Part shown: positions 1 through 64,000 of the stretch, piece after piece | Layout of the letters: each line of letters opens with the position of its first letter | Numbering within the stretch: position 1 is the first letter of the stretch | From: Jiangella gansuensis DSM 44835 | GTDB taxonomy: Bacteria > Actinomycetota > Actinomycetes > Jiangellales > Jiangellaceae | Direction of reading: 5' to 3' | Assembly: GCF_000515395.1 (NCBI RefSeq) | Contig: NZ_KI911782.1 | Span: 5,300,070-5,364,069, forward strand | Length of the DNA stretch: 64,000 bases | Notes under the pieces: generated by a model | What the model was told of the DNA's origin: nothing | Databases searched by the model: none | Seen by the model: the letters and a program-made list of their open reading frames with translations, nothing else | Made by a program: the position numbers and the translations under genes

Positions 1-563
1 TCGATCAGGTCGCCCGCCTCGAGCGCGTCCGGACGCACCAGGTCCGGAGTGACGGCCAGCGCGACGCTCGTCTCCACCTCGCAGGCGTGACCCCAGCGGG
101 CGGTCGAACGGTGTGCAGCCACCACGTCGGCCGCCTGGGTCATCCAGAACGCCGACGCAGCCTCGACACCGTGCGTGTACGCCAGTTCCGTCGTCAGCAC
201 GCCGAGCACGTTCTCGTTGCCGCGGTGGCCGTTGACGAACACGACCTTCTCGATGCCGTGCCAGCGCAGGCTCAGCACCACGTCGGTGAGGACGGCCCGG
301 AACGCGTCCGCGCCTATGCTGAGCGTCCCCGCGAACGAGAGGTGGTGCGCCGACAACCCGAACGGCAGCGGCGGCGTCACGACCGCGAGCGGTGCGACCT
401 CGGCCGCGACCCGGTCGGCGATCTCCACCGCTACTCGCCAGTCGATGCCCATCCCGAGGTTGGGCCCGTGTTGCTCGTTCGCGCCGACCGGGATGAGGGC
501 CACGGTCGCCTGCTCGGCGAGCTCCGCGTACTCCGTGGTGGTCAGGTCGCTCAACCGGCTCAT
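1..563 (-). CDS. Creatininase-family amidohydrolase (partial, runs off left edge)
   Basis: Reading the minus strand from the ATG at 563 gives a protein beginning MSRLSDLTTTEYAELAEQ, followed by IPVGANEQHGPNLGMG, the metal-binding start of the creatininase family (usual form P-x-G-S-x-E-Q-H-G-P-H-L). It continues with DWRVAVEIADRVA, PPLPFGLSAHH and VNGHRGNE, all family landmarks. About 187 residues are present and the C-terminus lies outside the window. Members hydrolyse cyclic or linear amides such as creatinine, and related enzymes act in several catabolic and cofactor pathways; the substrate here is unknown. Its ATG overlaps the stop of the TRAP small permease gene by 4 nt, making it the last visible gene of the operon. 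Asn replaces the common Ser/Thr before EQHG. Confidence 0.85.
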   Translation of the reverse strand, partial: MSRLSDLTTTEYAELAEQATVALIPVGANEQHGPNLGMGIDWRVAVEIADRVAAEVAPLAVVTPPLPFGLSAHHLSFAGTLSIGADAFRAVLTDVVLSLRWHGIEKVVFVNGHRGNENVLGVLTTELAYTHGVEAASAFWMTQAADVVAAHRSTARWGHACEVETSVALAVTPDLVRPDALEAGDLI

Positions 564-1123
564 GCGACGGTCCTCTCCAGGTCGGGCTCGGGCAACGGCG
601 GCGGGGTCCCGGCCGGCCGCAGCGGCAGGGTGACGGCCGCGACGATCAGCAACGCCCCGGCCACCGGGATGGATGCGTATGCCCACGACGTCGGCACGCC
701 GAGCTGGACGTACGGGATGCTGTCGCGCGCCTGGGCGACCGAGATGCCGGCCGCGCAGATGATCGCGAAGAAGCCGATCTCGACCACCCGCAGCACCAGC
801 AGGAGGGCCTGCAGTGGCCGCCCGGTCAGCTTGGTGTCCAACCAGCCGGTGGCGATGTGCTCGGCGTGGCAGTACGCGGCCACCGAACCGAGCATCACGG
901 TCCAGATGAGCAGCAGCTGACTCACATCGGTGACCCACAACCAGCCGTGCCCGAACTGCCGCACGATCATCTGGGCCAGGTTGATGACGAGGATGCTGAG
1001 GAAGGCCAGGCCACCGGCCCACGCCGTCACCCGGCCGAGGACCGACGCGACGACGCCGAGGCGGGTCCGAGGCGCGCCGCCACCGTCCGAGCCGTCCGCG
1101 CCCGCCGCGCCGGCCGCCGTCAC
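560..1123 (-). CDS. TRAP transporter small permease (DctQ family)
   Basis: An integral membrane protein of about 187 residues with four hydrophobic segments, matching the DctQ small subunit of tripartite ATP-independent periplasmic transporters, which use an ion gradient to import carboxylates and related solutes. Characteristic stretches are INLAQMIVRQ and WVTDVSQLLLIWTVMLG. I place the start at the GTG at 1123 because it overlaps the stop of the binding-protein gene by 4 nt, like every other junction in this operon; the reading frame stays open further upstream. The large permease (DctM) expected beside it is not seen here, so it must lie beyond the left edge, be fused elsewhere, or be missing. 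Confidence 0.85.
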   Translation of the reverse strand: MTAAGAAGADGSDGGGAPRTRLGVVASVLGRVTAWAGGLAFLSILVINLAQMIVRQFGHGWLWVTDVSQLLLIWTVMLGSVAAYCHAEHIATGWLDTKLTGRPLQALLLVLRVVEIGFFAIICAAGISVAQARDSIPYVQLGVPTSWAYASIPVAGALLIVAAVTLPLRPAGTPPPLPEPDLERTVA

Positions 1124-2169
1124 GACGCCTGCGCCTTCAGCTCGGCCACCTCGTCGAGCAGGCCGGCCGGCCACAGGTCGCCGTCGAACTGCTGGAACAC
1201 GTCGGCCACCGCGGTCCGGAACGCCTCGACGTCAGGCTCCACGACCGTCAGCGACTCCTCCAGCTGCGCCATCGCGTCGTCCATCTGGGCCCGGACCTCG
1301 GTGGTGTCGAGCTCGCCGGCCTCGTGCCCGGCTTCGACGATCACGTCCTGGTGCTCCTCGCACAGCGAGTCCCACCAGCCGTCGGAGACGTACCAGGACC
1401 GGGCGTCGCGGATGTAGTCCGTGGGCATGTAATAGTCCTGGACCTCGTCCAGGCTCTGGTTGACGATCGTGATGGAGCCGTTCTCCTGCGCGTCCACCAC
1501 GCCTTGGCGCAGCGCCAGGTAGAGATCGGCCAGCGGGATGACCTGCGGCTCGGCGCCGAGGGCCCGAGCGAAGGCCTGCGGCATGGGTGCCTCGGCGATG
1601 CGCAGCTTGAGCCCCTCCATGTCCGCCGGCGTCTCGATCGCCCGGTTGGCCGACAGCGCCCGCGGTTCCGCGTCGCCCTCGATCGCGACCACCCGGACGC
1701 CGGAGGCGTCGGCGGCCTCCTCCAGCAGCTCGGTGAACCGGTCCGTGCGCAGCACTCCGAGCAGCTGCTCGTAGCTGTCCCAGAGGAACGGGACGCTCAC
1801 GATCGTGAACGCCGAGGCGCCCTCCAGCGTGGGGTAGATGCTGATGCCCTCGTAGAAGATGTCGACCTCCTGACCGGCGCTGAGGCCGGCGAAGATGTCG
1901 TTGACGCCGCCGATCTGGCTGTTGGGGAAGACGCGGACGGTCAGCTGGCCGTCCGTGCGCTCGTCCACCAGCTCGGCGAACCGCTCCGCGGCGAGGGTGG
2001 CCGGGTCCGACTCGGCCCGGATGGTGGCCAGCCGCAGTTCTTGGTCGGTGCAGGCGTTCGCACCGCCGTCGCCGCCACCTCCGTCGTCGCCGGTGACGAA
2101 GCTGCAACCGGGCGCGACGAGCAGAGCGGCGGCCGCGGTCAGGGTCCAGGTCAGGGTTCTGCGCTTCAC
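1120..2169 (-). CDS. TRAP transporter solute-binding lipoprotein (DctP family)
   Basis: A 349-residue extracytoplasmic solute receptor. The N-terminus is a lipoprotein signal peptide with a lipobox ending at Cys22 (VAPGC), so the protein is probably lipid-anchored outside the membrane. Family features include LAAERFAELVDERTDGQL, a segment resembling the usual strand leading to FPNSQIGG, the stretch GLKLRIAEAPMPQAFARALGAEP, and VVDAQENG, the region that normally contacts carboxylate ligands. It supplies the substrate to the DctQ/DctM membrane subunits. It follows the RidA gene with a 4-nt overlap. The ligand cannot be named from sequence, but the neighbouring enolase-superfamily and ThDP enzymes fit a sugar acid or other hydroxy acid. 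Confidence 0.9.
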   Translation of the reverse strand: MKRRTLTWTLTAAAALLVAPGCSFVTGDDGGGGDGGANACTDQELRLATIRAESDPATLAAERFAELVDERTDGQLTVRVFPNSQIGGVNDIFAGLSAGQEVDIFYEGISIYPTLEGASAFTIVSVPFLWDSYEQLLGVLRTDRFTELLEEAADASGVRVVAIEGDAEPRALSANRAIETPADMEGLKLRIAEAPMPQAFARALGAEPQVIPLADLYLALRQGVVDAQENGSITIVNQSLDEVQDYYMPTDYIRDARSWYVSDGWWDSLCEEHQDVIVEAGHEAGELDTTEVRAQMDDAMAQLEESLTVVEPDVEAFRTAVADVFQQFDGDLWPAGLLDEVAELKAQAS

Positions 2170-2648
2170 GCTGTGCCTCCCGAAGTGGCGACGGCGAGGA
2201 TGAACTCGATCTCGACCGGGGAACGGCGTGGCAGAGCCGCCACGCCGACGGCGGACCGCGCATGCTTGCCTCGGTCGCCGAAGATCTGGCCGACCAGCTC
2301 GCTCGCGCCGTCGATGACGAGCGGATGGTCGTGGAAGTCGGGGGTGCTGGCGACGAAACCGGTGATCCGGAGTACCCGGTCCACCCGGTCGAGGTCGCCG
2401 ACGTGTTCAGCGGCGCAGGCCAGTCCCTGCAGGACACAGATCCGCGCCGCCCGCCGCGCCGTCTCGACGTCCACGTCGTCGCCGAGCCGGCCGGTGATCC
2501 GGACCTGGCCGTCCTCCTTGGGCAGCTGGCCGCTGACATAGAGGACGTCGCCGGCCTGGGTCACCGGGACGTAGTCGAAGCTGGGCGTCGCCGCCGGCGG
2601 CAGGGCCAGGCCGAGCTCACGCAGGCGGCGGGTGGGGCTCGTGGTCAC
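2166..2648 (-). CDS. RidA family protein (Rid/YjgF/UK114)
   Basis: A protein of about 160 residues related to the RidA family, whose members hydrolyse reactive enamine/imine intermediates or act as amide hydrolases in catabolic operons. Landmarks are VTQAGDVLYVSGQLP near the N-terminus and a C-terminal region ending PVEIEFILAVA, where the family has a conserved glutamate. The start is the GTG at 2648, which overlaps the stop of the epimerase gene by 4 nt; a longer open frame upstream belongs to the out-of-frame shadow of that gene. This is the longer RidA subtype (about 150-160 residues) common beside amino- or sugar-acid catabolic enzymes. Its presence suggests that an imine or enamine intermediate forms in the pathway. 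Confidence 0.88.
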   Translation of the reverse strand: MTTSPTRRLRELGLALPPAATPSFDYVPVTQAGDVLYVSGQLPKEDGQVRITGRLGDDVDVETARRAARICVLQGLACAAEHVGDLDRVDRVLRITGFVASTPDFHDHPLVIDGASELVGQIFGDRGKHARSAVGVAALPRRSPVEIEFILAVATSGGTA

Positions 2649-3628
2649 GGTGCCTCCTCGGTGTCGGGTCGGGCGGGCGCGAGATATCCGGCCGCGCCTG
2701 CTGCGGCGTCGGCGAACCGGGGGCGGAACCCGAGCTCGTCGCGGATGCGCCGGTCGTCCATGGCCGGCAGGTCCGGCGCGCCGTCGGTGACGTCGGTGAC
2801 CTGCGCGGTGATGCCGGCCGTCGTGCCGGCTGACGCCGCGGCGATCAGGGCGCGGGCCAGGTCGGCGAGGCTGCCGCGGTGGCCGACGACGTTGTAGAGC
2901 TCGCGCCCGGGTTCGACGGTGACGCCGGCGAGCAGCGAGGCCGCGGCGTCGTCGACGTGGATCCAGTCGGCGGCGCCGGTCCAGGCGTCGATCCGGGCGT
3001 CGCGGCCGGCGGCGAGGTCGCCGACGAACCGGACCAGCGACTCCTGGCTGCCGCCGTACCAGCGGCCCGGCCCGTACACCAGCGGCAGCCGGATGCCGAC
3101 GACGCACAGGTCACGCTGGGCGCGGAGGACCCGCGCCAGCTGTTCCGCGCCGACCTTCGTGGCGCCGTAGACGGAGTCCGGGTGGGTGGCGGCGTCCTCG
3201 TCGACCAGGCCGCGGCCGCCGTCGGGACCGTAGACGGTGCTGCTGCTGGACCAGCAGATCCGCCGGATCCCGCGGTCCGCCGCCGCCTCGATCACGTGTG
3301 CCAGGCCGCGGACGTTGACGTCGACGGCGCGGGCCGGGTTCTGGGTGGCACCAGCGGCCAGGCCCGCATCGCCGGCACCGTAGGCGGCAAGGTGGACGAC
3401 GGCGTCGGGGCGGACGTCGTCGAACACGGCGCCGACGGCGTCGGGGTCGGTGACGTCCAGCGCGACCCGGCGGGCACCGGGTGTGCCCGGCAGGCCGGCC
3501 GCGGCGTCGCCTGCGGTCTCGGCGTCGTGTCCGGTGACGGCGACGGCCCAGCCGGCCGCCTGGGCGGCTCGCGACACCGCGGCGCCGATGAACCCGGTGC
3601 CTCCGACGACGAGCAGCGCGCGGCTCAT
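2645..3628 (-). CDS. NAD-dependent epimerase/dehydratase (extended SDR)
   Basis: A 327-residue extended short-chain dehydrogenase. The NAD-binding motif GGTGFIG lies at residues 9-15, the catalytic serine region is WSSSSTVYG, and the active-site Tyr154-x3-Lys158 pair occurs in SVYGATKVG. Such proteins oxidise, epimerise or dehydrate sugars or sugar derivatives with bound NAD. Near relatives are often labelled UDP-glucose 4-epimerase or uronate dehydrogenase, but the specificity cannot be read here. In this operon a role as a sugar-acid or sugar-alcohol dehydrogenase acting before the enolase-superfamily dehydratase is the likeliest guess. It overlaps both neighbours by 4 nt (ATGA upstream, GTGA downstream). 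Confidence 0.85.
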   Translation of the reverse strand: MSRALLVVGGTGFIGAAVSRAAQAAGWAVAVTGHDAETAGDAAAGLPGTPGARRVALDVTDPDAVGAVFDDVRPDAVVHLAAYGAGDAGLAAGATQNPARAVDVNVRGLAHVIEAAADRGIRRICWSSSSTVYGPDGGRGLVDEDAATHPDSVYGATKVGAEQLARVLRAQRDLCVVGIRLPLVYGPGRWYGGSQESLVRFVGDLAAGRDARIDAWTGAADWIHVDDAAASLLAGVTVEPGRELYNVVGHRGSLADLARALIAAASAGTTAGITAQVTDVTDGAPDLPAMDDRRIRDELGFRPRFADAAAGAAGYLAPARPDTEEAP

Positions 3629-4773
3629 CGGTCCGCCCGCAACCGGTCGAGGGCGGCCTCGTCGATCTCGATGCCCAGCCCCGGGCCGTCCGGCACGGTG
3701 ACCACGCCGCCGTCGAACGTGAACGGGCGCACCGCCAGCTCGTCGCGCAGCGCGTTGCGGCCGCGGTCGTACTCCAGCCACAGCGGCTCCGCGGCATGGT
3801 CGACGTGCGGATAGTCCGGTACCGAGGCCAGGAGCTGCACCGACGCCGCCTGCGCGACCACTCCGCCCCACACGTGCGGCGAGAACCGCACGTTCCACGT
3901 CTGCGCCAGGTGCGCGATGACCCGCGCCTCCCCCAGCCCGCCGCACTTGGACACGTCCGGCTGCACGACGTCGACGACCCGGCCGGCGATCAGGTCGCGG
4001 AACCCGTACCGGGTGTAGACGGCCTCGCCGGCGGCCAGCGGGACGCCGCACTCGCGCAGTAACGCCCAGCCGCTGCGGTCGTCCGGCGGTACCGGCTCCT
4101 CGATCCAGCCCGGCGCGAACTCGGCCAGCCGGGCGATGGACCGGCGCGCCTGGTCGGCGGTGTAGTTGCCGTTGAAGTCCAGCAGGATCGTGGTGTCCGG
4201 GCCGAGGATCTCGCGCGCGGCCCGGGTGCGGGCGACGTCGCTCTCGAACCCGAGCCCGAGCTTGATCTTCACGCCCCGGTAGCCGTCCGCGGCCAGCTCG
4301 CGCAACCCGTCGGCGAACCGGCCGGCGTCGTTGTCGTGGGTGATGTACCCGGCCGACGCGTACGGCGTCAGGTGGTCGCGGGTCCGGCCGCCCAGGAGCA
4401 GGTGCACCGGCACGTCGAGGGTGCGGCCCAGCGCATCCCACATCGCGATGTCGATGGCCCCGGCGGCCGCGACGTGGTGGCCGCCGCTGGTGTGGTGATA
4501 GCGCTGGTTCAGCAGGCGGGTGAACCAGCTCCCGGACGGCTCCAGCCGCTGCCCGGTCAGCTCGGCGGCGATCTCCCCCACCAGCACCGCCGTCGCGCGG
4601 GATGCGCCCCACGCCTCGCCCCAGCCGACCACGCCGTCGGCGGTCTCCAGCCGGACCAGGGTGGCTGCCCTGGCCCGCACCAGCCCGCGGGACGAGCCAT
4701 AGACGTCGGCGGGGGCGAGCACGTCGTGGACCGGGATCGCCTCGATCCGCGCGATGCTCGGGCTGCCGCTCAT
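3625..4773 (-). CDS. Mandelate racemase/muconate lactonizing enzyme family protein
   Basis: A 382-residue enolase-superfamily enzyme with the N-terminal capping domain and the C-terminal barrel. Visible catalytic elements are the K-x-K pair (Lys169 and Lys171), metal ligands Asp199, Glu225 or Glu226 and Glu250, the Asp273/Lys276 region (QPDVSKCGG) and His300 in RFSPHVWGG. The Lys plus Asp-His arrangement is that of the mandelate racemase/sugar-acid dehydratase group, which removes a proton alpha to a carboxylate and usually expels water to give a 2-keto-3-deoxy acid. Beside a TRAP importer and a ThDP enzyme, an acid sugar dehydratase is the best inference; the actual substrate is not determined. 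Confidence 0.9.
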   Translation of the reverse strand: MSGSPSIARIEAIPVHDVLAPADVYGSSRGLVRARAATLVRLETADGVVGWGEAWGASRATAVLVGEIAAELTGQRLEPSGSWFTRLLNQRYHHTSGGHHVAAAGAIDIAMWDALGRTLDVPVHLLLGGRTRDHLTPYASAGYITHDNDAGRFADGLRELAADGYRGVKIKLGLGFESDVARTRAAREILGPDTTILLDFNGNYTADQARRSIARLAEFAPGWIEEPVPPDDRSGWALLRECGVPLAAGEAVYTRYGFRDLIAGRVVDVVQPDVSKCGGLGEARVIAHLAQTWNVRFSPHVWGGVVAQAASVQLLASVPDYPHVDHAAEPLWLEYDRGRNALRDELAVRPFTFDGGVVTVPDGPGLGIEIDEAALDRLRADR

Positions 4774-6437
4774 GCCGGTGCTCCCATCAGCCCGGAGAGC
4801 CGGGTCGTCGGCGTCAGGACGTCCGGGTCGGTCTGGACGACGAGCACCCTGGGTCCGCTCTCCGCGTCCAGCTCCCGTAGCGCGTCGTCGAGGTGTCGTT
4901 CGTCGTCGACGCCGCGGGTGGCCGCGCCCAGCGACCGGGCGAAACCGGCCAGGTCGACCCGGCCGATGTCGATGCCGCCGGTGCGGCCCATCGAGCGGGC
5001 CTGATGCATGGCGATCGTGCCGTAGAGCGTGTTCTGGAAGACGACGACCAGCGGCTCGGCGCCGTACCGGGCAGCCGTCTCCAGCTCCTGGCCGGTCATC
5101 AGGAAGCCGCCGTCACCCGCCAGCGCGAGGACCCGTCGCTCCGGCGCCGCCAGCGCCACACCGACCGCGGCCGGTACCGCGTACCCCATGGCCCCGGAAA
5201 TCGGCGCGACCTGCGTGCGCGGCCGCTCGAACCGCCAGTAGCGGTGTCCGAAGACGGAGAAGTTGCCGGCATCGTTGGTCACCACCGTGTCGGTACCGAG
5301 GTGCCGGCGCAGGGCCGCCATCACGTCCGTCGGGTGCACGCCGTTCTCGGCCGCCTCGTGGCCGGCCGCCGGATCGCTGAGCTCGAGGTAGCGGCGGTGG
5401 GCGGCGGACCAGTCGGTGGTGGGGTCGGTGGGCGCGCCGGGGTGGGCGGCCGGAGCGCCGGGATGTACGGCGAGCGCGGCCGCGAAGCCGACCGGCTGGG
5501 CCACCACGCCCAGAGCGAGCGGCACCACGCTGCCCAGCGTCCGCGGGTCCTCGTCGACCTGGATCACCTGGCTGCCAGCCACCGGCACCGAGTACGTCTG
5601 GGTGGTGACCTCGTCCAGCCGGCTCCCCAGCACCAGGACCACATCGGCCTCCCGCAGCGGCTGGAGGAGGTCGGGCAGGGTGCCCAGCGTGAGATGCCCG
5701 AGGTAGTTCGGGTGACTGTTGGGAAAGGTGTCCTGGCGGCGGAACGCCGAGTACACGCCGATGCCGTACCGCTCGGCCAGCCGGGTCAGCACGTCGTGCC
5801 CGTCCTGGGCCCCCTCGCCGACGATGGCCACCGGCCGCCGCGCGCTCCTGAGCAGCTCCGCGGCCGCGGCCACCTGACCGGCGTTCGCCAGCGGGGTGGG
5901 CCGGGCCGGGAGCCGGGGCGCGGCCGGTTGCCCGGGCCGACCCAGCACGTCCGACGGGAACGCGACCACCGCCGGGCCCGGCCGGCCGCTGGTGGCCGCC
6001 TGCAACGCCCGCGCCACGGTGTCCGCCGCCCGGTCCGACCTGTGCACCGTCGCCGCGAACGTCGACAACTGCCCGAAGAACCGCGGCAGGTCGACCTCCT
6101 GGAACGCTTCCTTGCCCAGGTGATCGGTCTCGACCTGCCCGAGCAGCACCAGCATCGGCGTGGAGTCCTGGTGCGCCGTGTGCACCCCGATGGCCAGGTT
6201 CGTGGCACCGACGGCGCGGGTGGCCATCGCGACCGCCGGCCGGCCGGTCAGCTTGCCCTCCGCCTCCGCCATGAACGCCGCACCCGACTCGTGCCGGGTG
6301 GAGATGAGCTCCAGCTCCGGCCGGGCCGCGACCTCGTCCATCAGCTCCAGGAAGCTCTCACCGGGGACCGTGTAGAAGCGCCGCACCCCGGCGGCGCTGA
6401 GCAGGTCGATGGTCGCGGCGGCCGCCGTCGTCGTCAT
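4770..6437 (-). CDS. Thiamine diphosphate-dependent enzyme (acetolactate synthase/decarboxylase-like)
   Basis: A 555-residue three-domain ThDP enzyme. The catalytic glutamate is Glu50 in STRHESGAAF, and the ThDP/Mg motif runs from GDG at 441-443 to Asn469. The middle domain (roughly 190-325) resembles the TPP-enzyme central domain. The family includes acetolactate synthase, benzoylformate and sulfopyruvate decarboxylases, glyoxylate carboligase and IolD-type hydrolases; nothing visible assigns one of these. As the first enzyme gene after the regulator it is probably the committed C-C lyase or decarboxylase of the pathway. A short Pro/Ala-rich duplicated stretch (HPGAPAAHPGAPTD, near residue 325) sits in the linker before the C-terminal domain. 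Confidence 0.88.
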   Translation of the reverse strand: MTTTAAAATIDLLSAAGVRRFYTVPGESFLELMDEVAARPELELISTRHESGAAFMAEAEGKLTGRPAVAMATRAVGATNLAIGVHTAHQDSTPMLVLLGQVETDHLGKEAFQEVDLPRFFGQLSTFAATVHRSDRAADTVARALQAATSGRPGPAVVAFPSDVLGRPGQPAAPRLPARPTPLANAGQVAAAAELLRSARRPVAIVGEGAQDGHDVLTRLAERYGIGVYSAFRRQDTFPNSHPNYLGHLTLGTLPDLLQPLREADVVLVLGSRLDEVTTQTYSVPVAGSQVIQVDEDPRTLGSVVPLALGVVAQPVGFAAALAVHPGAPAAHPGAPTDPTTDWSAAHRRYLELSDPAAGHEAAENGVHPTDVMAALRRHLGTDTVVTNDAGNFSVFGHRYWRFERPRTQVAPISGAMGYAVPAAVGVALAAPERRVLALAGDGGFLMTGQELETAARYGAEPLVVVFQNTLYGTIAMHQARSMGRTGGIDIGRVDLAGFARSLGAATRGVDDERHLDDALRELDAESGPRVLVVQTDPDVLTPTTRLSGLMGAPA

Positions 6438-7162
6438 CGGGCGGCCTCCGCGCGGTCGGCGGCAGGCTGGTCGGTGGTGGGCTGGTCGGCGGCGGACTGG
6501 TCGCCGTCGGGCTGCTGAAGGCGCCGGAAGACGTTCTCGACATGGGTGGCCGCATGCCGTAGCAGCGCCTCACTGTCGGAGCGCGCCAGCGCGTCGAGGA
6601 TGTCGTGATGCTCCGCCTGGGCCTCGCGGGCCTCGCCGATGGACCGGCCGCGGTAGTGCCGCGCGACCTGGACGTGGACCTTCAGGTCGTCGAACGCGTT
6701 GAGCAGGAAGACGTTGCCGCCGGCAGCCACCGTCGCGCGGTGGAACTGGGCATCGAGCTCGTTGAACGCGTTGACGTCCAGGGTCGGCGCGGACGCGACA
6801 CCGTCCATCTTCTCCACGATCCGGCCGATCTCCGCGAGCGCGTCGTCGTCGATGCTGCTGGTCGCGGTGCGCAGCGCGCCCTGCTCGATGACCAGGCGGG
6901 CGTCGAACAGCTGCCGCAGCTCGTCGGCGTCGAGCAGTTCGGTTACCCGGAAGCCGCGGTACGCCTCCACGCTCACCAGACGCTCGGAGACCAGGCGGTT
7001 CAGCGCCTCCCGGATGGGGGTGTGGCTGACGTCCAGTGCGGCTGTGAGCCGCTCCATGGTGAGCCGTTCACCCGGAGCCAGCCGGTGATCGATGATCTGG
7101 GCTCTGAGCATCTCGTATGCCCGGTCGCTGAGGGCGTCCCGGGAGACCTTGGCGCGAACCAT
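6434..7162 (-). CDS. GntR family transcriptional regulator, FCD subgroup
   Basis: A 242-residue regulator with an N-terminal winged helix (MVRAKVSRDALSDRAYEMLRAQI, PGERLTMERL, SHTPIREALNRL) and a C-terminal all-helical FCD ligand domain of the FadR type. It heads the catabolic operon and overlaps the ThDP enzyme gene by 4 nt, so it is transcribed with the genes it most likely controls; FCD regulators normally sense a pathway substrate or intermediate. Its C-terminal tail is low in complexity (several QPTTDQPAAD-like units). The promoter lies directly against its ATG: there is no room for a ribosome binding site, and a palindrome covers the -10 region, described separately. Confidence 0.92.
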   Translation of the reverse strand: MVRAKVSRDALSDRAYEMLRAQIIDHRLAPGERLTMERLTAALDVSHTPIREALNRLVSERLVSVEAYRGFRVTELLDADELRQLFDARLVIEQGALRTATSSIDDDALAEIGRIVEKMDGVASAPTLDVNAFNELDAQFHRATVAAGGNVFLLNAFDDLKVHVQVARHYRGRSIGEAREAQAEHHDILDALARSDSEALLRHAATHVENVFRRLQQPDGDQSAADQPTTDQPAADRAEAAR

Positions 7163-7198
7163 GGATTTTATAAAATCTACCGTTCGCGGTCATGTCAA
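7163..7198 (-). promoter_or_regulatory. Leaderless promoter and operator of the GntR operon
   Basis: On the minus strand a -35 box TTGACA (7193-7198) is followed by a 17-bp spacer and a -10 box TTTTAT (7170-7175), leaving 7 nt before the ATG at 7162. Transcription would therefore start at or next to the ATG. The perfect 14-bp palindrome GATTTTATAAAATC (7164-7177) covers the -10 box and is an AT-rich island in GC-rich DNA, making it the probable autoregulatory operator of the FCD regulator. Confidence 0.75.
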
Positions 7199-7316
7199 GA
7201 GCCGAGCGGCAGGTTTCACGAGAACGCACCAGGCGGAGCGACAGATCGGCCCAGATGCGCAGCGCGGCGAGAAACAGGTATGCTCAGCCTCGTTGCCGCC
7301 CTCAGAGGCGGCAGCT

Positions 7317-7387
7317 GCGGGTGTAGTTCAATGGTAGAACTCCAGCTTCCCAAGCTGACAACGCGGGTTCGATTCCCGTCACCCGCT
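7317..7387 (+). tRNA. tRNA-Gly (CCC anticodon)
   Basis: A complete cloverleaf: acceptor strand GCGGGTG pairs with CACCCGC, the D arm contains TAGTTCAATGGTAGAAC, the anticodon loop is TTCCCAA (anticodon CCC), and the T arm is CGGGTTCGATTCCCG. No CCA is encoded (the next bases are CTA). A TATGCT hexamer about 32 nt upstream (7279-7284) may be its -10 box. Confidence 0.96.
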
Positions 7388-7481
7388 CTACGCGGTTCCG
7401 GCCCAGGTCAACGGCACACTTGTCGGCCTGGGCCGTTGTCGTTGCCGAACAGGGACGATCCCTATGCGGAGAGGAACAGGA

Positions 7482-8084
7482 ATGTCTGAAGTGTTCCTGA
7501 CCATGGCGATGTCACTTGACGGGTTCATCACCGGACCAGACGACAACGCCGAGAACCCCGCTGGGACCAATGGGATGCGGCTCATGAACTGGCTCGGGGG
7601 TGGGGCCGAGCCAGGCGCAGAAGGGGCCAACGCATTCCGCCCGAAGCATCCCAACAGCCAACGTGTGTTCGACGAGAGCATGGCGACCGGCGCCGTGATC
7701 ACCGGGAGACGGACAGGGGACTTCGCCGGTTACTGGGGCGGGGATCACCACGGCGGTGTGCCGATCTTCGTGCCGACGCACCAGCCGCCGGCAGAGAACC
7801 CGTACGAGCGGGTGCACTTCGTCACGGATGGCATCGCCTCTTGTGTGGAACAGGCCAAGCAGGCCGCAGGTGACCGGAACGTGATGATGCACGGTGCCTA
7901 CACCGGCCAGGAGGCACTGAAGGCCGGTGTACTGGACATGATCGACATCCAGCTTCGGCCGGTGCTGCTGGGCCGGGGGCGGCGGCTGTTCGAGGGGCTC
8001 CCGTCCGAGCACACCGAGCTTGATCTGGTGCGCGTGCTGGAGGATCCCGGCGTCCTGCATCTGCGCTATGCGGTGCGCAAGTAG
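7482..8084 (+). CDS. Dihydrofolate reductase family protein (RibD C-terminal domain)
   Basis: A 200-residue protein with the fold shared by dihydrofolate reductase and the RibD reductase domain. The N-terminal stretch FLTMAMSLDGFITGP is the usual signature, followed by TGAVITGRRTGDFAGYWGGD and, near the C-terminus, the RPVLLGRGRRLFEG region. Most homologues are uncharacterised NADPH-binding reductases. I choose the ATG at 7482 because GGAGAGGAACAGGA lies just before it; an in-frame ATG 18 nt upstream would swallow that Shine-Dalgarno sequence. It stands alone between tRNA-Gly and a convergent purC, with a long palindrome after its stop. Confidence 0.85.
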   Translation: MSEVFLTMAMSLDGFITGPDDNAENPAGTNGMRLMNWLGGGAEPGAEGANAFRPKHPNSQRVFDESMATGAVITGRRTGDFAGYWGGDHHGGVPIFVPTHQPPAENPYERVHFVTDGIASCVEQAKQAAGDRNVMMHGAYTGQEALKAGVLDMIDIQLRPVLLGRGRRLFEGLPSEHTELDLVRVLEDPGVLHLRYAVRK

Positions 8085-8100
8085 TCCTTGTTCTGGCTCT

Positions 8101-8148
8101 ATGGCGGGTGGTTCGGTGGCGCCCTGGGCCCACCAAACCACCCGCCAT
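8101..8148. repeat. Intergenic palindrome, family B copy 1
   Basis: Two 19-bp arms (8101-8119 beginning ATGGCGGGTGG, and 8130-8148 ending CCACCCGCCAT) are complementary with one mismatch across a 10-nt loop. The element lies between convergent genes and could end transcription in both directions, but a second copy at 57331-57378 sits in a divergent region, so it looks like a mobile or dispersed repeat rather than only a terminator. Confidence 0.8.
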
Positions 8149-8177
8149 CACCAGAGCGCGCTGAGCAGAGCGCGAAC

Positions 8178-9020
8178 TCAGCCGGTCCAGGTTCGCCCGG
8201 TGATGCGCTCGTACATGAAGCGATACCGGCGGGCCGCTTCCTCGACCACGTCGGCGGGGATCTCCGGACCGGGCGGCGTGCGGTCCCAGGTGCCGAGGTC
8301 GCTGGCCCAGTCGCGGACGTACTGCTTGTCGTAGCCGTACTGGCGGCCGCCGGGCTTCCAGTCCTCGACCCGCCAGTATCGAGACGAGTCGGAGGTGAGG
8401 ACCTCGTCGGCGAGCACGATGTCGCCGTCGGGGGTCAGGCCGAACTCGAACTTGGTGTCCACCAGGAGGACGCCACGCTCCTCGGCGATGGCGGCCGCCC
8501 GGGAGTACAGGTCGAGCGTCAACGTGCGCAGCCGTTCCGCGAGCTCGACACCGACCAGCGAACCCATCTCCTCGAAGCTGATGGGCTCGTCGTGGCCGTC
8601 TTCGGGCGCGACCTTGGTGGTGGGCGTGAACACCGGCTCGGGCAGCCGGTCGCCTTGGAGGAGGCCGGCGGGCAGGGCGACACCGGAGATGGCGCCGTCC
8701 TTCGAGTACGCCTCCCAGCCGAGGCCGGCGAGGTAGCCGCGGGCGATGCACTCGATCTGGACGATCTCGACCCGGCGGCAGCGGATGGCGCGGCCGGCCC
8801 ATTCGGCCGGGACGTCGGTGGCCGACACGACGTGGTTGGGCACGTCGGAGAGCTGGTCGAACCACCACAGTGACAGCGCGGTGAGCAGCTTCCCCTTGTC
8901 GGGGATCGGGGTCGGCAGCACGACGTCGTAGACCGACACCCGGTCGCTCGCTACCAGGATCAGCTCGTCGGGACCGTCCGCGTAGACGTCGCGCACCTTG
9001 CCTCGGTGTACCAGCTCCAC
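8178..9020 (-). CDS. purC: Phosphoribosylaminoimidazole-succinocarboxamide synthase (SAICAR synthetase)
   Basis: A 280-residue PurC. It joins CAIR and aspartate, using ATP, in step 8 of de novo purine synthesis in the cytoplasm. Signature segments are HRGKVRDVYADGPDELILVASDRVSVYDVVLPTPIPDKGK at the N-terminus, ECIARGYLAGLGWEAYSKDG, and LVDTKFEFGL with DEVLTSDSSRYW in the C-terminal half. The start is a GTG (9020). No ribosome binding site precedes it; a TAGAAC hexamer ends 6 nt before the GTG, fitting a leaderless transcript. Other pur genes are not seen nearby, so it is transcribed alone, convergent with the reductase gene at 7482. Confidence 0.97.
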   Translation of the reverse strand: MELVHRGKVRDVYADGPDELILVASDRVSVYDVVLPTPIPDKGKLLTALSLWWFDQLSDVPNHVVSATDVPAEWAGRAIRCRRVEIVQIECIARGYLAGLGWEAYSKDGAISGVALPAGLLQGDRLPEPVFTPTTKVAPEDGHDEPISFEEMGSLVGVELAERLRTLTLDLYSRAAAIAEERGVLLVDTKFEFGLTPDGDIVLADEVLTSDSSRYWRVEDWKPGGRQYGYDKQYVRDWASDLGTWDRTPPGPEIPADVVEEAARRYRFMYERITGRTWTG

Positions 9021-9067
9021 GCGACCGTTCTAGCACGTCCGGCGGTGGCGAGCGGCGGTCGTCCAGC

Positions 9068-10051
9068 TCACGGCACGACGACGACCTTGCCGCGCACCTG
9101 CCCGTTCCGCAGGGTCTGGATCGCCGCGGGAAGGTCCGCCAAGGGGAACGTCCGGTCGACCGCGGGTACGACGGTGCCGGCGGCCATCAGCTCGGCCAGG
9201 TGCCGCAGGTCTTCCGAGCGCTCAGCCGAGATCAGCGTGCCGAGGTGCTGACTGACGAACGGCGACAGCGCGATGGCGCGCAGCTGCCGGTCCATGCCCT
9301 GGATCCACCGGCCGCCGCCCTCGGAGCCGACGATGACCAGCCGCCCGTGCCGGTTGAGCACGCGCCGCAACCGCCGCAGCGGCCGATGCCCGGCGATGTC
9401 GACGATGACGTCGAACCTCCGCTCACCCGTGGTGACGTCCGTCCGCGTGTAGTCGACGACCTCGGTGGCGCCGAGCGACCGGACCAGGTCAGCCTTTCCG
9501 GCACTGCACACGCCGGTGACCTCCGCACCCATGGCGACGGCGAGCTGGACGGCGAACGACCCGACGCCGCCGCCGGCGCCGATCACCAGCACCCGCTGGC
9601 CGGCCTGCACCCGGCCCTTGTCGCGCAGCGCCTGCAAGGCCGCGCAGGCCGACGTCGGGACGGACGCCGCCTGCTCGAACGTCACGTCCGCCGGTTTCGG
9701 CACGACGGCGTCGGCCGCGGCCCGCGCGTACTCCGCGAAGGCTCCGTCGCAGGTGCCGAAGACCTCGTCGCCCGGGCGCAGCGTGGTCACGTCGCGGCCG
9801 ACCGCCTCGACTCGGCCGGCGACGTCGGCGCCCGGGACTCGGTTCTTCGGCCGGCGCACACCGAAGCCTCCCAGCCGAGCGAGGTAGGGCAGCCCGGTGA
9901 CGAGATGCCAGACGGCTTGGTCGACACCGGCGGCGTGGACCCTGATCAGGACGTCACCGGCGCCGATCTCGGGTGGGTCGATGTCGGCCAGCCGCAGCTG
10001 GGCGGGCGGGCCGTAGGTGTCGCGAATCATCGCCTTCATGGTTGGCCTCAT
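9068..10051 (-). CDS. NAD(P)-dependent quinone oxidoreductase-like protein (MDR family)
   Basis: A medium-chain dehydrogenase/reductase of about 327 residues without the catalytic zinc ligands, like quinone oxidoreductase and related NADPH-dependent reductases. Family marks are MKAMIRDTYGPPAQLRLADIDPP, VHAAGVDQAVWHLVTG, PGADVAGRVEAVG and the Rossmann motif VIGAGGGVGSFAVQLA. The ATG at 10051 overlaps the stop of the small membrane gene by 4 nt; an alternative ATG at 10039 (MKAM...) is preceded by GAGG and is the family's usual start, so the protein may be four residues shorter. It is the third gene of an operon led by an ArsR-like regulator. Confidence 0.88.
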   Translation of the reverse strand: MRPTMKAMIRDTYGPPAQLRLADIDPPEIGAGDVLIRVHAAGVDQAVWHLVTGLPYLARLGGFGVRRPKNRVPGADVAGRVEAVGRDVTTLRPGDEVFGTCDGAFAEYARAAADAVVPKPADVTFEQAASVPTSACAALQALRDKGRVQAGQRVLVIGAGGGVGSFAVQLAVAMGAEVTGVCSAGKADLVRSLGATEVVDYTRTDVTTGERRFDVIVDIAGHRPLRRLRRVLNRHGRLVIVGSEGGGRWIQGMDRQLRAIALSPFVSQHLGTLISAERSEDLRHLAELMAAGTVVPAVDRTFPLADLPAAIQTLRNGQVRGKVVVVP

Positions 10052-10326
10052 TCCACCGTGCGCAGGATCTGCTCGATGGCGGCGGTCCGCGAGCGTAGCT
10101 CGGCGACGTCGGCCGCGGCCCGCTGCTGCGCGTCGAGCGTGTTCGCCGCAAGCTGTTCGTAGCGGCCCACCAGTTGACGCAGGCTCTCCTCCTGCTGCGC
10201 CGTGACTCTCGTCTTGCGAAGGTCGAGGTAGGTGGCCGCGCCAGCAACGATCAGGAAGACGATCAGACCGAGCACCCCGAGCAGGGTGACGGCCTCGGGC
10301 CAGGACGTCTCGTCGCCGAAATTCAT
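10048..10326 (-). CDS. Small single-pass membrane protein of unknown function
   Basis: A 92-residue protein with one strongly hydrophobic segment (about residues 15-34, LLGVLGLIVFLIVAGAATYL) followed by a charged, probably helical tail rich in Gln, Glu, Arg and Ala (EESLRQLVGRYEQL, AADVAELRSRTAAIEQ). I do not recognise a family; the layout resembles small actinobacterial membrane proteins found beside ArsR-like regulators. Its ATG shares one base with the stop of the regulator gene upstream (TGATG), and its stop overlaps the next gene by 4 nt, so it is very probably cotranscribed and translationally coupled with both. Confidence 0.75.
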   Translation of the reverse strand: MNFGDETSWPEAVTLLGVLGLIVFLIVAGAATYLDLRKTRVTAQQEESLRQLVGRYEQLAANTLDAQQRAAADVAELRSRTAAIEQILRTVE

Positions 10327-10679
10327 CAGGTCTGCTCCTTGCGTGACGGGCCCTTGTTCGGGTCCGGGCTGGTGAGGGTCGCTACCGCGCGGCTGACCGC
10401 CGATGCGGTGAGACGCAAGTCGAAGTCGGTGACCTCGTAGTACTTCATGGCCTTGCCGTCGTCGGACAGCTCGAGGCTGCCCGTGACGAGGCCGGCCGCT
10501 TCGAGACGCTGCAGGTGCATGTGCAGCAGCGGACGGCTGACGCCGATCTCGCGAGCGAGGTGGCTGACATAGTCGCGGCCACCGGCCAGGGTGGCGACGA
10601 TGCGCAGCCGGATCGGGTTGGCCAGCGCGGCCAGCATCTCGACCAGCTGGTCACCGGTCACGCCATCCGCCACTGTCAT
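10326..10679 (-). CDS. ArsR-like winged-helix transcriptional regulator
   Basis: A 117-residue regulator with an ArsR-type helix-turn-helix: MLAALANPIRLRIVATLA, then DYVSHLAREIGVSRPLLHMHLQRLEAAGLV, then a wing-like region ending in KAMKYYEVTDF. No metal-binding ELCV-x-D motif is present, so it is not an obvious metal sensor. It is the first gene of a three-gene operon with a small membrane protein and a quinone oxidoreductase-like enzyme. An imperfectly spaced but exact 8-bp inverted repeat lies 10 bp upstream of the start and is probably its own operator. Confidence 0.88.
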   Translation of the reverse strand: MTVADGVTGDQLVEMLAALANPIRLRIVATLAGGRDYVSHLAREIGVSRPLLHMHLQRLEAAGLVTGSLELSDDGKAMKYYEVTDFDLRLTASAVSRAVATLTSPDPNKGPSRKEQT

Positions 10680-10688
10680 CGTTTCCCG

Positions 10689-10716
10689 TCATGCGTCAGT
10701 ATTTTCTTACGCATGA
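10689..10716 (-). promoter_or_regulatory. Probable operator of the ArsR-like regulator
   Basis: TCATGCGT (10689-10696) and ACGCATGA (10709-10716) form an exact 8-bp inverted repeat with a 12-nt AT-rich spacer. On the minus strand the spacer contains TAAGAA/AATACT, which could serve as a -10 box, so a dimer bound here would block the promoter of the gene starting at 10679. Confidence 0.65.
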
Positions 10717-10785
10717 AACCATAGCTTGACGAAATGGCAGCGACAAGCGCTGGTGAGCCGAATTCTCCGTCGGCCGGCGCCCGGC

Positions 10786-11556
10786 CTACGCGAGCGGCCG
10801 GCCGCGCACGTGCGCCACGACCAGCTCGGGCACCGAGGAGTCGCCACGGCCCGCGGCGCGAGCCGGGAAGTCGAACACGCCGATCATCAGCTGCATCGGG
10901 TAGTCCGGCGCCTGGTTCACCCGCCGCACCTCCGATCCGTCGACGGTGAACGTCACCGATCCCGGCCGCCAGTCGACGCCGTACGTGTGGAAGTCGGCGA
11001 CGTCGATGGCCAGTGGCACGGTGCGGAACTCCTCCATCAGCATCGGGTCACGGAACTGGTGCACCCCGATGCCCACCTGAGCCGCTCCGGGAGTCACCCC
11101 GGAGCCGAACACCTCGGCCACGCAGATCTCGCCGGACCGCTCCGGCCGGTCCTCGATGCCGCTCATCCAGAACGCGAACATCGACCGCTCGGTGACGGTG
11201 CCGCGCATGCGCACCTCGACCGTGCCGTAGTGCGGCGTGTAGCCCCACAGCGTCGGCTGCGCCTCACGGACCCGTAGATCATCACGGAACGGAAGCTGCC
11301 CGGCGGTGCTGCCGACCGGGCCGGAGAAGCTGCCGGTCTGGACGCACGAGACGCGCATCGGCTCCGGGTGCAGGTCGGCACACCACAGCGGCTGGGCACG
11401 CGGGATGGTCAGGTGCAGCTCTCCGTCGCGCACGGCCCAGGTGGCTGCCGAGGCGACCCGCGAGCTCCAGTGCGGCAGGTAGTACGGGAACCAGACGCCG
11501 GGATCGAGCGCGCTGCCGGCGAAGAACTCGTCGAGTCGCGTCCGCGACTGCTCCAT
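10786..11556 (-). CDS. Glycoside hydrolase family 16-like protein with altered catalytic motif
   Basis: A 256-residue protein with the concanavalin-like fold features of GH16 beta-glucanases: LDPGVWFPYYLPHWSS, GELHLTIP, HYGTVEVRMRG, MFAFWMSGIED, and near the end FHTYGVDWRPGSVTFTVDGSEVRRVNQAPDYPMQLMIGVFDFP. The catalytic site E-x-D-x-x-E appears as Glu143-Ile-Cys145-Val-Ala-Glu148: both glutamates remain but the central aspartate is Cys. No signal peptide is visible, unusual for a polysaccharidase. It may be an intracellular or non-hydrolytic relative. The ATG at 11556 follows GGGGTAGGA. It begins 7 nt after the stop of the HxlR regulator, so the two are probably one operon. Confidence 0.8.
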   Translation of the reverse strand: MEQSRTRLDEFFAGSALDPGVWFPYYLPHWSSRVASAATWAVRDGELHLTIPRAQPLWCADLHPEPMRVSCVQTGSFSGPVGSTAGQLPFRDDLRVREAQPTLWGYTPHYGTVEVRMRGTVTERSMFAFWMSGIEDRPERSGEICVAEVFGSGVTPGAAQVGIGVHQFRDPMLMEEFRTVPLAIDVADFHTYGVDWRPGSVTFTVDGSEVRRVNQAPDYPMQLMIGVFDFPARAAGRGDSSVPELVVAHVRGRPLA

Positions 11557-11563
11557 GGCCGTC

Positions 11564-12256
11564 CTACCCCGCGACGACGGCGGGTGGCCGTGGTACGCCG
11601 GCGAAGCCGGACAAGGTGAACCACTGTGGCAGCGCGCGGCACAGTCGCGGCGGTCCCGCGACCCGGATCCCACCCGACCGGACGGCTTCCTGCCAGCCGA
11701 TGTCGCCGCGCCAGACCTCGGTCATGCTGCGCAGGCCGGCGACGACGGTGACCGTCGCGGCGTGGCCGGGGTCCTCGTCACAGACGTCGGTCTCGTCGGG
11801 CGTGATGACCAGCCACCAGTCGCGGGCGCCGGCCGGCGCATCCGGGAATCGGAACCCGACCACCGTCCGCCCGGCCGGCACGGCGTCGCGGTCGATGTTG
11901 CGGTGCATGTCCCAGAGCAGCAGTTTGGGGTCCAGGTCATGGTCACCGAGCTCACCGATCCAGCGGATGCCCCAGGCGCCCAGCGCCTCGACGACGGGTC
12001 GCAGCTCGCGCCCGGCGCCGGTGAGGACGTACCGGACGTCGCCGGCCTCCACCCGCCGCTCCACGATGCCGGCCTGGACCAGCTGGTGCAACCGCCGCGA
12101 CAGCAACGTCGGCGACATGCGCGGCAGGCCGCGGCGCAACTCGTTGAAATGCTCCGACCCGATGACCAACTCGCGCACCACGAGGAGCGTCCAGCGCTCG
12201 TCGAAGAGTTCCATGGCCTTGGCCACGGGGCAGAACTGGTGGTACGGCGCCCCCAT
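11564..12256 (-). CDS. HxlR family transcriptional regulator with C-terminal SCP2-like domain
   Basis: A 230-residue protein. Residues 1-110 are an HxlR winged helix (FCPVAKAMELFDERWTLLVVRELVIG, FNELRRGLPRMSPTLLSRRLHQLVQAGIVERR, YVLTGAGRELRPVVEALGAWG). The remainder (about 130-225) looks like the SCP2/sterol-carrier-like domain often fused to actinobacterial HxlR proteins. The start at 12256 is chosen because TATGCT ends 6 nt before this ATG, the leaderless arrangement seen at many genes here; longer frames reach 12277 and 12337. It lies directly upstream of the GH16-like gene, which it probably regulates, and is divergent from the methyltransferase gene. Confidence 0.88.
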   Translation of the reverse strand: MGAPYHQFCPVAKAMELFDERWTLLVVRELVIGSEHFNELRRGLPRMSPTLLSRRLHQLVQAGIVERRVEAGDVRYVLTGAGRELRPVVEALGAWGIRWIGELGDHDLDPKLLLWDMHRNIDRDAVPAGRTVVGFRFPDAPAGARDWWLVITPDETDVCDEDPGHAATVTVVAGLRSMTEVWRGDIGWQEAVRSGGIRVAGPPRLCRALPQWFTLSGFAGVPRPPAVVAG

Positions 12257-12305
12257 TCCCGCAGCATAGAGCCGCATCAGCGGTGTGGCCAGGCTTCTGG
12301 GTCCC

Positions 12306-12322
12306 AGTACAGATCGTGTACT
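12306..12322. promoter_or_regulatory. Candidate HxlR operator in divergent promoter region
   Basis: AGTACA (12306-12311) and TGTACT (12317-12322) form an exact inverted repeat with a 5-nt spacer, between the HxlR gene (start 12256, minus) and the methyltransferase gene (start 12409, plus). A GTAC-containing dyad in this position fits an HxlR-type dimer site. The rest of 12257-12408 shows nothing else but the -10 hexamer of the HxlR gene and the GGGGGAG before 12409. Confidence 0.5.
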
Positions 12323-12408
12323 AGCCACCGGACCCACCCGCTCGTAGCGTCAGTGCCCAGACGGAGGCGACCGGCCGCCGTCTGGAACCACTCGGGGGGA
12401 GCACCACC

Positions 12409-13239
12409 ATGACCACGCACACCGACGCCGATCGGGCTCTGAAGGCGCGACACCGCCAGATCTGGGCCCTGGGCGACTACCCGGCCGTCGCCACCGACCT
12501 GATCCCGGAGCTGGGGCCGGTCCTCGTCGACGCCTGCGGTGTCCGTTCCGGCGACAGGGTCCTGGACGTCGCCGCAGGCACCGGCAACGCCGCCGTGCCC
12601 GCGGCCCAGACCGGCGCCAGGGTGGTCGCCAGCGACCTGACGCCCGAACTGCTGGAGATCGGCCGGGCCGCGGCAGAGCGGCAGGGCCTGACCCTGGAGT
12701 GGGACGAGGCGGACGCCGAGGCACTTCCTTACCGTGACGGCGAGTTCGACGTGGTGCTTTCCTGCGTCGGAGTGATGTTCACACCCCACCACCACGACGC
12801 CGCCCGCGAGCTGGTCCGCGTCTGCCGGCCCGGCGGGACGATCGGGCTGATCAGCTGGACCCCGGAAGGGTTCATCGGGCAGCTGTTCGCGACGATGAAG
12901 CCGTATCTGCCGTCGCCCCCGCCCGGCGTCCAGCCGCCGCCGCTGTGGGGCGACGAGGAACACGTCCGGTCGCTGCTCGGCGCCGAGGTCACCGACGTCA
13001 GCGTGAGCCGCCGCACCATCACCGTCGACCGGTTCGAGCGGCCCGAGGACTTCCGCGACTACTTCAAGGCCACCTACGGGCCCGTCATCGCGGCCTACCG
13101 CGGCATCGAAGCCGACCCCGAGCGGGTGGCGGCGCTGGACGACGACCTCGCCGCACTCGCCCGCCGCTTCGACCGCGGCACCGACGCCACCGTGCTGGAC
13201 TGGGAGTACCTGCTGGTCACGGCGCGGCGCGCCGCGTGA
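12409..13239 (+). CDS. Class I SAM-dependent methyltransferase
   Basis: A 276-residue Rossmann-fold methyltransferase. The SAM-binding motif I is VLDVAAGTGNAAVPAA (from residue 51), followed by the acidic VASDLTPELLEIGRAAAE, the motif region EWDEADAEALPYRDGEFDVVLSCVGVMFTPHHH, and VCRPGGTIGLISWTPEGF. It belongs to the UbiE/methyltransferase-11-like group; the substrate is not predictable. A GGGGGAG lies about 7 nt upstream of the ATG. It is divergent from the HxlR regulator and lies upstream of the large SARP-type regulator, with a 109-bp gap. Confidence 0.88.
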   Translation: MTTHTDADRALKARHRQIWALGDYPAVATDLIPELGPVLVDACGVRSGDRVLDVAAGTGNAAVPAAQTGARVVASDLTPELLEIGRAAAERQGLTLEWDEADAEALPYRDGEFDVVLSCVGVMFTPHHHDAARELVRVCRPGGTIGLISWTPEGFIGQLFATMKPYLPSPPPGVQPPPLWGDEEHVRSLLGAEVTDVSVSRRTITVDRFERPEDFRDYFKATYGPVIAAYRGIEADPERVAALDDDLAALARRFDRGTDATVLDWEYLLVTARRAA

Positions 13240-13348
13240 CACGGCGCGCTCCGGCATCGGCGCCCGACACGCGGGCGGGCCACGTCTCGTCGTGACCCTG
13301 CTCGGTCGCCGCCCGGTCACGCTGATCGGCGCGGCTATCTTGAGCACC

Positions 13349-16300
13349 ATGCGTTTCGGGATACTCGGCCCGCTCGCCGTCTGGACCGACGACGGCGAGC
13401 CGGTCACCGTCCCAGGACTCAAGGTCCGGGCGCTGCTGGCCGACCTCCTCGTGAACGCCGGCCGGCCGGTGTCCGTGGACCGGCTGGTCGAGGACCTGTG
13501 GGGTGACGCCGCACCGTCCAACCCGGCCGCCGCGCTGCACGTCCGCGTCTCCCAGCTGCGGCGAGCGCTCGACGACGCCGAGCCGGGTGCCCGCGAGCTC
13601 GTCGTCTCCCGCGCGCCGGGGTACGCGCTGGTGACGACCGCCGTCGACGCCGTCCGCTTCGGCGAGCTGGTCGGCCAGACCCGCGATGCCGCCGACCCGC
13701 GCAGCCGAGCCCGCCTGCTGGCCGACGCCCTCGGCAGCTGGCGCGGACCGGCCCTGGCCGACTTCGCCGACACCGAGTTCGCCGGTCCGGCCATCGCCCG
13801 GTGGGAAGAGCAGCGCCTGGTCGCGTTGGAGCTCCACGCCGACGCCCGCCTCGAGCTCGGTGATCACGACGCCCTCGCCGGCGAGCTGGCCGACCTGGTC
13901 CAGCAGCACCCGTTCCGCGAGAGTCTGCGGGCAGCGCACCTGCGCGCCCTCTATCGGGCCGGTCGGCAACGGGAGGCACTGGACAGCTACGACGACCTCC
14001 GGCGCCGGCTCGCCGACGAGCTGGGCCTGGACCCCGGTCCCGGCCTGGCCGCCCTGCGCCAGGCGATCCTCGAACAGGATCCGGCGCTGACGGCCCAGCC
14101 GGTGCGACCGCCCGGCCCCGCACGACGCGCAACCAATCTGAGCGAGCCGCCGGCGCTGATCGGCCGCGACGCCGCCCGCCGTTCGGTCTCCACCCTGGTG
14201 GAGACCGAACGGCTGGTGACGCTGACCGGACCGGGCGGCGTCGGCAAGACCAGGCTGGCGACGGCCGTCGCGCATCCCCTGGCGGGCGCGTACCCGGACG
14301 GCGCGTATCTCGTGGAGCTGGCCGCACTCGAACGCCCCCACCCCGACCGCGCCGTCGACGACCTCGCCGAGCTGGTTATGGCCACGCTCCACGTACACGA
14401 CGCCGCCGACACCGGCGGCCGGCCCACCTCGCCCGCGGACCGGCTCGCCGCCGTCCTCGAGAACCGGCAGCTGCTCCTGGTGATGGACAACTGCGAGCAC
14501 CTCGTCGCACCGGCAGCCACCCTGACCGACCGGCTGTTGCGGGCTGCGCCCGGGCTGCGGGTGCTGGCCACCAGCCGCGAGCCCCTGGGCCTCACCGGCG
14601 AGGTGGTGTGGGACGTCCCCACGCTCGACGTGCCGGCCGCGGAGGCCGATCTCGGGCAGCTGGCCGAATCGGACGCGGTGCGCCTGTTCGTCGCCCGCGC
14701 AGCCGCGGCGGCCCGCGGCTTCACGCTCGACGAGGAGTCCGGCCCGGCCGTCGCGCAGCTGTGCCGTCGGCTGGACGGCATCCCGCTGGCGCTCGAGCTG
14801 GCCGCCACCCGGGTTCGTACGCTCGGCGTCCACGGGCTGGTCGACCGGCTCCACGACCGCTTCCGGGCACTCGGCACCGGCCCTCGCGACGTTCCGGCCC
14901 GGCAGCGCACACTCACGGCCACCATCGACTGGAGCTGGCACCTGCTGGACCCACCGGACCAGGTGGTACTGCGGCGGCTGGCGGTCAGCGCCGACGGATG
15001 CACCCTGGCGGCCGCAGAAGCCGTCTGCGCCGACCCGGACACCGACGTGCTCGACGTGCTGGCCCGGCTGGTGGACCGCTCGCTGGTGGTGATGGACGAT
15101 CGCGGCGGCCACGGACCGCGATACCGGCTGCTGGAGTCTGTCGGTGCCTACGCCCTCAACCGGCTGCACGAGGCCGGTGAACACGCCCGGGTCCGGCTCC
15201 GGCACGCCGAGCACTACGCCGAGTTGGCCGCTCAGGCGGACGAGCACCTGCGCGGACCGCGGCAACGGGAATGGCTGCGCCGCCTCGACACCGAGTCGCC
15301 CAACCTGCGCTCCGCCCTGGACACCGCGGTCCGGCTGGGCGACGCCGAGCTGGCCCTGCGGCTGACCGGCGCGCTGACCTGGTACTGGTTCCTGCGCGGC
15401 CGACTCGGCGAGGCGCGCCGGGCGGTGGCGGCCGCACTGGCGGTCCCCGGCGACTCGCCGCCCGAGGTCCGCGGGCACGCACTGGCCTGGCACACCGGCC
15501 TCGGCATCCTGCAGGGCGACCACCGCGACTGGGCCGAGCGCTGCGAGGCCGCGCTGCGTCCGTTCGACGAGTCCACACACGCCGGCTGGGCCCGCGCCCG
15601 CGCGGAGTGGTTCCTCGCGTACGCCACGTTCGGCCTCGGGGACCTCGCCGTCACCGTGCCGATGGTGGACCGGGCGGCGAAGGCGTTCGAAGCCGCCGGC
15701 GACCGCTGGGGCGAGGCTGCGACGCTGGTCCTGCGCGCCGGCCTCGCGCACGTCCGCGGCGACCTCGCCACGCTCGACCACGACGCCGGCCGCGCTGCGG
15801 CCGTCTTCCGCGACCTGGGCGACCGCTGGGGCGCCCTGAACGCCACCGACTGGCTGATCGGACTGGCCGACATGACCGGCGACTACGACCGCGCCGCCCG
15901 GCTGGGCCACGACGGGCTGCCGCTCGCCGAGGAGCTCGGACTCTGGCCCGACGTGGCCGGCTTCCGGTCCTGGTTGGGCTGGATCGCGGTGCAGACCGGT
16001 GACAACGCCGTGGCCCGCGACCACTGTGAACAGGCCCTGCGGCTGGCGGCCGAGCACGGCATGCAGGCCGCGCAGGTGTTCGCCGGCCTCGGGCTGGCCT
16101 TCGCCGCCCGCCGGGCCGGCGACCTCGACGTCGCGCAGGAGCAGCTCGAGCAGCTGCGGCGGACCGGTGAGCAGCAGTCCGCGGAAGCCGGGACGGCGTA
16201 CTACCTGTCGATGGTGCTGAACGAGCTCGGCTACCTCGCCGCCCAGCGAGGTGACGGCGCCGCCGCGCTGGACCTGCACCTGCGGGCGTACGACCTCAGC

Positions 16301-16666
16301 TACGAGATGGCCGCCGGCCGCGACCTGTCCTTCGCTCTGGAGGGTGCCGCCGCCGCACTGGCCCTGACCGGCCGCGGACACGACGCGGCCGTGGTGCTCG
16401 GCGCGGCTGAGGTGTCACGCCGGGGGGCGGAGCTGCCGCCGTCGCCGGCAGAACGGCGGGAGCTGGACCGTGTCGTCGCGGCCGTCCGGGCGGTACAGGA
16501 CGAGGCGGCCTTCGCCGCCGCGTTCACGGACGGTGGCCGCCTCACCCTGGAGGCCGCCCGGGAGCTCGCCGGGCGGCCGTCCGCCGCGTGCCTCACTTCG
16601 GGGCGTAGACCAGGACGACGATGCCCGACGGGAACGGCTTCTGGTCGACCAGCTTCAGGTGGCTGA
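13349..16666 (+). CDS. AfsR/SARP family transcriptional regulator with BTAD, NTPase and TPR regions
   Basis: A protein of about 1105 residues. Order: OmpR-like winged helix (1-95, MRFGILGPLAVW to RAPGYAL), bacterial transcriptional activation domain (about 100-250), an STAND-type NTPase with Walker A GPGGVGKT near residue 295 and Walker B LLLVMDNCEH, then a long helical TPR-like region. Such proteins activate secondary-metabolism or adaptive genes. The ATG at 13349 is preferred over 13292: TATCTT ends 7 nt before it and RFGILGPL is the family N-terminus. The last 24 codons run through the 3' end of the convergent reductase gene (74-bp overlap), so the tail is probably adventitious. Confidence 0.9.
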   Translation: MRFGILGPLAVWTDDGEPVTVPGLKVRALLADLLVNAGRPVSVDRLVEDLWGDAAPSNPAAALHVRVSQLRRALDDAEPGARELVVSRAPGYALVTTAVDAVRFGELVGQTRDAADPRSRARLLADALGSWRGPALADFADTEFAGPAIARWEEQRLVALELHADARLELGDHDALAGELADLVQQHPFRESLRAAHLRALYRAGRQREALDSYDDLRRRLADELGLDPGPGLAALRQAILEQDPALTAQPVRPPGPARRATNLSEPPALIGRDAARRSVSTLVETERLVTLTGPGGVGKTRLATAVAHPLAGAYPDGAYLVELAALERPHPDRAVDDLAELVMATLHVHDAADTGGRPTSPADRLAAVLENRQLLLVMDNCEHLVAPAATLTDRLLRAAPGLRVLATSREPLGLTGEVVWDVPTLDVPAAEADLGQLAESDAVRLFVARAAAAARGFTLDEESGPAVAQLCRRLDGIPLALELAATRVRTLGVHGLVDRLHDRFRALGTGPRDVPARQRTLTATIDWSWHLLDPPDQVVLRRLAVSADGCTLAAAEAVCADPDTDVLDVLARLVDRSLVVMDDRGGHGPRYRLLESVGAYALNRLHEAGEHARVRLRHAEHYAELAAQADEHLRGPRQREWLRRLDTESPNLRSALDTAVRLGDAELALRLTGALTWYWFLRGRLGEARRAVAAALAVPGDSPPEVRGHALAWHTGLGILQGDHRDWAERCEAALRPFDESTHAGWARARAEWFLAYATFGLGDLAVTVPMVDRAAKAFEAAGDRWGEAATLVLRAGLAHVRGDLATLDHDAGRAAAVFRDLGDRWGALNATDWLIGLADMTGDYDRAARLGHDGLPLAEELGLWPDVAGFRSWLGWIAVQTGDNAVARDHCEQALRLAAEHGMQAAQVFAGLGLAFAARRAGDLDVAQEQLEQLRRTGEQQSAEAGTAYYLSMVLNELGYLAAQRGDGAAALDLHLRAYDLSYEMAAGRDLSFALEGAAAALALTGRGHDAAVVLGAAEVSRRGAELPPSPAERRELDRVVAAVRAVQDEAAFAAAFTDGGRLTLEAARELAGRPSAACLTSGRRPGRRCPTGTASGRPASGG

Positions 16667-17138
16667 CGTCGAACCCGTCGCCCAGTCGCTCGTCGTCGCC
16701 GCCGGCGATCACCGGATGGACCCAGAAGTGGTACTCATCGACGAGCTTGTTCTCCAGCAGCGTCTTGTCCGACGAGCCGGTGCCGAACTTCAGGATGTTC
16801 TCGCCGGGCTGCTCCTTCAGCGCGGCGACGCCATCGGCCAGGTCACCGTCGATGACGGTGCCGTTCCAGGACTGCTCGCCCTTCAAGGTCTGGGACGCGA
16901 CGTACTTGGGCAGCGCGTTGATGCGGTCGACGTAGGCGTCGCCGGCACCGGCCCGCATCGGCCAGACCTCGGCGAAGCTCTCGAAGGTGCGCCGCCCCAA
17001 CAGGAGAGCATCGGAGTCGAAGAGCAGCGTGGTGGCGTAGCCCGCGTGGTCCTCGTCCCAGTACGGCGCCCCCCACACGTGCGGGGCGCCGATGCTGCCG
17101 TCGAGAGCAACGAACGTCGATTCGATGAGCTTGCGCAT
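16593..17138 (-). CDS. Dihydrofolate reductase family protein (RibD C-terminal domain)
   Basis: A 181-residue protein of the YyaP/YwjB-like reductase group. It begins MRKLIESTFVALDGSIGAP, has DALLLGRRTFESFAEVWP and PKYVASQTL, and ends with the typical HPVIAGGDDERLGDG stretch. The ATG at 17138 has GGAGGA 4 nt upstream. It is a second, unrelated-in-position member of the same family as the gene at 7482. The function in the cell is not known; most relatives are NADPH-dependent reductases of undefined substrate. Its 3' end overlaps the SARP gene tail to tail. Confidence 0.88.
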   Translation of the reverse strand: MRKLIESTFVALDGSIGAPHVWGAPYWDEDHAGYATTLLFDSDALLLGRRTFESFAEVWPMRAGAGDAYVDRINALPKYVASQTLKGEQSWNGTVIDGDLADGVAALKEQPGENILKFGTGSSDKTLLENKLVDEYHFWVHPVIAGGDDERLGDGFDVSHLKLVDQKPFPSGIVVLVYAPK

Positions 17139-17235
17139 GATTCCTCCGGTGAATGGTCGGTGTTCCTGCTCGGGATACGGGTAACAATGACGGCGTCCGC
17201 TTACGGTTTTCTTCAGGTCCGCTTCAGGAGGCGAG

Positions 17236-17613
17236 ATGACCGAAGTGACCAGCATCGATGCATGGCTCGACAAGCTGCCTGAGGATCGGCGGCAGGAGGC
17301 GACGGCCCTGGCCGACCAGGTACGTGCCAGCCGTCCCGGGCTGGACGAGGCGGTCAAGTGGGGCCGGCTCACCTTCACCGCCGACGACAACTGGCACCAC
17401 TGGCTGTGCGCGGTGGCGGCGACGAAGCGGGCGGTCAACCTGACCTTCCACAAGGGCGTGCTGCTGGACGACCCGGCCGGACTGCTGGAGGGCTCCGGCC
17501 AGTACATCCGCACCGTCCCGTACGCCCGCGCCACGGCCGAGCCCGACGCCGTCGCCGCCCTGATCACGCAGGCCGTCAGCCGGCAGACCGAGATGCTCGA
17601 CGAAAAGGATTGA
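17236..17613 (+). CDS. DUF1801 domain protein
   Basis: A 125-residue protein of the DUF1801 (YdhG-like) family: SIDAWLDKLPEDRRQEATALADQVRASRPGLDEAVKWGRLTFTAD, then WLCAVAATKRAVNLTFHKG and GQYIRTVPY. The fold is compact alpha/beta and the biochemical role is unknown. The start has a clear AGGAGGCGAG ribosome binding site 1-9 nt upstream. It is divergent from the reductase at 17138 and followed 33 bp later by the GNAT gene, which has its own leaderless start signal. Confidence 0.85.
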   Translation: MTEVTSIDAWLDKLPEDRRQEATALADQVRASRPGLDEAVKWGRLTFTADDNWHHWLCAVAATKRAVNLTFHKGVLLDDPAGLLEGSGQYIRTVPYARATAEPDAVAALITQAVSRQTEMLDEKD

Positions 17614-17646
17614 GTGCCGGGCGGGCGCACCTGACACAATCCGTGC

Positions 17647-18426
17647 GTGTCCGAGAACCTGATCGTCGAACCGCTCGACCGCCGGCCCGAGCTCTCCGCC
17701 GTGGCGGACAAGCTGGAACACCTGTGGCCGCCGTTCATGCAGCAGGACCCGACGGCCAACCTGTACTACCCGGACGCCGAACGCAACCACCCCGAGCACG
17801 TGCTGGTCGCCTACGAACCGCCGGACGTGCCGGTGGCGCTGGCCTACACGGTGCCGTTCGCGTTCGGCACCGGACCGCGCACCGAACTCCCCGACGACGG
17901 GTGGGACGGCGTCATCCGGTGGGCCGCACAGGACCGAGACCGCGGCACCGCACCCACGCACGTCTCGGCACTGGAAATCTCCATCCGGCCGGACCGGCGC
18001 GGCCAGGGCCTCGCCGCCGTGATGCTGGCCGCGATGCACGAGAACGTCCGCCGGCTCGGCTTCACCGAACTGGTCGCGCCGGTCCGGCCCAGCGCGAAGC
18101 ACCAGGAGCCGCACACCCCGATGAGCGAGTACGCGTACCGGACCCGGCCGGACGGCCTGCCGGCCGACCCGTGGCTGCGGGTCCACGCCCGCGCCGGCGC
18201 CGAGATCGTCAAGGTGGCCCCGCGGTCCATGGTCATCCCCGGCACACTCGCGGACTGGCGGCGATGGACCGGACTGCCGTTCGACCGCTCCGGCGATGTC
18301 GTCGTCCCCAACGCCCTGGTGCCCGTCCACTGCAGCGTCGAGCACGACCACGTCGTCTACGTCGAACCGAACGTCTGGATGCGGCACGCCATCGCCCCGC
18401 ACCCCGTGAACACGGCCAGCGCCTAA
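17647..18426 (+). CDS. GNAT family N-acetyltransferase-like protein
   Basis: A 259-residue protein with one acetyl-CoA binding motif A of the GNAT type: HVSALEISIRPDRRGQGLAAVMLAAMHENVRRLGF, where RRGQGLA is the R-x-x-G-x-G/A loop. The C-terminal third (PDGLPADPWLRVHARAGAEIVKVAPRSMVIPGTL...) is longer than a minimal GNAT domain and resembles a group of actinobacterial acyltransferase-like proteins; the substrate is unknown. The start is a GTG with CACAAT ending 6 nt upstream and no ribosome binding site, so a leaderless mRNA is likely. Its TAA stop forms part of the -10 box of the next gene, tetR. Confidence 0.82.
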   Translation: MSENLIVEPLDRRPELSAVADKLEHLWPPFMQQDPTANLYYPDAERNHPEHVLVAYEPPDVPVALAYTVPFAFGTGPRTELPDDGWDGVIRWAAQDRDRGTAPTHVSALEISIRPDRRGQGLAAVMLAAMHENVRRLGFTELVAPVRPSAKHQEPHTPMSEYAYRTRPDGLPADPWLRVHARAGAEIVKVAPRSMVIPGTLADWRRWTGLPFDRSGDVVVPNALVPVHCSVEHDHVVYVEPNVWMRHAIAPHPVNTASA

Positions 18427-18436
18427 GCTCTGTTCC

Positions 18437-19021
18437 GTGGCCAAGGAAACCCTGCGCGAGCGCAAACAGCAGCGCACCAGGGAGTCCATCATCGACGCGG
18501 CCCACGCCCTGTTCGCCGAGCGCGGCTTCGACCACGTCACCGTCACCGACATCGCGGAGCGGGCCGAGGTGGGCCGCAGCACGTTCTTCCGCTACTTCGG
18601 CGACAAACAGGAGGTCGTGTTCGGCGACGACGGCGACGTCGACGCCCTTGTGGCGGCGGCCGCGGCGGCGCCGGCAGACCCGCCCGGCACGCTGGCCGAG
18701 GCACTGGTGCAGGTGCGCGCCCTGGTGGTGCCGTTCGTCGAGTCCGTCACCGCCCACCCCGAGCGCTACACCGCGCACGAGCGGCTGGTCGAACAGCACC
18801 CCGAGCTCCGCGCCCGCAGCCTGACCAAACAGCGCCGCTACGCCGACGCCATCACCCAGATCCTGACCCGCCGCGGCGCGGACCGGGCGACCGCGACACT
18901 CGCCGCGGAACTGGGGATGGCCTGCTACTTCGCCGCTCGCACCGTGGTCGACGACGACCCACGGCGGCTGCCGGGCGCCGTCGCCGTGGCATTCGACCGG
19001 CTAGCCGACCTCGACCCATGA
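18437..19021 (+). CDS. TetR family transcriptional regulator
   Basis: A 194-residue TetR-type repressor. The DNA-binding domain covers about residues 8-55 (RTRESIIDAAHALFAERGFDHVTVTDIAERAEVGRSTFFRYFGDKQEVVF); the ligand domain that follows is not assignable. The start is a GTG; TAAGCT (18424-18429) ends 7 nt upstream and overlaps the stop codon of the GNAT gene, so the gene can be transcribed from its own leaderless promoter inside the GNAT 3' end. A long hairpin begins within its stop codon and probably ends the transcript. Confidence 0.92.
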   Translation: MAKETLRERKQQRTRESIIDAAHALFAERGFDHVTVTDIAERAEVGRSTFFRYFGDKQEVVFGDDGDVDALVAAAAAAPADPPGTLAEALVQVRALVVPFVESVTAHPERYTAHERLVEQHPELRARSLTKQRRYADAITQILTRRGADRATATLAAELGMACYFAARTVVDDDPRRLPGAVAVAFDRLADLDP

Positions 19022-19070
19022 TCATCGGCGATCCGCCACGTCATGGCGGGGTGGATCGCCGATCATCATG
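19017..19070. repeat. Intergenic palindrome, family C copy 1 (overlaps tetR stop)
   Basis: Imperfect inverted repeat: left arm CATGATCATCGGCGATCC, right arm GGATCGCCGATCATCATG, with a GC-rich centre. The left arm contains the tetR stop codon. It separates the convergent tetR and 19079-19699 genes and may act as a bidirectional terminator. A close relative lies at 37795-37847. Confidence 0.75.
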
Positions 19071-19078
19071 GGGGATCG

Positions 19079-19699
19079 TCAGAGATCGGCCTGGTGGTAG
19101 GCCAGCTCGCCGTCGCGCGGAATCAGGTAGCCCGCCCACCGCTCTGCCGGCGGCTCCCCGTCCAGAGCCCGGGCCGTCGTGAGCCCGGCGACCTCGGGGC
19201 CGATCAGGCCCAGCCGGTAGGGCAGCTCCGCGTACACCCTGGCACCGATGCCGGCGAGCCAGCGGTCCAGCGGCCGCCGCCACAGCAACGAATCACCGCC
19301 GCGGAACGGGAACGCCGCACTGCGTGGCTCGGCCTGGTCCAGTGCCCCGACGGGGAGGAAGAAGACCAGCCAGTCGACGGCAGCGCGGCGGCCGCCACCC
19401 GCCGCGCGCATCCCCCTCAGCGCACGGACTCCGCACGCCACGGGCCGGCCCCGCGGCAACACCGTGCGGCCGGCCAGCCGCCCGTGCCGCAGGAGCGCGT
19501 CGAGCGTGCACGCGGACTCGACCACGGCATTCGCGGCGTCGTCGCTGATGCCGACGCAGTCCTCGACCCCGGCTGCCCGCCAGACCGCGTCGAGCCCGGC
19601 ACCGAGCCGATCATCGTCACGATCGCCCAGTTCGATGGCCAGTTCGTAGGCTCCGCCGAGCCACAGCGCCGGGTCGTGAAGATCGGTTGCGTCGGGCAC
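19079..19699 (-). CDS. Hypothetical protein
   Basis: A 206-residue protein with a GTG start, no recognisable domain, signal peptide or clear membrane segment. It opens with DPALWLGGAYELAIELGDRDD, a stretch resembling small actinobacterial proteins annotated only as hypothetical, and contains CVGISDDAANAVVES and PLDRWLAGIGARVYAELPYRLGLIGPEVAG. Codon use (GC-rich third positions) and the intact frame support a real gene. It is convergent with tetR and lies 69 bp after the start of the dehydrogenase gene upstream on the same strand, without shared signals. No function is proposed. Confidence 0.65.
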   Translation of the reverse strand: MPDATDLHDPALWLGGAYELAIELGDRDDDRLGAGLDAVWRAAGVEDCVGISDDAANAVVESACTLDALLRHGRLAGRTVLPRGRPVACGVRALRGMRAAGGGRRAAVDWLVFFLPVGALDQAEPRSAAFPFRGGDSLLWRRPLDRWLAGIGARVYAELPYRLGLIGPEVAGLTTARALDGEPPAERWAGYLIPRDGELAYHQADL

Positions 19700-19767
19700 G
19701 GCACCATCATCGCGGGTGTGCGTGCGCTTCGCCGCAGGTTTCGGACAACTCGGACCAACGGGGCCGG

Positions 19768-20805
19768 TTACTCGAGTGTGACCACGACCTTGATGTCGTC
19801 GTCACCCGGGTCCAGGGCTCCCGGTGCTTCGGCCAGCGGCACCCGGCGGGTCACGAGGCGGCCGAGCCAGTCCGGGTCGGCCGCGGCCAATGCGTCGGCC
19901 GCCGCCGACCAGTGCCGCAGGTTCGCGTTGACGGAGCCGAACAGGACGTCGTTCTCCATCACCATCTCGCGGTAGGCGGCCGCGGCCGGGCGCGATGGCC
20001 CGTACACGCCGGTGAGACAGACGATGCCGCACTTCGCGGTGTGGTCGATGGCCTCGTACACGAGCGCCGGCGCGCCCGTCGCCTCGATGACGATGTCCGG
20101 TGGCGCACCGGCTGCCGCGGCGGCCACGCCGTCGTGGTGATACGTCGCTCCGAGGGCGGCGACGGCGTCGGGTTTCGGCCCGTGATCCATAAGGTCGAGC
20201 ACGTGGACGTCGAGTCCGCGCTGCACGCCGAGCAGGGCGGCCAACAGGCCGATCGGACCGGCACCGGTGACCAGCACGGAACTCGGCTCGAACCAGGACC
20301 GCGCCCCGATCCGGTCGATCTGCTCCCACGCCTTGGCCACCACGCTGGCCGGCTCGAGGAGCATGCCCACCGGCTCCAGGCGCGGGTCGAGGCGGATCGC
20401 GTAGTCCGCTTCGACGCACCACGCCTCGCTCGCGAAACCGTGCAGGCCCTTGATGCCGTGTTCGGTGTAGCGGCCGTTGCGGCACATGTCGAACTCTCCG
20501 TGCGCGCAGGCGCCGCACGGAACCGGGTCGGGCCTGCGGACCACACCGGCCACGAGGTCGCCCGGGGCGAACCCGCTGCCGTCGGGCGCCTGCCGCACCC
20601 GGCCGAGCGACTCGTGCCCGATGACCAGCCGGTCGTGCCCGGGCGGCGCGGTGCCGAACGTGCCGGCGATGATCTCGGCATCGGTGCCGCAGATGCCGAC
20701 CGCCAGGCCGTCGACCAGCAGGTCACCGGCTCCAGGGATCGGATCGGGCAGCTCGGTGACCTGGACCGAGTCCGCGGTGTTCGGAAGGACGGTCAGGGCA
20801 TACAT
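19768..20805 (-). CDS. Glucose 1-dehydrogenase-like zinc-dependent MDR enzyme
   Basis: A 345-residue medium-chain dehydrogenase of the archaeal/actinobacterial glucose 1-dehydrogenase type. Features: GLAVGICGTDAEIIAG (catalytic Cys), VIGHESLGRV (GHE), PVPCGACAHGEFDMCRNG (Cys-rich zinc or remnant loop), GLHGFASEAW, LEPASVVAKAWEQ, the Rossmann VTGAGPIGLLAA and VFEATGAP-like IVIEATGAP. It would oxidise an aldose to its lactone with NAD(P), entering a non-phosphorylated Entner-Doudoroff-like route. The ATG at 20805 is chosen because TACGTT ends 6 nt upstream (leaderless pattern); a longer frame reaches 20874. No pathway partner is adjacent. Confidence 0.85.
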   Translation of the reverse strand: MYALTVLPNTADSVQVTELPDPIPGAGDLLVDGLAVGICGTDAEIIAGTFGTAPPGHDRLVIGHESLGRVRQAPDGSGFAPGDLVAGVVRRPDPVPCGACAHGEFDMCRNGRYTEHGIKGLHGFASEAWCVEADYAIRLDPRLEPVGMLLEPASVVAKAWEQIDRIGARSWFEPSSVLVTGAGPIGLLAALLGVQRGLDVHVLDLMDHGPKPDAVAALGATYHHDGVAAAAAGAPPDIVIEATGAPALVYEAIDHTAKCGIVCLTGVYGPSRPAAAAYREMVMENDVLFGSVNANLRHWSAAADALAAADPDWLGRLVTRRVPLAEAPGALDPGDDDIKVVVTLE

Positions 20806-20925
20806 GCCGGTAACGTACCCGTCCTGCCGGTATCGATGACCGAATGCCGGCGACCACGGACCGCGCGGCCTCATCGTGGGTTCGACGGGGTTGGCGAAGC
20901 TGCGTGCCGCCCACGCCGCCGTGCC

Positions 20926-21927
20926 TCAGGGCCGCGGCGGGCCGCTTCCCACACCGTGGACGCTGAGCGCCGCCGCGATGTCGTCGAGGTCGGTGCTGTC
21001 GAGCTCCAGGTCCGCGGCCGGCAGCCAGGCGTCGATCTGGCCGGGGCGGCGCGCTCCGACGATGGCGCCGCTGACCCCGGAGAACGAGAGCGTCCAAGCG
21101 ACGGCGAGGGCAGCGACGGAGACGTCCTTGCGCTCGGCGACCGGGCGCAGCGCGTCCACCAGCGCGAGGTTACGACGCAGTCCGTCGCCGGTGAAGTCCG
21201 CGCTGCGGCTACGCCAGTCGTCGCTGCCGAGGGCGGCGGCGCGCTGTTCACTGAACGCGCCGGTGAGCAGTCCGGACGCCATCGGGCTGTAGACGATGAC
21301 GCCGGTGTCGTGCTCTGCTGCCCACGGGATGACGTCGCCGGCGGCGTCTCGCCGGATCAGGTTGAACGGCGGCTGCAGCGAGTCGACGTGGCCGATCGAC
21401 TCCGCGGTTTCCAGCTGCTGCACGCCGTGGTTGGACAAGCCGACGGCACGGACCTTGCCCTCGTCGAGGAGGTCCTGGAACGTCTGCCAGTACTCCTCGA
21501 CCGGGGTGCCGTCCTCGGCCGGCCAGTGCATCTGGAACAGGTCGATGCGCTCGACCTCGAGGCGGCGCAACGAGCTCTCGACATCGCGGCGCAAGCTGGC
21601 TGCCGCGCCCACCCGGCGCGACGGCCGCTGCCGGTCCGCCTCGTCCCAGACCAGGCCGCCCTTGGTGAACACATAGGGCCGGTCGGCCGCCGGGAGGTCC
21701 TTCAGCGCCCGCGCGACCACCTCCTCGGAATGGCCGAGCCCGTACACCGCGGCGGTGTCGATCCAGTTGATGCCGGCCTCGACGGCGTACCGGATGGCCG
21801 CGACGGATTCGGCGTCGTCCTGCTCGCCCCAGGCGAATGCCCAGTCGCCACCGCCGATGGCCCAGGCTCCGAACCCGACGCGGGTGATGGACATGTCAGT
21901 GCGGCCCAGTGGTGCGGTCTTCAGCAT
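20926..21927 (-). CDS. Aldo/keto reductase
   Basis: A 333-residue NADPH-dependent (alpha/beta)8 barrel reductase. Active-site residues are visible in order: Asp and Tyr in INWIDTAAVYGLGHSEE, Lys in YVFTKGG, and His in LFQMHWP; the C-terminal nucleotide-binding part includes GAIVGARRPGQIDAW. The sequence resembles the YccK/IolS-type general stress AKRs that reduce carbonyl compounds. The ATG at 21927 has AGGAAG 9 nt upstream; a longer open frame to 22002 is not needed. The gene stands alone between the glucose dehydrogenase-like gene and dinB; the 191 bp up to dinB hold no feature I can name. Confidence 0.92.
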   Translation of the reverse strand: MLKTAPLGRTDMSITRVGFGAWAIGGGDWAFAWGEQDDAESVAAIRYAVEAGINWIDTAAVYGLGHSEEVVARALKDLPAADRPYVFTKGGLVWDEADRQRPSRRVGAAASLRRDVESSLRRLEVERIDLFQMHWPAEDGTPVEEYWQTFQDLLDEGKVRAVGLSNHGVQQLETAESIGHVDSLQPPFNLIRRDAAGDVIPWAAEHDTGVIVYSPMASGLLTGAFSEQRAAALGSDDWRSRSADFTGDGLRRNLALVDALRPVAERKDVSVAALAVAWTLSFSGVSGAIVGARRPGQIDAWLPAADLELDSTDLDDIAAALSVHGVGSGPPRP

Positions 21928-22118
21928 GTGTGTCGTCTTCCTGCCGGCTCGGGTGTTCACGGTCGAGTGCCCCGACCCAGCATCCGGCGCGGCCGGCGAC
22001 ACTGTCCAACCGCGAGGATCGATCGGATTGTGCGCTGCCGAAGCTCAATCGGGCGGACACGCCGAACGCGTCGCCGGCACCATCGGCCACGCCGGGGCGA
22101 CCTCGTCGTCGAGACCCC

Positions 22119-23315
22119 TCAGTCGGGCAGCATCGGGACGGTGATGCCCTGGTCGCGCCCGAGCAGCACCGCCCGGGTGACGGACTTGGAACCGAACCGG
22201 TCGCGCACGTCGTCGAGGGTGGCGTCGAGGGCACCGTGCGGGTGGCGGTCGAACGGAAGCGGCAACTGGACGGCGGCATCGTCGTCGAGGTTCGAGAGTG
22301 CCACCCCGACCAGCGTGAGCCCGCGCCGGTCGATGGCCGGCCGCGCACCCGCCAGAAGAGCCCGCGCGACCGTGAGCAGTTGCCCGGTGTGAGCGGTGGC
22401 CTCGGTGAGCGTGTGCGACCGGGTGGCGCGCGTGTAGTCGTCGAACCGCAGCCGCAACACGACGGTTCGGCACACGCGGCTGCCCGCCCGCAGCCGCCGC
22501 GCGACCCGGTCGATGAGCCCCACCACCACAGCATCGAGTTCCGCCGCGGACCTGGGCCGGTGCCCGAGCGCGTGCTGCGACCCGATGGACCGACGCCGCC
22601 GCCCCACCTCGACGTGGCGCGGATCGCGGCCGGTGGCGAGCGCGTGCAGGTGCCGGCCGGCCGCGCCGCCCAGAATGGCGACCAGCGACTTCTCCGCCAG
22701 CCGGGCGACGTCGCCGACGGTGAGGATGCCGCGCTGTCGCAGCTTGACCGCCGTCTTCTCACCCACACCCCACAGCCGCTCGATGGGCAGCGGATGCAGG
22801 AAGTCGAGCTCGCGCTCGGGCTCGACGACCAGGAGACCGTCGGGCTTGGCGACCGCACTCGCGACCTTGGCCAGGAACTTGGTGCGTGCCACCCCGACGG
22901 TGATGGGCAACCCGACCTGCTCCATGACGTCGTGCCGCAGCTGGGCGGCGATCTGCGGCGGCGGACCGCAGATGCGCAACAAGCCGCCGACGTCGAGGAA
23001 CGCTTCGTCGATGGAGAGTCCCTCGACCACCGGGGTGGTGCGCCTGAACACGTCGAACACCGCGGCGCTGGCGTCGGCGTATGCGGACATGCGCGGCGAC
23101 ACCACGACGGCCTCCGGACACAGCCGCCGGGCCTGCCGCCCGCCCATGGCCGTGCGCACGCCGCGCGCCTTCGCCTCGTAGCTGGCGGCGAGCACGACGC
23201 CCATGCCGACGATGACCGGCCGACCGCGCAGGTCAGGATCGTCCCGCTGCTCGACCGACGCGTAGAAGGCGTCGAGATCGGCATGCAGAATGGTCGCCCC
23301 ACTCGCCACGAACAC
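22119..23315 (-). CDS. dinB: DNA polymerase IV
   Basis: A 398-residue Y-family translesion polymerase. Catalytic motifs are ILHADLDAFYASVEQ (first metal aspartate) and VEGLSIDEAFLDVGG (Asp-Glu pair); the thumb helix-hairpin-helix region is IERLWGVGEKTAVKLRQRGILTVGDVA, and the C-terminal little-finger domain follows. It ends PMLPD and lacks an obvious QL[SD]LF beta-clamp motif at the very end. The start is a GTG placed inside a LexA-type box with a -10-like TTATGC/GATTAT just upstream and no ribosome binding site, implying leaderless, damage-inducible expression. It is transcribed alone. Confidence 0.95.
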   Translation of the reverse strand: MFVASGATILHADLDAFYASVEQRDDPDLRGRPVIVGMGVVLAASYEAKARGVRTAMGGRQARRLCPEAVVVSPRMSAYADASAAVFDVFRRTTPVVEGLSIDEAFLDVGGLLRICGPPPQIAAQLRHDVMEQVGLPITVGVARTKFLAKVASAVAKPDGLLVVEPERELDFLHPLPIERLWGVGEKTAVKLRQRGILTVGDVARLAEKSLVAILGGAAGRHLHALATGRDPRHVEVGRRRRSIGSQHALGHRPRSAAELDAVVVGLIDRVARRLRAGSRVCRTVVLRLRFDDYTRATRSHTLTEATAHTGQLLTVARALLAGARPAIDRRGLTLVGVALSNLDDDAAVQLPLPFDRHPHGALDATLDDVRDRFGSKSVTRAVLLGRDQGITVPMLPD

Positions 23316-23322
23316 ATGTTCG
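23309..23322 (-). promoter_or_regulatory. LexA (SOS) box over the dinB start codon
   Basis: The minus strand reads CGAACATGTGTTCG, matching the Gram-positive LexA consensus CGAACRNRYGTTYC at 13 of 14 positions. It covers the GTG start codon (23315-23313), so LexA bound here would sit at the transcription start of a leaderless dinB mRNA. Confidence 0.8.
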
Positions 23323-23363
23323 CATAATCACTATCAAAAGCCAAGACCGCAACCCGCCTCATG

Positions 23364-23443
23364 CGAAATGATCACGTCCGGCATGGGTGCTCACGCTCCC
23401 CCAGCCATACTTGCCTGCCGACGCGGGAGGACGCCTGGTGGTG
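23364..23443 (+). repeat. Dispersed ~80-bp repeat, family A copy 1
   Basis: Begins GCGAAATGATCACGTC, continues through CATGGGTGC and TTGCCTG, and ends CGCCTGGTGG. It lies in the divergent region between dinB and the regulator at 23494. Its internal hairpin is less perfect than in copies 3 and 5. The same order of blocks occurs at 26231, 33897, 43707 and 62476. Confidence 0.85.
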
Positions 23444-23471
23444 GCCCTCATCCGACAACTCCAGTGGCCTT

Positions 23472-23487
23472 GACAAAAACTTTTGTC
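23472..23487. promoter_or_regulatory. Probable operator of the ArsR-type regulator
   Basis: GACAAAA (23472-23478) and TTTTGTC (23481-23487) form an exact 7-bp inverted repeat with a 2-bp spacer. It ends 6 bp before the ATG at 23494 and overlaps a TTGACA (23470-23475). An AT-rich dyad of this kind in front of an ArsR-type gene is a likely autoregulatory site. Confidence 0.65.
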
Positions 23488-23493
23488 GGTGAG

Positions 23494-24105
23494 ATGGTTC
23501 TCGGCATGCAGGACGTCGCAGTGATCGAAGACCCAGCCGCCGCCGAGGCGTCGCTGGACCCCATGCGCACCCGGCTCCTGGCCGCGCTCAACGAGCCCGG
23601 CTCGGCCACCATGCTCGCCGCCCGCGTCGGCCTGCCCCGGCAGAAGGTCAACTACCATCTGCGCACTCTCGAGCGGCACGGCCTGGTCGAGCTGGTCGAG
23701 GAGCGCCGGAAGGGCAACGTCACCGAACGGGTGCTGCGGGCCACGGCAGCGTCGTACGTCATCTCGCCGGTGGCGTTGGCCGCCATCCAGCCCGACCCGG
23801 CTCGCTCCCCGGACAAGCTGTCGGCGCGGTGGCTACTGGCCCTGGCCTCCCGGCTGGTCCGGGACGTCGGCCTGCTGATCACCGCGTCCACGAAAGCCCG
23901 CAAGCGGGTGGCCACGTTCGCCGTCGACGGCGAGGTGCGCTTCGCCTCCGCGGCCGACCGCGCCGCCTTCGCCGAGGAGCTCGCCGGCGCGGTCACGCAG
24001 CTGGTGTCCAAGTACCACGACGAGTCCGCCCCGGGCGGGCGCACGCACCGCGTCGTCGTCGCCGTCCATCCCAGCGTCGGCGCCGCCGAGCCGAAGGAGT
24101 CCTGA
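23494..24105 (+). CDS. ArsR-type helix-turn-helix regulator
   Basis: A protein of about 203 residues (199 if it starts at the ATG at 23506). The winged helix spans MRTRLLAALNEPGSATMLAARVGLPRQKVNYHLRTLERHGLVELVEERRKGNVTERVLRATA. The C-terminal half is a helical region of the type found in regulators paired with SRPBCC proteins. Only 1 nt separates its stop from the SRPBCC gene, so they are cotranscribed. In many bacteria such pairs control a small stress or detoxification operon; the signal is unknown. GGTGAG lies directly before the ATG at 23494. Confidence 0.87.
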   Translation: MVLGMQDVAVIEDPAAAEASLDPMRTRLLAALNEPGSATMLAARVGLPRQKVNYHLRTLERHGLVELVEERRKGNVTERVLRATAASYVISPVALAAIQPDPARSPDKLSARWLLALASRLVRDVGLLITASTKARKRVATFAVDGEVRFASAADRAAFAEELAGAVTQLVSKYHDESAPGGRTHRVVVAVHPSVGAAEPKES

Positions 24106-24106
24106 C

Positions 24107-24847
24107 ATGGGTCACCGATTCGAGTCCGGCGACGAGGTCACGCTCGACGCCACGCCCGAGGAGATCTGGGCCGCGATCGCCACCGGCCCCGGCATCGACT
24201 CGTGGTTCATGGGCCGCAATGACGTCGACGGTGGCGAGGGCGGCACCGTCCGGACGGCCTTCGGCGGCTACACCCCCGAGTACTCCGTCACCTCGTGGGA
24301 GCCGCAACGGCGGCTGGCCTACACCTCCGGCAGCGCGCCGGACGGCCGATTCGTCGCCTACGAGTTCCTGATCGAGGGACGCGACCAGGGCAGCACGTCG
24401 CTGTGCATCGTCACCAGCGGCTTCCTCCCCGGCGACGACTGGGAGGACGAGTTCGACGCCATGACCAAGGGCAACGCGATGTTCTTCCGCACCCTGGCTG
24501 AGTACCTCTCCCACTTCGCCGGCCGGATCGCCACGCCGGTCACCGCCTTCGGGCCTCCGGTGGCCGACTGGGAGGCCGCATGGTCCGCGCTGCATGCCGA
24601 ACTGGGCCTGCCCGAATCCGGTGTCACCGCCGGTGACGGTGCCCGGTTGCGGATGGACGGCGCGGAGCTCACCGGAACGGTCTACTACGTCAACGCCCAC
24701 ACGCTCGGCATCCGCACGGACGACGCGCTGTTCCGGTTCCTCAAGGGCTTCCGCGGTCCCATGATCGCCTCCCATCACGTCTTCGCCGACGCCGCCCGCC
24801 ATTCCGACACGGCCTGGCGGACCTGGCTGACTCGCGTCTTCAGCTGA
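24107..24847 (+). CDS. SRPBCC (AHSA1/START-like) domain protein
   Basis: A 246-residue protein whose first 150 residues match the SRPBCC/AHSA1 fold: DEVTLDATPEEIWAAIATGPGIDSWFMGRN, GGTVRTAFGGYTPEYSVTSWEPQRRLAYTSG, and GWEDEFDAMTKGNAMFFRTLAEYLSHFAGR-like C-terminal helix (actual GDDWEDEFDAMTKGNAMFF). The final 90 residues form a second, shorter SRPBCC-like or dimerisation region. These proteins bind hydrophobic ligands; the ligand is unknown. It is tightly coupled to the ArsR-type regulator upstream and followed by an alpha/beta hydrolase 39 bp downstream. Confidence 0.85.
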   Translation: MGHRFESGDEVTLDATPEEIWAAIATGPGIDSWFMGRNDVDGGEGGTVRTAFGGYTPEYSVTSWEPQRRLAYTSGSAPDGRFVAYEFLIEGRDQGSTSLCIVTSGFLPGDDWEDEFDAMTKGNAMFFRTLAEYLSHFAGRIATPVTAFGPPVADWEAAWSALHAELGLPESGVTAGDGARLRMDGAELTGTVYYVNAHTLGIRTDDALFRFLKGFRGPMIASHHVFADAARHSDTAWRTWLTRVFS

Positions 24848-24886
24848 CCCCGACCCGACGACCACTCACGAGACCGGAGAACCCTC

Positions 24887-25684
24887 ATGCCTACCGTGAC
24901 CTCTGCCGACGGCACCACGATCGCCTACTCGCGGGTCGGTTCCGGCCCGCCGCTGGTCCTGGTCGACGGCGCGCTGTGCTATCGCGATTTCGGCCCGATG
25001 AAACAGCTCGCCGAGGCGCTGGCCGGCAGCTTCACCGTCTACTACTACGACCGGCGCGGCCGGGGTGAGAGCGGCGACACCGCGCCGTACGCCGTCGAGC
25101 GCGAGGTGGAAGACCTCGAGGCGCTGATCGCCGCGGCCGGGAGCGAGGTCGTCGTGTACGGCTGCTCGTCCGGCGCGGCGTTGGCGCTGGAGACCGCCAA
25201 GCGTCCGGACAGCGGTGTCACCCGCTTGGCCCTGTACGAGCTGCCCGCCATCACCGACGACACCCACGCGCCATGGCCGCCCGACCTGCTGGAACGCACC
25301 GACCAGCTAGTCGCGGCCGACCGTCGCGGCGACACCCTGCAACTGTTCATGAAGACGGTCGGCACACCCGGTTTCGTAGTCGCGATCATGAAACTGACCC
25401 CGGTGTGGAGGAAGCTGAAGGCGGTCGCGCACACCATCCCGAACGACTTCCGGGTCCTGGGCGACACCGGCACGGGCAAGCCGTTGCCGACCGACCGCTG
25501 GGCGTCGGTCACCATGCCCACGCTGGTCATGGACGGCGGCAAGAGCCCGGCCTACATGCGCAACAGCCAACGCCAGCTGGCCGACGTCCTACCGAATGCC
25601 GAGCACCGCACGCTGCCCGGACAGACGCACATGGTGAAGGCGGGCGTCCAGGCGCCGGTGATCACCGAGTTCCTCGGCGGGTGA
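24887..25684 (+). CDS. Alpha/beta hydrolase
   Basis: A 265-residue alpha/beta hydrolase. The N-terminal strands are TVTSADGTTIAYSRVGSGPPLVLVDGALCYRDFG, the nucleophile elbow is VVYGCSSGAALALE (Gly-x-Ser-x-Gly), the acid is likely in TLVMDGGKSP, and the histidine lies in LPGQTHMVKAG. It looks cytoplasmic. It is the third gene of the regulator/SRPBCC operon (39-bp gap, GGAGAACCCTC before the ATG). The substrate is unknown; its family contains esterases and haloperoxidase-like enzymes. Its last 23 bp overlap the convergent DUF1992 gene. Confidence 0.88.
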   Translation: MPTVTSADGTTIAYSRVGSGPPLVLVDGALCYRDFGPMKQLAEALAGSFTVYYYDRRGRGESGDTAPYAVEREVEDLEALIAAAGSEVVVYGCSSGAALALETAKRPDSGVTRLALYELPAITDDTHAPWPPDLLERTDQLVAADRRGDTLQLFMKTVGTPGFVVAIMKLTPVWRKLKAVAHTIPNDFRVLGDTGTGKPLPTDRWASVTMPTLVMDGGKSPAYMRNSQRQLADVLPNAEHRTLPGQTHMVKAGVQAPVITEFLGG

Positions 25685-26186
25685 CCAGCCGGCGCCACCA
25701 GTTCCGCTCGCGCTGGTCGCGCTCCGCCCGCTGATCGATCGCGGGCCGGGGCGCGGGGGCGTCGGCGGGCCTGGCTCCGTCAGCCTCGGCGGTGTCGGTC
25801 CGCCACTGCTCGACGACGGCGTCCGCGTCGACCGTCCGAACGGTGATCTGCGGACCGGACGGCGCCCGCAACCATTCCACGATGCGCGTGTTCAGTTCTC
25901 GGACGATCTCGCGTACGGCCTGCTCGGAGCGCACGTCGCGCAACGTCTCGGGCAGCCGGTGGATCTCCTTGCGGAGCCTGAGCGGCGTGGGAAGCAGGGC
26001 ATCGGTGGACTCGCCCTCGCGAGCCAGCTTCTCCCGGACCCACCAGAGCTCGTCGCCGGGCCTGCGGCTCGGCAGCGGCTTACCGGTCAGCGGCAGGTCA
26101 TCGAACTCGCCGCGCTCCTGTGCGTCGCGGATCTGCTTGTCGATCCACGACTCGAAGCTCAGACCGGGCGGCTTGCGCTCCGTCAT
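25662..26186 (-). CDS. DUF1992 (DnaJ-homologue subfamily C member 28-like) protein
   Basis: A 174-residue protein whose N-terminal 70 residues are the DUF1992 domain: SFESWIDKQIRDAQERGEFDDLPLTGKPLP followed by WWVREKLAREG and LRLRKEIHRLPETLRDVRSEQAVREIVRELN. In bacteria the domain usually forms nearly the whole protein; its function is unknown. The Ala/Asp/Arg-rich C-terminus looks disordered. The ATG has GATACT 6 nt upstream, consistent with a leaderless start. It overlaps the hydrolase gene tail to tail by 23 bp. Confidence 0.88.
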   Translation of the reverse strand: MTERKPPGLSFESWIDKQIRDAQERGEFDDLPLTGKPLPSRRPGDELWWVREKLAREGESTDALLPTPLRLRKEIHRLPETLRDVRSEQAVREIVRELNTRIVEWLRAPSGPQITVRTVDADAVVEQWRTDTAEADGARPADAPAPRPAIDQRAERDQRERNWWRRLVTRRGTR

Positions 26187-26230
26187 GGCTCCAGTATCCC
26201 AGGGCGCCTCGGCACCGTCGCAGCCACCTT

Positions 26231-26310
26231 CGCCACCAGGCGTCTTACCGCTTCACCAGGCAAGCATTCCTGTGGCGGCGAACGGACCCATGGTGGACGT
26301 GATCATTTCG
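26231..26310 (-). repeat. Dispersed ~80-bp repeat, family A copy 3
   Basis: Read on the minus strand it begins CGAAATGATCACGTCCACCATGGG, then AGGAATGCTTGCCTGGTG and ends GACGCCTGGTGG. It fills most of the divergent gap between the DUF1992 gene and the 3-hydroxybutyrate dehydrogenase gene and ends 14 bp before the -10 box of the latter, so it may contribute the -35 region. Confidence 0.85.
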
Positions 26311-26335
26311 AGGGCGGGCGTCCTAGAGTGTGGGG

Positions 26336-27097
26336 ATGGCGGACCTCGAACTGAGCGGGCGACGGGCTCTGGTCACCGGCGGGGGCAGCGGCATCGGGGC
26401 CGCGGTCGCCCGGCGGCTGGGTGCCGCAGGTGCGCACGTCGTCGTCGCTGACGTCGACGGCGACCGCGCCGAAGCCGTCGCGACGGAGTGCGGCGGCGAG
26501 GCGTGGACGGTGGACCTCGCCGACACCGCGGCCCTTGCCGGCGGCGGCACCACCGTCCCCGACGCTGACATCCTGGTCAACAACGCCGGCATCCAGCACG
26601 TCGCCCGGCTCGAGGAGTTCCCGCCCGAGCGCTTCGCGTTCATGCTGCGGCTCATGCTGGAGGCGCCGTTCCTGCTGATCCGGGCGGTTCTGCCGGGCAT
26701 GTACCAGCGCGGGTGGGGGCGCGTGGTCAATGTCTCCAGCGCGCACGGCCTGCGCGCCAGCCCGTACAAGGCCGCCTACGTCGCGGCCAAGCACGGGCTG
26801 GAGGGTCTGTCCAAGGTGACCGCGCTGGAGGGGGCCGCGCACGGCGTCACCTCCAACTGCGTCAACCCCGGCTATGTGCGCACCCCGCTGGTCGAGGCGC
26901 AGATCGCCGACCAGGCGCGGGTGCACGGGCTGCCGCAGGACCAAGTGGTCAACGACGTCCTGCTGGCCAACGAGGCCGTCAAGCGGCTGATCGAGCCGGA
27001 GGAAGTCGCCGAGGCGGTCGCGTACCTCTGCGGCCCTGCCGCCCAGTCGATCACCGGGACGGACCTCGTGTTGGACGGGGGCTGGTCGGCTCGCTGA
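26336..27097 (+). CDS. 3-hydroxybutyrate dehydrogenase (short-chain dehydrogenase)
   Basis: A 253-residue SDR. The cofactor motif is TGGGSGIGAAVARRL, then NNAG, the active-site Ser in VVNVSSAHGL, and Tyr/Lys in YKAAYVAAKHG. The C-terminal NPGYVRTPLVEAQIADQA and EEVAEAVAYLCGPAAQSITG are characteristic of 3-hydroxybutyrate dehydrogenases, which interconvert 3-hydroxybutyrate and acetoacetate with NAD. The ATG at 26336 is preferred over the GTG at 26330, since TAGAGT ends 6 nt before it (leaderless). The gene is alone, so a role in polyhydroxybutyrate or ketone-body use is inferred from the family only. Confidence 0.9.
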   Translation: MADLELSGRRALVTGGGSGIGAAVARRLGAAGAHVVVADVDGDRAEAVATECGGEAWTVDLADTAALAGGGTTVPDADILVNNAGIQHVARLEEFPPERFAFMLRLMLEAPFLLIRAVLPGMYQRGWGRVVNVSSAHGLRASPYKAAYVAAKHGLEGLSKVTALEGAAHGVTSNCVNPGYVRTPLVEAQIADQARVHGLPQDQVVNDVLLANEAVKRLIEPEEVAEAVAYLCGPAAQSITGTDLVLDGGWSAR

Positions 27098-27989
27098 GCC
27101 CGCCGACGGCCGATGCCCCGGCCCGCACGGCCGATGCCCCGGCCCGCACGGCCGAGGGATCGAACAGGACGGTGTAGTGGTTCACCCCACCGAGCGGGAC
27201 CACCCGGACCCGTTGCGGCAGGCCGGCGGCGGCCAGCCGCTCCGCGTCGAACAGCCCTTGCGGTTCGTCCAGCATTCCGCGCTCGGCCCACAGCAGGGTG
27301 GTCGGGCGGGTGCCGTCCCGGACGGCGCGCAGCACCTCGGGGTCGGCCAGCACGTCAGCGCCGTCGGCCCGCACGGCGTCGAGCACGCACGACGAGTGCC
27401 GGGAGCCGTCCGGCCCGACCAGGTCGTGCAGCAGGTAGCGCTCCAGCCGGCCGCGCCACGGCGCGTCGAAACCTGGCCCGATGGCCGGGTGCGCCCGCCA
27501 GAAGTCGAGGTACTCGGCGTCGCCGGCGAACGTCATGGTCAGCCTCCGCATGGCCGGGCCGATCACGTTCTCCAGCGCCGTGTCGATGTCCCCGCCCTGC
27601 GGCGCCGGGAAGCCGACCCCGCCGTCCACGAGCACCACCGAATCCACCCGTGACGGGTACCGCAGCGCCGTCAGCGCGGCCACGTAGGCGCCCATCGAGT
27701 GGCCCAGCAGCACCGCCGATTCCGCACCCGCGGCATCCAGGACGGCGAGCACGTCAGCGGCGTGCGCGGCCAGGCCCCACGGCCCGGTGATCGCACGGCT
27801 CTCGGCCCGGCCCCGCAGGTCCGGCGCCAGCATCCGGACCCGGCCGTCCAGTTCCGCGGCGACCGCCGTGAAGGCCAGCGCGTTCGCGGTGATGCCGTGC
27901 AGCGCGACCACCACCGGCGCACCGTCAGCGGCGGCCGTCAGTTCGTGGACCGCAAGCTCGCCACCGTCGACCGGGACGCGCAGTGTCAC
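27051..27989 (-). CDS. Alpha/beta hydrolase
   Basis: A 312-residue alpha/beta hydrolase: VVVALHGITANALAFTAVAAEL (oxyanion region), MLAPDLRGRAES, nucleophile elbow LLGHSMGAYVA, acid region near TLLWAERG, and histidine in GGVNHYTVLF. The natural domain ends there (about residue 275); the remaining 35 residues are encoded by a 21-bp tandem repeat (AVRAGAS units) and a stretch antisense to the end of the SDR gene, so the two convergent genes overlap by 47 bp. The GTG start overlaps the stop of the next hydrolase gene by 4 nt, so both are one operon. Confidence 0.85.
   Translation of the reverse strand: MTLRVPVDGGELAVHELTAAADGAPVVVALHGITANALAFTAVAAELDGRVRMLAPDLRGRAESRAITGPWGLAAHAADVLAVLDAAGAESAVLLGHSMGAYVAALTALRYPSRVDSVVLVDGGVGFPAPQGGDIDTALENVIGPAMRRLTMTFAGDAEYLDFWRAHPAIGPGFDAPWRGRLERYLLHDLVGPDGSRHSSCVLDAVRADGADVLADPEVLRAVRDGTRPTTLLWAERGMLDEPQGLFDAERLAAAGLPQRVRVVPLGGVNHYTVLFDPSAVRAGASAVRAGASAVGGLSEPTSPRPTRGPSR
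27107..27160. repeat. 21-bp tandem repeat at the end of a hydrolase gene
   Basis: About two and a half copies of a 21-bp unit (GCCCGCACGGCCGATGCCCCG) lie just after the SDR stop. On the minus strand they encode AVRAGAS repeats in the hydrolase C-terminal tail. The pattern is typical of recent slippage expansion. Confidence 0.8.
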
Positions 27990-29041
27990 CGCGCGAACCC
28001 GTCCACCAGCGCGGCCACGAACTCCGCGGGCTTCTCCACGTGCGGGGTGTGCCCGGTGTCGTCGATGACGACCTCGCTGGTGGTGCCGCCCGCGGCGCTG
28101 TAGCGCTCCAACACGGCCCGGGTCTGCGCCAGCATCGGCTGCGGCGGCGCGACGTCGTCACCGGGCCAGTCCGGCACCGCTCCGATCGAGCCCAGGTTGG
28201 CCAGGTCGAACAGCGACGTGTCGGAGACGATGACGTCGTCAGAGCCGCGGATCCAGCGGATCGGCGGCTTGGGGTCGATGCCGGCCAGCCCGTCCAGCCG
28301 GAGGTTGGTCGGCGCCATCGTGTTGAGCACGCCCCGCCGGCCCGGTCCTACTCCCGGCCAGGCCGCCACTGCCACGTGGTCGCCCGGGTAGTTGTCGTCG
28401 CCGACGACGGTGGACAGCATCGACTCGACGTAGACGTCGAGGTCGGCGGGGACGAACGGCGGCTTGACGTAGGACGACAGCAGGACCTGACGCGGCGACG
28501 TGGCCGCTTCGGCACCGCGGTCGCCCGACGCGAGCCTGGCCACGAAGTCGGGGTTGGCCGCGCCACCGCCGGACCCTGCCGCCGACGGGTCGCACAGCTG
28601 TCCGTCCGCGCCTCGGGTGCCGCCGAACCCGTACGGCGACACCGGGTTCACCAGCGTCACCGAGGCGTAGCGGTCCGGCGCGTCCAGCAGCATCTGCAGC
28701 ACCACGGCGCCGCCCAGGCTCCAGCCGACCAGGTGGACGTCGGCGAGGTCGAGTGCGTCCAGGACGCCGGCGACGTCGTCGGCATAGTCACGCACCCCAT
28801 GCGATGCGTCGACCGGTAGTGCGTCGGTGCCGCCGAAGCCGCGCAGGTCGACGGCGACCGGCCGGAACTGTCCCGGCAGCAGCACCATGGCGGGCTGCCA
28901 GAACACGCTTGACGAGACGTTGCCGTGGACGAACACGACCGGATCGCCGGCGGTGCGTCCGTCGAGCTGGAGCGTGTTGACGGCCAGCCGCGGCGTGTCC
29001 ACCCGTACGGCGACGACGCCCGGGGTCAGAGTCGAGTTCAT
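27986..29041 (-). CDS. Alpha/beta hydrolase
   Basis: A 351-residue alpha/beta hydrolase: PVVFVHGNVSSSVFWQPAMVLLPGQFRPVAVDLRGFGGTDA, nucleophile elbow LVGWSLGGAVVLQMLLDAPDRY, acid in IRWIRGSDDVIVSD, histidine in DTGHTPHVEKP. The insertion between strand 6 and the acid is long (the GSGGGAANPDFVARL region), forming a cap. It begins at the ATG at 29041, which follows GAGGAGG, and is followed with a 4-nt overlap by a second hydrolase. The substrates of the pair are unknown; they could act in sequence on esters or lactones. Confidence 0.87.
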   Translation of the reverse strand: MNSTLTPGVVAVRVDTPRLAVNTLQLDGRTAGDPVVFVHGNVSSSVFWQPAMVLLPGQFRPVAVDLRGFGGTDALPVDASHGVRDYADDVAGVLDALDLADVHLVGWSLGGAVVLQMLLDAPDRYASVTLVNPVSPYGFGGTRGADGQLCDPSAAGSGGGAANPDFVARLASGDRGAEAATSPRQVLLSSYVKPPFVPADLDVYVESMLSTVVGDDNYPGDHVAVAAWPGVGPGRRGVLNTMAPTNLRLDGLAGIDPKPPIRWIRGSDDVIVSDTSLFDLANLGSIGAVPDWPGDDVAPPQPMLAQTRAVLERYSAAGGTTSEVVIDDTGHTPHVEKPAEFVAALVDGFAR

Positions 29042-29100
29042 GGCGCCCTCCTCACCGCGATACTGCCCTATGACGGGCCGTCCGCGCCGCTGTCCGGCCG

Positions 29101-30132
29101 CTAGGAGGCCATCGGCTGGGCCGCGGGCTCGACGGCCGGCTCGCCCGGGAATCGCAGCCCGATCTGCCGACGCACCTCGTCCAGCGTCTCCATGATCCAC
29201 ACGGTTTCGTCCAGCGGCATCAGCGGGCTCTCGGTAGCGCCCGCGCGCAACAGCCGGCCCACCTCGATCGCCTGGTGGCGCAGCCCGCCGCCCACCCGCG
29301 GCTGCTCGAACCGCTCCGGGGTCGCCGACGCGGGCCGCACCAGAGAGAACGAGGTCGGCGTGTACCAGACGTCGTCGATCTCGATGCGGGCCTGCGTGCC
29401 GGTGATGGCGGCCCGGTTCGGGGTGCGCGCGCCGAGCGTCGTCGTGAGCACGGCGTGCGCGCCGCCCTCGTAGGTGAGCACCATGGACGTCTGTGCGTCC
29501 AGGCCGCTGGACAACAGCGTCCCGGCAGCCGTGACGGTGGCCGGACGGCCGAGCAGGTGCGACGCGAACGACACCGGGTAGACGCCGAGATCGAGCAGCG
29601 CGCCGCCGGCGAGCTCCGGCCGGTGCAGCCGGTGCTCGCCGGGCGGGATGAGCTGACCGTGGTCGGCCACCACCGTGGTGATCTCGCCGAGCACCTCCGA
29701 CCGGAGCAGCTGGTCGATGCGGCGCATGTGCGGCAGGAACCGCGTCCACATCGCCTCCATGAGGAACAGCCCGCGTTCCCGCGCCAACGCCACCACGTCA
29801 CGGGCCTCGGCGGCGGTGACGGTGAACGGCTTCTCGCACAGCACCGGCCGGCCGGCCTCCAGGGCGAGCCGGATGTTGGCCGCGTGCACGGTCTGCGGAG
29901 TGGCCACGTAGACGACGTCCACGTCCGGGTCGGCGACCAGCTCCTCGTACGAGCCGTACGACCGCGGGAGGTCGAACCGGGCGGCGAACTCACCGGCCGA
30001 CTCCCGTCGCCGCGATCCGACGGCCACCACCTCGGCGTCGTCGACGAGCTGCAGGTCCCGGGCGAACGCAGCGGCGATGCCGCCGGTGCCGAGAATTCCC
30101 CAGCGGACGCGGTCGTGCGGTTCGATCGGCAT
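29101..30132 (-). CDS. Gfo/Idh/MocA family oxidoreductase
   Basis: A 343-residue NAD(P)-dependent oxidoreductase. The N-terminal Rossmann domain begins VRWGILGTGGIAAAFARDL; the family's catalytic motif appears as VLCEKPFTVTAAEA (Lys of EKP), followed by FLMEAMWTRFLPHMRRI and GGALLDLGVYPVSFASHLLG, typical of dimeric dihydrodiol or sugar-type dehydrogenases. The substrate is not predictable. The ATG has GGAGGG 5 nt upstream; a longer frame is not required. It is followed by 59 bp before the hydrolase operon and preceded by 40 bp after the SDR, so the run of minus-strand genes from 31087 may be one transcript. Confidence 0.9.
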   Translation of the reverse strand: MPIEPHDRVRWGILGTGGIAAAFARDLQLVDDAEVVAVGSRRRESAGEFAARFDLPRSYGSYEELVADPDVDVVYVATPQTVHAANIRLALEAGRPVLCEKPFTVTAAEARDVVALARERGLFLMEAMWTRFLPHMRRIDQLLRSEVLGEITTVVADHGQLIPPGEHRLHRPELAGGALLDLGVYPVSFASHLLGRPATVTAAGTLLSSGLDAQTSMVLTYEGGAHAVLTTTLGARTPNRAAITGTQARIEIDDVWYTPTSFSLVRPASATPERFEQPRVGGGLRHQAIEVGRLLRAGATESPLMPLDETVWIMETLDEVRRQIGLRFPGEPAVEPAAQPMAS

Positions 30133-30172
30133 CGGCCCTCCGGTGCTCAGCGAGGACTGCGCGGCCCCGGCC

Positions 30173-31087
30173 TCAGCGGTAGCCGGTGGTGTCGGCCGGT
30201 TTGCCGGCATCCTCGACCTCGACGACGTACCGCCACGCGTCCGGGCGGCTGCCGTCCACATCGGTGAAACCATAGACCTGCGCGAGCTGCCCGCTGGACA
30301 GCGACAGGCCGTTCCACCGTGCCACGTCCGGGTCCGCCGCCAGAGCGGCGACCGCACGCCCCACGAACGCCGGCGTCTCGGAGATCGCGAAGTGCGGCAC
30401 GGTGCTCAGCGCGTCGCGCCAGGTCTCCTCGGTCACGCCGTAGTGGTCGAGCATCATCTCCGAGCGCAGCCAGCCGGGCGTCAGCGCCACCGCGGTCGCG
30501 CCGTGCGGAGCCAGCTCCTGCGCCTGAGCGAACGCCATCCGCAACACCGACGCCTTGGCCAGGTCGTAGAAGAAGGACACGCGGTACTTCGACGCGTTGT
30601 ACTCGGCGGTGCCGTCGGTCATCTCGATGACGAGGCCGCCGGGCTCGCGGATCAGCAGCGGTAGCGCGTAGTGGCTGGTGATGATGTGGGTGTCCACGGC
30701 CAGCCGCAGGATGCGCAGCCCGGTGTCCAGCGAGTGCTCCCAGAGCGTGTCGGTCCAGCTGAACAGCTGATCGCCGCCCCAGATGTCGTTCACCAGCAGG
30801 TCGAGCCGGCCCTGCTCGCGGTCGATGCGCTCCACCAGCGCCTTGACCTGGTCGCGCTCCAGGTGGTCGACCCGGACCGCGATCCCCTGCCCACCGGCCG
30901 CCGTGACGAGCTCGGCGGTCTCCTCGATCGTCTCCGGGCGGTCCATCTCCGAGCGTTGCTCACGGGTGCTGCGGCCCGTGACGTACACGGTCGCGCCGGC
31001 CGCGCCGAGCTGCACCGCGATTCCTCGGCCGGCGCCTCGGGTGGCGCCGGCGACCAGGGCGACCTTTCCTTCGAGTGTCATGTTCAT
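30173..31087 (-). CDS. Short-chain dehydrogenase/reductase (SDR)
   Basis: A 304-residue SDR. Cofactor motif VALVAGATRGAGRGIAVQLG (variant T-G-x3-G-x-G with AGATRGAGRG), NADP-selecting arginine after VYVTGRSTRE, and an unusual active site: the expected Tyr-x3-Lys occurs as YRVSFFYDLAKASV, i.e. Tyr-Asp-Leu-Ala-Lys, while the NNAG block reads VNDIWGG. The family is an atypical SDR group common in actinomycetes with unknown substrate. The ATG at 31087 has GAGG about 9 nt upstream; a second ATG at 31081 is possible. Confidence 0.87.
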   Translation of the reverse strand: MNMTLEGKVALVAGATRGAGRGIAVQLGAAGATVYVTGRSTREQRSEMDRPETIEETAELVTAAGGQGIAVRVDHLERDQVKALVERIDREQGRLDLLVNDIWGGDQLFSWTDTLWEHSLDTGLRILRLAVDTHIITSHYALPLLIREPGGLVIEMTDGTAEYNASKYRVSFFYDLAKASVLRMAFAQAQELAPHGATAVALTPGWLRSEMMLDHYGVTEETWRDALSTVPHFAISETPAFVGRAVAALAADPDVARWNGLSLSSGQLAQVYGFTDVDGSRPDAWRYVVEVEDAGKPADTTGYR

Positions 31088-31123
31088 ACCGACATCCTCG
31101 ACCGGGATACCTGACACGTCCTG

Positions 31124-32212
31124 TCAGTCACCGGGCACGCTTTCCGCCTCCCGCGTCGGCGCTGTGACCACGCGCTCGGTGTGTCGCAGCAGCGCCGTCA
31201 CCGCGGCTGCCTCCATGTCGTTGTCGCCACGGTCACGCAGGTCGCGCGCCCGGTCCTCCATGGCTTTCACCGCGGCGCGAAGCCGATTCGTGGCCGCCCG
31301 CGTTGGAACGGCGCCCGCGCTGTCGTCGATCGCATCCGCCAACGCGTCGAGAACCTGCGCCACGAGGTCCCGGCCGGTGCTGTCCAGCCCGCCACCGACC
31401 TCCTCGTCGCCGACCGCCTGCAACAGACTGACCAGCGCCTGGGTCATGAGCACCAGCTCGTTCAGGCGTCCGGCCCGAGACCGTTCCTGCAGCACCGACG
31501 ACCGGTGTGCGCGAGCGCGGAAGTTGCCGACCAGCGACTCTCGCACCCACTCCATGTCTTCCCGCACCTGCAGTGCCAGCCGGGCCAGCTCGACCCGGCG
31601 CCCGCCCTCGGCGCCCTCATCCCCTTCGTCAGCCGTTCCCTCCTCCCGCAGCGCCTCGCTCACCAGCCGAAGCTGGCCGGCCAGTGAGCGGCTCACGTCG
31701 TCCAGCGTCCGGCTGGACCAACCCACCAGCAAGGACGGCGCCACCGCATTGACGGCGAGCCCGACCACCACGCCGAGCGCCATCTGCGCGGTATAGCCCA
31801 TGACGTAGCTGTCCGCGTCGCCGGATCCGATGATGAGCACGAACAACCCGGCCACCGGCACCCACGACCGAGAAGAGCCCAGCGCGGGCAGGCCGCCCAG
31901 CGCGACGCAGACGATCACCAGCGCGGCGATGCTCAGCCCGCTCGGTTCCACCAGCATGGTCGCCAGCAGCGCCGTGCCGGCGCCCAGCACGATCGCGAAG
32001 AGCATCTGCGCCGACTCCCGGACCGAGCCGGCCAGTGTCTGGTTGCACGCGAGCACGGCACCGAGCGGCGCATAGTACGGATAGCTGTCGGCCGGTCCGG
32101 GCACCAGCAGCCCGAGCTGCCACGCGATCGCAGCCGCGACCGCGGCCCGGGCAGCGAGCTGCGTGCGCTGCCCGGTCAGCGTCCGGGACGCGAGGTCCCG
32201 CAGATCAGCCAT
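31124..32212 (-). CDS. FUSC family / aromatic acid exporter-like membrane protein
   Basis: A 362-residue membrane protein. The first 160 residues contain about five or six hydrophobic helices (LAARAAVAAAIAWQLGLLV, YYAPLGAVLACNQTLAGSV, MLFAIVLGAGTALLATMLV, IAALVIVCVALGGLPAL, WVPVAGLFVLIIGSG, AQMALGVVVGLAVNAV), the half-size FUSC/ArAE exporter layout. The rest is a soluble, strongly helical domain. Family members export aromatic acids or other anions; the substrate is unknown. The ATG at 32212 has GGGAG 5 nt upstream. It is 36 bp upstream of the SDR gene on the same strand. Confidence 0.85.
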   Translation of the reverse strand: MADLRDLASRTLTGQRTQLAARAAVAAAIAWQLGLLVPGPADSYPYYAPLGAVLACNQTLAGSVRESAQMLFAIVLGAGTALLATMLVEPSGLSIAALVIVCVALGGLPALGSSRSWVPVAGLFVLIIGSGDADSYVMGYTAQMALGVVVGLAVNAVAPSLLVGWSSRTLDDVSRSLAGQLRLVSEALREEGTADEGDEGAEGGRRVELARLALQVREDMEWVRESLVGNFRARAHRSSVLQERSRAGRLNELVLMTQALVSLLQAVGDEEVGGGLDSTGRDLVAQVLDALADAIDDSAGAVPTRAATNRLRAAVKAMEDRARDLRDRGDNDMEAAAVTALLRHTERVVTAPTREAESVPGD

Positions 32213-32270
32213 GAGGTCTCCCGCCGCACTTCCGCTGCGCGACCTGTACCCGATCGGCGAAGCCGGAACA

Positions 32271-33167
32271 TCACCGTCCAGCGGCTGGACGCTCCGCCTG
32301 CCGGGTCGTGGTGCGGATGCGGTAGAGGCTCGTCGTCGCGGTGATGAACAGCTCGGCGCCGTCGTCGCCCCCGAAGCACAGGTTGGCGACCTCCTCCGGC
32401 ACCGGCACGACCGCGACCCGCTCACCGCCCGGCGTGAAGACCTGGACGGAGTCGCCGCTGGACGCCCACACTCGGCCCTCGACGTCGACGCGGATGCCGT
32501 CGGCGGCCCCTGGACGGACGGTGACGAACAGCCGTCCGTTCTCACACCGGCCGTGGCGGACGTCGTAAGCGCGGATCGAGCGCGGCGGGTCGTCGCCGGT
32601 GATCCCGGGATCGGCGCCGGTGTCGGTGACGTAGAGCACCGACTCGTCCGGCGAGAACGCCAGCCCGTTGGGACGCACCATGTCAGTCACGACGGCGCTG
32701 AGCTCGCCGGTGCGCTCGTCGTACCGGAAGACGTGGCAGCCGCCGTACTCCTGCTCACCAGGGTGCCCCTCTCGGCCGCCCTCGAGGATGCCGTAGGGCG
32801 GATCGGTGAACCAGATGGACCCGTCGGACGCCACGACGACGTCGTTCGGCGAGTTGAAACGGCGGCCGGCGTTGTCGTCGACGACGGCGGTGACCACGCC
32901 GTCGACGTCACGTTCGACCCGGCGACGGCCGTGCGAACACTGCACGACGTGCCCGTCCAGGTCGAGCGTGCGACCGTTCGTGTACTCGACGCCCGCGGCG
33001 TACACGATGGTCTCGCCGCTGGCCAGGTCCCACTCCAGGATCCGGTCGTTCGGGATGTCGCTCCAGCGCACCCGGCGGGTCCGGGGCAGCCAGACCGGTC
33101 CCTCCGCCCACTCGGTGCCGGTGTAGAGCTTCTCCAGGGCAGCGCCGTCCGCGATGAGGCTCGTCAT
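32271..33167 (-). CDS. SMP-30/gluconolactonase/LRE family protein
   Basis: A 298-residue six-bladed beta-propeller of the regucalcin/gluconolactonase family. Metal-binding residues of the family appear in EWAEGPVWLP (Glu), FNSPNDVVVASDGSIWFTDPPYG (Asn-Asp) and PNGLAFSPDESVLYVTDTG. These enzymes hydrolyse sugar lactones with a divalent metal. No signal peptide is visible. The ATG at 33167 is selected because the family starts near here and CATCCT lies 6 nt upstream; a longer frame reaches 33236. Its natural partner could be the glucose dehydrogenase-like or Gfo/Idh/MocA enzyme upstream, but they are not adjacent. Confidence 0.88.
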   Translation of the reverse strand: MTSLIADGAALEKLYTGTEWAEGPVWLPRTRRVRWSDIPNDRILEWDLASGETIVYAAGVEYTNGRTLDLDGHVVQCSHGRRRVERDVDGVVTAVVDDNAGRRFNSPNDVVVASDGSIWFTDPPYGILEGGREGHPGEQEYGGCHVFRYDERTGELSAVVTDMVRPNGLAFSPDESVLYVTDTGADPGITGDDPPRSIRAYDVRHGRCENGRLFVTVRPGAADGIRVDVEGRVWASSGDSVQVFTPGGERVAVVPVPEEVANLCFGGDDGAELFITATTSLYRIRTTTRQAERPAAGR

Positions 33168-33310
33168 CCGGTCAGGATGCCAGAGCGATCCCGGCCGACC
33201 CGGCGAGCGGGCACCACCGGTGACGAATACGCTCATACCGCTGAGGAACGGGCCCCACCTGGTCTACGGTGCTGTCGACATCCGCCGGACGAGTCACTGG
33301 GGAGGGCTCG

Positions 33311-33649
33311 ATGAGGACGATGCAGGGTGAGGCGGTGCTGCCGGCCACCACGCCCGTCGCGGCAGCCAGGATGACGGTCGAGCTACGCGACGTCGTCCTG
33401 GCCGACGCGCCGACGGCGGTGGTGGCGCGGACGGTACTCGAGAACGTCCCGTTGGCACCCAACCGGATCATCGAGTTCGACCTGGACGTGCCGGACGCCT
33501 CTCCGGGCCGCGATTTCGGCCTTCGGGTCCACGTCGACCTGAACGGCACCGGCTCGATCACCCCGGGCGACCTCGTCACGTCGCAACCGGTGCTTGTGGC
33601 CGGCACCGGCGAGCTGGTGGAGATCGTGGCGCCGCTGCAGCACATCTGA
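33311..33649 (+). CDS. YbaY/YscW-type (PF09619-like) small protein
   Basis: A 112-residue protein with one beta-sandwich domain like that of YbaY and YscW lipoproteins: GEAVLPATTPVAAARMTVELRDVVLADAPTAVVARTVLENVP, then IIEFDLDVPDA and ITPGDLVTSQPVLVAG. No signal peptide or lipobox is visible, so this version is probably cytoplasmic, unlike the E. coli lipoprotein. The function is unknown. A strong GGGGAGGG ribosome binding site lies 4 nt before the ATG at 33311. It is followed by a minus-strand tRNA-Thr gene. Confidence 0.8.
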   Translation: MRTMQGEAVLPATTPVAAARMTVELRDVVLADAPTAVVARTVLENVPLAPNRIIEFDLDVPDASPGRDFGLRVHVDLNGTGSITPGDLVTSQPVLVAGTGELVEIVAPLQHI

Positions 33650-33733
33650 GTGCTCGAATGCGCCAACCCTCGCCCGGGTCACGCTTCGGGTGAGGAAGGG
33701 CTGGCTGCATCCGCTGAGCAGCCACGTGCGTGG

Positions 33734-33809
33734 TGGAGCCGCCTGTCGGAATCGAACCGACGACCTATTCATTACGAGTGAATCGCTCTACCGACTGAGC
33801 TAAGGCGGC
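33734..33809 (-). tRNA. tRNA-Thr (CGT anticodon)
   Basis: Reading the minus strand from 33809: acceptor GCCGCCT, D arm TAGCTCAGTCGGTAGAGC, anticodon loop with CGT (ACTCGTAATG), T arm with GGTTCGATTCC, acceptor AGGCGGC, discriminator T, and an encoded CCA (33734-33736). Every arm pairs. Confidence 0.97.
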
Positions 33810-33896
33810 GTGCGCCGGGAAGCCCGGACACGATGCACGAGTATAGGGTGTCGGGGCCTCCGGAGCCGAATCGGGCGGCGCCGTACCGGGGCTGCG

Positions 33897-33959
33897 CCCG
33901 CTCCACCAGGCATGCATTCATGGTGAAGCGGGAGTGCCCATGGTGGACGTGATCATTTC
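33897..33959 (-). repeat. Dispersed repeat, family A copy 4
   Basis: Minus-strand order GGAAATGATCACGTCCACCATGGGC, then CCCGCTTCACCATGAATGCATGCCTGGTGGAGCGGG. It begins 7 bp after the stop codon of the L,D-transpeptidase gene and could fold as a hairpin terminator there; the last block (CGCCTGGTGG) seen in other copies is absent. Confidence 0.85.
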
Positions 33960-33966
33960 CGGCCGG

Positions 33967-35184
33967 TCAGCCCAGCGCCGCGGTGGTGACGGGCTCGCCG
34001 AGGGCGGAGCCGGCGACGTACTGGTCCCAGGTGAGGTTCCAGTCGGCCATGCCGGGGTCGCCGCGCTCGACGAGGTCCTCCGGTCCACGGGTGGAGTTGG
34101 TGACGGTCAGGACGTCGCCGTACTGCGCCAGCCGGAAGTACGCCGCGCCGTTGGCGTCGCTGAGGTTGATGCACCCGTGCGAGACGTTCTCGGAACCCTG
34201 CGAGCCCTCCGACCACGACGCGGAGTGCACGAACGTGCCGCTCCAGGTGAGCCGGACCGAATTGGGGACCTCGAGGTCGTAGTACTCCGGGTTGTTCGGG
34301 TCGCAGGTGATGTTCGCGTTGCACGACGTCATCTGCCGCGTCTCGAACTTCTCCAGCACGATGTAGGTCCCGTTACGGGTGGCGAACTCCGGCGCGCCGA
34401 GGCTGGTGGCCCAGGTGCCGGCCGGCTGGCCGTCGACGGTGACAGTCATGGTGTGGGTGGCGGCGTCGACGGTGGCCACCTGGGCTTTGCCGACGGCGAA
34501 GTCGAGGTCGTACGAGCGGCCGCCCCAGAGGTCGTCGCCGGCCTGGACACCGTTGAGGGCGAGGTCGACGCGCACCTGCGTACCGCTGGGCCAGTATTCG
34601 CGCGGCCGGAAATGCACCTCGGTGGCGCTGACCCAGTGCCAGCTCCCCTCGACCTGCGGGTTCGACGACACCTGCAGGGCCTGCTCCACGTTCTCGCGTT
34701 CGGTGACCTCCTGGTCGAATCGGATCGTGACGGGTGCACCGACCCCGACGACGCTGCCGTCCGCCGGTTGCATGCTCAGCGTCAGCCTGTTCGCGTCCGG
34801 CACGGCGCCGACGGCGAAGGCGTCGGTGAAGGTGTGCTCCTGGCCCAGCCGGTCCGACGCCACGACGGTGACGGAGTACGCACCGCCGGGCTGCAGGTCG
34901 CCGGAGCTCTGCCAGCTGCTGCCGTCGTCGACGACGTCGCCGGCCACCGGCTCACCACCCTCGGGCGCCACCTCGACGGAATCGATCTGCCCGCCGGGCA
35001 CCGAGAGCTGCACCGGCGATCCGAACTCGACCTCGTCGGCGACGCCCTCCAGGTGCAGCGGGACGCGCTGCGCCTTCGGCCCCTCCGCGGTGGCCGCACC
35101 GTCGTCGGAGCCGCCGCAGGACGCGACCAGCGCCATCGCGCTCAACACGAGCGCGATGCGACGAAGCGGGCGACGCGAACGCAT
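33967..35184 (-). CDS. L,D-transpeptidase lipoprotein (YkuD, with Ig-like domains)
   Basis: A protein of about 405 residues that makes 3-3 cross-links in peptidoglycan. The N-terminus is a lipoprotein signal with VASC as lipobox. Two immunoglobulin-like domains (about 40-140 and 140-235) precede the YkuD catalytic domain, as in mycobacterial Ldt enzymes. The catalytic motif is SHGCINLS, with the Cys near residue 338, and the upstream His is in GTFVHSASW. The ATG at 35184 is chosen because GATAAT ends 6 nt upstream; a GTG three bases earlier is also open. A paired Cys (MTSCNANITC) sits in a catalytic-domain loop. Confidence 0.93.
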   Translation of the reverse strand: MRSRRPLRRIALVLSAMALVASCGGSDDGAATAEGPKAQRVPLHLEGVADEVEFGSPVQLSVPGGQIDSVEVAPEGGEPVAGDVVDDGSSWQSSGDLQPGGAYSVTVVASDRLGQEHTFTDAFAVGAVPDANRLTLSMQPADGSVVGVGAPVTIRFDQEVTERENVEQALQVSSNPQVEGSWHWVSATEVHFRPREYWPSGTQVRVDLALNGVQAGDDLWGGRSYDLDFAVGKAQVATVDAATHTMTVTVDGQPAGTWATSLGAPEFATRNGTYIVLEKFETRQMTSCNANITCDPNNPEYYDLEVPNSVRLTWSGTFVHSASWSEGSQGSENVSHGCINLSDANGAAYFRLAQYGDVLTVTNSTRGPEDLVERGDPGMADWNLTWDQYVAGSALGEPVTTAALG

Positions 35185-35214
35185 CACTCCATTATCCGCA
35201 TGCTGGCCGGCAAT

Positions 35215-36795
35215 TCACGCCGCGCAGGTCAGGCCGCCCTCGGGCACGGTTCCAGCGATCAGGTACGCGTCGACGGCCTCGTCGACGCAGTCGCTGCCGG
35301 CGAGGTACGCGGTGTGCACCGCCGCCTCGTACGTGACGAGCACCCCGGAGCTCAGCTGACCGGCCAGCTCCTGCGCCCACTCGTACGGCGTCGCGGGGTC
35401 GCCGGTGGTGCCGACGACGACGATCGGGTCGGCCCCGTCGGCGGTGGTGGGCGCCGACGGGGTCGGCTCGCCGGCGGGGTCCTGGCCGGTGTCGTCGAGC
35501 AAGGGCCCACAGGTCAGACCGCCCCAGGCCAGGAACGGCCCGAAGATGGGCGAAGCCTCCTCGAAGACCGGCAACCCGGCCCGGACCTCGTCCACCGTGG
35601 CCACCTCGGGGTGGTCGAGGCAGTTGACCACGCTGATGACCTCGTTCTGGTTGCCTGTGTACTCGCCGTCGGTGTTGCGTTCGAGGTACACGTCGGCGAA
35701 GGTCAACAGAAGTGAACCGTCGTTCTCGGTGAGCGCCAGGTCGAGCGCCTCGTTCAGCGGCGGATAACCCTCGTCGGCGGTGAGATACAGCGGCAGGATG
35801 AGGCCGTAGAAAGCCAGCGACTCCGTGAGCGGCCGGTTCTCGTCGTCCGTGGGCAGCGGCTCCTGGTCGGTCTGGGCCAGCAGGCCCTCGATCGCGTCCT
35901 GCGCTTCGGCTTCCGACGAGCCGACCGCGCAGCTGTCCTGCTGGAAGCACCATGCCAGGAACGCCGACAGCGCTCGCTCGAAGCCGTGTGCCTGGCCCAG
36001 GGCGAGTTCGTCGCCGGTGAGCGTGGGGTCGATGGCGCCGTCGAGCACCAGGCGGCCCACCCGGTCCGGGAACTCGTCGGCGTAGAGGGCACCGATGTAG
36101 GTGCCGTAGGACTTGCCGAGGTAGTTGAGCCGTTCGTCGCCCAGTGCCGCCCGCAGCACGTCGAGATCGCGCGCCACGTTGGTGGTGCCGAGGTGCGGCA
36201 GCAGGTCGCCGGAGCGCGTGGCGCAGCCGGCGGCGAGGTCCTCGGCGGCGTCCTGCAGGGCGGAGATCTCGGCGTCGTCATCGGGCGACGGATCGCCGGC
36301 GAGGTATTCGTCGAGCTGGGCGTCGTCGAGACAGTCGATGGGCGCGGACTGGCCGACGCCGCGCGGGTCGAAGCCGACGATGTCGTAGCGCTCGCGGACC
36401 TGCTCGGTGACGACCGATCCGGCCAGTTGCGCGTACTCGACGCCCGACGCGCCCGGCCCGCCCGGGTTCACCAGCAGCGAGCCGAGCCGCTCCTCACCGG
36501 TGGCCGGCGAGCGCAGCAACGCCAGCTCGATGGTCTCGCCGCCAGGGTCGGCATAGTCGACCGGGACGGTCGCGGTGGCGCATTGGAAGCTCTCGCCGCA
36601 GGATTCCCAGTCCAGTGTCTGGGTGTAGAACTCGGCGAGCTCCGGCTCGATGCCTTCGGTGGCGTCGGGCGCGGGCGTGGACTCGTTCGGCTGGTCCACG
36701 CCCTGTTGTCCGCTACCTCCCTCCGGATCGGCCTGACAGCCGGCGGCGGCCACCACGGCGACCGCCAGGAGCCCGGCCACGCTGCGCACTCTCAC
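35215..36795 (-). CDS. Secreted alpha/beta hydrolase, tripeptidyl aminopeptidase (TAP) type
   Basis: A 526-residue exported hydrolase of the S33 peptidase/TAP family. The signal peptide ends in a lipobox (VVAAAGC), followed by a Glu/Gly/Ser linker. Landmarks: CATATVPVDYADPGGETIELALLR, LLVNPGGPGASGVEYA (oxyanion), VGFDPRGVGQSAPIDC, nucleophile in YLGKSYGTYIGALYADEFP, and a TAP-like C-terminal domain with IVVVGTTGDPATPYEWAQELA and the His region LAGS.. near the end. It would trim tripeptides or related amides outside the cell. Its start overlaps the ricT stop by 4 nt. Confidence 0.92.
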   Translation of the reverse strand: MRVRSVAGLLAVAVVAAAGCQADPEGGSGQQGVDQPNESTPAPDATEGIEPELAEFYTQTLDWESCGESFQCATATVPVDYADPGGETIELALLRSPATGEERLGSLLVNPGGPGASGVEYAQLAGSVVTEQVRERYDIVGFDPRGVGQSAPIDCLDDAQLDEYLAGDPSPDDDAEISALQDAAEDLAAGCATRSGDLLPHLGTTNVARDLDVLRAALGDERLNYLGKSYGTYIGALYADEFPDRVGRLVLDGAIDPTLTGDELALGQAHGFERALSAFLAWCFQQDSCAVGSSEAEAQDAIEGLLAQTDQEPLPTDDENRPLTESLAFYGLILPLYLTADEGYPPLNEALDLALTENDGSLLLTFADVYLERNTDGEYTGNQNEVISVVNCLDHPEVATVDEVRAGLPVFEEASPIFGPFLAWGGLTCGPLLDDTGQDPAGEPTPSAPTTADGADPIVVVGTTGDPATPYEWAQELAGQLSSGVLVTYEAAVHTAYLAGSDCVDEAVDAYLIAGTVPEGGLTCAA

Positions 36796-37706
36796 GAGTT
36801 CTCTCCCGAGTCGAGGTCGTCGGCTTCACGGATGTCGGTGCCCTCGACGTCGGGTGTGCGCCGCATGCCCTCGGCGACCGCGCCCTCGTAGGCCTGTCGG
36901 GAACCGCACACGCTGGCCTTCGGGCAGGCCACCCGCCGGCCGGTCTCGCGGTCGCGGATGTACACCGTCTCGGCCGGGACGTTGTAGGCGACGACGGTGC
37001 CCTCGACGCCGTCGTCCGTGGTGACGTCGCAGCCGACCGTGGGCACGCTGCGCTTGAAGTCCTGGTACAGCGGGTGCTCGTACTTCAGACAGCACATGAG
37101 CCGGCCGCACGCACCGGAGATCTTCAGGGGGTTGAGCGGCAGGTCCTGGTCCTTGGCCATGCGGACGCTGACCGGCTCGAAGTCGGTGAGGAACGTGGAA
37201 CAGCAGGTGTCGCGGCCGCACGGGCCGATGCCACCCTGGACGCGGGCTTCGTCGCGAGCGCCCAGTTGCCGCAGGTCGATGCGGGCACGCAGCGTACGGG
37301 CGAGGTCGCGCACCAACTCGCGGAAGTCGACCCGGTGCGGCGCACTGAAGTAAACGGTGACCAGTTGGTCGACGTCCGGCCGGGTGTCCACGTAGTCGAC
37401 GCCGACGATCTTCATGGGCAGCCCGTGGTGCTTGATCAGCCGGCGGGCGGCCACCCGGATCTCCGCGCGGCGGCGGCGGTTGCGCTCCTCACGCTCCAGG
37501 TGCCGCTCGGTGGCCAGGCCTTCGCAGACCGGCAGCCCGCCGATCTCTTCACTGACCCATTGCGGCGCCCACACGCACTCGGCGACCTCGGGACCGTCGT
37601 CGGTGGGGACCAGCACCTTGTCGCCGACGCGTGGACTGTGCTCACCCGGATCGAGGTAGTAAAGCCTCCCGTACCGGGTGAAGGCCACTGCCATCACCAT
37701 GCCCAC
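36792..37706 (-). CDS. PSP1 domain protein, RicT/YaaT-like
   Basis: A 304-residue PSP1-domain protein. The two Cys clusters GPCGRDTCCSTF and GACGRLMCCLKYEHPLY are those of RicT, which in Bacillus joins RicA and RicF in an Fe-S complex that affects RNase Y, sporulation and competence. In actinomycetes the role is less clear. The start is the GTG at 37706; TAGGGT ends 6 nt upstream with no ribosome binding site, giving a leaderless mRNA. A conserved place near holB and tmk is typical. It is cotranscribed with the TAP-type hydrolase downstream. Confidence 0.9.
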   Translation of the reverse strand: MGMVMAVAFTRYGRLYYLDPGEHSPRVGDKVLVPTDDGPEVAECVWAPQWVSEEIGGLPVCEGLATERHLEREERNRRRRAEIRVAARRLIKHHGLPMKIVGVDYVDTRPDVDQLVTVYFSAPHRVDFRELVRDLARTLRARIDLRQLGARDEARVQGGIGPCGRDTCCSTFLTDFEPVSVRMAKDQDLPLNPLKISGACGRLMCCLKYEHPLYQDFKRSVPTVGCDVTTDDGVEGTVVAYNVPAETVYIRDRETGRRVACPKASVCGSRQAYEGAVAEGMRRTPDVEGTDIREADDLDSGENS

Positions 37707-37794
37707 GCACCCACCCTAAGCGGTGCGACGATCCTGCACCGCATCCGTCCGGCGTGTGTGACGGATCAGTGGGCCGGGCCGGCGGCGTCACCCA

Positions 37795-37847
37795 GTGATC
37801 ATCGGCGATCGACCCCGCTCTGACGGGGTGGATCGCCGATGATCATG
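37795..37847. repeat. Intergenic palindrome, family C copy 2
   Basis: Arms GTGATCATCGGCGATCGACCCCG and CGGGGTGGATCGCCGATGATCATG pair over about 23 bp with two mismatches around a 6-nt loop (CTCTGA). It lies 8 bp after the stop codon of the LPXTG protein gene and before the ricT promoter, so it may end that transcript. Nearly the same arm occurs at 19017-19070. Confidence 0.8.
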
Positions 37848-37854
37848 GGGAGGG

Positions 37855-39936
37855 TCAAGCGGTCCGGCGTGCCGCCGCGGCCATGCCCAGCGCACCAGCG
37901 AGCAGCAGCGTGACGGCGGCCATCAGCAGCAGGGTCGACGACGTACCGGTGTCGGGCAGCTCGCCGCCGCCGCTCGCGCCGCCGTCCGTGCCGTCATCGG
38001 CGCCGCCGTCCGTGCCGTCATCGGCGCCGCCGTCCGTGCCGTCATCGGGGTTGCCGGCATCCCCGTCGTCCGTGCCGCTCACCCCGCCGTCGTCCGTGCC
38101 ATCGTCGGAACCGCCGTTGCCGCCCTCGTCGCCACCGGACTCGTCGCCGTCGCCGTCGTCGTCGCCACCGGACTCGTCGCCGTTGCCGCCCTCGTCGCCC
38201 GACTCGTCGCCGTTGCCGTCGTCGTCGAGCTCGTCGATCCGGTACAGCGTCGTCGTTCCGGAGACCTCGCTGCCCACCGCCAGCAGAGCCGTACCCGGGA
38301 CCGGTGACGCGTCGGCCGGGATGAACGCCAGGCCCTCCGGGCCGAGATCGCCGGCCTGCGCGACGTCGCCGCCGTCCTCGACGGACACGGAGAAGTCACG
38401 GTTGTTGACGTAGGTGACGAACGCGGCGTCCGCGGGCGAGGTGATGTCGTAGACGGCGACGCCGCCGACCCGCTCGAAGCCGATGAAGGCGTAGGTGCGC
38501 TCGCCCACCTGGCCGACCACGACGCCTTCCGGCTCCGGTCCCTTGTCGTCGCTGCGGCCCTCGAAGTTGGATTCGCTGTGGTTGGAGTTGAAGAACTCCG
38601 GCAGCGCGGCCGCGGTGATCTCCTCGAACTCCTGGCCGGAGTCGAAGACGAGTTCACCGGCGGTGCTCCAGATCGAGAACGACCGGGCGCCGTAGGCGTA
38701 CAGCGCCTCGTAGCAACCTGCATCCTCGGACAGACCGTCGGCGGTGGTGATGTTCAGCCGGCCCAGGGCCTCGTCCGCGGTCAGCTCGGCGAGATCCTCG
38801 CAGACCGGCGGCAGGTCGTCGTCACCGAGGTCCTTCACCCGGGCGACCTCGCTGAAGCCGTCCCAGTCGCGGCTGTCACCTTCGTTCGCGGTCACCAGGT
38901 AGCCCTGGCCGTCGACGGAGTACGCGTCCATGCCGTCGGGCTGGTACATGCCGAGCACCGGCCACGGCCCGATGGCGATGCCGCCGTCTCGGTCGGACGG
39001 GTCGAGCCCGTTGCCCTCGGCGGCGTGGTCCTTGACGCCGAGCGGCCAGATCTCGGTGACGGTCGCGGTGGCGATGTCGACGACGGCGACGGCGTTCGCC
39101 TCCTGCAGCACCGCGTAGGCAAGGCCCCCGTCCACGGCGATGTACTCCGGCTCGAGGTTCTCCGAGACCGGGAACTCCGGGGTGCCCGTGCCGGCGTCCT
39201 CGCGACCACCGTAGATGCGCACACCCTCCGGCAGGGTCATCGAGCCGCCCACCTCGAACTCGTGGAAACCGGCCGTCGCGACGGCCTCCTGGGCCGGTGC
39301 CGCGACCTCGTCGCCGACGGCGATCACCGCGATCGAGCCCTCTGGGTCGACGGAGTAGTCCTCGGCCGGCTCGCCCTCGTTCGCGACCAGCAGGTGCGCG
39401 CCGTCGGGCGTGAAGGTCAGCATGTCCGGCTGGGAGCCGACCCGCACCGCCCCGAGCGCGGCGCCGTCGTCGCTGCGAGCGTCGAAGAACACCACCCAGC
39501 CGGCGTCGGTCTTGGCCGGGGCCTCGACGGCGACGGCGCCCAGGCCGTCGGCGCGGACGTCGACGGAGTTCGCGACACCGTCGGCCGGGACCGTCGAGCC
39601 GTCCGCGCTCGTCGTCCCCGCGGTGGACAGGTCGAACAGCTTCACCGGCGCGGCGGGGTCGGACACGTCCAGGACCTCGACGATCGCCTGCGCGGCATTG
39701 ACGACGAACAGCCGCTGCGAGCCGGCGTCGTAGGTGACGATCTCGGCCGCGCCTTCGTCCACGATGCCGGTCTCGTAGGTGCCGAACGGCGTGAGCGCGA
39801 CGGCGGCATCCGGCGCGGAATGCACCACCGGTTCGTCGACGATGCCCGCCGACGCCGGCAGCGCCAACGCCCCGACGAGTGCGAGCCCCGACACCGCGAC
39901 GGCGGCACGGACGGTCGATGGACGCGATCTGCTCAC
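37855..39936 (-). CDS. LPXTG-anchored choice-of-anchor I domain protein
   Basis: A 693-residue surface protein. An N-terminal signal peptide (about 1-30, ending near ASAG) is followed by a beta-propeller-like choice-of-anchor I domain (about 45-570; EPEGVVVGQVGERTYAFIGFERVGGVAVYDITSP is diagnostic), a Gly/Asp/Ser/Glu-rich repetitive linker (about 575-655), the sortase motif LPDTG at 660, a hydrophobic segment and a basic RRTA tail. It would be covalently attached to the cell wall by sortase. Related proteins are often annotated with alkaline phosphatase; the role is unknown. The start is a GTG with GGGGGG about 7 nt upstream. Confidence 0.92.
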   Translation of the reverse strand: MSRSRPSTVRAAVAVSGLALVGALALPASAGIVDEPVVHSAPDAAVALTPFGTYETGIVDEGAAEIVTYDAGSQRLFVVNAAQAIVEVLDVSDPAAPVKLFDLSTAGTTSADGSTVPADGVANSVDVRADGLGAVAVEAPAKTDAGWVVFFDARSDDGAALGAVRVGSQPDMLTFTPDGAHLLVANEGEPAEDYSVDPEGSIAVIAVGDEVAAPAQEAVATAGFHEFEVGGSMTLPEGVRIYGGREDAGTGTPEFPVSENLEPEYIAVDGGLAYAVLQEANAVAVVDIATATVTEIWPLGVKDHAAEGNGLDPSDRDGGIAIGPWPVLGMYQPDGMDAYSVDGQGYLVTANEGDSRDWDGFSEVARVKDLGDDDLPPVCEDLAELTADEALGRLNITTADGLSEDAGCYEALYAYGARSFSIWSTAGELVFDSGQEFEEITAAALPEFFNSNHSESNFEGRSDDKGPEPEGVVVGQVGERTYAFIGFERVGGVAVYDITSPADAAFVTYVNNRDFSVSVEDGGDVAQAGDLGPEGLAFIPADASPVPGTALLAVGSEVSGTTTLYRIDELDDDGNGDESGDEGGNGDESGGDDDGDGDESGGDEGGNGGSDDGTDDGGVSGTDDGDAGNPDDGTDGGADDGTDGGADDGTDGGASGGGELPDTGTSSTLLLMAAVTLLLAGALGMAAAARRTA
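37978..38050. repeat. 24-bp tandem repeat in the LPXTG protein linker
   Basis: Three near-identical copies of a 24-bp unit (GTCCGTGCCGTCATCGGCGCCGCC on the plus strand) encode GGADDGTD units just before the LPXTG motif. The neighbouring linker also contains looser GDESGG repeats. The array would change linker length by slippage without a frameshift. Confidence 0.85.
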
Positions 39937-40050
39937 TGGAGCCCCCCAGAAGTCGATGGCACGACGCGCAACCGTGCGGACGTTAGGCGACCCGGGTGAC
40001 CGGCCGGTGCCGCGGAGGCGAACGGACGGCGTCGTGGACTGGGCTGGCGT

Positions 40051-40836
40051 TCAGCCGGCGGCCAGCCGGCGCAGCGCCTCGGCCCGCACCCCGTCGACGT
40101 GGTACGGCGCGGTGAGCGGCTCCAGCACCACCGCGAGCGCCCGCGCGGCGGCGAAGAGCGCGTCCGGCGCCGCCGCGGACGGAACCGCCAGCTCGATGCC
40201 GGCCGGTGCCGGAACGTCGGCGTTCTCGGCACTGACCGCCCCGAACGATGGATAGTCGATGCCGGCTACGGCCGCGTGCAGCCGCCATGCGCCGGTGCGG
40301 GCCTCGTGCAACGCCTCCAGCGCCCGCCAGACCCGGCCGCGTCCGGCGTGCTTGGCGACGTCCGACAGCGCCCACCAGGACAGGAACGCCCACTCGCGCC
40401 GCTGCTCGTCGGTGGCCCGCAGCACCGGCGGCTCGTACGGCTGCGACAGCCGGCCGGACCGGTCCAGCAGCGCCTTCGCCCCCGGAGGCAGGCCGGGCCG
40501 GTTCTCCGCCGGCGTCACGACGAGGCTGAGCTGGCGGCCGTCGGCGTACTGGACCACCAGGTGGTCGGCGGGCCGCTCGGGGCTGCCGAGGTGCTGGATG
40601 TGTTCGTCGGCGACGACGGCGAACGTGCGGGCCGCGGCCAGCGCGGCGTCGCGGCGGTCCTCGTACGAGGCGCCGTCGTCGAGCTCCACGCCCAGGCCGG
40701 CGTCGATGTCGGACAGCGCGTCACCGGCGCCGCGGCCCAGCGAACCGGCGAGCTCCAGCCAGTCGCACCACGGTGTTCCCTCGGCCCACCGGGTCAACGA
40801 CTCGACGATCTCCCACGGCCCGGATGCGTCGCCCAC
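40051..40836 (-). CDS. Nucleotidyltransferase-like protein
   Basis: A protein of about 261 residues with a nucleotidyltransferase core: WLELAGSLGRGAGDALSDIDAGLGVE contains Gly-Ser followed by Asp-x-Asp, the metal-binding pattern of the aminoglycoside/streptomycin nucleotidyltransferase superfamily. The remainder is helical with WRALEALHEARTGAW. Substrate unknown; resistance should not be assumed. The GTG at 40836 is chosen because TAGGGT ends 7 nt before it (leaderless pattern); the open frame continues to 40890. It lies 100 bp from holB on the same strand, and the 114 bp to the LPXTG gene hold no feature I can name. Confidence 0.8.
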   Translation of the reverse strand: MGDASGPWEIVESLTRWAEGTPWCDWLELAGSLGRGAGDALSDIDAGLGVELDDGASYEDRRDAALAAARTFAVVADEHIQHLGSPERPADHLVVQYADGRQLSLVVTPAENRPGLPPGAKALLDRSGRLSQPYEPPVLRATDEQRREWAFLSWWALSDVAKHAGRGRVWRALEALHEARTGAWRLHAAVAGIDYPSFGAVSAENADVPAPAGIELAVPSAAAPDALFAAARALAVVLEPLTAPYHVDGVRAEALRRLAAG

Positions 40837-40938
40837 ACGCCAGACCCTAACGTCTCGATCTGCGGGGGCCGGTGGGCGTTGACGGCCCACCGGTGGGTGC
40901 TGACGGCCGCGACGGGCGCTCGCAGCTGCTGGCGCAGC

Positions 40939-42096
40939 TCAGCCCTCACGCAGCGACAGCGCCATGGCCTCCAGGGCCAGCAACGGCAGGGCGTTGGCCT
41001 GCAGTGCCTCGCGGGCGGCGACCACGGCCTCCATGCGGCGCAGCGTGGCCCCGGGTGTTCCGGAGCGGGCCAGCCGGTCGATGGACGGACGCATCTCCTC
41101 GTTGACCAGCTCGGTGCGCACGCCCATCTGCAGCATCATGACGTCGCGGTACAGCGCCAGCACGTCGACCAGGGCGCGGTCGATGGAGTCGCGCTGGACC
41201 CGGGTGCGGCGCAGCTTCTGCTCGCGCTCCAGCTCCTTGACCGCTGCCTCCATGTTGCGCGGCTTGCGGCCGGTGCTGCCCGCGCCCAACGCCTTACGCA
41301 GCTCCTCGACCTCACGCTCGTCCAGCGCGTCGCAGTGCTTCTCGGCGTCGGCCTTGGCCGCCTCGACCAGGTTCGCCGCGGCGTCGAGGCACTGGCGGAT
41401 GTCGGCGAGGGCGAACGGCAGCCGCAGCACCTCGTCCCGGCGCGCCCGCACGTCGGGGTCGGTGGCCAACGCCCGGGCCCGGCCGACGTGGCCCTGCGAC
41501 GCCCGGGCGGCGAACTCGGCGGTGGGGAGGTCGACGTCTTCGTTGTCGGCCAGGAAGCGGGCGACGTCGGCGTACGGCGGAGTGCGCAGCTGCACCACCC
41601 GGCAGCGGGACCGGATGGTCGGCACGATGTCCTCGGCGGTGGGGGCGCAGAGCATCCACACCGTCCGCTCCGGCGGCTCTTCCACCGACAGCAGCAGGGC
41701 GTCGGCGGCGTCCTCCCCCAGCCGGTCGGCGTCCTCGACCACCACGATCTGCCAGCGGCCCCGGGCCGGGCGCAGCGCCGCCCGCGGCACGAGGTCGCGG
41801 ACCTGGCTGATGCGGATGTTGAGGCCCTGCGTGACCAGACTCGCGACGTCCGGGTGGGTGCGCGCGCGGACGTCGGCGCAGTCGGAGCATTCGCCGCAGC
41901 CGCCGTTGGGGCACTGCAGCGCCGCCGCGAACGCCCGCGCCACGACCGAGCGGCCGGAGCCGGGCGGCCCCGTGAACAGCCAGGCGTGCGTCATGGCACC
42001 TCGCGGCCCACCGGTCAGGTACCCGGCTGCGTCGGCGACGGTGCGCTGCAGGGCGGGCACGACGCGCTGCCCGACGACGGCGTCCCAGACACTCAC
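40939..42096 (-). CDS. holB: DNA polymerase III subunit delta'
   Basis: A 385-residue clamp-loader subunit. The AAA+ fold is clear: P-loop-like GPPGSGRSVVARAF (with Arg in place of the ATP-binding Lys, as delta' does not need to hydrolyse ATP), the zinc module CPNGGCGECSDC, RDLVPRAALRPARGRWQIVVVEDADRLGEDAADALL and LCAPTAEDIVPTIRSRCRVVQLRTP (sensor 1 region). It helps load the beta clamp onto primed DNA. It overlaps tmk by 4 nt and is encoded downstream of it, the usual actinobacterial order. Confidence 0.95.
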   Translation of the reverse strand: MSVWDAVVGQRVVPALQRTVADAAGYLTGGPRGAMTHAWLFTGPPGSGRSVVARAFAAALQCPNGGCGECSDCADVRARTHPDVASLVTQGLNIRISQVRDLVPRAALRPARGRWQIVVVEDADRLGEDAADALLLSVEEPPERTVWMLCAPTAEDIVPTIRSRCRVVQLRTPPYADVARFLADNEDVDLPTAEFAARASQGHVGRARALATDPDVRARRDEVLRLPFALADIRQCLDAAANLVEAAKADAEKHCDALDEREVEELRKALGAGSTGRKPRNMEAAVKELEREQKLRRTRVQRDSIDRALVDVLALYRDVMMLQMGVRTELVNEEMRPSIDRLARSGTPGATLRRMEAVVAAREALQANALPLLALEAMALSLREG

Positions 42097-42716
42097 GGGC
42101 GCACCTTGTCGACGGCGACGGCGATGTCGGCGGCCACGTCGCGCGGCGAGCGGGCGGCGTCGACGACGAGGTACCGCTCCGGCTGTGCGGCGGCGAGGTC
42201 GAGGAACGCCTGCCGCACCCGCTCGTGCACATGACCGGGCTCGCGCTCGATGCGGTCGACATAGCCCTGCCGCTCCACCCGGTCGCGGCGAGCAGCCTCG
42301 TCGAGGTCGAGCAGGACGGTGAGGTCGGGCTCGAGCCCGCCGGTGGCGAACGCGGAGATGGCGGCGACCTGATCGCGGCCCAGCCCGCGGCCCTCACCCT
42401 GGTACGCGATCGACGAGTCGATGTACCGGTCGACCAGCACGACGGCGCCGCGTTCCAGTGCCGGCCGGATGACGTGGGCGACGTGATCGGCGCGGTCGGC
42501 GGCGAACAGCAGCGCCTCCGCCCGCGGGTCCAGCTCGCCGCCGTCGAGCACGATGGCCCGCACCTGCGGCCCGATGCGGGAGTCGCCCGGCTCGCGGGTG
42601 ACGACCACGTCGCAGCCCTGAGCGCGCAGGTGCTCGGCCAGCAGCCCGAGCTGGGTGGTCTTGCCGGCTCCGTCGCCGCCCTCGAAGGCGACGAACAGCC
42701 CTCGCGGTCCGGTCAC
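42093..42716 (-). CDS. tmk: Thymidylate kinase
   Basis: A 207-residue dTMP kinase, which converts dTMP to dTDP with ATP. The P-loop is FVAFEGGDGAGKTTQL, the DRx substrate motif is VLVDRYIDSSIAYQG, and the REPG motif occurs as TREPGDS (most family members have GGT). The LID region is DQVAAISAF. The start is the GTG at 42716: TACGCT ends 6 nt upstream (42723-42728) and no ribosome binding site precedes it, so a leaderless mRNA is likely. It is followed with a 4-nt overlap by holB. The open frame upstream of the GTG is not conserved-looking. Confidence 0.95.
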   Translation of the reverse strand: MTGPRGLFVAFEGGDGAGKTTQLGLLAEHLRAQGCDVVVTREPGDSRIGPQVRAIVLDGGELDPRAEALLFAADRADHVAHVIRPALERGAVVLVDRYIDSSIAYQGEGRGLGRDQVAAISAFATGGLEPDLTVLLDLDEAARRDRVERQGYVDRIEREPGHVHERVRQAFLDLAAAQPERYLVVDAARSPRDVAADIAVAVDKVRP

Positions 42717-42790
42717 GCGGCCAGCGTAGTGAATGGCACCGACATTCCCCAGCCGGACCGCGCCATGCGCGCCGTGCGCTCGCCTCCCCC

Positions 42791-42866
42791 GCGTTGATCT
42801 TGGAGCCCTTCGGACATCTATCGGACATTCCGGGCGGCATTCGGCGGACACCTCCAAGATCAACGC
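42791..42866. repeat. Long-arm inverted repeat upstream of tmk
   Basis: GCGTTGATCTTGGAG (42791-42805) and CTCCAAGATCAACGC (42852-42866) are exact 15-bp arms around a 46-nt loop that itself contains two CGGACAT copies. Elements with TTGATCTTGGAG arms are widespread in actinobacterial genomes. It lies in the divergent region between tmk and the DedA gene. Confidence 0.85.
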
Positions 42867-42950
42867 GTGCGTCGGTCGGACGGTGGCGGATCACGGCCCA
42901 GGAATGGGCCCTGCCGGCGGGTGGAGGTAGCCCCACCACTCCCCTGAGAT

Positions 42951-42983
42951 CAACCCTGAGGTAACCCTGAATTAGCCCTCGCG
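42951..42983 (+). promoter_or_regulatory. Three 11-bp direct repeats upstream of DedA gene
   Basis: CAACCCTGAGG, TAACCCTGAAT and TAGCCCTCGCG follow each other without gap, an 11-bp period that puts them on one face of the helix. They end about 40 bp before the DedA start and may bind a response regulator or SARP-type activator. The rest of 42717-43023 (307 bp) holds the inverted repeat at 42791-42866 and the tmk promoter hexamer. Confidence 0.4.
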
Positions 42984-43023
42984 GCGTTGCCCGGCGTGGG
43001 TCCGGACCACAAGAGTGGAGGTC

Positions 43024-43695
43024 ATGGACCTGTTGTCGTTCGTCAGTGTGCCCCTCGCCGCGTATCTGATCCTCGCGGCGTTCGTGGCCTTCGACGCGAT
43101 GGTCCCGGCGCTGCCGGGCGAGGTCCTCGTCGTCTCGGCCGGCGCGCTCTCCGCGGCCGGACACCTCGACGTCGGATGGGCGGTCGTCGCCGCCACCGCG
43201 GGAGCCATCGCCGGGGACCTGGCGGTCTACGGCCTCAGCCGGCGGGCCCTGCCCGGCGCTCTCGGCCGAACCCGGCTGGGGCGGCGGATCGTCGAACGCA
43301 TCGAGCGCGCCCACGCCCGCATGGGCTCGACCAGCGCGGTGGCCATCACCGCCGCACGCTTCGTCCCGCTCGGCCGGACGGCGGTGGCGGCGGCGGCCGG
43401 CATCGCCGGGGTTCGCCCGCGCCGCTTCGCCACCTTCGCGTTCGCGGGTTGCCTGCTGTGGGCCGGCTGGACGGTCGGACTCGGCTACGTCACCGGCACC
43501 GTGACGGATGCCCCGCTGTGGTTGCAGGTGGCCATCGGCGCGGCCGTCGGAGTGCTGGTCGGGGTCTGGGCCGGCGCCGCACACACGGTGATCCGGACCC
43601 GTCGCCGGATGTCGCAGCGGGCCCGGGCCGGCGCCGCTGTGGACCACCCGCCGGAGGAGCCGTCGCCGTCACGGCTTCCGGAGCTGGTCGGCTGA
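43024..43695 (+). CDS. DedA family membrane protein
   Basis: A 223-residue polytopic membrane protein of the DedA/SNARE-associated family, thought to act as lipid flippases or scramblases, for example recycling undecaprenyl phosphate. Visible family parts are the N-terminal YLILAAFVAFDAMVPALPGEVLVVSAGALSAAG, the membrane hairpin ATAGAIAGDLAVYGLSRRALP, ITAARFVPLGRTAVAAAAGIAGVRPRRFATFAFAGCLLWAGWTVGLGYVTG (the R..P.GR motif) and a final helix. The ATG at 43024 has GTGGAGG 3 nt upstream. A repeat-family A element lies between its stop and the serpin gene. Confidence 0.9.
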   Translation: MDLLSFVSVPLAAYLILAAFVAFDAMVPALPGEVLVVSAGALSAAGHLDVGWAVVAATAGAIAGDLAVYGLSRRALPGALGRTRLGRRIVERIERAHARMGSTSAVAITAARFVPLGRTAVAAAAGIAGVRPRRFATFAFAGCLLWAGWTVGLGYVTGTVTDAPLWLQVAIGAAVGVLVGVWAGAAHTVIRTRRRMSQRARAGAAVDHPPEEPSPSRLPELVG

Positions 43696-43706
43696 TCCCG
43701 GCCGCC

Positions 43707-43788
43707 CACACCAGGACTCTTACCGCTGCACCAGGCATGCATCCCTGGTGGAGCGGGTGCACCCATGGTGGACGTGATCATTTCCGGT
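43707..43788 (-). repeat. Dispersed ~80-bp repeat, family A copy 5
   Basis: The best copy. Minus-strand order: GGAAATGATCACGTCCACCATGGGTGC, CCCGCTCCACCAGG, GATGCAT, CCTGGTGCAGCGG, TAAGAGTCCTGGTG. CACCAGG and CCTGGTG form an exact hairpin arm pair with a 7-nt loop, extended by CCGCT/AGCGG. It lies between the convergent DedA and serpin genes and may terminate both. Confidence 0.88.
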
Positions 43789-43789
43789 T

Positions 43790-45052
43790 CTACTCGGGCT
43801 TCCCGGGGCGGGGAAGGGTGCCGCGCACAGGGGCGGACGGGCGGGCCGGGCGAGCCGCCGGGCGGCGGCCGGGCTCGGGCGGCGACCACGCGTCGGGCTC
43901 GTCGACCCAGCCGGCGAAGAGCACGAGGCCGCTGTCGCGGTGCGTGGCGAGGAAACCGAACGGCCGGTCATAGCTGACCGCGAGACCTCGCGAGTTGTGG
44001 ACCGGCATCGAGACGGTGCGCAGCCCGATGGCGGTGACCGCGGCCGCCTCGAATCCCGTGGCACTGAAGACGGCGACCGCGGACTGCCGGGCCTGGTCGA
44101 CCCGCAGCGGCACCGGGCCGATGGCGGGGAAATGACCGCGGTCGGTGCCGCTGACCGTGCGCAGGCCGAAGACCGCGGCGTTCTCCATGAGGTCGTGGTC
44201 GGACCGGACGGTGAACCGCGCGGTCGTCACCGCGAGGCTCGGCCGCTGTGCGGACACGACGGCGACGCCTGGCCAGCCGGAACCGGCGCCGTCGCCGTCG
44301 CCGGCCAGGAGCTCGCCCCCGGTGCGAACCTCGCCTGACTCGGTGCCGGTCACCAGCGGGAGCGCCGCGGCCAGCAGGTCGGCGCCGACGCGGCTGTCCT
44401 CGCCGAGCACCAGGTGGACGTCGAGGCCGTTCGTCCCGGCGATCCGCGTGACGGTGAGCGGTCCGGCCGTGGTCGTGGCGAGCCGGAGGTCGTCGAGGTC
44501 GGGACCGGTGCGCTTCAGCCCGGCCAGCGGGCGCCCCGACCAGGCGCCGGCACTGGGCACCAGCCGCTCGTCGGTGAACTTGCGCTCCCAGGTGGTGCGC
44601 AGCGCGAGTGCCGTGGCCAGGGTGAGCATCAGCTCCGGGCCGGTGCGCACCGGGAACCGCTCGATGAGTCCGCCGGTGCGCTCGCTGGCCCAGGCGTCGA
44701 GCATCGGCTGGTCGATCGCGGCGTCGCCGGCCAACTCGCCGTAACTGCCGGGCGGCAGGGTGTCGCGCCACTCCTGGCGCACATGAGCGGCGGCTTGTGC
44801 CCACAGTCCCAGTGCGGCCTCGACGCCGTCGAGGTCGGCCAGCGCCTTGAGGAGGTCGCGGGCGGCGTCCATGGCCTCGTCAGCGGGCAGCCCGACGGCG
44901 TCGGCCAGTTCGTCCCGGCCGGGCTCGTCGGCGGACGCGGCGAGAATGGCCAGCAGCGGCCACAGGCCGGCGCCGGACACCACCCCGGCCCCCCTGGTAC
45001 GCCGCAGCCAGGCGGCGGTGAGCTGGTTGACCTCGGACGCGTGCAGGCTCAT
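43790..45052 (-). CDS. Serpin family protein (serine protease inhibitor fold)
   Basis: A 420-residue protein with serpin marks. Near the N-terminus is NQLTAAWLRRTRGAGVVSGAGLWPLLAILAASAD (helix B-like), then WERKF, KRTGPDLDDLRL and LMENAAVFGL. The reactive-loop hinge appears as GFEAAAVTA (333-341), and the C-terminal serpin signature as DRPFGFLATHRDSGLVLFAGWVDEP. The hinge's small residues suggest inhibitory loop insertion is possible. No signal peptide is present, so it would act in the cytoplasm. The Pro/Arg-rich final 35 residues are extra. TAGTGT ends 6 nt before the ATG (leaderless pattern). Confidence 0.85.
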   Translation of the reverse strand: MSLHASEVNQLTAAWLRRTRGAGVVSGAGLWPLLAILAASADEPGRDELADAVGLPADEAMDAARDLLKALADLDGVEAALGLWAQAAAHVRQEWRDTLPPGSYGELAGDAAIDQPMLDAWASERTGGLIERFPVRTGPELMLTLATALALRTTWERKFTDERLVPSAGAWSGRPLAGLKRTGPDLDDLRLATTTAGPLTVTRIAGTNGLDVHLVLGEDSRVGADLLAAALPLVTGTESGEVRTGGELLAGDGDGAGSGWPGVAVVSAQRPSLAVTTARFTVRSDHDLMENAAVFGLRTVSGTDRGHFPAIGPVPLRVDQARQSAVAVFSATGFEAAAVTAIGLRTVSMPVHNSRGLAVSYDRPFGFLATHRDSGLVLFAGWVDEPDAWSPPEPGRRPAARPARPSAPVRGTLPRPGKPE

Positions 45053-45203
45053 ACCTCGACACTACGCGGACCCGCCGCCCGCGGAAGACGATCACGCCGC
45101 GGCGTCGGACGACGTCGGCGGAGCGCAGTGCCGCCGCCGAATCAGGGAGAACGCGACGGCCCGGCCCGCCGATGCCAGCGGAACCGGGCCGAAACCAGCC
45201 AGA

Positions 45204-47837
45204 TCAGGAGCGGGAGCGAGCCCGCGCCGCGCGCTTGCGGGGCGCGGGACCCTTCGCCCGCTTCTCCGCGATCAGCTCGACGGCGCGCTCGTGGGTGAGC
45301 TGCTCGACGTCGGTGCCGCGTGGAATGGTCACGTTCGTCTCGCCGTCGGTGACGTAGGGGCCGAACCGTCCGTCCTTGACCACCAGCGGTTTCCCGGAGG
45401 CCGGGTCGGTGCCGAGCTCACGCAGCGGCGGAGTGGCGGCACGGGCGCCGCGTCGGCCCTTGGGCTGGGCGAACAGCTTCTCGGCGTCCTCGACCGTGAC
45501 GGTGAAGAGGGACTCCTCGTCCGGCAGCGAGCGGGAGTCGGTGCCCTTCTTAACGTACGGGCCGTAGCGGCCGTTGGTGGCGATGATCTCCTTGCCCTCG
45601 GCGTCCGTGCCGACCACCCGCGGCAGCGTCAGGAGCTTCAGCGCCTCCTCGAGCGTCACCGTCTCGACCGACATGGTGCTGAACAGCGAGGCCGTCGGCG
45701 GCTTGGCGTTCTTGGGCGCGTCGTCGGGCAGGATCTCGGTGACGTAGGGGCCGTAGCGGCCCGACTTCGCCACCACGGTGCGACCGGTGTCCGGGTTGAC
45801 GCCCAGCTCACGATCGCCGTTGCCGCGGCTGACCAGCTCGCGGGCGGTCTCGACGTCGAGCTCGTCGGGCGGCAGGTCTTCGGGAACACTGCCGCGGTTG
45901 CCCTCGGCGTCCTCGATGTACGGGCCGTAGCGGCCAACCCGGACGGTGTAGCCCTCGCCGATGGGGAACGACGAGATCTCGCGGGCATCGATCTCGCCGA
46001 GGTTGTCGGCGAGCTTCTTGAGGCCGTCGACGCTGTCGTCGCCGTGCCAGAACTGGGCCAGTTCTGCGGCCCGGTCGGCGCGGCCGCCGGCGATGTCGTC
46101 GAGCACGTCTTCCATGCGGGCGGTGAACGTATAGTCGACGAGGCGGGTGAAGTGCTCCTCGAGCAGCCGCACGACGGCGAAGGCCAGCCAGGCCGGCACC
46201 AGCGCGTTGCCGCGCTTGAACACGTAGCCGCGGTCGAGGATGGTGCGGATGATCGACGCGTACGTGGACGGCCGGCCGATCTCTCGGTCCTCGAGCTCCT
46301 TGACCAGCGTGGCCTCGGTGTAGCGGGCCGGCGGCTTGGTGGTGTGGCCCTCGGGCTCGACCTCGGTGGCGGTGAGGCCCTGCCCCTCGGACAGGTGCGG
46401 CAGCCGGCGCTCGCGGTCGTCGAGCTCGGCCTCGGGATCGTCGGCGCCCTCGACGTAGGCCTTCAGGAAGCCGTGGAACGTGATGGTGCGACCGGACGCC
46501 GTGAATTCGACGTCCTCGCCGCTGGTGGCCGTGGCACCGACGCGGACGGTGAGCGTCTCGCCCTTCGCGTCGCGCATCTGGGAGGCGACGGTGCGCATCC
46601 AGATGAGCTCGTAGAGCCGGTACTCGTCACCGGTCAGCCCGGTCTCGCCCGGGGTGCGGAAGCTGTCGCCGGCCGGGCGGATCGCCTCGTGCGCCTCCTG
46701 GGCGTTCTTCACCTTGCTGGTGTAGCGGCGCGGGGTGTCGGGCAGATACTGCGAGCCGTAGAGCTCGGCGACCTGCGCCCGGGCAGCGTTGAGCGCGGCG
46801 TCCGACAGCGTGATGGAGTCGGTACGCATATAGGTGATGAAGCCGTTCTCGTACAGCCGCTGGGCCACCTGCATGGTGCGGGCGGCGCCGTAGCCCAGCT
46901 TCCGCGAGGCCTCCTGCTGCATGGTGGTGGTGCGGAACGGCGCGTACGGCTTGCGGGTGTACGGCTTGGCCTCGACCGAGCGGACGGTGTAGTCGACGTC
47001 GCCGAGCGCGGCGGCGAGGGCGCGGGCGCGCTCTTCGTCGAGCACGACGACGTCGCGGTTCTTGACCTGGCCGCGGGCGTCGAAGTCGCGCCCGCTGGCC
47101 ACTCGGGAGCCGTCGACGGTGGAGAGCTTGGCCTCGAACGCGCTGGGTTCCTGCGCGGAACCGGCGTCCCCGGTCTCCAACGTGGCGGTCAGGTCCCAGT
47201 ACGACGCCGAGCGGAACGCCATCCGCTCACGCTCGCGGTCCACCACGAGCCGGGTGGCGACACTCTGCACGCGGCCGGCGGACAGGCCCTGCATGACCTT
47301 GCGCCACAGCACCGGAGAGACCTGGTAACCGTAGAGCCGGTCGACGATGCGGCGGGTCTCCTGAGCGTCGACGAGGTCCTCGTCGATCTCGCGGGGGTTG
47401 TCGACAGCGGCCCGGATGGCGTCGCGGGTGATCTCGTGGAAGACCATGCGCCGCACCGGCACCTTGGGCTTGAGCTCCTCGCGCAGGTGCCACGCGATGG
47501 CCTCGCCCTCGCGGTCCTCATCGGTGGCGAGCAGGAGCTCGTCGGCGTCCTTGAGCATCGACTTGAGCTTCTTGACCTGATCCTTGGCCCGGCCGGCCGG
47601 AACGATGTAGAGCGGTTCGAAGCCGCCCTCGACGTCGACACCCACGGGGTTGCCGTAGCGGTCACGGTGAGCCGCCGGCACCTCGGTCTTCTTCGACGGA
47701 AGGTCTCGGATGTGACCGAACGACGACTCCACCATGTAGCCGTCGCCAAGGTAGCCCGCGATGGTCTTGGCCTTCGCCGGCGACTCCACGACCACCAGAC
47801 GGCGCCGCACCGCCGCCCCGTTCGTGGATCGGGCCAT
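45204..47837 (-). CDS. topA: DNA topoisomerase I (type IA)
   Basis: An 877-residue type IA topoisomerase that relaxes negative supercoils. The Toprim domain starts RRLVVVESPAKAKTIAGYLG with acidic LLATDEDREGEAIAWHL; the catalytic tyrosine is in YENGFITYMRTDSITLS (around residue 340). The C-terminus carries several actinobacterial C-terminal repeats (GRYGPYV..., four or more copies) instead of four-Cys zinc fingers, and ends in a basic RKRAARARSRS tail. The ATG has AAGGAGC 5 nt upstream. Transcribed alone. The 150 bp between its stop and the serpin start hold only the serpin promoter hexamer. Confidence 0.97.
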   Translation of the reverse strand: MARSTNGAAVRRRLVVVESPAKAKTIAGYLGDGYMVESSFGHIRDLPSKKTEVPAAHRDRYGNPVGVDVEGGFEPLYIVPAGRAKDQVKKLKSMLKDADELLLATDEDREGEAIAWHLREELKPKVPVRRMVFHEITRDAIRAAVDNPREIDEDLVDAQETRRIVDRLYGYQVSPVLWRKVMQGLSAGRVQSVATRLVVDRERERMAFRSASYWDLTATLETGDAGSAQEPSAFEAKLSTVDGSRVASGRDFDARGQVKNRDVVVLDEERARALAAALGDVDYTVRSVEAKPYTRKPYAPFRTTTMQQEASRKLGYGAARTMQVAQRLYENGFITYMRTDSITLSDAALNAARAQVAELYGSQYLPDTPRRYTSKVKNAQEAHEAIRPAGDSFRTPGETGLTGDEYRLYELIWMRTVASQMRDAKGETLTVRVGATATSGEDVEFTASGRTITFHGFLKAYVEGADDPEAELDDRERRLPHLSEGQGLTATEVEPEGHTTKPPARYTEATLVKELEDREIGRPSTYASIIRTILDRGYVFKRGNALVPAWLAFAVVRLLEEHFTRLVDYTFTARMEDVLDDIAGGRADRAAELAQFWHGDDSVDGLKKLADNLGEIDAREISSFPIGEGYTVRVGRYGPYIEDAEGNRGSVPEDLPPDELDVETARELVSRGNGDRELGVNPDTGRTVVAKSGRYGPYVTEILPDDAPKNAKPPTASLFSTMSVETVTLEEALKLLTLPRVVGTDAEGKEIIATNGRYGPYVKKGTDSRSLPDEESLFTVTVEDAEKLFAQPKGRRGARAATPPLRELGTDPASGKPLVVKDGRFGPYVTDGETNVTIPRGTDVEQLTHERAVELIAEKRAKGPAPRKRAARARSRS

Positions 47838-47949
47838 GGATGCTCCTTTACGTCCTGGGCGCGCTGAACCGACCCCTTCGGCTCATGAACGATTCTCCCT
47901 GCGACAACGCACGGTATCCGACGTTGTTCCCGAGAAGCGAAGGAGATAA

Positions 47950-47999
47950 CCGCAAAGAGACCTTTGCAAACTTCTCTTTGCGGTCGTACGGTGAGTGGC
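47950..47999 (+). promoter_or_regulatory. Operator and leaderless promoter of the ArsR-MFS operon
   Basis: CCGCAAAGAGA (47950-47960) and TCTCTTTGCGG (47973-47983) are exact 11-bp arms with a 12-nt spacer. A -35-like TTGCAA (47964-47969) lies between the arms, a 17-bp spacer follows, and TACGGT (47987-47992) ends 7 nt before the ATG at 48000. A regulator bound to the dyad would cover the -35 box and the spacer. Confidence 0.75.
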
Positions 48000-48575
48000 A
48001 TGGCTCTATCCAGCAAGTGGATCAACGACGTCGAGACGCTGCGCGCGTTCGCCCATCCGCTGCGCATGAAATTGCTCGGCCGGTTACGCAGTCACGGCCC
48101 CGCGACGGCGTCCGAGCTGGGCCGCCATTTCGACGAGTCGAGCGGCTCGACGTCCTATCACCTGCGCCAGCTGGAGCGGTTCGGCTTCGTGGTCGAGGAC
48201 ACCGAACAGCCGTCGCGGCGCGAACGTCGCTGGCGCGCGGCCCACGACGTCACCAGCTGGCGGACCAGCGACTTCGCCGACACCGAAGCGGGCCTGGCGG
48301 CTGAGGCGGTCCTGCGTCGCCAGCAGCTGGACATCATGCTCGGCCGGCTGGAGCAGTGGCAGTCCGAGCGGCACGAGTGGGACCCCGCCTGGCTCGACGC
48401 GGCTGGCCACTCCGACATGCTGATGTTCGTCCGGCCCGACGACCTGCGCGCGCTCACCGCCGAACTCGAGGCGGTGGTCGCCCGCTACGTCGAGAGCCCG
48501 CGCCCCGCGGACGACCCGGACGCCGCGCAGGTCTCGCTGCACCTGCTGGCCATTCCGTCCCGGGACCGGTCATGA
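48000..48575 (+). CDS. ArsR family winged-helix regulator
   Basis: A 191-residue regulator with an ArsR-type winged helix: WINDVETLRAFAHPLRMKLLGRLRSHGPATASELGRHFDESSGSTSYHLRQLERFGFVVEDTEQPSRRERRWRAAHDVTSWRTSD. The C-terminal part is helical and probably binds a ligand or dimerises. Its stop overlaps the start of an MFS transporter gene by 4 nt (ATGA), so it most likely controls an efflux pump; the inducing compound is unknown. The ATG at 48000 is preferred over 47964 because of the leaderless promoter immediately upstream. Confidence 0.92.
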   Translation: MALSSKWINDVETLRAFAHPLRMKLLGRLRSHGPATASELGRHFDESSGSTSYHLRQLERFGFVVEDTEQPSRRERRWRAAHDVTSWRTSDFADTEAGLAAEAVLRRQQLDIMLGRLEQWQSERHEWDPAWLDAAGHSDMLMFVRPDDLRALTAELEAVVARYVESPRPADDPDAAQVSLHLLAIPSRDRS

Positions 48576-49849
48576 CCACCCTCGGTCCTGAGACGGCCCG
48601 GCGCCGCTTCCTGCTTCTCCTGGCGCTGCGATGGCTCCCGACCGGTTTGATCATCCCGATCGTCGCGCTGCTTCCCCTCGAACGCGGCGTGACGCTCGGG
48701 CAGCTCGGCTTCGTGATCGCCGCGCAGGGCTTCATGGTGCTGGCGTTGGAGCTGCCCACCGGCGGGCTGTCCGACTCGCTGGGCCGGCGGCCGGTCATGG
48801 TCGCATCCGGTGTCGTCAACGTCGGCGTGCTCGCGCTGCTGTTCACCGCCGACGGCTTCGCCGCGTTCGCCGTCGCGTACGCGTTGCAGGGGGTCTACCG
48901 CGCCCTCGACAGCGGCCCGCTGGAGGCGTGGTACGTCGACACCGCGCTGGCACACGATGCGGCGGCGGACATCTCCCGCGGACTGTCCCGCGGCGGCGCG
49001 GTGGTCGGCGCGGCGGTGGCAGCGGGTGCGCTGGGCGCCGGCGGCCTGATCGCCCTGGACCCGCTGCCCGAGGTGGATGCCCTGGCGGTCCCGGTGCTCG
49101 CGGCCCTGGTGGTCCAGGTGGTGGCGGTCGTGGCCACGGCCGTCCTCATGGCGGAGACCCGGACGGCGCGCGGCTGGCGGGCGGTCGCCGGGTCGGTGCG
49201 GCGCGTACCCCGCGTCGTCGGCGAGAGCATCGGCCTGCTGCGCGGCTCGAAGGTGCTGCTGGCACTGATCTGCGTCGAGTTGTCCTGGGGCTTCGGCATG
49301 GTGACCTTCGAGTCGATGATGCCGATCCGGCTGACCGAGGTGGTCGGCGACGCGGACCGGGCGGCGGCGATCATGGGACCGGTGGCGTCGGCTGCCTGGG
49401 GATTCTCGGCGGTGGGCGCCGCCATGGTTCCGCTGCTGTCGCGGCGGATCGGGGTGCCGCTGACAGCGGCGCTGCTGCGCGTGCTCCAAGGCGTGACCGT
49501 GGTGGGCATGGCACTGTTCGCGGGCCCGGTTGGGCTGATCGCGGCCTTCTTCGCCACGTACGTCATGCACGGGGCGTCGAACCCCATGCACATGACACTG
49601 CTGCACCAACAGGTCACCAGCGCGCACCGGACCACCGTCGCGTCGCTGAACTCGATGGTGTCGCAGCCGGCCGGCTCGATCGGAGGCATCGTGCTGATGG
49701 CCATCGCCGGCGCTCTGTCGGTCAGCGCGGCCATGGCGGTCGGCGCGGTCGTGCTGGCACTGGCCGCGCCACTCTACCTGCCGGCCTACCGCGCCGAGCG
49801 GGCCCGGAAGGCCGCGACCGTCGACGAAGAGCCGGCCGCCGTCACGTGA
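48572..49849 (+). CDS. MFS transporter (probable efflux pump)
   Basis: A 425-residue major facilitator with about 12 hydrophobic helices. Helix 2-3 loop motif A appears as GGLSDSLGRRPVMVASG; other segments are FLLLLALRWLPTGLIIPIVALLPLERG, FVIAAQGFMVLALELPTGG and, in the second half, VASAAWGFSAVGAAMVPLLSRRIG. It would use the proton gradient, most likely to export a drug or metabolite, since its gene is translationally coupled to an ArsR-type repressor. Substrate unknown. Its stop lies in the left arm of a hairpin shared with the convergent yggS gene. Confidence 0.9.
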   Translation: MTTLGPETARRRFLLLLALRWLPTGLIIPIVALLPLERGVTLGQLGFVIAAQGFMVLALELPTGGLSDSLGRRPVMVASGVVNVGVLALLFTADGFAAFAVAYALQGVYRALDSGPLEAWYVDTALAHDAAADISRGLSRGGAVVGAAVAAGALGAGGLIALDPLPEVDALAVPVLAALVVQVVAVVATAVLMAETRTARGWRAVAGSVRRVPRVVGESIGLLRGSKVLLALICVELSWGFGMVTFESMMPIRLTEVVGDADRAAAIMGPVASAAWGFSAVGAAMVPLLSRRIGVPLTAALLRVLQGVTVVGMALFAGPVGLIAAFFATYVMHGASNPMHMTLLHQQVTSAHRTTVASLNSMVSQPAGSIGGIVLMAIAGALSVSAAMAVGAVVLALAAPLYLPAYRAERARKAATVDEEPAAVT

Positions 49850-49867
49850 GCGTCATCTCCTCACGTG
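49843..49867. terminator. Hairpin enclosing the MFS stop codon
   Basis: CACGTGA (49843-49849) and TCACGTG (49861-49867) are exact 7-bp arms around an 11-nt loop; the left arm contains the TGA of the MFS gene. A GC-rich self-complementary stretch (GCGGCGGCCGCCGC) follows directly. It lies in the 31-bp gap between convergent genes and is a likely bidirectional terminator, without a T-run. Confidence 0.6.
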
Positions 49868-49880
49868 CGGCGGCCGCCGC

Positions 49881-50585
49881 TCACCGCGCCGGTGGCCGCG
49901 GACCGAAGACGGCCGACCCGACCCGCACCATGGTCGCGCCCTCCGCGACCGCGGACTCCAGGTCTCCGCTCATGCCCATGGACAGCACCGGAAGCTCCAG
50001 CCCGACGGCGTCCCGGGCCCGGTCGCGCGCCTGCCGCAGCGCGCGGTAGGACGCCCGGACGGCGTCGGCGTCGGGCGACTGCAGCCCCACCGTCATCAGG
50101 CCGCGCACCCGCAGCCGGTCGCGCCGGGCCACCGCGGCGACCAGCTCGACCGCCTCGCCCGGCGCGACGCCGAACTTGCTCGTCTCACCGGACGTGTTCA
50201 CCTGGATCAGCACCTCGAGGGTCCGGTCCAGGGCTTCGAGGCGGCGCTGCAGCCGGTCGGCCAGGTCCGCCCCGTCGACCGACTGCACGCAGCTGACGTA
50301 TCGCAACACCTGGTTGACCTTGTTCGTCTGCAGGTGCCCGATGAAGTGCCGCTCGCAGGGCAGGGCGGCCAGCGCGGCGTCCTTCTCCGCGAGTTCCTGC
50401 ACCCGGTTCTCACCGATCAGCCGGGCTCCGGCGGCGATCGCGGCCGCCACCCGCTCGGCCGGCTGGGTCTTCGTCGCCAGCAGCAACCGCACGTCGTCCG
50501 GGGACCGCCCGGCAGCCCGGCACGCGTCGTCGACGCGCGCCCGTACCGCGGCGTAGTTGGCGCGGATGTCCGACTCGGCCAGCAT
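49881..50585 (-). CDS. YggS family pyridoxal phosphate-binding protein
   Basis: A 234-residue PLP homeostasis protein. The PLP lysine is in RLLLATKTQPAERV; further marks are RLIGENRVQELAEKDAAL, RHFIGHLQTNKVNQVL, VLIQVNTSGETSKFGVAP and LSMGMSGDLESAVAEGATMVRVGSAVFG. These proteins bind PLP without catalysis and buffer its supply. In many actinomycetes the gene lies in the ftsZ cluster; here it stands alone as a separate copy. The ATG has GGAAGGGG about 6 nt upstream. It is divergent from the YndJ-like gene with a 46-bp intergenic region. Confidence 0.92.
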   Translation of the reverse strand: MLAESDIRANYAAVRARVDDACRAAGRSPDDVRLLLATKTQPAERVAAAIAAGARLIGENRVQELAEKDAALAALPCERHFIGHLQTNKVNQVLRYVSCVQSVDGADLADRLQRRLEALDRTLEVLIQVNTSGETSKFGVAPGEAVELVAAVARRDRLRVRGLMTVGLQSPDADAVRASYRALRQARDRARDAVGLELPVLSMGMSGDLESAVAEGATMVRVGSAVFGPRPPAR

Positions 50586-50631
50586 CGATCCCCTTCCGTC
50601 GCCGTCTCCGACGGCCTCTAGAGTTCCTGCC

Positions 50632-51465
50632 GTGACGGTACTCGTCGGCTGCATCGTTGCCCTTGGCATGGTGGTGATCGTGCCGCTCGGTCTCCGGCTC
50701 CTCGACGACGACGAGCGCCGGCTCAGCCCGGTCGGCCAGGTGTGGCCGTACGCCGGCGCGGCGGGCGCGCTCTCGCTGCTGCTGGAGCGCGGCGCATGGT
50801 TCACGGTCGCGCTCGCCGGCTGCTACGCGGCGGTCACGGCGTGGCTGGCGGTCCTCGCCGTGCTCCGGCTGGCGCGCCGCCGCTCGCTGGCGCCGGTCGA
50901 GGTGGCCGCCCTGACCGCCATGGTGTCCCCGGCCGTGGCGGCCAGCAGCCTGGTGGCCGAGCGCGGCGGCTGGGAGCTGCTCGGCTTCGGTATGACCGTC
51001 CACGCGTTGACCGTCGCGCATTTCCACTACGCCGGCTTCGCCGCGGCCCTGGTGGCCGGGCTGGCCACCGTCGTGAGCGGCCGTCGTCATGCCGGCGTTG
51101 CCGCCCTCACGGTGCCGGCCGGTATCGCTCTGGTGTTCGCCGGCTACTTCACCGGCGACGACGTCGAGCTGGCCGGCGCCGTGATCCTGACCGCGGGCAT
51201 GTGGCTGCTGGCCTGGACGCTCTGGCGAGACATCGCGCCCACCCGCGACCGCGTGACCCGGGCGTTGTTCGGCGTCAGCGCGGCGGTGCTGGTGCTGACC
51301 ATGCTGCTGGCCCTGAGCTGGGCGGCCGGTCACGTCTGGGCCGCCGTGCCGCACCTGTCGCTCAGCTGGATGGCCGCCACTCACGGCGTCGCCAACGCGC
51401 TGGGGTTCGCGCTGTGCGGCCTGCTCGCCTGGCGGCGGGTCCAGCGCGCACCGTCCCACCGGTGA
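50632..51465 (+). CDS. YndJ-like polytopic membrane protein
   Basis: A protein of about 277 residues with roughly eight hydrophobic helices. The order VGQVWPYAGAAGALSLLLERGAWFTVALAGCYAAVTAWLAVLAVL, FGMTVHALTVAHFHYAGFAAALVAGLATVV and LSLSWMAATHGVANALGFALCGLLAWR resembles the YndJ family; AHFHYAGF and the C-terminal THGVANALGF are its conserved polar patches inside helices. Function unknown. The GTG at 50632 is chosen because TAGAGT ends 7 nt before it; an open frame continues upstream without support. Its stop lies in a hairpin shared with the convergent AKR gene. Confidence 0.82.
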   Translation: MTVLVGCIVALGMVVIVPLGLRLLDDDERRLSPVGQVWPYAGAAGALSLLLERGAWFTVALAGCYAAVTAWLAVLAVLRLARRRSLAPVEVAALTAMVSPAVAASSLVAERGGWELLGFGMTVHALTVAHFHYAGFAAALVAGLATVVSGRRHAGVAALTVPAGIALVFAGYFTGDDVELAGAVILTAGMWLLAWTLWRDIAPTRDRVTRALFGVSAAVLVLTMLLALSWAAGHVWAAVPHLSLSWMAATHGVANALGFALCGLLAWRRVQRAPSHR

Positions 51466-51515
51466 TCGACAGGGCGGCGCTACCCCTCCACGGGTATCAA
51501 GGTCCTGTCGATCAC
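51462..51515. terminator. Bidirectional hairpin holding both stop codons
   Basis: GTGATCGACAGG (51462-51473) and CCTGTCGATCAC (51504-51515) are exact 12-bp arms. The left arm contains the TGA of the YndJ-like gene (51463-51465), and the right arm contains the TGA of the convergent AKR gene (51514-51512). It probably terminates both transcripts. Confidence 0.75.
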
Positions 51516-52513
51516 TCGGGGAGGCGGGTCGGCGTGACCCCGGCAACGAAGCTCATGTCCGGGTAGCGGTCTCCCGCGGGCACGATGCCGTCCAGCAGCT
51601 CCAGGTCGGCGGCGTCCAGGGTGACGTCCAGCGCCCCGGCGTTCTCCTCCAGGTAGCGGCGCCGCTTCGTGCCCGGGATGGGCACGACGTCGTCGCCCTG
51701 CGCCAGCACCCAGGCCAGCGCCAGCTGGCTGGCGGTGACGCCCTTGCGCTCGGCCAGCTCGCGCACGGCTCGCACCAGCTCGAGGTTCTTCGCGAACGCC
51801 TCCCCCTGGAACCGCGGGTTCCGGCGGCGGAAGTCGTCGGCGTCGAAGTCGTCCGGCGACGTGATGGTCCCGGTCAGGAAGCCGCGACCGAGTGGGCTGT
51901 ACGGCACCAGCCCGATGCCCAGCTCGCGGCAGGTGCCGATGATGTCGCCCTCGACGTCTCGGCTCCACAACGACCACTCCGACTGCAGCGCGGCGATCGG
52001 ATGGACGGCGTAGGCACGCCGGATCGTCTCGGCGGCGACCTCCGACAGCCCGAGGTAGCGCACCTTGCCGGCCTGGACGAGCTCGGCCATGGCGCCGACG
52101 GTGTCCTCGATCGGGGTCTCCGGGTCGGCGCGGTGCAGGTAGTACAGGTCGATGTGGTCGACGCCGAGTCGCCGCAGCGAGGCGTCACAGGCGGCCCGGG
52201 CGTAACCGGGACTGCCGTCGAACCCGCGGCGCACCGGGTCGGCGGGATCGCGGATGATGCCGAACTTCGTCGCCAGCACGACTTCGTCGCGGCGGCCGGC
52301 GATGGCCCGGCCGACCATTTCCTCGTTGGTGTGCGGGCCATAGACGTCGGCGGTGTCAAGGAACGTCACGCCCAGGTCGAGGGCCCGGTGGATGGTGGCG
52401 ACGGACTCGTCCTCGTCGCGGGTGCCGTAGAACTCGCTCATGCCCATGCAGCCGAGACCGAGGGCGGAGACGGTGAGACCGGAGCGCCCGAGGGCGCGCT
52501 GAGGTAGGGACAC
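51512..52513 (-). CDS. Aldo/keto reductase
   Basis: A 333-residue NADPH-dependent barrel reductase of the AKR13/YakC-like group. Active-site residues: Asp and Tyr in [20 protein letters not shown], Lys in VVLATKFG, His in [11 protein letters not shown]. Conserved [38 protein letters not shown] and [20 protein letters not shown] follow. It is 39 bp downstream of a MerR-family regulator gene on the same strand, so its expression is probably driven from the MerR-controlled promoter, perhaps in response to a toxic carbonyl compound. The start is a GTG after GGGAG. Confidence 0.93.
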
Positions 52514-52552
52514 GGTGGTACTCCCGGAATGTGAGGGTCGGCGCGGACGGCG

Positions 52553-52951
52553 TCAGGGCCGCGCGCTGCCGCCGTACTTCGCGATCTTGAAGTCGACCAC
52601 GTCGAGCGCGACGCGCAGCGCCTCCATGCGCACCCGCACCGCCTCCCGGTGCTTCTTCAGCAGGTCCAGGCGGTCCGGTTCGGTGGCCGGGCCGGCCTCG
52701 GCCAGCTCGAAGTACCGCTGGATGTCACGGATGGGCATGTCGGTCTGCCGCAGCCGGGTGATGAACACGACCCGGTCGACGTCGTCCGGGGTGGAGTGCC
52801 GGCGCCCGGCGGAGTCGCGCGGGATGTCCAGCAGTCCGATGCGCTCGTAGTAACGCAGTGTGTGCGCGGTGATGCCGGTCCGCTCGGCCACCTCGGAGAT
52901 GGTCTCGGTGGGGCCGGTGATGGTGGTCTCACGCACGTCGAGGGTGGTCAC
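52553..52951 (-). CDS. MerR family transcriptional regulator
   Basis: A 132-residue MerR-type regulator: ETISEVAERTGITAHTLRYYERIGLLDIPRDSAGRRHSTPDDVDRVVFITRLRQTDMPIRDIQRYFELAE, followed by the dimerisation coiled coil (KKHREAVRVRMEALRVALDVVDFKIAKY). No Cys is present, so it is not of the metal or redox-Cys type; it resembles regulators of AKR genes. The GTG at 52951 is chosen because a MerR-type promoter with a -10 box ending 7 nt upstream abuts it. It is followed by the AKR gene it most likely controls. Confidence 0.92.
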   Translation of the reverse strand: MTTLDVRETTITGPTETISEVAERTGITAHTLRYYERIGLLDIPRDSAGRRHSTPDDVDRVVFITRLRQTDMPIRDIQRYFELAEAGPATEPDRLDLLKKHREAVRVRMEALRVALDVVDFKIAKYGGSARP

Positions 52952-52989
52952 GTCATCGACGGTAGGGGTTGGAGTGCACTCCAAGTCAA
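52952..52989 (-). promoter_or_regulatory. MerR-type promoter with 19-bp spacer and palindrome
   Basis: On the minus strand: -35 TTGACT (52989-52984), a 19-bp spacer, and -10 TACCGT (52964-52959), ending 7 nt before the GTG. The spacer holds most of the perfect 16-bp palindrome TTGGAGTGCACTCCAA (52984-52969). An overlong spacer with a central dyad is the hallmark of MerR-activated promoters. Confidence 0.85.
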
Positions 52990-53135
52990 GACGTCCGGCG
53001 CTCTTCCGCCGAGAGGTAGCGCTCCTGCTGCCAGCGGACGGCGAGTTGGGTGCGGCTCGCGCAGCGCGTAGCGGCCAGGACCCGCGTGACGTGCTTCTGC
53101 GGCGGACGACAGGACGCGAGAACACGCTCCGCGGC
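52986..53135 (-). pseudogene. Possible remnant of a LuxR-type helix-turn-helix
   Basis: The minus-strand frame ending at 52986 reads ...KHVTRVLAATRCASRTQLAVRW..., which resembles the recognition helix and following turn of NarL/LuxR response regulators (typical form KTHVTRVLAKLG.RDRTQLAV). Only about 45 residues look related, no upstream receiver domain or start is visible, and the sequence continues across the merR -35 region. It is probably a decayed fragment, but the match is short. Confidence 0.4.
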
Positions 53136-53299
53136 CGTGGGTTCCACACCTCTGTATGCGTGGACCGCTCGCGCCCGCGCAAGCAAGCACCGCGATCTTC
53201 CACCTTGGGGCCATGGCCGCCGGCACCGCGGCCCCGGCATGGTCGGCGTGATCCTCGGACCGGACCGCCGGGCGAGGTCGACTCGAAGGAGCGAAGGTC

Positions 53300-53842
53300 A
53301 TGAACGAGTTCGACGGAAAGGTGGCGCTGGTGACCGGGGCCGCCCGGGGTATCGGCCGGGCCGCGGCCGCGACGCTGGCCGAGGGCGGGGCGGACATCGC
53401 GGTGCTCGACATTGCCCGCTGCGACCGCCGCGGAGACGGCGGGTGTGTCGCGTACGTCCGCTTCGATGACGAGAGCCCGCCGGCGGGCCTTGCGCACCAG
53501 GTCCGCGGGACGCCTTCGACGTCATGTGGGCATCCGCGTGCTGATCGTCGAGCCGGGTGCCTTCCGCACCTCCTTCGCCGGACCGGCGCTGCGGTCGACC
53601 GCGGCCATGCCCGATTACGAGGCGACCGTCGGCAACAGCCGAGCGGCGCTCGCCGCCATGGACGGCGTTCAGCCGGGTGACCCCGACAAGGCCGCGGCGG
53701 CGACGCTCGCGGCACTGCGGCTACCGGCGCCGCCGCTGCGGCTGGCGCTCGGCGACGACGCGGTGGCCGGGATCCGCGCCCAGCTCGCCGCCGTCGCCGA
53801 CGATCTCGACCGGACCCATCGGCTCGGCACCGGTGCGGCGAC
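53300..53842 (+). pseudogene. Decayed short-chain dehydrogenase with central deletion and frameshift
   Basis: The frame from the ATG at 53300 starts like an [33 protein letters not shown], with VLDIARCD following. After about 45 codons similarity stops. From about 53520 another frame gives a typical SDR C-terminus: [69 protein letters not shown]. The NNAG, Ser and Tyr-x3-Lys blocks are missing. The two halves are in different frames, so the gene is broken by an internal deletion plus frameshift. A good GAAGGAGCG ribosome binding site remains before the ATG. Confidence 0.75.
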
Positions 53843-53845
53843 AGC

Positions 53846-54583
53846 TCACTCGGTGCCGAACATCTGCGTCCAGCGCAGGCCGCCGTCGCCATCGGCCACG
53901 CCCACCCCGATGGCCTGGGAGTCGCAGTTCAGGATGTTGGCCCGGTGACCCTCGCTGTTCATCCAGCCGTCGACGACGTCCGCCGCCGTCGCGTACCCCA
54001 TCGCGATGTTCTCCCCGGACCAGCGCTCGTAGCCGGCCTGCTCCGCCCGGTCGCCCGGGCCCGCGCCGTCCGGGCTGGTGTGGTCGAAGTAGTCGCGTTC
54101 GACCATGTCCTCGCTGTGCAGCTGGGCCGCCTCGGTCAGCCGGTCGTCGGGTCGCAGGGCCGGGCAGCCGTGGTCGGCACGCACATCGTTGGTCAGCTCG
54201 ACGACCTCGCCGGCGAGCGAAGGTTCCGGCTCGTCGACCTCCTCGTCCGGCTCCGGTTCGTCCGGCTCCGGGTCCGCGGGCTCGGTCGGCTCGTCCGGGG
54301 GTGCGGCCGTCTGTTCCGGTTCAGCGGTGGTGGGTTCGGCCGTCGGTTCCGGAGCTGCCGTCGTCTCCACGGGCTCGGCGGACGGCGTGGGCTCGGCGGT
54401 GTGCGTCGGCTCGGCCGGTGCTGCCGATGGGGACGGCGTGGTGTCGTGCGGCGTGGGCGACGACTCGGTCCCCGGCCGCGGCTCGATGGTCGACAGCTCG
54501 CGGACCGCACTCGGTTCGTCGTCGGCGCACCCGGCAAGCGCGAGGCAGACCACGGCCACGACGACGGCCGGCCTCGCCCGCAT
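53846..54583 (-). CDS. CAP (SCP/YkwD-like) domain lipoprotein
   Basis: A 245-residue exported protein. The lipoprotein signal ends LALAGC; residues 25-125 are a disordered Pro/Glu/Thr-rich stalk (many EPT and PEP units); residues about 128-245 form a CAP domain with VVELTNDVRADHGCPAL, DYFDHTSPDG, WSGENIAMGY and NSEGHRANILNCD. Bacterial CAP proteins are secreted, often calcium- or lipid-binding; the exact role is unknown. The ATG has GGGAGGAGAG about 5 nt upstream. It lies 3 bp from the SDR remnant on the opposite strand. Confidence 0.92.
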   Translation of the reverse strand: MRARPAVVVAVVCLALAGCADDEPSAVRELSTIEPRPGTESSPTPHDTTPSPSAAPAEPTHTAEPTPSAEPVETTAAPEPTAEPTTAEPEQTAAPPDEPTEPADPEPDEPEPDEEVDEPEPSLAGEVVELTNDVRADHGCPALRPDDRLTEAAQLHSEDMVERDYFDHTSPDGAGPGDRAEQAGYERWSGENIAMGYATAADVVDGWMNSEGHRANILNCDSQAIGVGVADGDGGLRWTQMFGTE

Positions 54584-54658
54584 GCGCTCTCCTCCCGCAG
54601 GACAACGCAGGACATCGTGCCCGGGCTCGTCCGGTCGAAACCTCCCGGACCGAGGCGG

Positions 54659-55663
54659 TCAGAGTGTGCTCAGCCAGGCCCAGACGATGCGGCCGGCGCG
54701 GTCCAGCTGGGCCGGGTCGACGACGGCGGGCACGTCGCCGGGCGAGTGGTAGCCGTCGTACGGGATGCTGCCGAGCCGCGCCGACGGGAGGTCCACCTTC
54801 TCGAACGACCAGTGGTCGCTGGCGCGGTTCTCACAGGTCTGCACCGGGACGTCGACCGTGCCGGCGGCGGCGACGAGGGCGTCGCGCAACGCGGTGGTGC
54901 CGCGGCCGCCGGTGCACACCGGCACGTGATCGGCGGGCACGCCGACGCGGTCCAGCGACACCATGCCGGCCAGCGCGGCCGCCTGCGCCGCCGGCAGCTC
55001 GCGCACATAGTGCTGGGAGCCGAAGTGGTGAAGGTCGTCGCCCTCGCCCCGGGGTTCCTCGGCGCCGAACGCGATGAACCGCACCGGAACGCCGGGCGGT
55101 TGCGCGGCTGCCAGCCGGGCGAGTTCGAGGACGACGGCGACGCCGGAGGCGTTGTCCTCGGCGCCGGGCGCCTGCGGGACGGTGTCGAGGTGCGCACCGA
55201 CGACGACGTGCGGCTGCGCCGGGTCGAACCCGGGTGAGTCGGCGATGACGTTGGTGGACGTCCCGGCATCGACCGGCACGCCCCAGGAGTTCCCGGCCGG
55301 CACCTCGAACGGGTCGGTGCTCACCTGATAGCCCAGGGCGGTGAACCGGTCGACGACGAAGCTCGCGGCCTGGTGGAACGCGGGCGACGTGCCCTCCCGC
55401 GGGCCGATGCTGCCGGCCAGGTGCTCGATGTCGGCCAACGCGGCGGCCGGATCGAACACGGCCGGCGTGGGGGTGGGCGTGGGACTCGGGGTCGGCGTCG
55501 CGGTGGCCGTCGGCGTCTCAGGTGCCGGCGACGACGCGGACGGCGGGTCCGCCGGAGCCGAGGTCTGCGTGCCGGACTCGCCGTCGGACCCGCCGCACGC
55601 GGACGCCGTCAGGGCGGCGGCTGCGGCGACCGCCACGGGCCACCGGGAGGGGTACCTGGCCAC
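54659..55663 (-). CDS. M28 family metallopeptidase (exported)
   Basis: A 334-residue zinc aminopeptidase. The N-terminal signal has a lipobox-like TASACGG, followed by a Thr/Pro-rich linker (TPTPSPTPTPTP). Zinc ligands are in VVVGAHLDTVPQAPGAEDNASGVA (His, Asp) and FIAFGAEEPRG (Glu-Glu), with further ligands in DRVGVP and the His in PYDGYHSPGD near the C-terminus. It would remove N-terminal amino acids outside the cell. The start is a GTG with TACCAT 5 nt upstream. It lies 17 bp after the aminotransferase gene on the same strand, but a shared transcript is not certain. Confidence 0.9.
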   Translation of the reverse strand: MARYPSRWPVAVAAAAALTASACGGSDGESGTQTSAPADPPSASSPAPETPTATATPTPSPTPTPTPAVFDPAAALADIEHLAGSIGPREGTSPAFHQAASFVVDRFTALGYQVSTDPFEVPAGNSWGVPVDAGTSTNVIADSPGFDPAQPHVVVGAHLDTVPQAPGAEDNASGVAVVLELARLAAAQPPGVPVRFIAFGAEEPRGEGDDLHHFGSQHYVRELPAAQAAALAGMVSLDRVGVPADHVPVCTGGRGTTALRDALVAAAGTVDVPVQTCENRASDHWSFEKVDLPSARLGSIPYDGYHSPGDVPAVVDPAQLDRAGRIVWAWLSTL

Positions 55664-55680
55664 TCTGCATGGTACGTCGG

Positions 55681-57018
55681 TCAGTCGTCGCAGAGCCGCT
55701 CGCCGGGCACCGTGGGGACGTGCCCGGCGCCGTCGCGGACCAGCCGTTCGAGCGCGGCGACCAGCCGGTCGACGTCACCGGCCCGGGAGCCGAGCCCGAA
55801 GCTGGCCCGCAGTGCACCGTCCGGCCGGCCCAGCCGGGCCAGCAAGGGGTGTGCGCAGAAGCGGCCGTCGCGCACCCCGATGCCGTGCTCGGCGGAGAGG
55901 TAGGCCGCGACGTGGGCGGCGTCCCAGCCGTCGACGGAGAACGCCACGACACCGATGACCGATGCGCTGTCCGGCCAGATGCGGTGCAGCCGCACACCGT
56001 CGATGCGTGACAGTCCCGCGATCAGCCGCCGGCGCAGCGCGGATTCGTGCTGCTCGACGACACCTTCCGGCAGCGCCTCGATGACCTGGCAGGCGCGCGC
56101 CAGCGCGGCGGCACCGACGACGTTCGGGGACCCCGCCTCGTGCCTGGCCGGTGCCGGGCCCCAGCGGGTCTCCTCGACGCTGACCTCGCGGACGGCGCCG
56201 CCACCGGCCAGGTAGGGCTCGCCGGCGTCGAGCCAGTCCCGCCGCCCGACCAGCACACCGGCCCCGAACGGCGCATACAGCTTGTGTCCCGAGAACGCGA
56301 CGTAGTCCACCTGCGAGGCCACCAGGTCGATGCGGCGGTGCGGGGCGAGCTGGGCGGCGTCGACACAGATGCGCGCGCCGTTACGGTGCGCCAGCCTGGC
56401 GAGCAGGCCCAGCGGGAGCTGCTCACCCGTGACGTTCGACGCCCCGGTGACCGCCAACAGCGCGGCCGGCCGGCGCGCCAGCTCTGCCTCCAGTCGGGCC
56501 AGCGTCCGTTCCAGGGTGGGCGCGGCCTCGACCACGCGGTGCGCGCCACGCTGCCAGGGCAGCAGGTTGGCGTGGTGCTCGACGTCCAGCACCACCACCT
56601 CACCCGGCACGCAGCCGGCCAGCAGGTTCAGCGAATCGGTGGTGTTGCGGGTGAACACGACGACGTCGTCCGGCCGGGCGCCGACGAAGCGGGCGACGGT
56701 CTCCCGCGCGTCCTCGTACAGCCGGGTGGACAGCTGCGAGGCGTACCCGGCGCCACGGTGCACGCTCGCGTAGAACGGCAGGATCTCCGTGACATGGTCG
56801 GCCACTGCCTGCAGCGCGGGTGCGCTGGCGGCGTAGTCGAGGTTGACGTACCTGCATTCGCCACCGCCGGCCAACGGCGCCCGAAGGTCCGCTCCGACCA
56901 CGGGAAGCAACGGCTGCCGCGGTGCCCTGACGAGCTCCGGCGGGACGGCTGGCGACCCCGGCGCCGTCCTCGACGGGACGGTGGCGGCGCTGGTACAGGG
57001 AAGGTCGGTGACGGTCAC
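55681..57018 (-). CDS. Class V aminotransferase / cysteine desulfurase-like PLP enzyme
   Basis: A 445-residue PLP enzyme of the SufS/CsdB-like group. The PLP lysine is in VAFSGHKLYAPFGAGVL, the PLP His and Asp in VLDVEHHANLLPW and GARICVDAAQLAPH, and the active-site cysteine of desulfurases in GRFCAHPLLARLG. The N-terminal 45 residues are a Pro-rich extension. A SAM-IV-type riboswitch precedes it, so its synthesis is tied to sulfur status, and release of sulfur from cysteine or a related sulfur compound is the likely reaction. The start is a GTG with GAGGAG about 8 nt upstream. Confidence 0.88.
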   Translation of the reverse strand: MTVTDLPCTSAATVPSRTAPGSPAVPPELVRAPRQPLLPVVGADLRAPLAGGGECRYVNLDYAASAPALQAVADHVTEILPFYASVHRGAGYASQLSTRLYEDARETVARFVGARPDDVVVFTRNTTDSLNLLAGCVPGEVVVLDVEHHANLLPWQRGAHRVVEAAPTLERTLARLEAELARRPAALLAVTGASNVTGEQLPLGLLARLAHRNGARICVDAAQLAPHRRIDLVASQVDYVAFSGHKLYAPFGAGVLVGRRDWLDAGEPYLAGGGAVREVSVEETRWGPAPARHEAGSPNVVGAAALARACQVIEALPEGVVEQHESALRRRLIAGLSRIDGVRLHRIWPDSASVIGVVAFSVDGWDAAHVAAYLSAEHGIGVRDGRFCAHPLLARLGRPDGALRASFGLGSRAGDVDRLVAALERLVRDGAGHVPTVPGERLCDD

Positions 57019-57061
57019 AGAGCACTCCTCGCTGGTCGAGGGGCCCGATGCCGGGCCCGCG

Positions 57062-57169
57062 CTTGCCGCCTCAGGACCGAGGGCGGCCGGGTCGTCACCC
57101 GGGGCACCCCACCGCGGAGGAGGGTTGCCGGCCAGCTAGCCGGGGCTTGACGCTGGCGCTCATGACCTT
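57062..57169 (-). ncRNA. SAM-IV-type riboswitch
   Basis: On the minus strand from 57169 the sequence begins AGGTCATGAGCGCCAGCG, then AGCCCCGGCTAGCTGGCCGG, CAACCCTCC, CGCGGTGGGGTGCCCCGGGTG and ACGACC. This is the order and wording of the actinobacterial SAM-IV aptamer, where GGTC pairs with GACC. A 3' hairpin GCCGCC/GGCGGC and then GGGCCCG/CGGGCCC (57038-57057) lie just before the GAGGAG ribosome binding site, offering an expression platform that could act on translation. Confidence 0.85.
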
Positions 57170-57176
57170 GGCGGTG

Positions 57177-57205
57177 AGCATAACCGCCCTCGGACGATCA
57201 GTCCA
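57177..57205 (-). promoter_or_regulatory. Promoter of the riboswitch-aminotransferase unit
   Basis: On the minus strand TATGCT (57182-57177) is preceded by a 17-bp spacer and TGGACT, resembling TTGACA. Seven nucleotides downstream lies the 5' end of the SAM-IV aptamer, so transcription would begin exactly at the riboswitch. Confidence 0.65.
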
Positions 57206-57330
57206 TGATTCGAACGTCTTCGTCCCGCTATGCGAGATTCCTGTGGCCGATTCGACCTGGCCGCTTTGCAATGGACACCAATACGCACCACCGGCCGACA
57301 CTCGACCTCAGCCGCGCCGCCCAGACGGCG

Positions 57331-57378
57331 ATGGCGGGTGGCTTAGTGGTGCCAGGACGCCACCAAACCGCCCGCCAT
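57331..57378. repeat. Intergenic palindrome, family B copy 2
   Basis: Arms 57331-57349 (ATGGCGGGTGGCTTAGTGG) and 57360-57378 (CCACCAAACCGCCCGCCAT) pair with three mismatches around a 10-nt loop, matching the element at 8101-8148. Between 57019 and 57558 the region also holds the riboswitch and its promoter; 57206-57330 and 57379-57558 show nothing else I can name. Confidence 0.8.
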
Positions 57379-57558
57379 GGTGAGCCGCTCGGCGGCTGCC
57401 GGCGAGGCGTCACGGACCGGTGCCTACAGGTGCTCATTGCAGAGCGGCCCGGAGACCTACCCCAGCCAGGGCGGGAACGCGCGGGTCGGGTTCGCCCCCG
57501 CCGGGAGCAACCCGGCAGAATGCGTCTGACGCCCGCACGAGAGAGTGGAACAACCCCT

Positions 57559-59955
57559 GTGACGAACACGGTCCAACTGTCGGTCGAGCAGCGCATCGCC
57601 GACGAGCTCGGCGTCCGCGAACACCAGGTCCTGGCCACGGTGGCGCTGCTCGACGAAGGCGCCACCGTCCCATTCATCGCCCGGTACCGCAAGGAGAAGA
57701 CCGGCGCGCTCGACGACGCCCAGCTACGCACGCTGGAAGAGCGGCTGCGCTACTTGCGCGAGCTGGAGGAGCGGCGGACCGCGATCCTCGACTCCATCCG
57801 CGAGCAGGGGAAGCTCGACCCCCAGCTCGAGGCGCAGATCATGGCCGCGGACTCCAAGGCCCGGCTCGAGGACATCTACCTGCCGTACAAGCCGAAGCGG
57901 CGCACCAAGGCGCAGATCGCCCGCGAGGCCGGGCTGGAGCCGCTGGCGGACGGGTTGCTCGCCGACCCCACTCTGGACCCGCAGGAGACCGCCGCCGCGT
58001 ACCTGAACGCCGAGGCCGGGGTCGAGGACGCTGCCGCGGCACTCGCCGGCGCCCGGGCCATCCTGGTCGAGCGGTTCACCGAGGACGCCGACCTCATCGG
58101 CTCGCTGCGCGAGAAGGTGTGGTCCACCGGCCGCATGGTCGCGAAGGTCCGTGAGGGCAAGGAGCAGGCCGGTGCGAAGTTCGCCGACTACTTCGACGTC
58201 GCCGAGCCGCTGACCGCCCTGCCGTCGCACCGGGTGCTGGCGATGTTCCGGGGTGAGAAGGAGGAGATCCTCGACCTCACCGTCGACCCCGCCGCCTCCG
58301 ACGACGACGCCGCCACACCCGGCCCCACCCCGTACGAGGCCGAGATCGCGGCCCGCTTCGGCATCGTGAACGAGGGCCGGCCGGCCGACCGCTGGCTGGG
58401 TGAGACGGTCCGCTGGGCCTGGCGCACCCGGATCATGCTCCGCCTCGACCTCGACCTGCGGATGCGGCTGCGCGAGGCGGCCGAGGAGGAGGCCATCCGG
58501 GTCTTCGCCACCAACCTGCGTGATCTCCTGCTGGCCGCGCCCGCCGGCACCCGCGCCACGCTGGGCCTCGATCCGGGGTACCGCACCGGCGTCAAGGTCG
58601 CCGTCGTCGACGCCACCGGCAAGGTCGTCGCCACCGACACCATCTACCCGCACCAGCCGCGCGACCGGTGGGCGGAATCGCTGGCCACACTCGACCGGCT
58701 GGTCACCCAGCACGGCGTCGAACTGGTGGCCATCGGCAACGGCACCGCCTCGCGCGAGACCGACAAGCTCGCCGCCGAGCTGGTCAGCCGCCACCCCGGC
58801 GTCACCAAGGTGATGGTCTCGGAGGCCGGCGCGTCGGTGTACTCCGCGTCGGCGTTCGCCTCACAGGAACTGCCCGACCTGGACGTCTCGCTGCGCGGCG
58901 CCGTCTCCATCGCCCGCCGGCTGCAGGACCCGCTGGCCGAGCTGGTGAAGATCGATCCGAAGTCGATCGGCGTCGGCCAGTACCAGCACGACCTGCCCGA
59001 CCTGTCGCTCTCCCGGTCGCTGGACGCTGTGGTCGAAGACTGCGTGAACGCCGTGGGCGTCGACCTCAACACCGCGTCGACGCCGCTGCTGACCCGGGTG
59101 TCCGGCATCACCCCCGGGCTGGCCGACAACATCGTCGCGCACCGCGAGGCGAACGGCCCGTTCCGGTCCCGCACGGCCCTGAAGGAGGTGCCACGGCTGG
59201 GCCCGAAGGCGTTCGAGCAGTGTGCCGGCTTCCTGCGCATCCGCGGCGGCGACGACCCCCTCGACTCCTCCAGCGTCCACCCCGAGGCGTACCCGCTGGT
59301 GCGGCGCATCGTCGAACGCTCCGGGCGCGACCTCACCGGCCTGCTCGGCGACACCCGGATGCTGCGGGAGTTCCGGCCCAGTGACTTCGCCGACGACACC
59401 TTCGGCCTGCCCACCGTCACCGACGTGCTGAAGGAACTGGAGAAGCCCGGCCGCGACCCGCGCCCGTCGTTCAAGACCGCCACGTTCAGCGATGGCGTGG
59501 AGAAGATCACCGACCTGACGCCCGGCATGGTGCTGGAGGGCGTGGTCACCAACGTCGCCGGCTTCGGGGCGTTCGTCGACATCGGCGTGCACCAGGACGG
59601 TCTCGTGCACGTGTCCGCGATGTCACGGCGGTTCGTGTCCGACCCGCGTGAGGTGGTCAAGCCTGGCGACGTCGTCCGGGTCAAGGTGCTCGACGTCGAC
59701 GTCGACCGTAAGCGGATCTCGCTGACGCTGAGGCTCGACGACGACGTCACACCCGGCGGACGGCGCTCGCCTGCGGCCGACGACGGCGGACGCGGCCCGG
59801 CCGGCGGCGGGCGCGGCGGTGACCGGCGAGGCGGTGGCGGTGGCCGCGGCGGTGACCGGCGAGGCGGCCGCGCACCACGCGACGGACGCGGTGGCCAGGC
59901 CGCGCCGGGCGGCGCCATCGCCGATGCGTTCCGGCGCGCCGGCTACGGCAAGTGA
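57559..59955 (+). CDS. tex: Tex family RNA-binding protein (S1 domain)
   Basis: A protein of about 798 residues of the Tex/YqgF family. Regions: N-terminal Tex domain ([49 protein letters not shown]), the RNase H-like YqgF core ([33 protein letters not shown]), helix-hairpin-helix repeats ([47 protein letters not shown]) and a C-terminal S1 domain ([35 protein letters not shown]). A Gly/Arg-rich tail (RGGDRRGG units) follows. It binds RNA and affects transcription. The GTG at 57559 is the natural family start; the frame stays open to 57205. Confidence 0.94.
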
Positions 59956-59986
59956 GTCTTCGCTGACGGACGGGGAGCGGGCCGTC

Positions 59987-60322
59987 TCAATACTGGTTGG
60001 GCAACTCGAGGAAGAGCGCGAGGATAGCCTCGACCTCGGCCAGGTCGGTGGGGTTGATCTCGGCGAGAAATCGGATGAGCCGCTTCGTCGACACTGTCCT
60101 GATCTGCTCGACCTGTACGTAGGACGCTTCTGCGAGGGTGCCGACGATCTCGACGCGTGTCGGGTACGGGCGCTTGGCCGTGGTGATCGGCAGCACCGTG
60201 ACCAGTTGCGATCCCGAGAACGTGTCCCCGCTGATGACCAGTAGCGGGCGCCGATAGGTCTGCTCATGACCAATCGGGTTGCCGAGATCGCCGCTCCAGA
60301 TCTGGCCGCGGCGTGGATTCAC
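59987..60322 (-). CDS. MazF/PemK-type toxin
   Basis: A 111-residue endoribonuclease-type toxin: MNPRRGQIWSGDLGNPIGHEQTYRRPLLVISGDTF is the MazF/PemK N-terminus (the G-x-[IV]-x-x-x-[DN] turn and RP[LV] strand), followed by LVTVLPITTAKRPYPTRVEI, SYVQVEQIRTVSTKRLI (the substrate-binding strand with Thr/Ser-x3-R) and a C-terminal helix. It would cleave single-stranded RNA at a short sequence. Its ATG overlaps the antitoxin stop by 4 nt, the usual order of antitoxin then toxin. It is convergent with tex, 31 bp away. Confidence 0.92.
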   Translation of the reverse strand: MNPRRGQIWSGDLGNPIGHEQTYRRPLLVISGDTFSGSQLVTVLPITTAKRPYPTRVEIVGTLAEASYVQVEQIRTVSTKRLIRFLAEINPTDLAEVEAILALFLELPNQY

Positions 60323-60567
60323 GGCTCGATGCCGTCGGTCAAGGTCTCCGCGAAGACCTCGGCCTCGGCTGCGAGGTCCGCGCGAGCCTCAGGCGTGGTC
60401 ATGGTGCGTTCGACCTCGGCCCAGAACTTCTCCCGCCGCGCAGCCACTAGGTCACGACGAACGAGGTCAGTGACGTATGCCGACAGCGATGTTCCCTGAT
60501 CCTTCGCCCGCCGACGAGCCGCGTCTGCGAGGTCGTCCGGCATGCGCGCCTGAATAAGCACTGTCAT
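60319..60567 (-). CDS. Ribbon-helix-helix antitoxin partner of MazF-type toxin
   Basis: An 82-residue protein: MTVLIQARMPDDLADAARRRAKDQGTSLSAYVTDLVRRDLV is an arc/MetJ-type ribbon-helix-helix, used for DNA binding, and the remaining 40 residues (FWAEVERTMTTPEARADLAAEAEVFAETLTD) form an acidic segment that would bind the toxin. The ATG has TATGGT ending 6 nt upstream, no ribosome binding site. A palindrome lies in the promoter spacer, so the antitoxin probably represses its own operon. Confidence 0.9.
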   Translation of the reverse strand: MTVLIQARMPDDLADAARRRAKDQGTSLSAYVTDLVRRDLVAARREKFWAEVERTMTTPEARADLAAEAEVFAETLTDGIEP

Positions 60568-60602
60568 ACCTACACCATAGTCAGGATGACGTCATCGACA
60601 CA
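60568..60602 (-). promoter_or_regulatory. Toxin-antitoxin promoter with palindromic operator
   Basis: On the minus strand the -10 box TATGGT (60579-60574) ends 6 nt before the antitoxin ATG. The perfect 12-bp palindrome GATGACGTCATC (60585-60596) occupies most of the 17-bp region upstream of it. This is a leaderless, probably autorepressed promoter. Confidence 0.65.
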
Positions 60603-60645
60603 TACACAACCACATGCACTCAGACATACCGTGGAGCGTTTGGTG

Positions 60646-61299
60646 TCAGAGGCCGGTACCTAGCCGGGGCTCGAACGCGGACACCCAGAACACCCGGTGG
60701 CCGGCGTCGTAATCGTGGATCAGTGCGGCGCTGCCGGGGCGTAGCTCGTCGGAGCCGCGCTGGCGCACCTCGATGACGAGCAATGCACCGTCGGCGCCGG
60801 TGACCTCGGCCTGCCCGGTGTCCGGTCCGACCCGGGCGGACCGGACGACGCACACGTTGCCGACCAGGTCCGCCGGGTCGTGGACCGGGCCACGACGCAA
60901 CGCCCGGCGGATCGGAACCGCCAGCGCGGCGGTCCCAGCCCAGGCCAGCGCGACCGCTGCGAGCAGGATGCCCATGGACGCGGCGAGACTCGGCGGCGGG
61001 TCGGCCGGCTCGTCGACCACCGCGGCCGTCGCGACGAGGCTGACGATCCACGCCACCGCGATCAGCAGCGACACGACCAGGCTCAGCGGCAGCCCACCGA
61101 GCCCGACCGCGGAGCGCAAACCGACACCGTCGACGGCGGGCCGTTCGAGCACGGTGCCGGACACCATGACCAACAGCCAGTAGACGAGCACCGCCAGCAT
61201 CAGGAACGTGAACGGCAGCACCGGAAGCGTCATCGCGGCGTCGAACACCTCGTTCACCGGTACCGCACTGCCCTTCCGCCCCCGAAACGAAATGTCCAC
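60646..61299 (-). CDS. Membrane protein with C-terminal OB-fold-like domain (YqiJ-like)
   Basis: A protein of about 217 residues. Three hydrophobic segments (LPVLPFTFLMLAVLVYWLLVMVSG, GLPLSLVVSLLIAVAWIVSLVATAAVV, SMGILLAAVALAWAGTAALAVPI) precede a soluble domain: DLVGNVCVVRSARVGPDTGQAEVTGADGALLVIEVRQRG, which fits the OB-fold of YqiJ/NfeD-like proteins that partner with flotillins. No flotillin gene is adjacent. The GTG at 61299 is the farthest start; the GTG at 61257 (VNEVFDAAM) is nearer to the usual YqiJ N-terminus. Function uncertain. Confidence 0.75.
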   Translation of the reverse strand: MDISFRGRKGSAVPVNEVFDAAMTLPVLPFTFLMLAVLVYWLLVMVSGTVLERPAVDGVGLRSAVGLGGLPLSLVVSLLIAVAWIVSLVATAAVVDEPADPPPSLAASMGILLAAVALAWAGTAALAVPIRRALRRGPVHDPADLVGNVCVVRSARVGPDTGQAEVTGADGALLVIEVRQRGSDELRPGSAALIHDYDAGHRVFWVSAFEPRLGTGL

Positions 61300-61396
61300 C
61301 TTCAGGGTTCGTCCGCGCAGGTGGTCGAAGAGTTGATCGTACCGTCGGCGACGGGGTGCGCACCGTGTTTTTCCGGCGTCGTCCTAGGCTCACACC

Positions 61397-62434
61397 GTGC
61401 GCGCCATGGTGTACGAGAAATTCCGCGAGCGGCCCATGGTTCGCGGGGTGCCCAGCCCGTCCTGCCCACCGGCGGGGGCGATCATCCGGGTCCAGGCCAC
61501 GGGCCTGTGCCGCAGCGACTGGCACGCGTGGATGGGTCACGACGACGACGTCACCGTCCCGCACGTGCCCGGGCACGAGCTGGCCGGCACGCTCGCCGAG
61601 GTCGGCCCGGAGGTCACCGGCTGGCGCATCGGCGACCGTGTCACCACGCCGTTCGTGTGCGCCTGCGGCAGCTGCGAGCGCTGCCGGGCCGGCGACCACC
61701 AGGTGTGCGACCGGCAGACCCAGCCGGGCTTCACGCACTGGGGCTCGTTCGCCGAGCTGGTCGCGATCGAGCACGCCGAGGTCAACCTCGTCCGGGTACC
61801 CGACGGCGTCGACATCGCCACCGCGGCGAGCCTGGGCTGCCGGTTCGCCACCGCGTACCGGGCGGTCGTGGCGCAGGGCCGGGTCCACGACGGCGCCTGG
61901 GTCGCTGTGCACGGCTGCGGTGGTCTCGGCCTGTCCGCGGTCATGATCGCCGCGGCGCGAGGTGCGCAGGTGGTCGCCGTCGATGTCACGGGCCCGGCGC
62001 TGGAGCTGGCCCGCCGGGCCGGCGCCACCGTCGTCGTCGACGGGTCCGCCGAGCCCGACGTCGCCGCCGCGGTCCGCGATGCCACCGGCGGCGGAGCGCA
62101 CGTGTCCATCGATGCCCTGGGCTGCACCACCACGTTCCAGAACTCCCTACGCGGGCTGCGCAAGCGCGGCCGGCACGTGCAGGCCGGGCTGCTGCTGGCC
62201 GAGCACGCCACCCAGGCCGTGGCCATGGGCCCGGTCGTGGCGAACGAGTTGGAGATCCTCGGCAGCCACGGCATGGCAGCACACGACTACCCGCCGATGC
62301 TCGCGGAGATCGCGGCCGGGACGCTGCGGCCGGAGCTGCTCATCGGCCGCGAGCTGACGCTGGAGGACGGCGTGGACGCACTGCTGGCCATGTCGCACGG
62401 CTCACCCGCGGGCGTCACGATCCTGCGCCCGTAG
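61397..62434 (+). CDS. Zinc-dependent alcohol dehydrogenase (MDR family)
   Basis: A 345-residue zinc ADH. Catalytic zinc ligands are in ATGLCRSDWHAWMGH and the PGHELAG block; the structural zinc motif is CACGSCERCRAGDHQVC (four Cys with 2-2-7 spacing); the Rossmann motif is VHGCGGLGLSAVMIAAARGA. It would oxidise an alcohol or reduce an aldehyde with NAD(P). The GTG at 61397 has TAGGCT ending 6 nt before it, fitting a leaderless start; an ATG three codons later is the alternative. The frame ends in a short 7-bp tandem repeat that begins at its stop codon. Confidence 0.93.
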   Translation: MRAMVYEKFRERPMVRGVPSPSCPPAGAIIRVQATGLCRSDWHAWMGHDDDVTVPHVPGHELAGTLAEVGPEVTGWRIGDRVTTPFVCACGSCERCRAGDHQVCDRQTQPGFTHWGSFAELVAIEHAEVNLVRVPDGVDIATAASLGCRFATAYRAVVAQGRVHDGAWVAVHGCGGLGLSAVMIAAARGAQVVAVDVTGPALELARRAGATVVVDGSAEPDVAAAVRDATGGGAHVSIDALGCTTTFQNSLRGLRKRGRHVQAGLLLAEHATQAVAMGPVVANELEILGSHGMAAHDYPPMLAEIAAGTLRPELLIGRELTLEDGVDALLAMSHGSPAGVTILRP

Positions 62435-62476
62435 CCTGCCGCCTGCCGCCTGCCGCCTGCCGCCTGCCGCCTGCCG
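62435..62476. repeat. 7-bp tandem repeat
   Basis: Six consecutive copies of CCTGCCG directly follow the stop codon of the alcohol dehydrogenase gene and run straight into repeat family A copy 2. Such arrays vary by slippage; no function is evident. Confidence 0.92.
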
Positions 62477-62555
62477 CGAAATGATCACGTGGACCATGGG
62501 TGCTCCCGCTCCACCAGGAATGCTTGCCTGCCGGAGCGGGAGAACGCCTGGTGGT
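62476..62555 (+). repeat. Dispersed ~80-bp repeat, family A copy 2
   Basis: Order: GCGAAATGATCACGTGGACCATGGGTGC, CCCGCTCCACCAGGAATGC, TTGCCTG, CGGAGCGGGAGAACGCCTGGTGG. CCCGCTCC can pair with GGAGCGGG, giving a hairpin. It lies between two plus-strand genes, downstream of the alcohol dehydrogenase gene and upstream of the first DUF1906 gene. No other feature is seen in 62556-62592. Confidence 0.88.
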
Positions 62556-62592
62556 GTCCGCGAACCCCTTACCGTGACCGATCCGAGGTGAT

Positions 62593-63462
62593 ATGACTGA
62601 TGGCATGACTCTGCGACGAGGCCCCGTCATGGCTGTGCTGGTGTCCCTGGCCGCGGTTCTGACCGGCAGCACGGCGGCGGCCACCATGTCGCCCGTGTCT
62701 CCGACGGCGGAACCCGAACAGGTACCGGTGGCGATGCCGGAACCCACCATCGCCCAGGGTCTCGGGTTCGACACCTGCACGGCGCCCTCGGTCGCCGCCC
62801 TGCAGGCCTGGTGGGGCACCTCGCCGTACGAGACGGTGAACATCTACTTCGGCGGGCTCAACCGGGGCTGCCGGCAGCCCAACCTCACCCCGGAATGGGT
62901 TCAGTCGGTCACCGGCATCGGCTGGGGCCTCCTGCCCACCTACATGGGTCACCAGCCCAGCTGCATGCTCGGCAACAAGCCGCACCGCTTCACCGAGGCC
63001 AACGCCAGCTCCATCGGAACGTCCGACGCCGAGGACGCTGTCGCGCAGGCGCAGGCCCTCGGGCTACTCTCGGGCAGCGCCCTCTACGCCGACGTCGAGC
63101 ACTACGACCGCACCGACTCCTCGTGCGTCAACGCGGTGCGCAACTACGTGTCCGCGTGGGTGCGCACGCTGCACGCGGCCGAGTACCGCGCCGGTGTCTA
63201 CGTACACCAGAACTCGGGGCTGATCGACCTCTCCGCCGTCTACGACTCACCCGACCACGCCCGCCCGGACGCCGTCTGGATGGCCCGTTGGGATGGCAAC
63301 CCAGCGCTGACGGGCTGGCCCACCGCACCGGACAGCCAGTGGTCGAATCATCAGCGGGCCAAGCAGTACCTGGGCGACCACGACGAGACGTGGGGCGGCG
63401 TCACCATCAACATCGACAGCGACTCCCTGGACGCGCCCATCGCCACGGTTGCAGGTCGGTAA
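62593..63462 (+). CDS. Secreted DUF1906 (Rv2525c-like glycoside hydrolase-like) protein
   Basis: A 289-residue exported protein. The signal peptide (LRRGPVMAVLVSLAAVLTGSTAAA) ends near residue 30. The rest is one DUF1906 domain, a TIM-barrel related to GH25-type enzymes and to mycobacterial Rv2525c: GLGFDTCTAPSVAALQAWW, VNIYFGGLNRGC, LLPTYMGHQPSC, ALYADVEHYDR (candidate catalytic Asp/Glu), RAGVYVHQNSG and a final WGGVTINIDSDSLD. It may act on or bind cell-wall glycans. The ATG at 62593 has GAGGTGAT just upstream. A second copy follows at 63535. Confidence 0.9.
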   Translation: MTDGMTLRRGPVMAVLVSLAAVLTGSTAAATMSPVSPTAEPEQVPVAMPEPTIAQGLGFDTCTAPSVAALQAWWGTSPYETVNIYFGGLNRGCRQPNLTPEWVQSVTGIGWGLLPTYMGHQPSCMLGNKPHRFTEANASSIGTSDAEDAVAQAQALGLLSGSALYADVEHYDRTDSSCVNAVRNYVSAWVRTLHAAEYRAGVYVHQNSGLIDLSAVYDSPDHARPDAVWMARWDGNPALTGWPTAPDSQWSNHQRAKQYLGDHDETWGGVTINIDSDSLDAPIATVAGR

Positions 63463-63534
63463 CGTCTGCGAATCCGCACGTCAACCGCCCGTTCCCCGGA
63501 GCACACTCAAGGAGGTAGGGACGGGGGGTCGGCC

Positions 63535-64000
63535 ATGAGACGCTGGACGCGCAGCTTCACCCGGGCGGCCGGCGTCGTCATCGGATCGGCGACGCTCGTG
63601 GTCGCCGCACTCACGGCGCCGGCCAGCGGCTACCCGGCCACCCCTGGCATCTACCCGCCGGGGTCGTCGGCCACCATGACCACCGGGCGCGGCTTCGACA
63701 CCTGCACGGCACCGTCGCTGGCGGCGCTGCGGGCCTGGCTGGCGTCGCCGTTCCGCACCGTCAACATCTACTTCGGTGGCGTGAACCGCGGCTGCGCGCA
63801 GCCGAACCTCACCGCGGCGTGGGTCCGGGACGCCACCTCGATGGGCTGGCGCCTGCTGCCCACGTATTTCGGCCGGCAGCCGTTCTGTATGGTCGGCAAC
63901 AAACCACATCGCTACACCGCAGCCGACGCCGGCTCGTTCGGCACCTCCGACGGCCAGGACGCGGTGGCCCGGGCTCGCGCTTTGGGGCTGCTGCCGGGCA
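63535..64000 (+). CDS. Second DUF1906 protein (partial, cut by right edge)
   Basis: The first 155 residues of a paralogue of the preceding gene, with a signal peptide (RRWTRSFTRAAGVVIGSATLVVAALTAPASG) and GRGFDTCTAPSLAALRAWL, VNIYFGGVNRGC, LLPTYFGRQPFC, DAVARARALGLLPG. The two proteins agree at most positions of the overlapping domain, so this is a tandem duplication. A strong AAGGAGG lies about 20 nt upstream and a GGGGGG nearer the ATG at 63535. The C-terminus lies outside the window. Confidence 0.9.
   Translation, partial: MRRWTRSFTRAAGVVIGSATLVVAALTAPASGYPATPGIYPPGSSATMTTGRGFDTCTAPSLAALRAWLASPFRTVNIYFGGVNRGCAQPNLTAAWVRDATSMGWRLLPTYFGRQPFCMVGNKPHRYTAADAGSFGTSDGQDAVARARALGLLPG

Follow-up and report, generated by a model that had tools for sequence, protein, structure and literature searches.

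A SAM-IV riboswitch precedes a SufS-like cysteine desulfurase paralogue in Jiangella gansuensis

In a 64,000-nucleotide stretch of the Jiangella gansuensis DSM 44835 genome (hereafter the window), the gene of a class V PLP enzyme is preceded by a SAM-IV riboswitch, of which it is almost certainly the target. We have good confidence that the enzyme, a SufS-like cysteine desulfurase paralogue, is regulated by this ordinary SAM-IV in response to S-adenosylmethionine (SAM), and it is very likely that SAM turns the enzyme gene off. The pairing of riboswitch and enzyme is real and widespread and is in print for Streptomyces; Jiangella adds a further example. The features of the locus, all of which lie on the minus strand, are collected in Table 1.

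Table 1. Features of the riboswitch-enzyme locus, in positions of the window.
Feature	Position	Strand	Evidence
-35-like TGGACT	57200..57205	-	Sequence; family pattern
-10-like TATGCT, ending 9 nt 5' of the aptamer	57177..57182	-	Sequence; family pattern
SAM-IV riboswitch aptamer (RF00634)	57054..57167	-	Covariance match, 106.8 bits, E 1.1e-18, full length
CCGCG, P3 loop, PK-2 5' strand	57113..57117	-	Complementarity to 57057-57061; PK-2 topology per PMC6890682
CGCGG, PK-2 3' strand; final GG shared with the start of the next hairpin	57057..57061	-	Sequence; PMC6890682 topology
Hairpin GGGCCCG-GCAU-CGGGCCC, 7 bp, overlapping PK-2 by GG, candidate anti-sequestor	57041..57058	-	Sequence; leader comparison
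CCUCG-ACCAG-CGAGG, candidate sequestor over GAGG of the ribosome-binding site	57027..57041	-	Sequence and folding; putative
GAGGAG Shine-Dalgarno, 6 nt before the GTG start (57018-57016)	57025..57030	-	Sequence
Class V PLP enzyme, SufS-like cysteine desulfurase paralogue, 445 aa	55681..57018	-	Pfam PF00266 (Aminotran_5) E 5.5e-83; SufS model 289 bits; catalytic residues
M28 peptidase, 17 nt 3' of the enzyme gene	54659..55663	-	Pfam PF04389 E 1e-32

A complete SAM-IV aptamer behind a promoter-like element

The first-pass annotation, made from the letters of the window, had read this region as an actinobacterial SAM-IV aptamer. The covariance search bore this out: the Rfam SAM-IV model (RF00634) was matched over its full length (positions 1-116 of 116), well above the cut-off (compare 106.8 with 38 bits). 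In the covariance alignment one pair of P5 is broken by a one-base deletion, and the PK-1 region is near the RF00634 consensus. The model itself leaves the pseudoknot unscored; PK-2 was therefore looked at by sequence, and its two strands, CCGCG and CGCGG, are complementary. At the gathering score, a search of the window with all of Rfam returned three matches, two tRNAs and the SAM-IV, and the latter is present in a single copy in the 5.586-Mb single-contig genome. The element is an ordinary actinobacterial SAM-IV, predicted from its sequence to sense SAM. That it might be a SAM-I was rejected, the sole SAM-I match of the genome being elsewhere, at a threonine-synthase-like ORF.

On the minus strand 5' of the aptamer, TGGACT is followed by a 17-nt spacer and TATGCT. 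The latter had been placed 7 nt upstream of the aptamer, with the transcript starting at the aptamer edge; the hexamer is there, at a distance of 9 nt and not 7, and since a transcript would start 6-7 nt further on, its predicted start still falls near the aptamer edge. A pair of this shape, searched with a loose pattern run without a chance control, ends 9-11 nt 5' of the aptamer in all 15 loci of the family; its first element reads TGGAC (14 loci) or TAGAC (one locus), and TANNNT follows in 15 of 15.

The target gene encodes an additional SufS-like protein

The class V PLP gene, which the first-pass annotation had also named, begins 35 nt 3' of the aptamer, and its product matches Aminotran_5 (Table 1). 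The wording "cysteine desulfurase-like" is supported at the family level, the activity itself being predicted: the protein scores 289 bits on the SufS model (TIGR01979), below the curated cut-off of 475.1, and has the Cys, Lys and His-His motif. Cys388, Lys246 and His148-His149 are invariant across all 133 aligned rows (132 matches plus the window protein, which is itself also among the matches), and in an alignment their positions coincide with those of solved desulfurases (chains 9ddd_A and 8odq_B). We take K246 to be the PLP lysine, C388 the catalytic cysteine and H148-H149 the His motif of desulfurases. The literature searches brought up no assay of the enzyme.

The housekeeping SufS is found elsewhere in the genome, where a gene passes the SufS cut-off with 575.2 bits and sits, as judged by eye, among SufB-, SufD-, SufC- and SufU-like ORFs. 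The window enzyme is thus an extra paralogue, and its identification as the true SufS was rejected on its score and on the existence of this other gene. NCBIfam includes a model for EgtE, the ergothioneine enzyme; no EgtE model was among the NCBIfam matches of the window protein at E 0.001, and this identity was rejected as well. Among the matches listed, the nearest named relatives are proteins of three Jiangella species (76-77% identity). The divergent neighbour of the locus is tex.

Riboswitch and enzyme occur together across genomes

We looked at the 22 genomes of the family. Fifteen of them contain a SAM-IV, one each, and in all 15 it lies directly before the enzyme gene on the same strand (70-77% identity, the window's own copy set aside). 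In the seven others, two of which are only 75% and 81% complete, the best enzyme match reaches just 35-39% identity, the level to be expected of other desulfurases. Riboswitch and enzyme are thus present or absent together in the family (15 both, 7 neither). One SAM-IV-free genome of the same genus has a 45-residue piece (G008:C69:10144-10278) that is 51% identical to the enzyme and carries two stops; the piece is perhaps the remnant of a lost enzyme gene.

The same tie was found further afield. With a sequence profile derived from 103 aptamers, a SAM-IV-like element was detected 5' of the enzyme in 79 of the best 80 of 560 relatives, chosen by protein similarity and including three from Jiangella. 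The exception is L081 (Leifsonia), whose enzyme has no SAM-IV in 4 kb. An Rfam run on nine of the 80 agreed with the profile, with SAM-IV in eight and none in L081. The 80 relatives and the 103 SAM-IV loci described below partly overlap (L016 and L013, for example, are one contig). The link between SAM-IV and the class V gene, first proposed for the window, therefore holds in 15 of 15 family loci and in 79 of the best 80 relatives.

SAM-IV elsewhere points to methionine synthesis

A sample of 393 genomes of the class gave SAM-IV in 261. From these matches 103 loci were assembled, namely the 15 of the family, the 28 top-scoring ones and 60 picked by hand for variety among the matches listed, so that the shares given here are those of a non-random sample. 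An enzyme homologue stands next to SAM-IV in 54 of the 103 loci (outside the family, in 39 of 88, including one partial match, L165). Outside the family, 87 first ORFs were sampled; 41 match models of metY (O-acetylhomoserine sulfhydrylase), and three metX-like and one metK-like ORFs were recognized by eye. At least eight sampled genomes, judged by first residues, have one SAM-IV upstream of this enzyme and another upstream of a metY- or metX-like gene (G023, G280, G168, G312, G186, G265, G304, G176). That SAM-IV elsewhere mostly precedes metY-like genes or this enzyme, and besides them metX- and metK-like genes, points to homocysteine/methionine synthesis, and the genomes with both arrangements are the best functional clue, a hint that the enzyme belongs to the homocysteine/methionine regulon. 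In the window genome, metY and metX are adjacent at 2.964-2.967 Mb (metX scoring 433.7, below its cut-off of 500), and the metY locus (L195) gave no Rfam match at the gathering score.

On this basis we tentatively propose, at somewhat under even odds, that the enzyme supplies sulfur for homocysteine: it would take sulfur from cysteine as a persulfide and pass it to homocysteine/methionine synthesis, in which case repression by SAM would be end-product control. A desulfurase working for another product (Fe-S clusters, tRNA thiolation or thiamine) and merely tuned by SAM is less probable, if the strongest of the alternatives. It would suit the SufS-like sequence and catalytic residues, and the S. 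lividans SAM-IV gene is listed under thiamine metabolism in the available part of PMC8079986; against it stand the proper SufS already present among Suf-like genes and the company that SAM-IV otherwise keeps in the sample, that is metY-, metX- and metK-like genes.

Two SAM-I elements were seen in the course of these searches. The one of the window genome (G000:C1:5037847-5037972; L193 3848-3973, minus strand) overlaps the 5' end of the threonine-synthase-like ORF in its longest reading. In Cellulomonas cellasea (L039), a SAM-I (3593-3693, minus strand) and a SAM-IV (3811-3926, plus strand) lie back to back.

A hairpin in the leader shares two nucleotides with PK-2

A GGGCCC hairpin just before the ribosome-binding site had been described from the letters of the window, and the repeat is indeed present at 57058-57041. 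It overlaps PK-2 by the GG that ends the CGCGG strand. As the GG cannot serve PK-2 and the complete hairpin at once, SAM might tip the balance towards one of them.

We compared this region in other leaders of the enzyme. The 133 enzyme matches gave 131 leaders (123 distinct), of which 105 were kept after removal of duplicates, of leaders whose start lay beyond 100 nt (all seven Streptomyces, together with L035, L050 and L167, whose automatic start is apparently wrong), of ribosome-binding sites shorter than 4 nt and, by hand, of L063, L092 and L163. An unbroken helix of at least 5 bp from the PK-2 GG to a strand 5' of the ribosome-binding site was found in 100 of the 105, compared with a mean of 36.6 and a maximum of 43 in 20 shuffled linker sets; here as in the comparisons below, the shuffles preserve base composition and not dinucleotides. 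The helix is also present in 28 of 31 non-redundant enzyme leaders, and in the metY-like leaders a hairpin of at least 6 bp starts from the PK-2 GG in 24 of 36 (shuffle mean 4.75, maximum 9). Pairs 3, 4, 5, 7 and 8 of the hairpin each vary among several standard types, which may reflect covariation, the longest helix having been picked leader by leader.

The consequence for the ribosome-binding site was then computed by blocking CGCGG in silico. Over the 105 leaders the mean accessibility of the site went from 0.373 to 0.285 (63 down, 13 up, 29 unchanged), whereas among shuffled linkers 32% went down and 28% up. With the 31 non-redundant leaders the mean change was -0.082 (19 down, 3 up) against a shuffle mean of -0.015, and none of 100 shuffle sets was as low. 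In the window leader, blocking the PK-2 strand lowered the accessibility from 0.45 to 0.23. The ten Jiangella leaders are mixed: besides the window (-0.22), two fall (-0.08 and -0.16), three rise (+0.17, +0.18 and +0.21) and four are about unmoved. When 55 nt of the window leader were folded, 12 coding bases included, the unconstrained minimum-energy structure already covered the ribosome-binding site. The GGGCCC hairpin has the lowest energy only if the folded RNA stops by the start codon, and with PK-2 formed it loses only its two outer pairs. A direct pairing of the site with the 3' strand of the hairpin was unsupported, the helix being no longer than with swapped sites (compare 4.46 with 4.58).

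That SAM acts by hiding the ribosome-binding site is the mechanism we somewhat favour, and the direction of the switch and its last step to the site, with the mixed behaviour within Jiangella, are put forward as possible. In this scheme SAM would stabilise PK-2, and the shared GG, held there, would be unavailable for the two closing pairs of the hairpin. The C bases so freed may then form a longer second hairpin over GAGG of the ribosome-binding site, and translation would fall when SAM is plentiful.

A riboswitch that ends transcription, in which the GC-rich hairpin after the aptamer would be a terminator acting alone or with Rho and the loss of translation would be secondary, appears unlikely for the window, where neither hairpin is followed by a U-run. 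Moreover, a hairpin that overlaps PK-2 would be favoured without SAM, which is the wrong direction for methionine genes. Other leaders speak more in favour of termination: by eye, CCUUUU follows the PK-2-overlapping hairpin in some Arthrobacter-type leaders, and a GC-rich stretch and, farther 3', a U-rich run are seen in several Streptomyces leaders. In Streptomyces clavuligerus, the available part of PMC8269248 describes a premature SAM-IV transcription unit before the class V PLP enzyme gene CRV15_21540, and transcription may thus be the controlled step there.

A six-codon ORF in the Streptomyces leaders

Streptomyces-type loci carry a short ORF between SAM-IV and the enzyme, RTG-AGC-AAG-CGA-ATG-CGN-TAG (MSKRMR), 17-59 nt after the aptamer in 19 of 19 loci (L109, L114, L116, L121, L122, L126, L127 and L199-L210, of which L122 and L199 are one place). 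In several of them a GC-rich, terminator-like stretch was seen by eye after the ORF. An exact search for this pattern gave a single match in each of 30 of the 41 genomes of the genus Streptomyces and none in the control. When three mismatches were allowed, ten of the other 11 genomes had a match, but the control matched as often; by eye, several of these matches, located by sequence and not by distance to SAM-IV, end in CGAATGCGNTAG. A literature search for MSKRMR found no paper. Streptomyces and Jiangella thus differ in their leaders: in the loci of the former that were examined, the six-codon ORF and some 180-260 nt separate the PK-2 strand from the enzyme start, whereas in the latter the enzyme start follows immediately.

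A joint scheme may be drawn from these leaders, although we regard it as unlikely when taken as a whole. SAM-IVs would share a platform in which the PK-2 GG opens a hairpin whose closing CC may instead engage the ribosome-binding site, a two-nucleotide hand-over that reads out SAM binding. Jiangella would gate the enzyme itself and Streptomyces the six-codon MSKRMR ORF, coupled to a terminator, and the enzyme would be a dedicated, SAM-repressed sulfur donor for homocysteine.

The M28 peptidase gene is not a general partner

The first-pass annotation correctly noted an M28 peptidase gene after the class V gene (Table 1), with which it is probably co-transcribed in the window, and had suggested from it a salvage of sulfur from peptides. 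The M28 gene is not a generally conserved partner of the enzyme. Among the three Jiangella relatives, all with long flanks, it follows closely in one (L016, about 16 nt after the enzyme as in the window, in a search without the low-complexity filter), lies about 1.6-2 kb from the enzyme in the second (L017) and went undetected in the third (L018); it was found in two of the 80 relatives' loci (E 1e-8, 4-kb flanks). A SAM-controlled operon of enzyme and M28 peptidase for peptide-sulfur salvage, which the 17-nt and 16-nt spacings would suit, is therefore very improbable given its near absence from the 80 loci, 36 of which have a methyltransferase-like ORF.

The latter ORF, named by eye, is on the enzyme's strand and nearly always downstream (for example L021 5511-6290). 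In another genus of the family (L003), an M28 relative is encoded on the upstream side of the riboswitch.

Comparison with known systems

The closest precedents are from Streptomyces, as given in the available parts of the papers. In S. lividans TK24 a SAM-IV lies before SLIV_26975, a "cysteine desulfurase", and a SAM-I before threonine biosynthesis (PMC8079986). The window has the same aptamer family with the same kind of target gene, and its genome apparently shares the SAM-I at a threonine gene. For S. clavuligerus (PMC8269248) the linkage is alike; the transcript end has been mapped there, while the Jiangella locus is known from sequence alone. Given these two precedents, the arrangement of SAM-IV and desulfurase was already known and Jiangella is a further member.

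Other SAM-IVs share the class and differ in the target, as in Mycobacterium avium, where the riboswitch precedes an O-acetylhomoserine sulfhydrylase gene (PMC3774663, in part). In C. glutamicum a SAM-IV lies before cg1478 (PMC3890552, in part). The accessible portions of PMC3766115 and PMC6746716 contain nothing on the class V enzyme gene. The aptamer of a Mycobacterium sp. SAM-IV has been solved by cryo-EM as a 119-nt RNA and, in the part of that report available, shows no large change upon SAM binding (PMC6890682), which counts against the switch proposed here. We liken the aptamer of the window to it through the family model, which is matched over its full length, and through the complementary PK-2 strands. 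The 119-nt RNA is the aptamer alone, and the platform considered here lies outside it.

The locus offers a clear-cut and conserved case from a family that has received little study, and it names a candidate platform shared by SAM-IV riboswitches. For an uncharacterised enzyme it provides a prediction, that of a SAM-controlled desulfurase paralogue which would most likely serve methionine synthesis.
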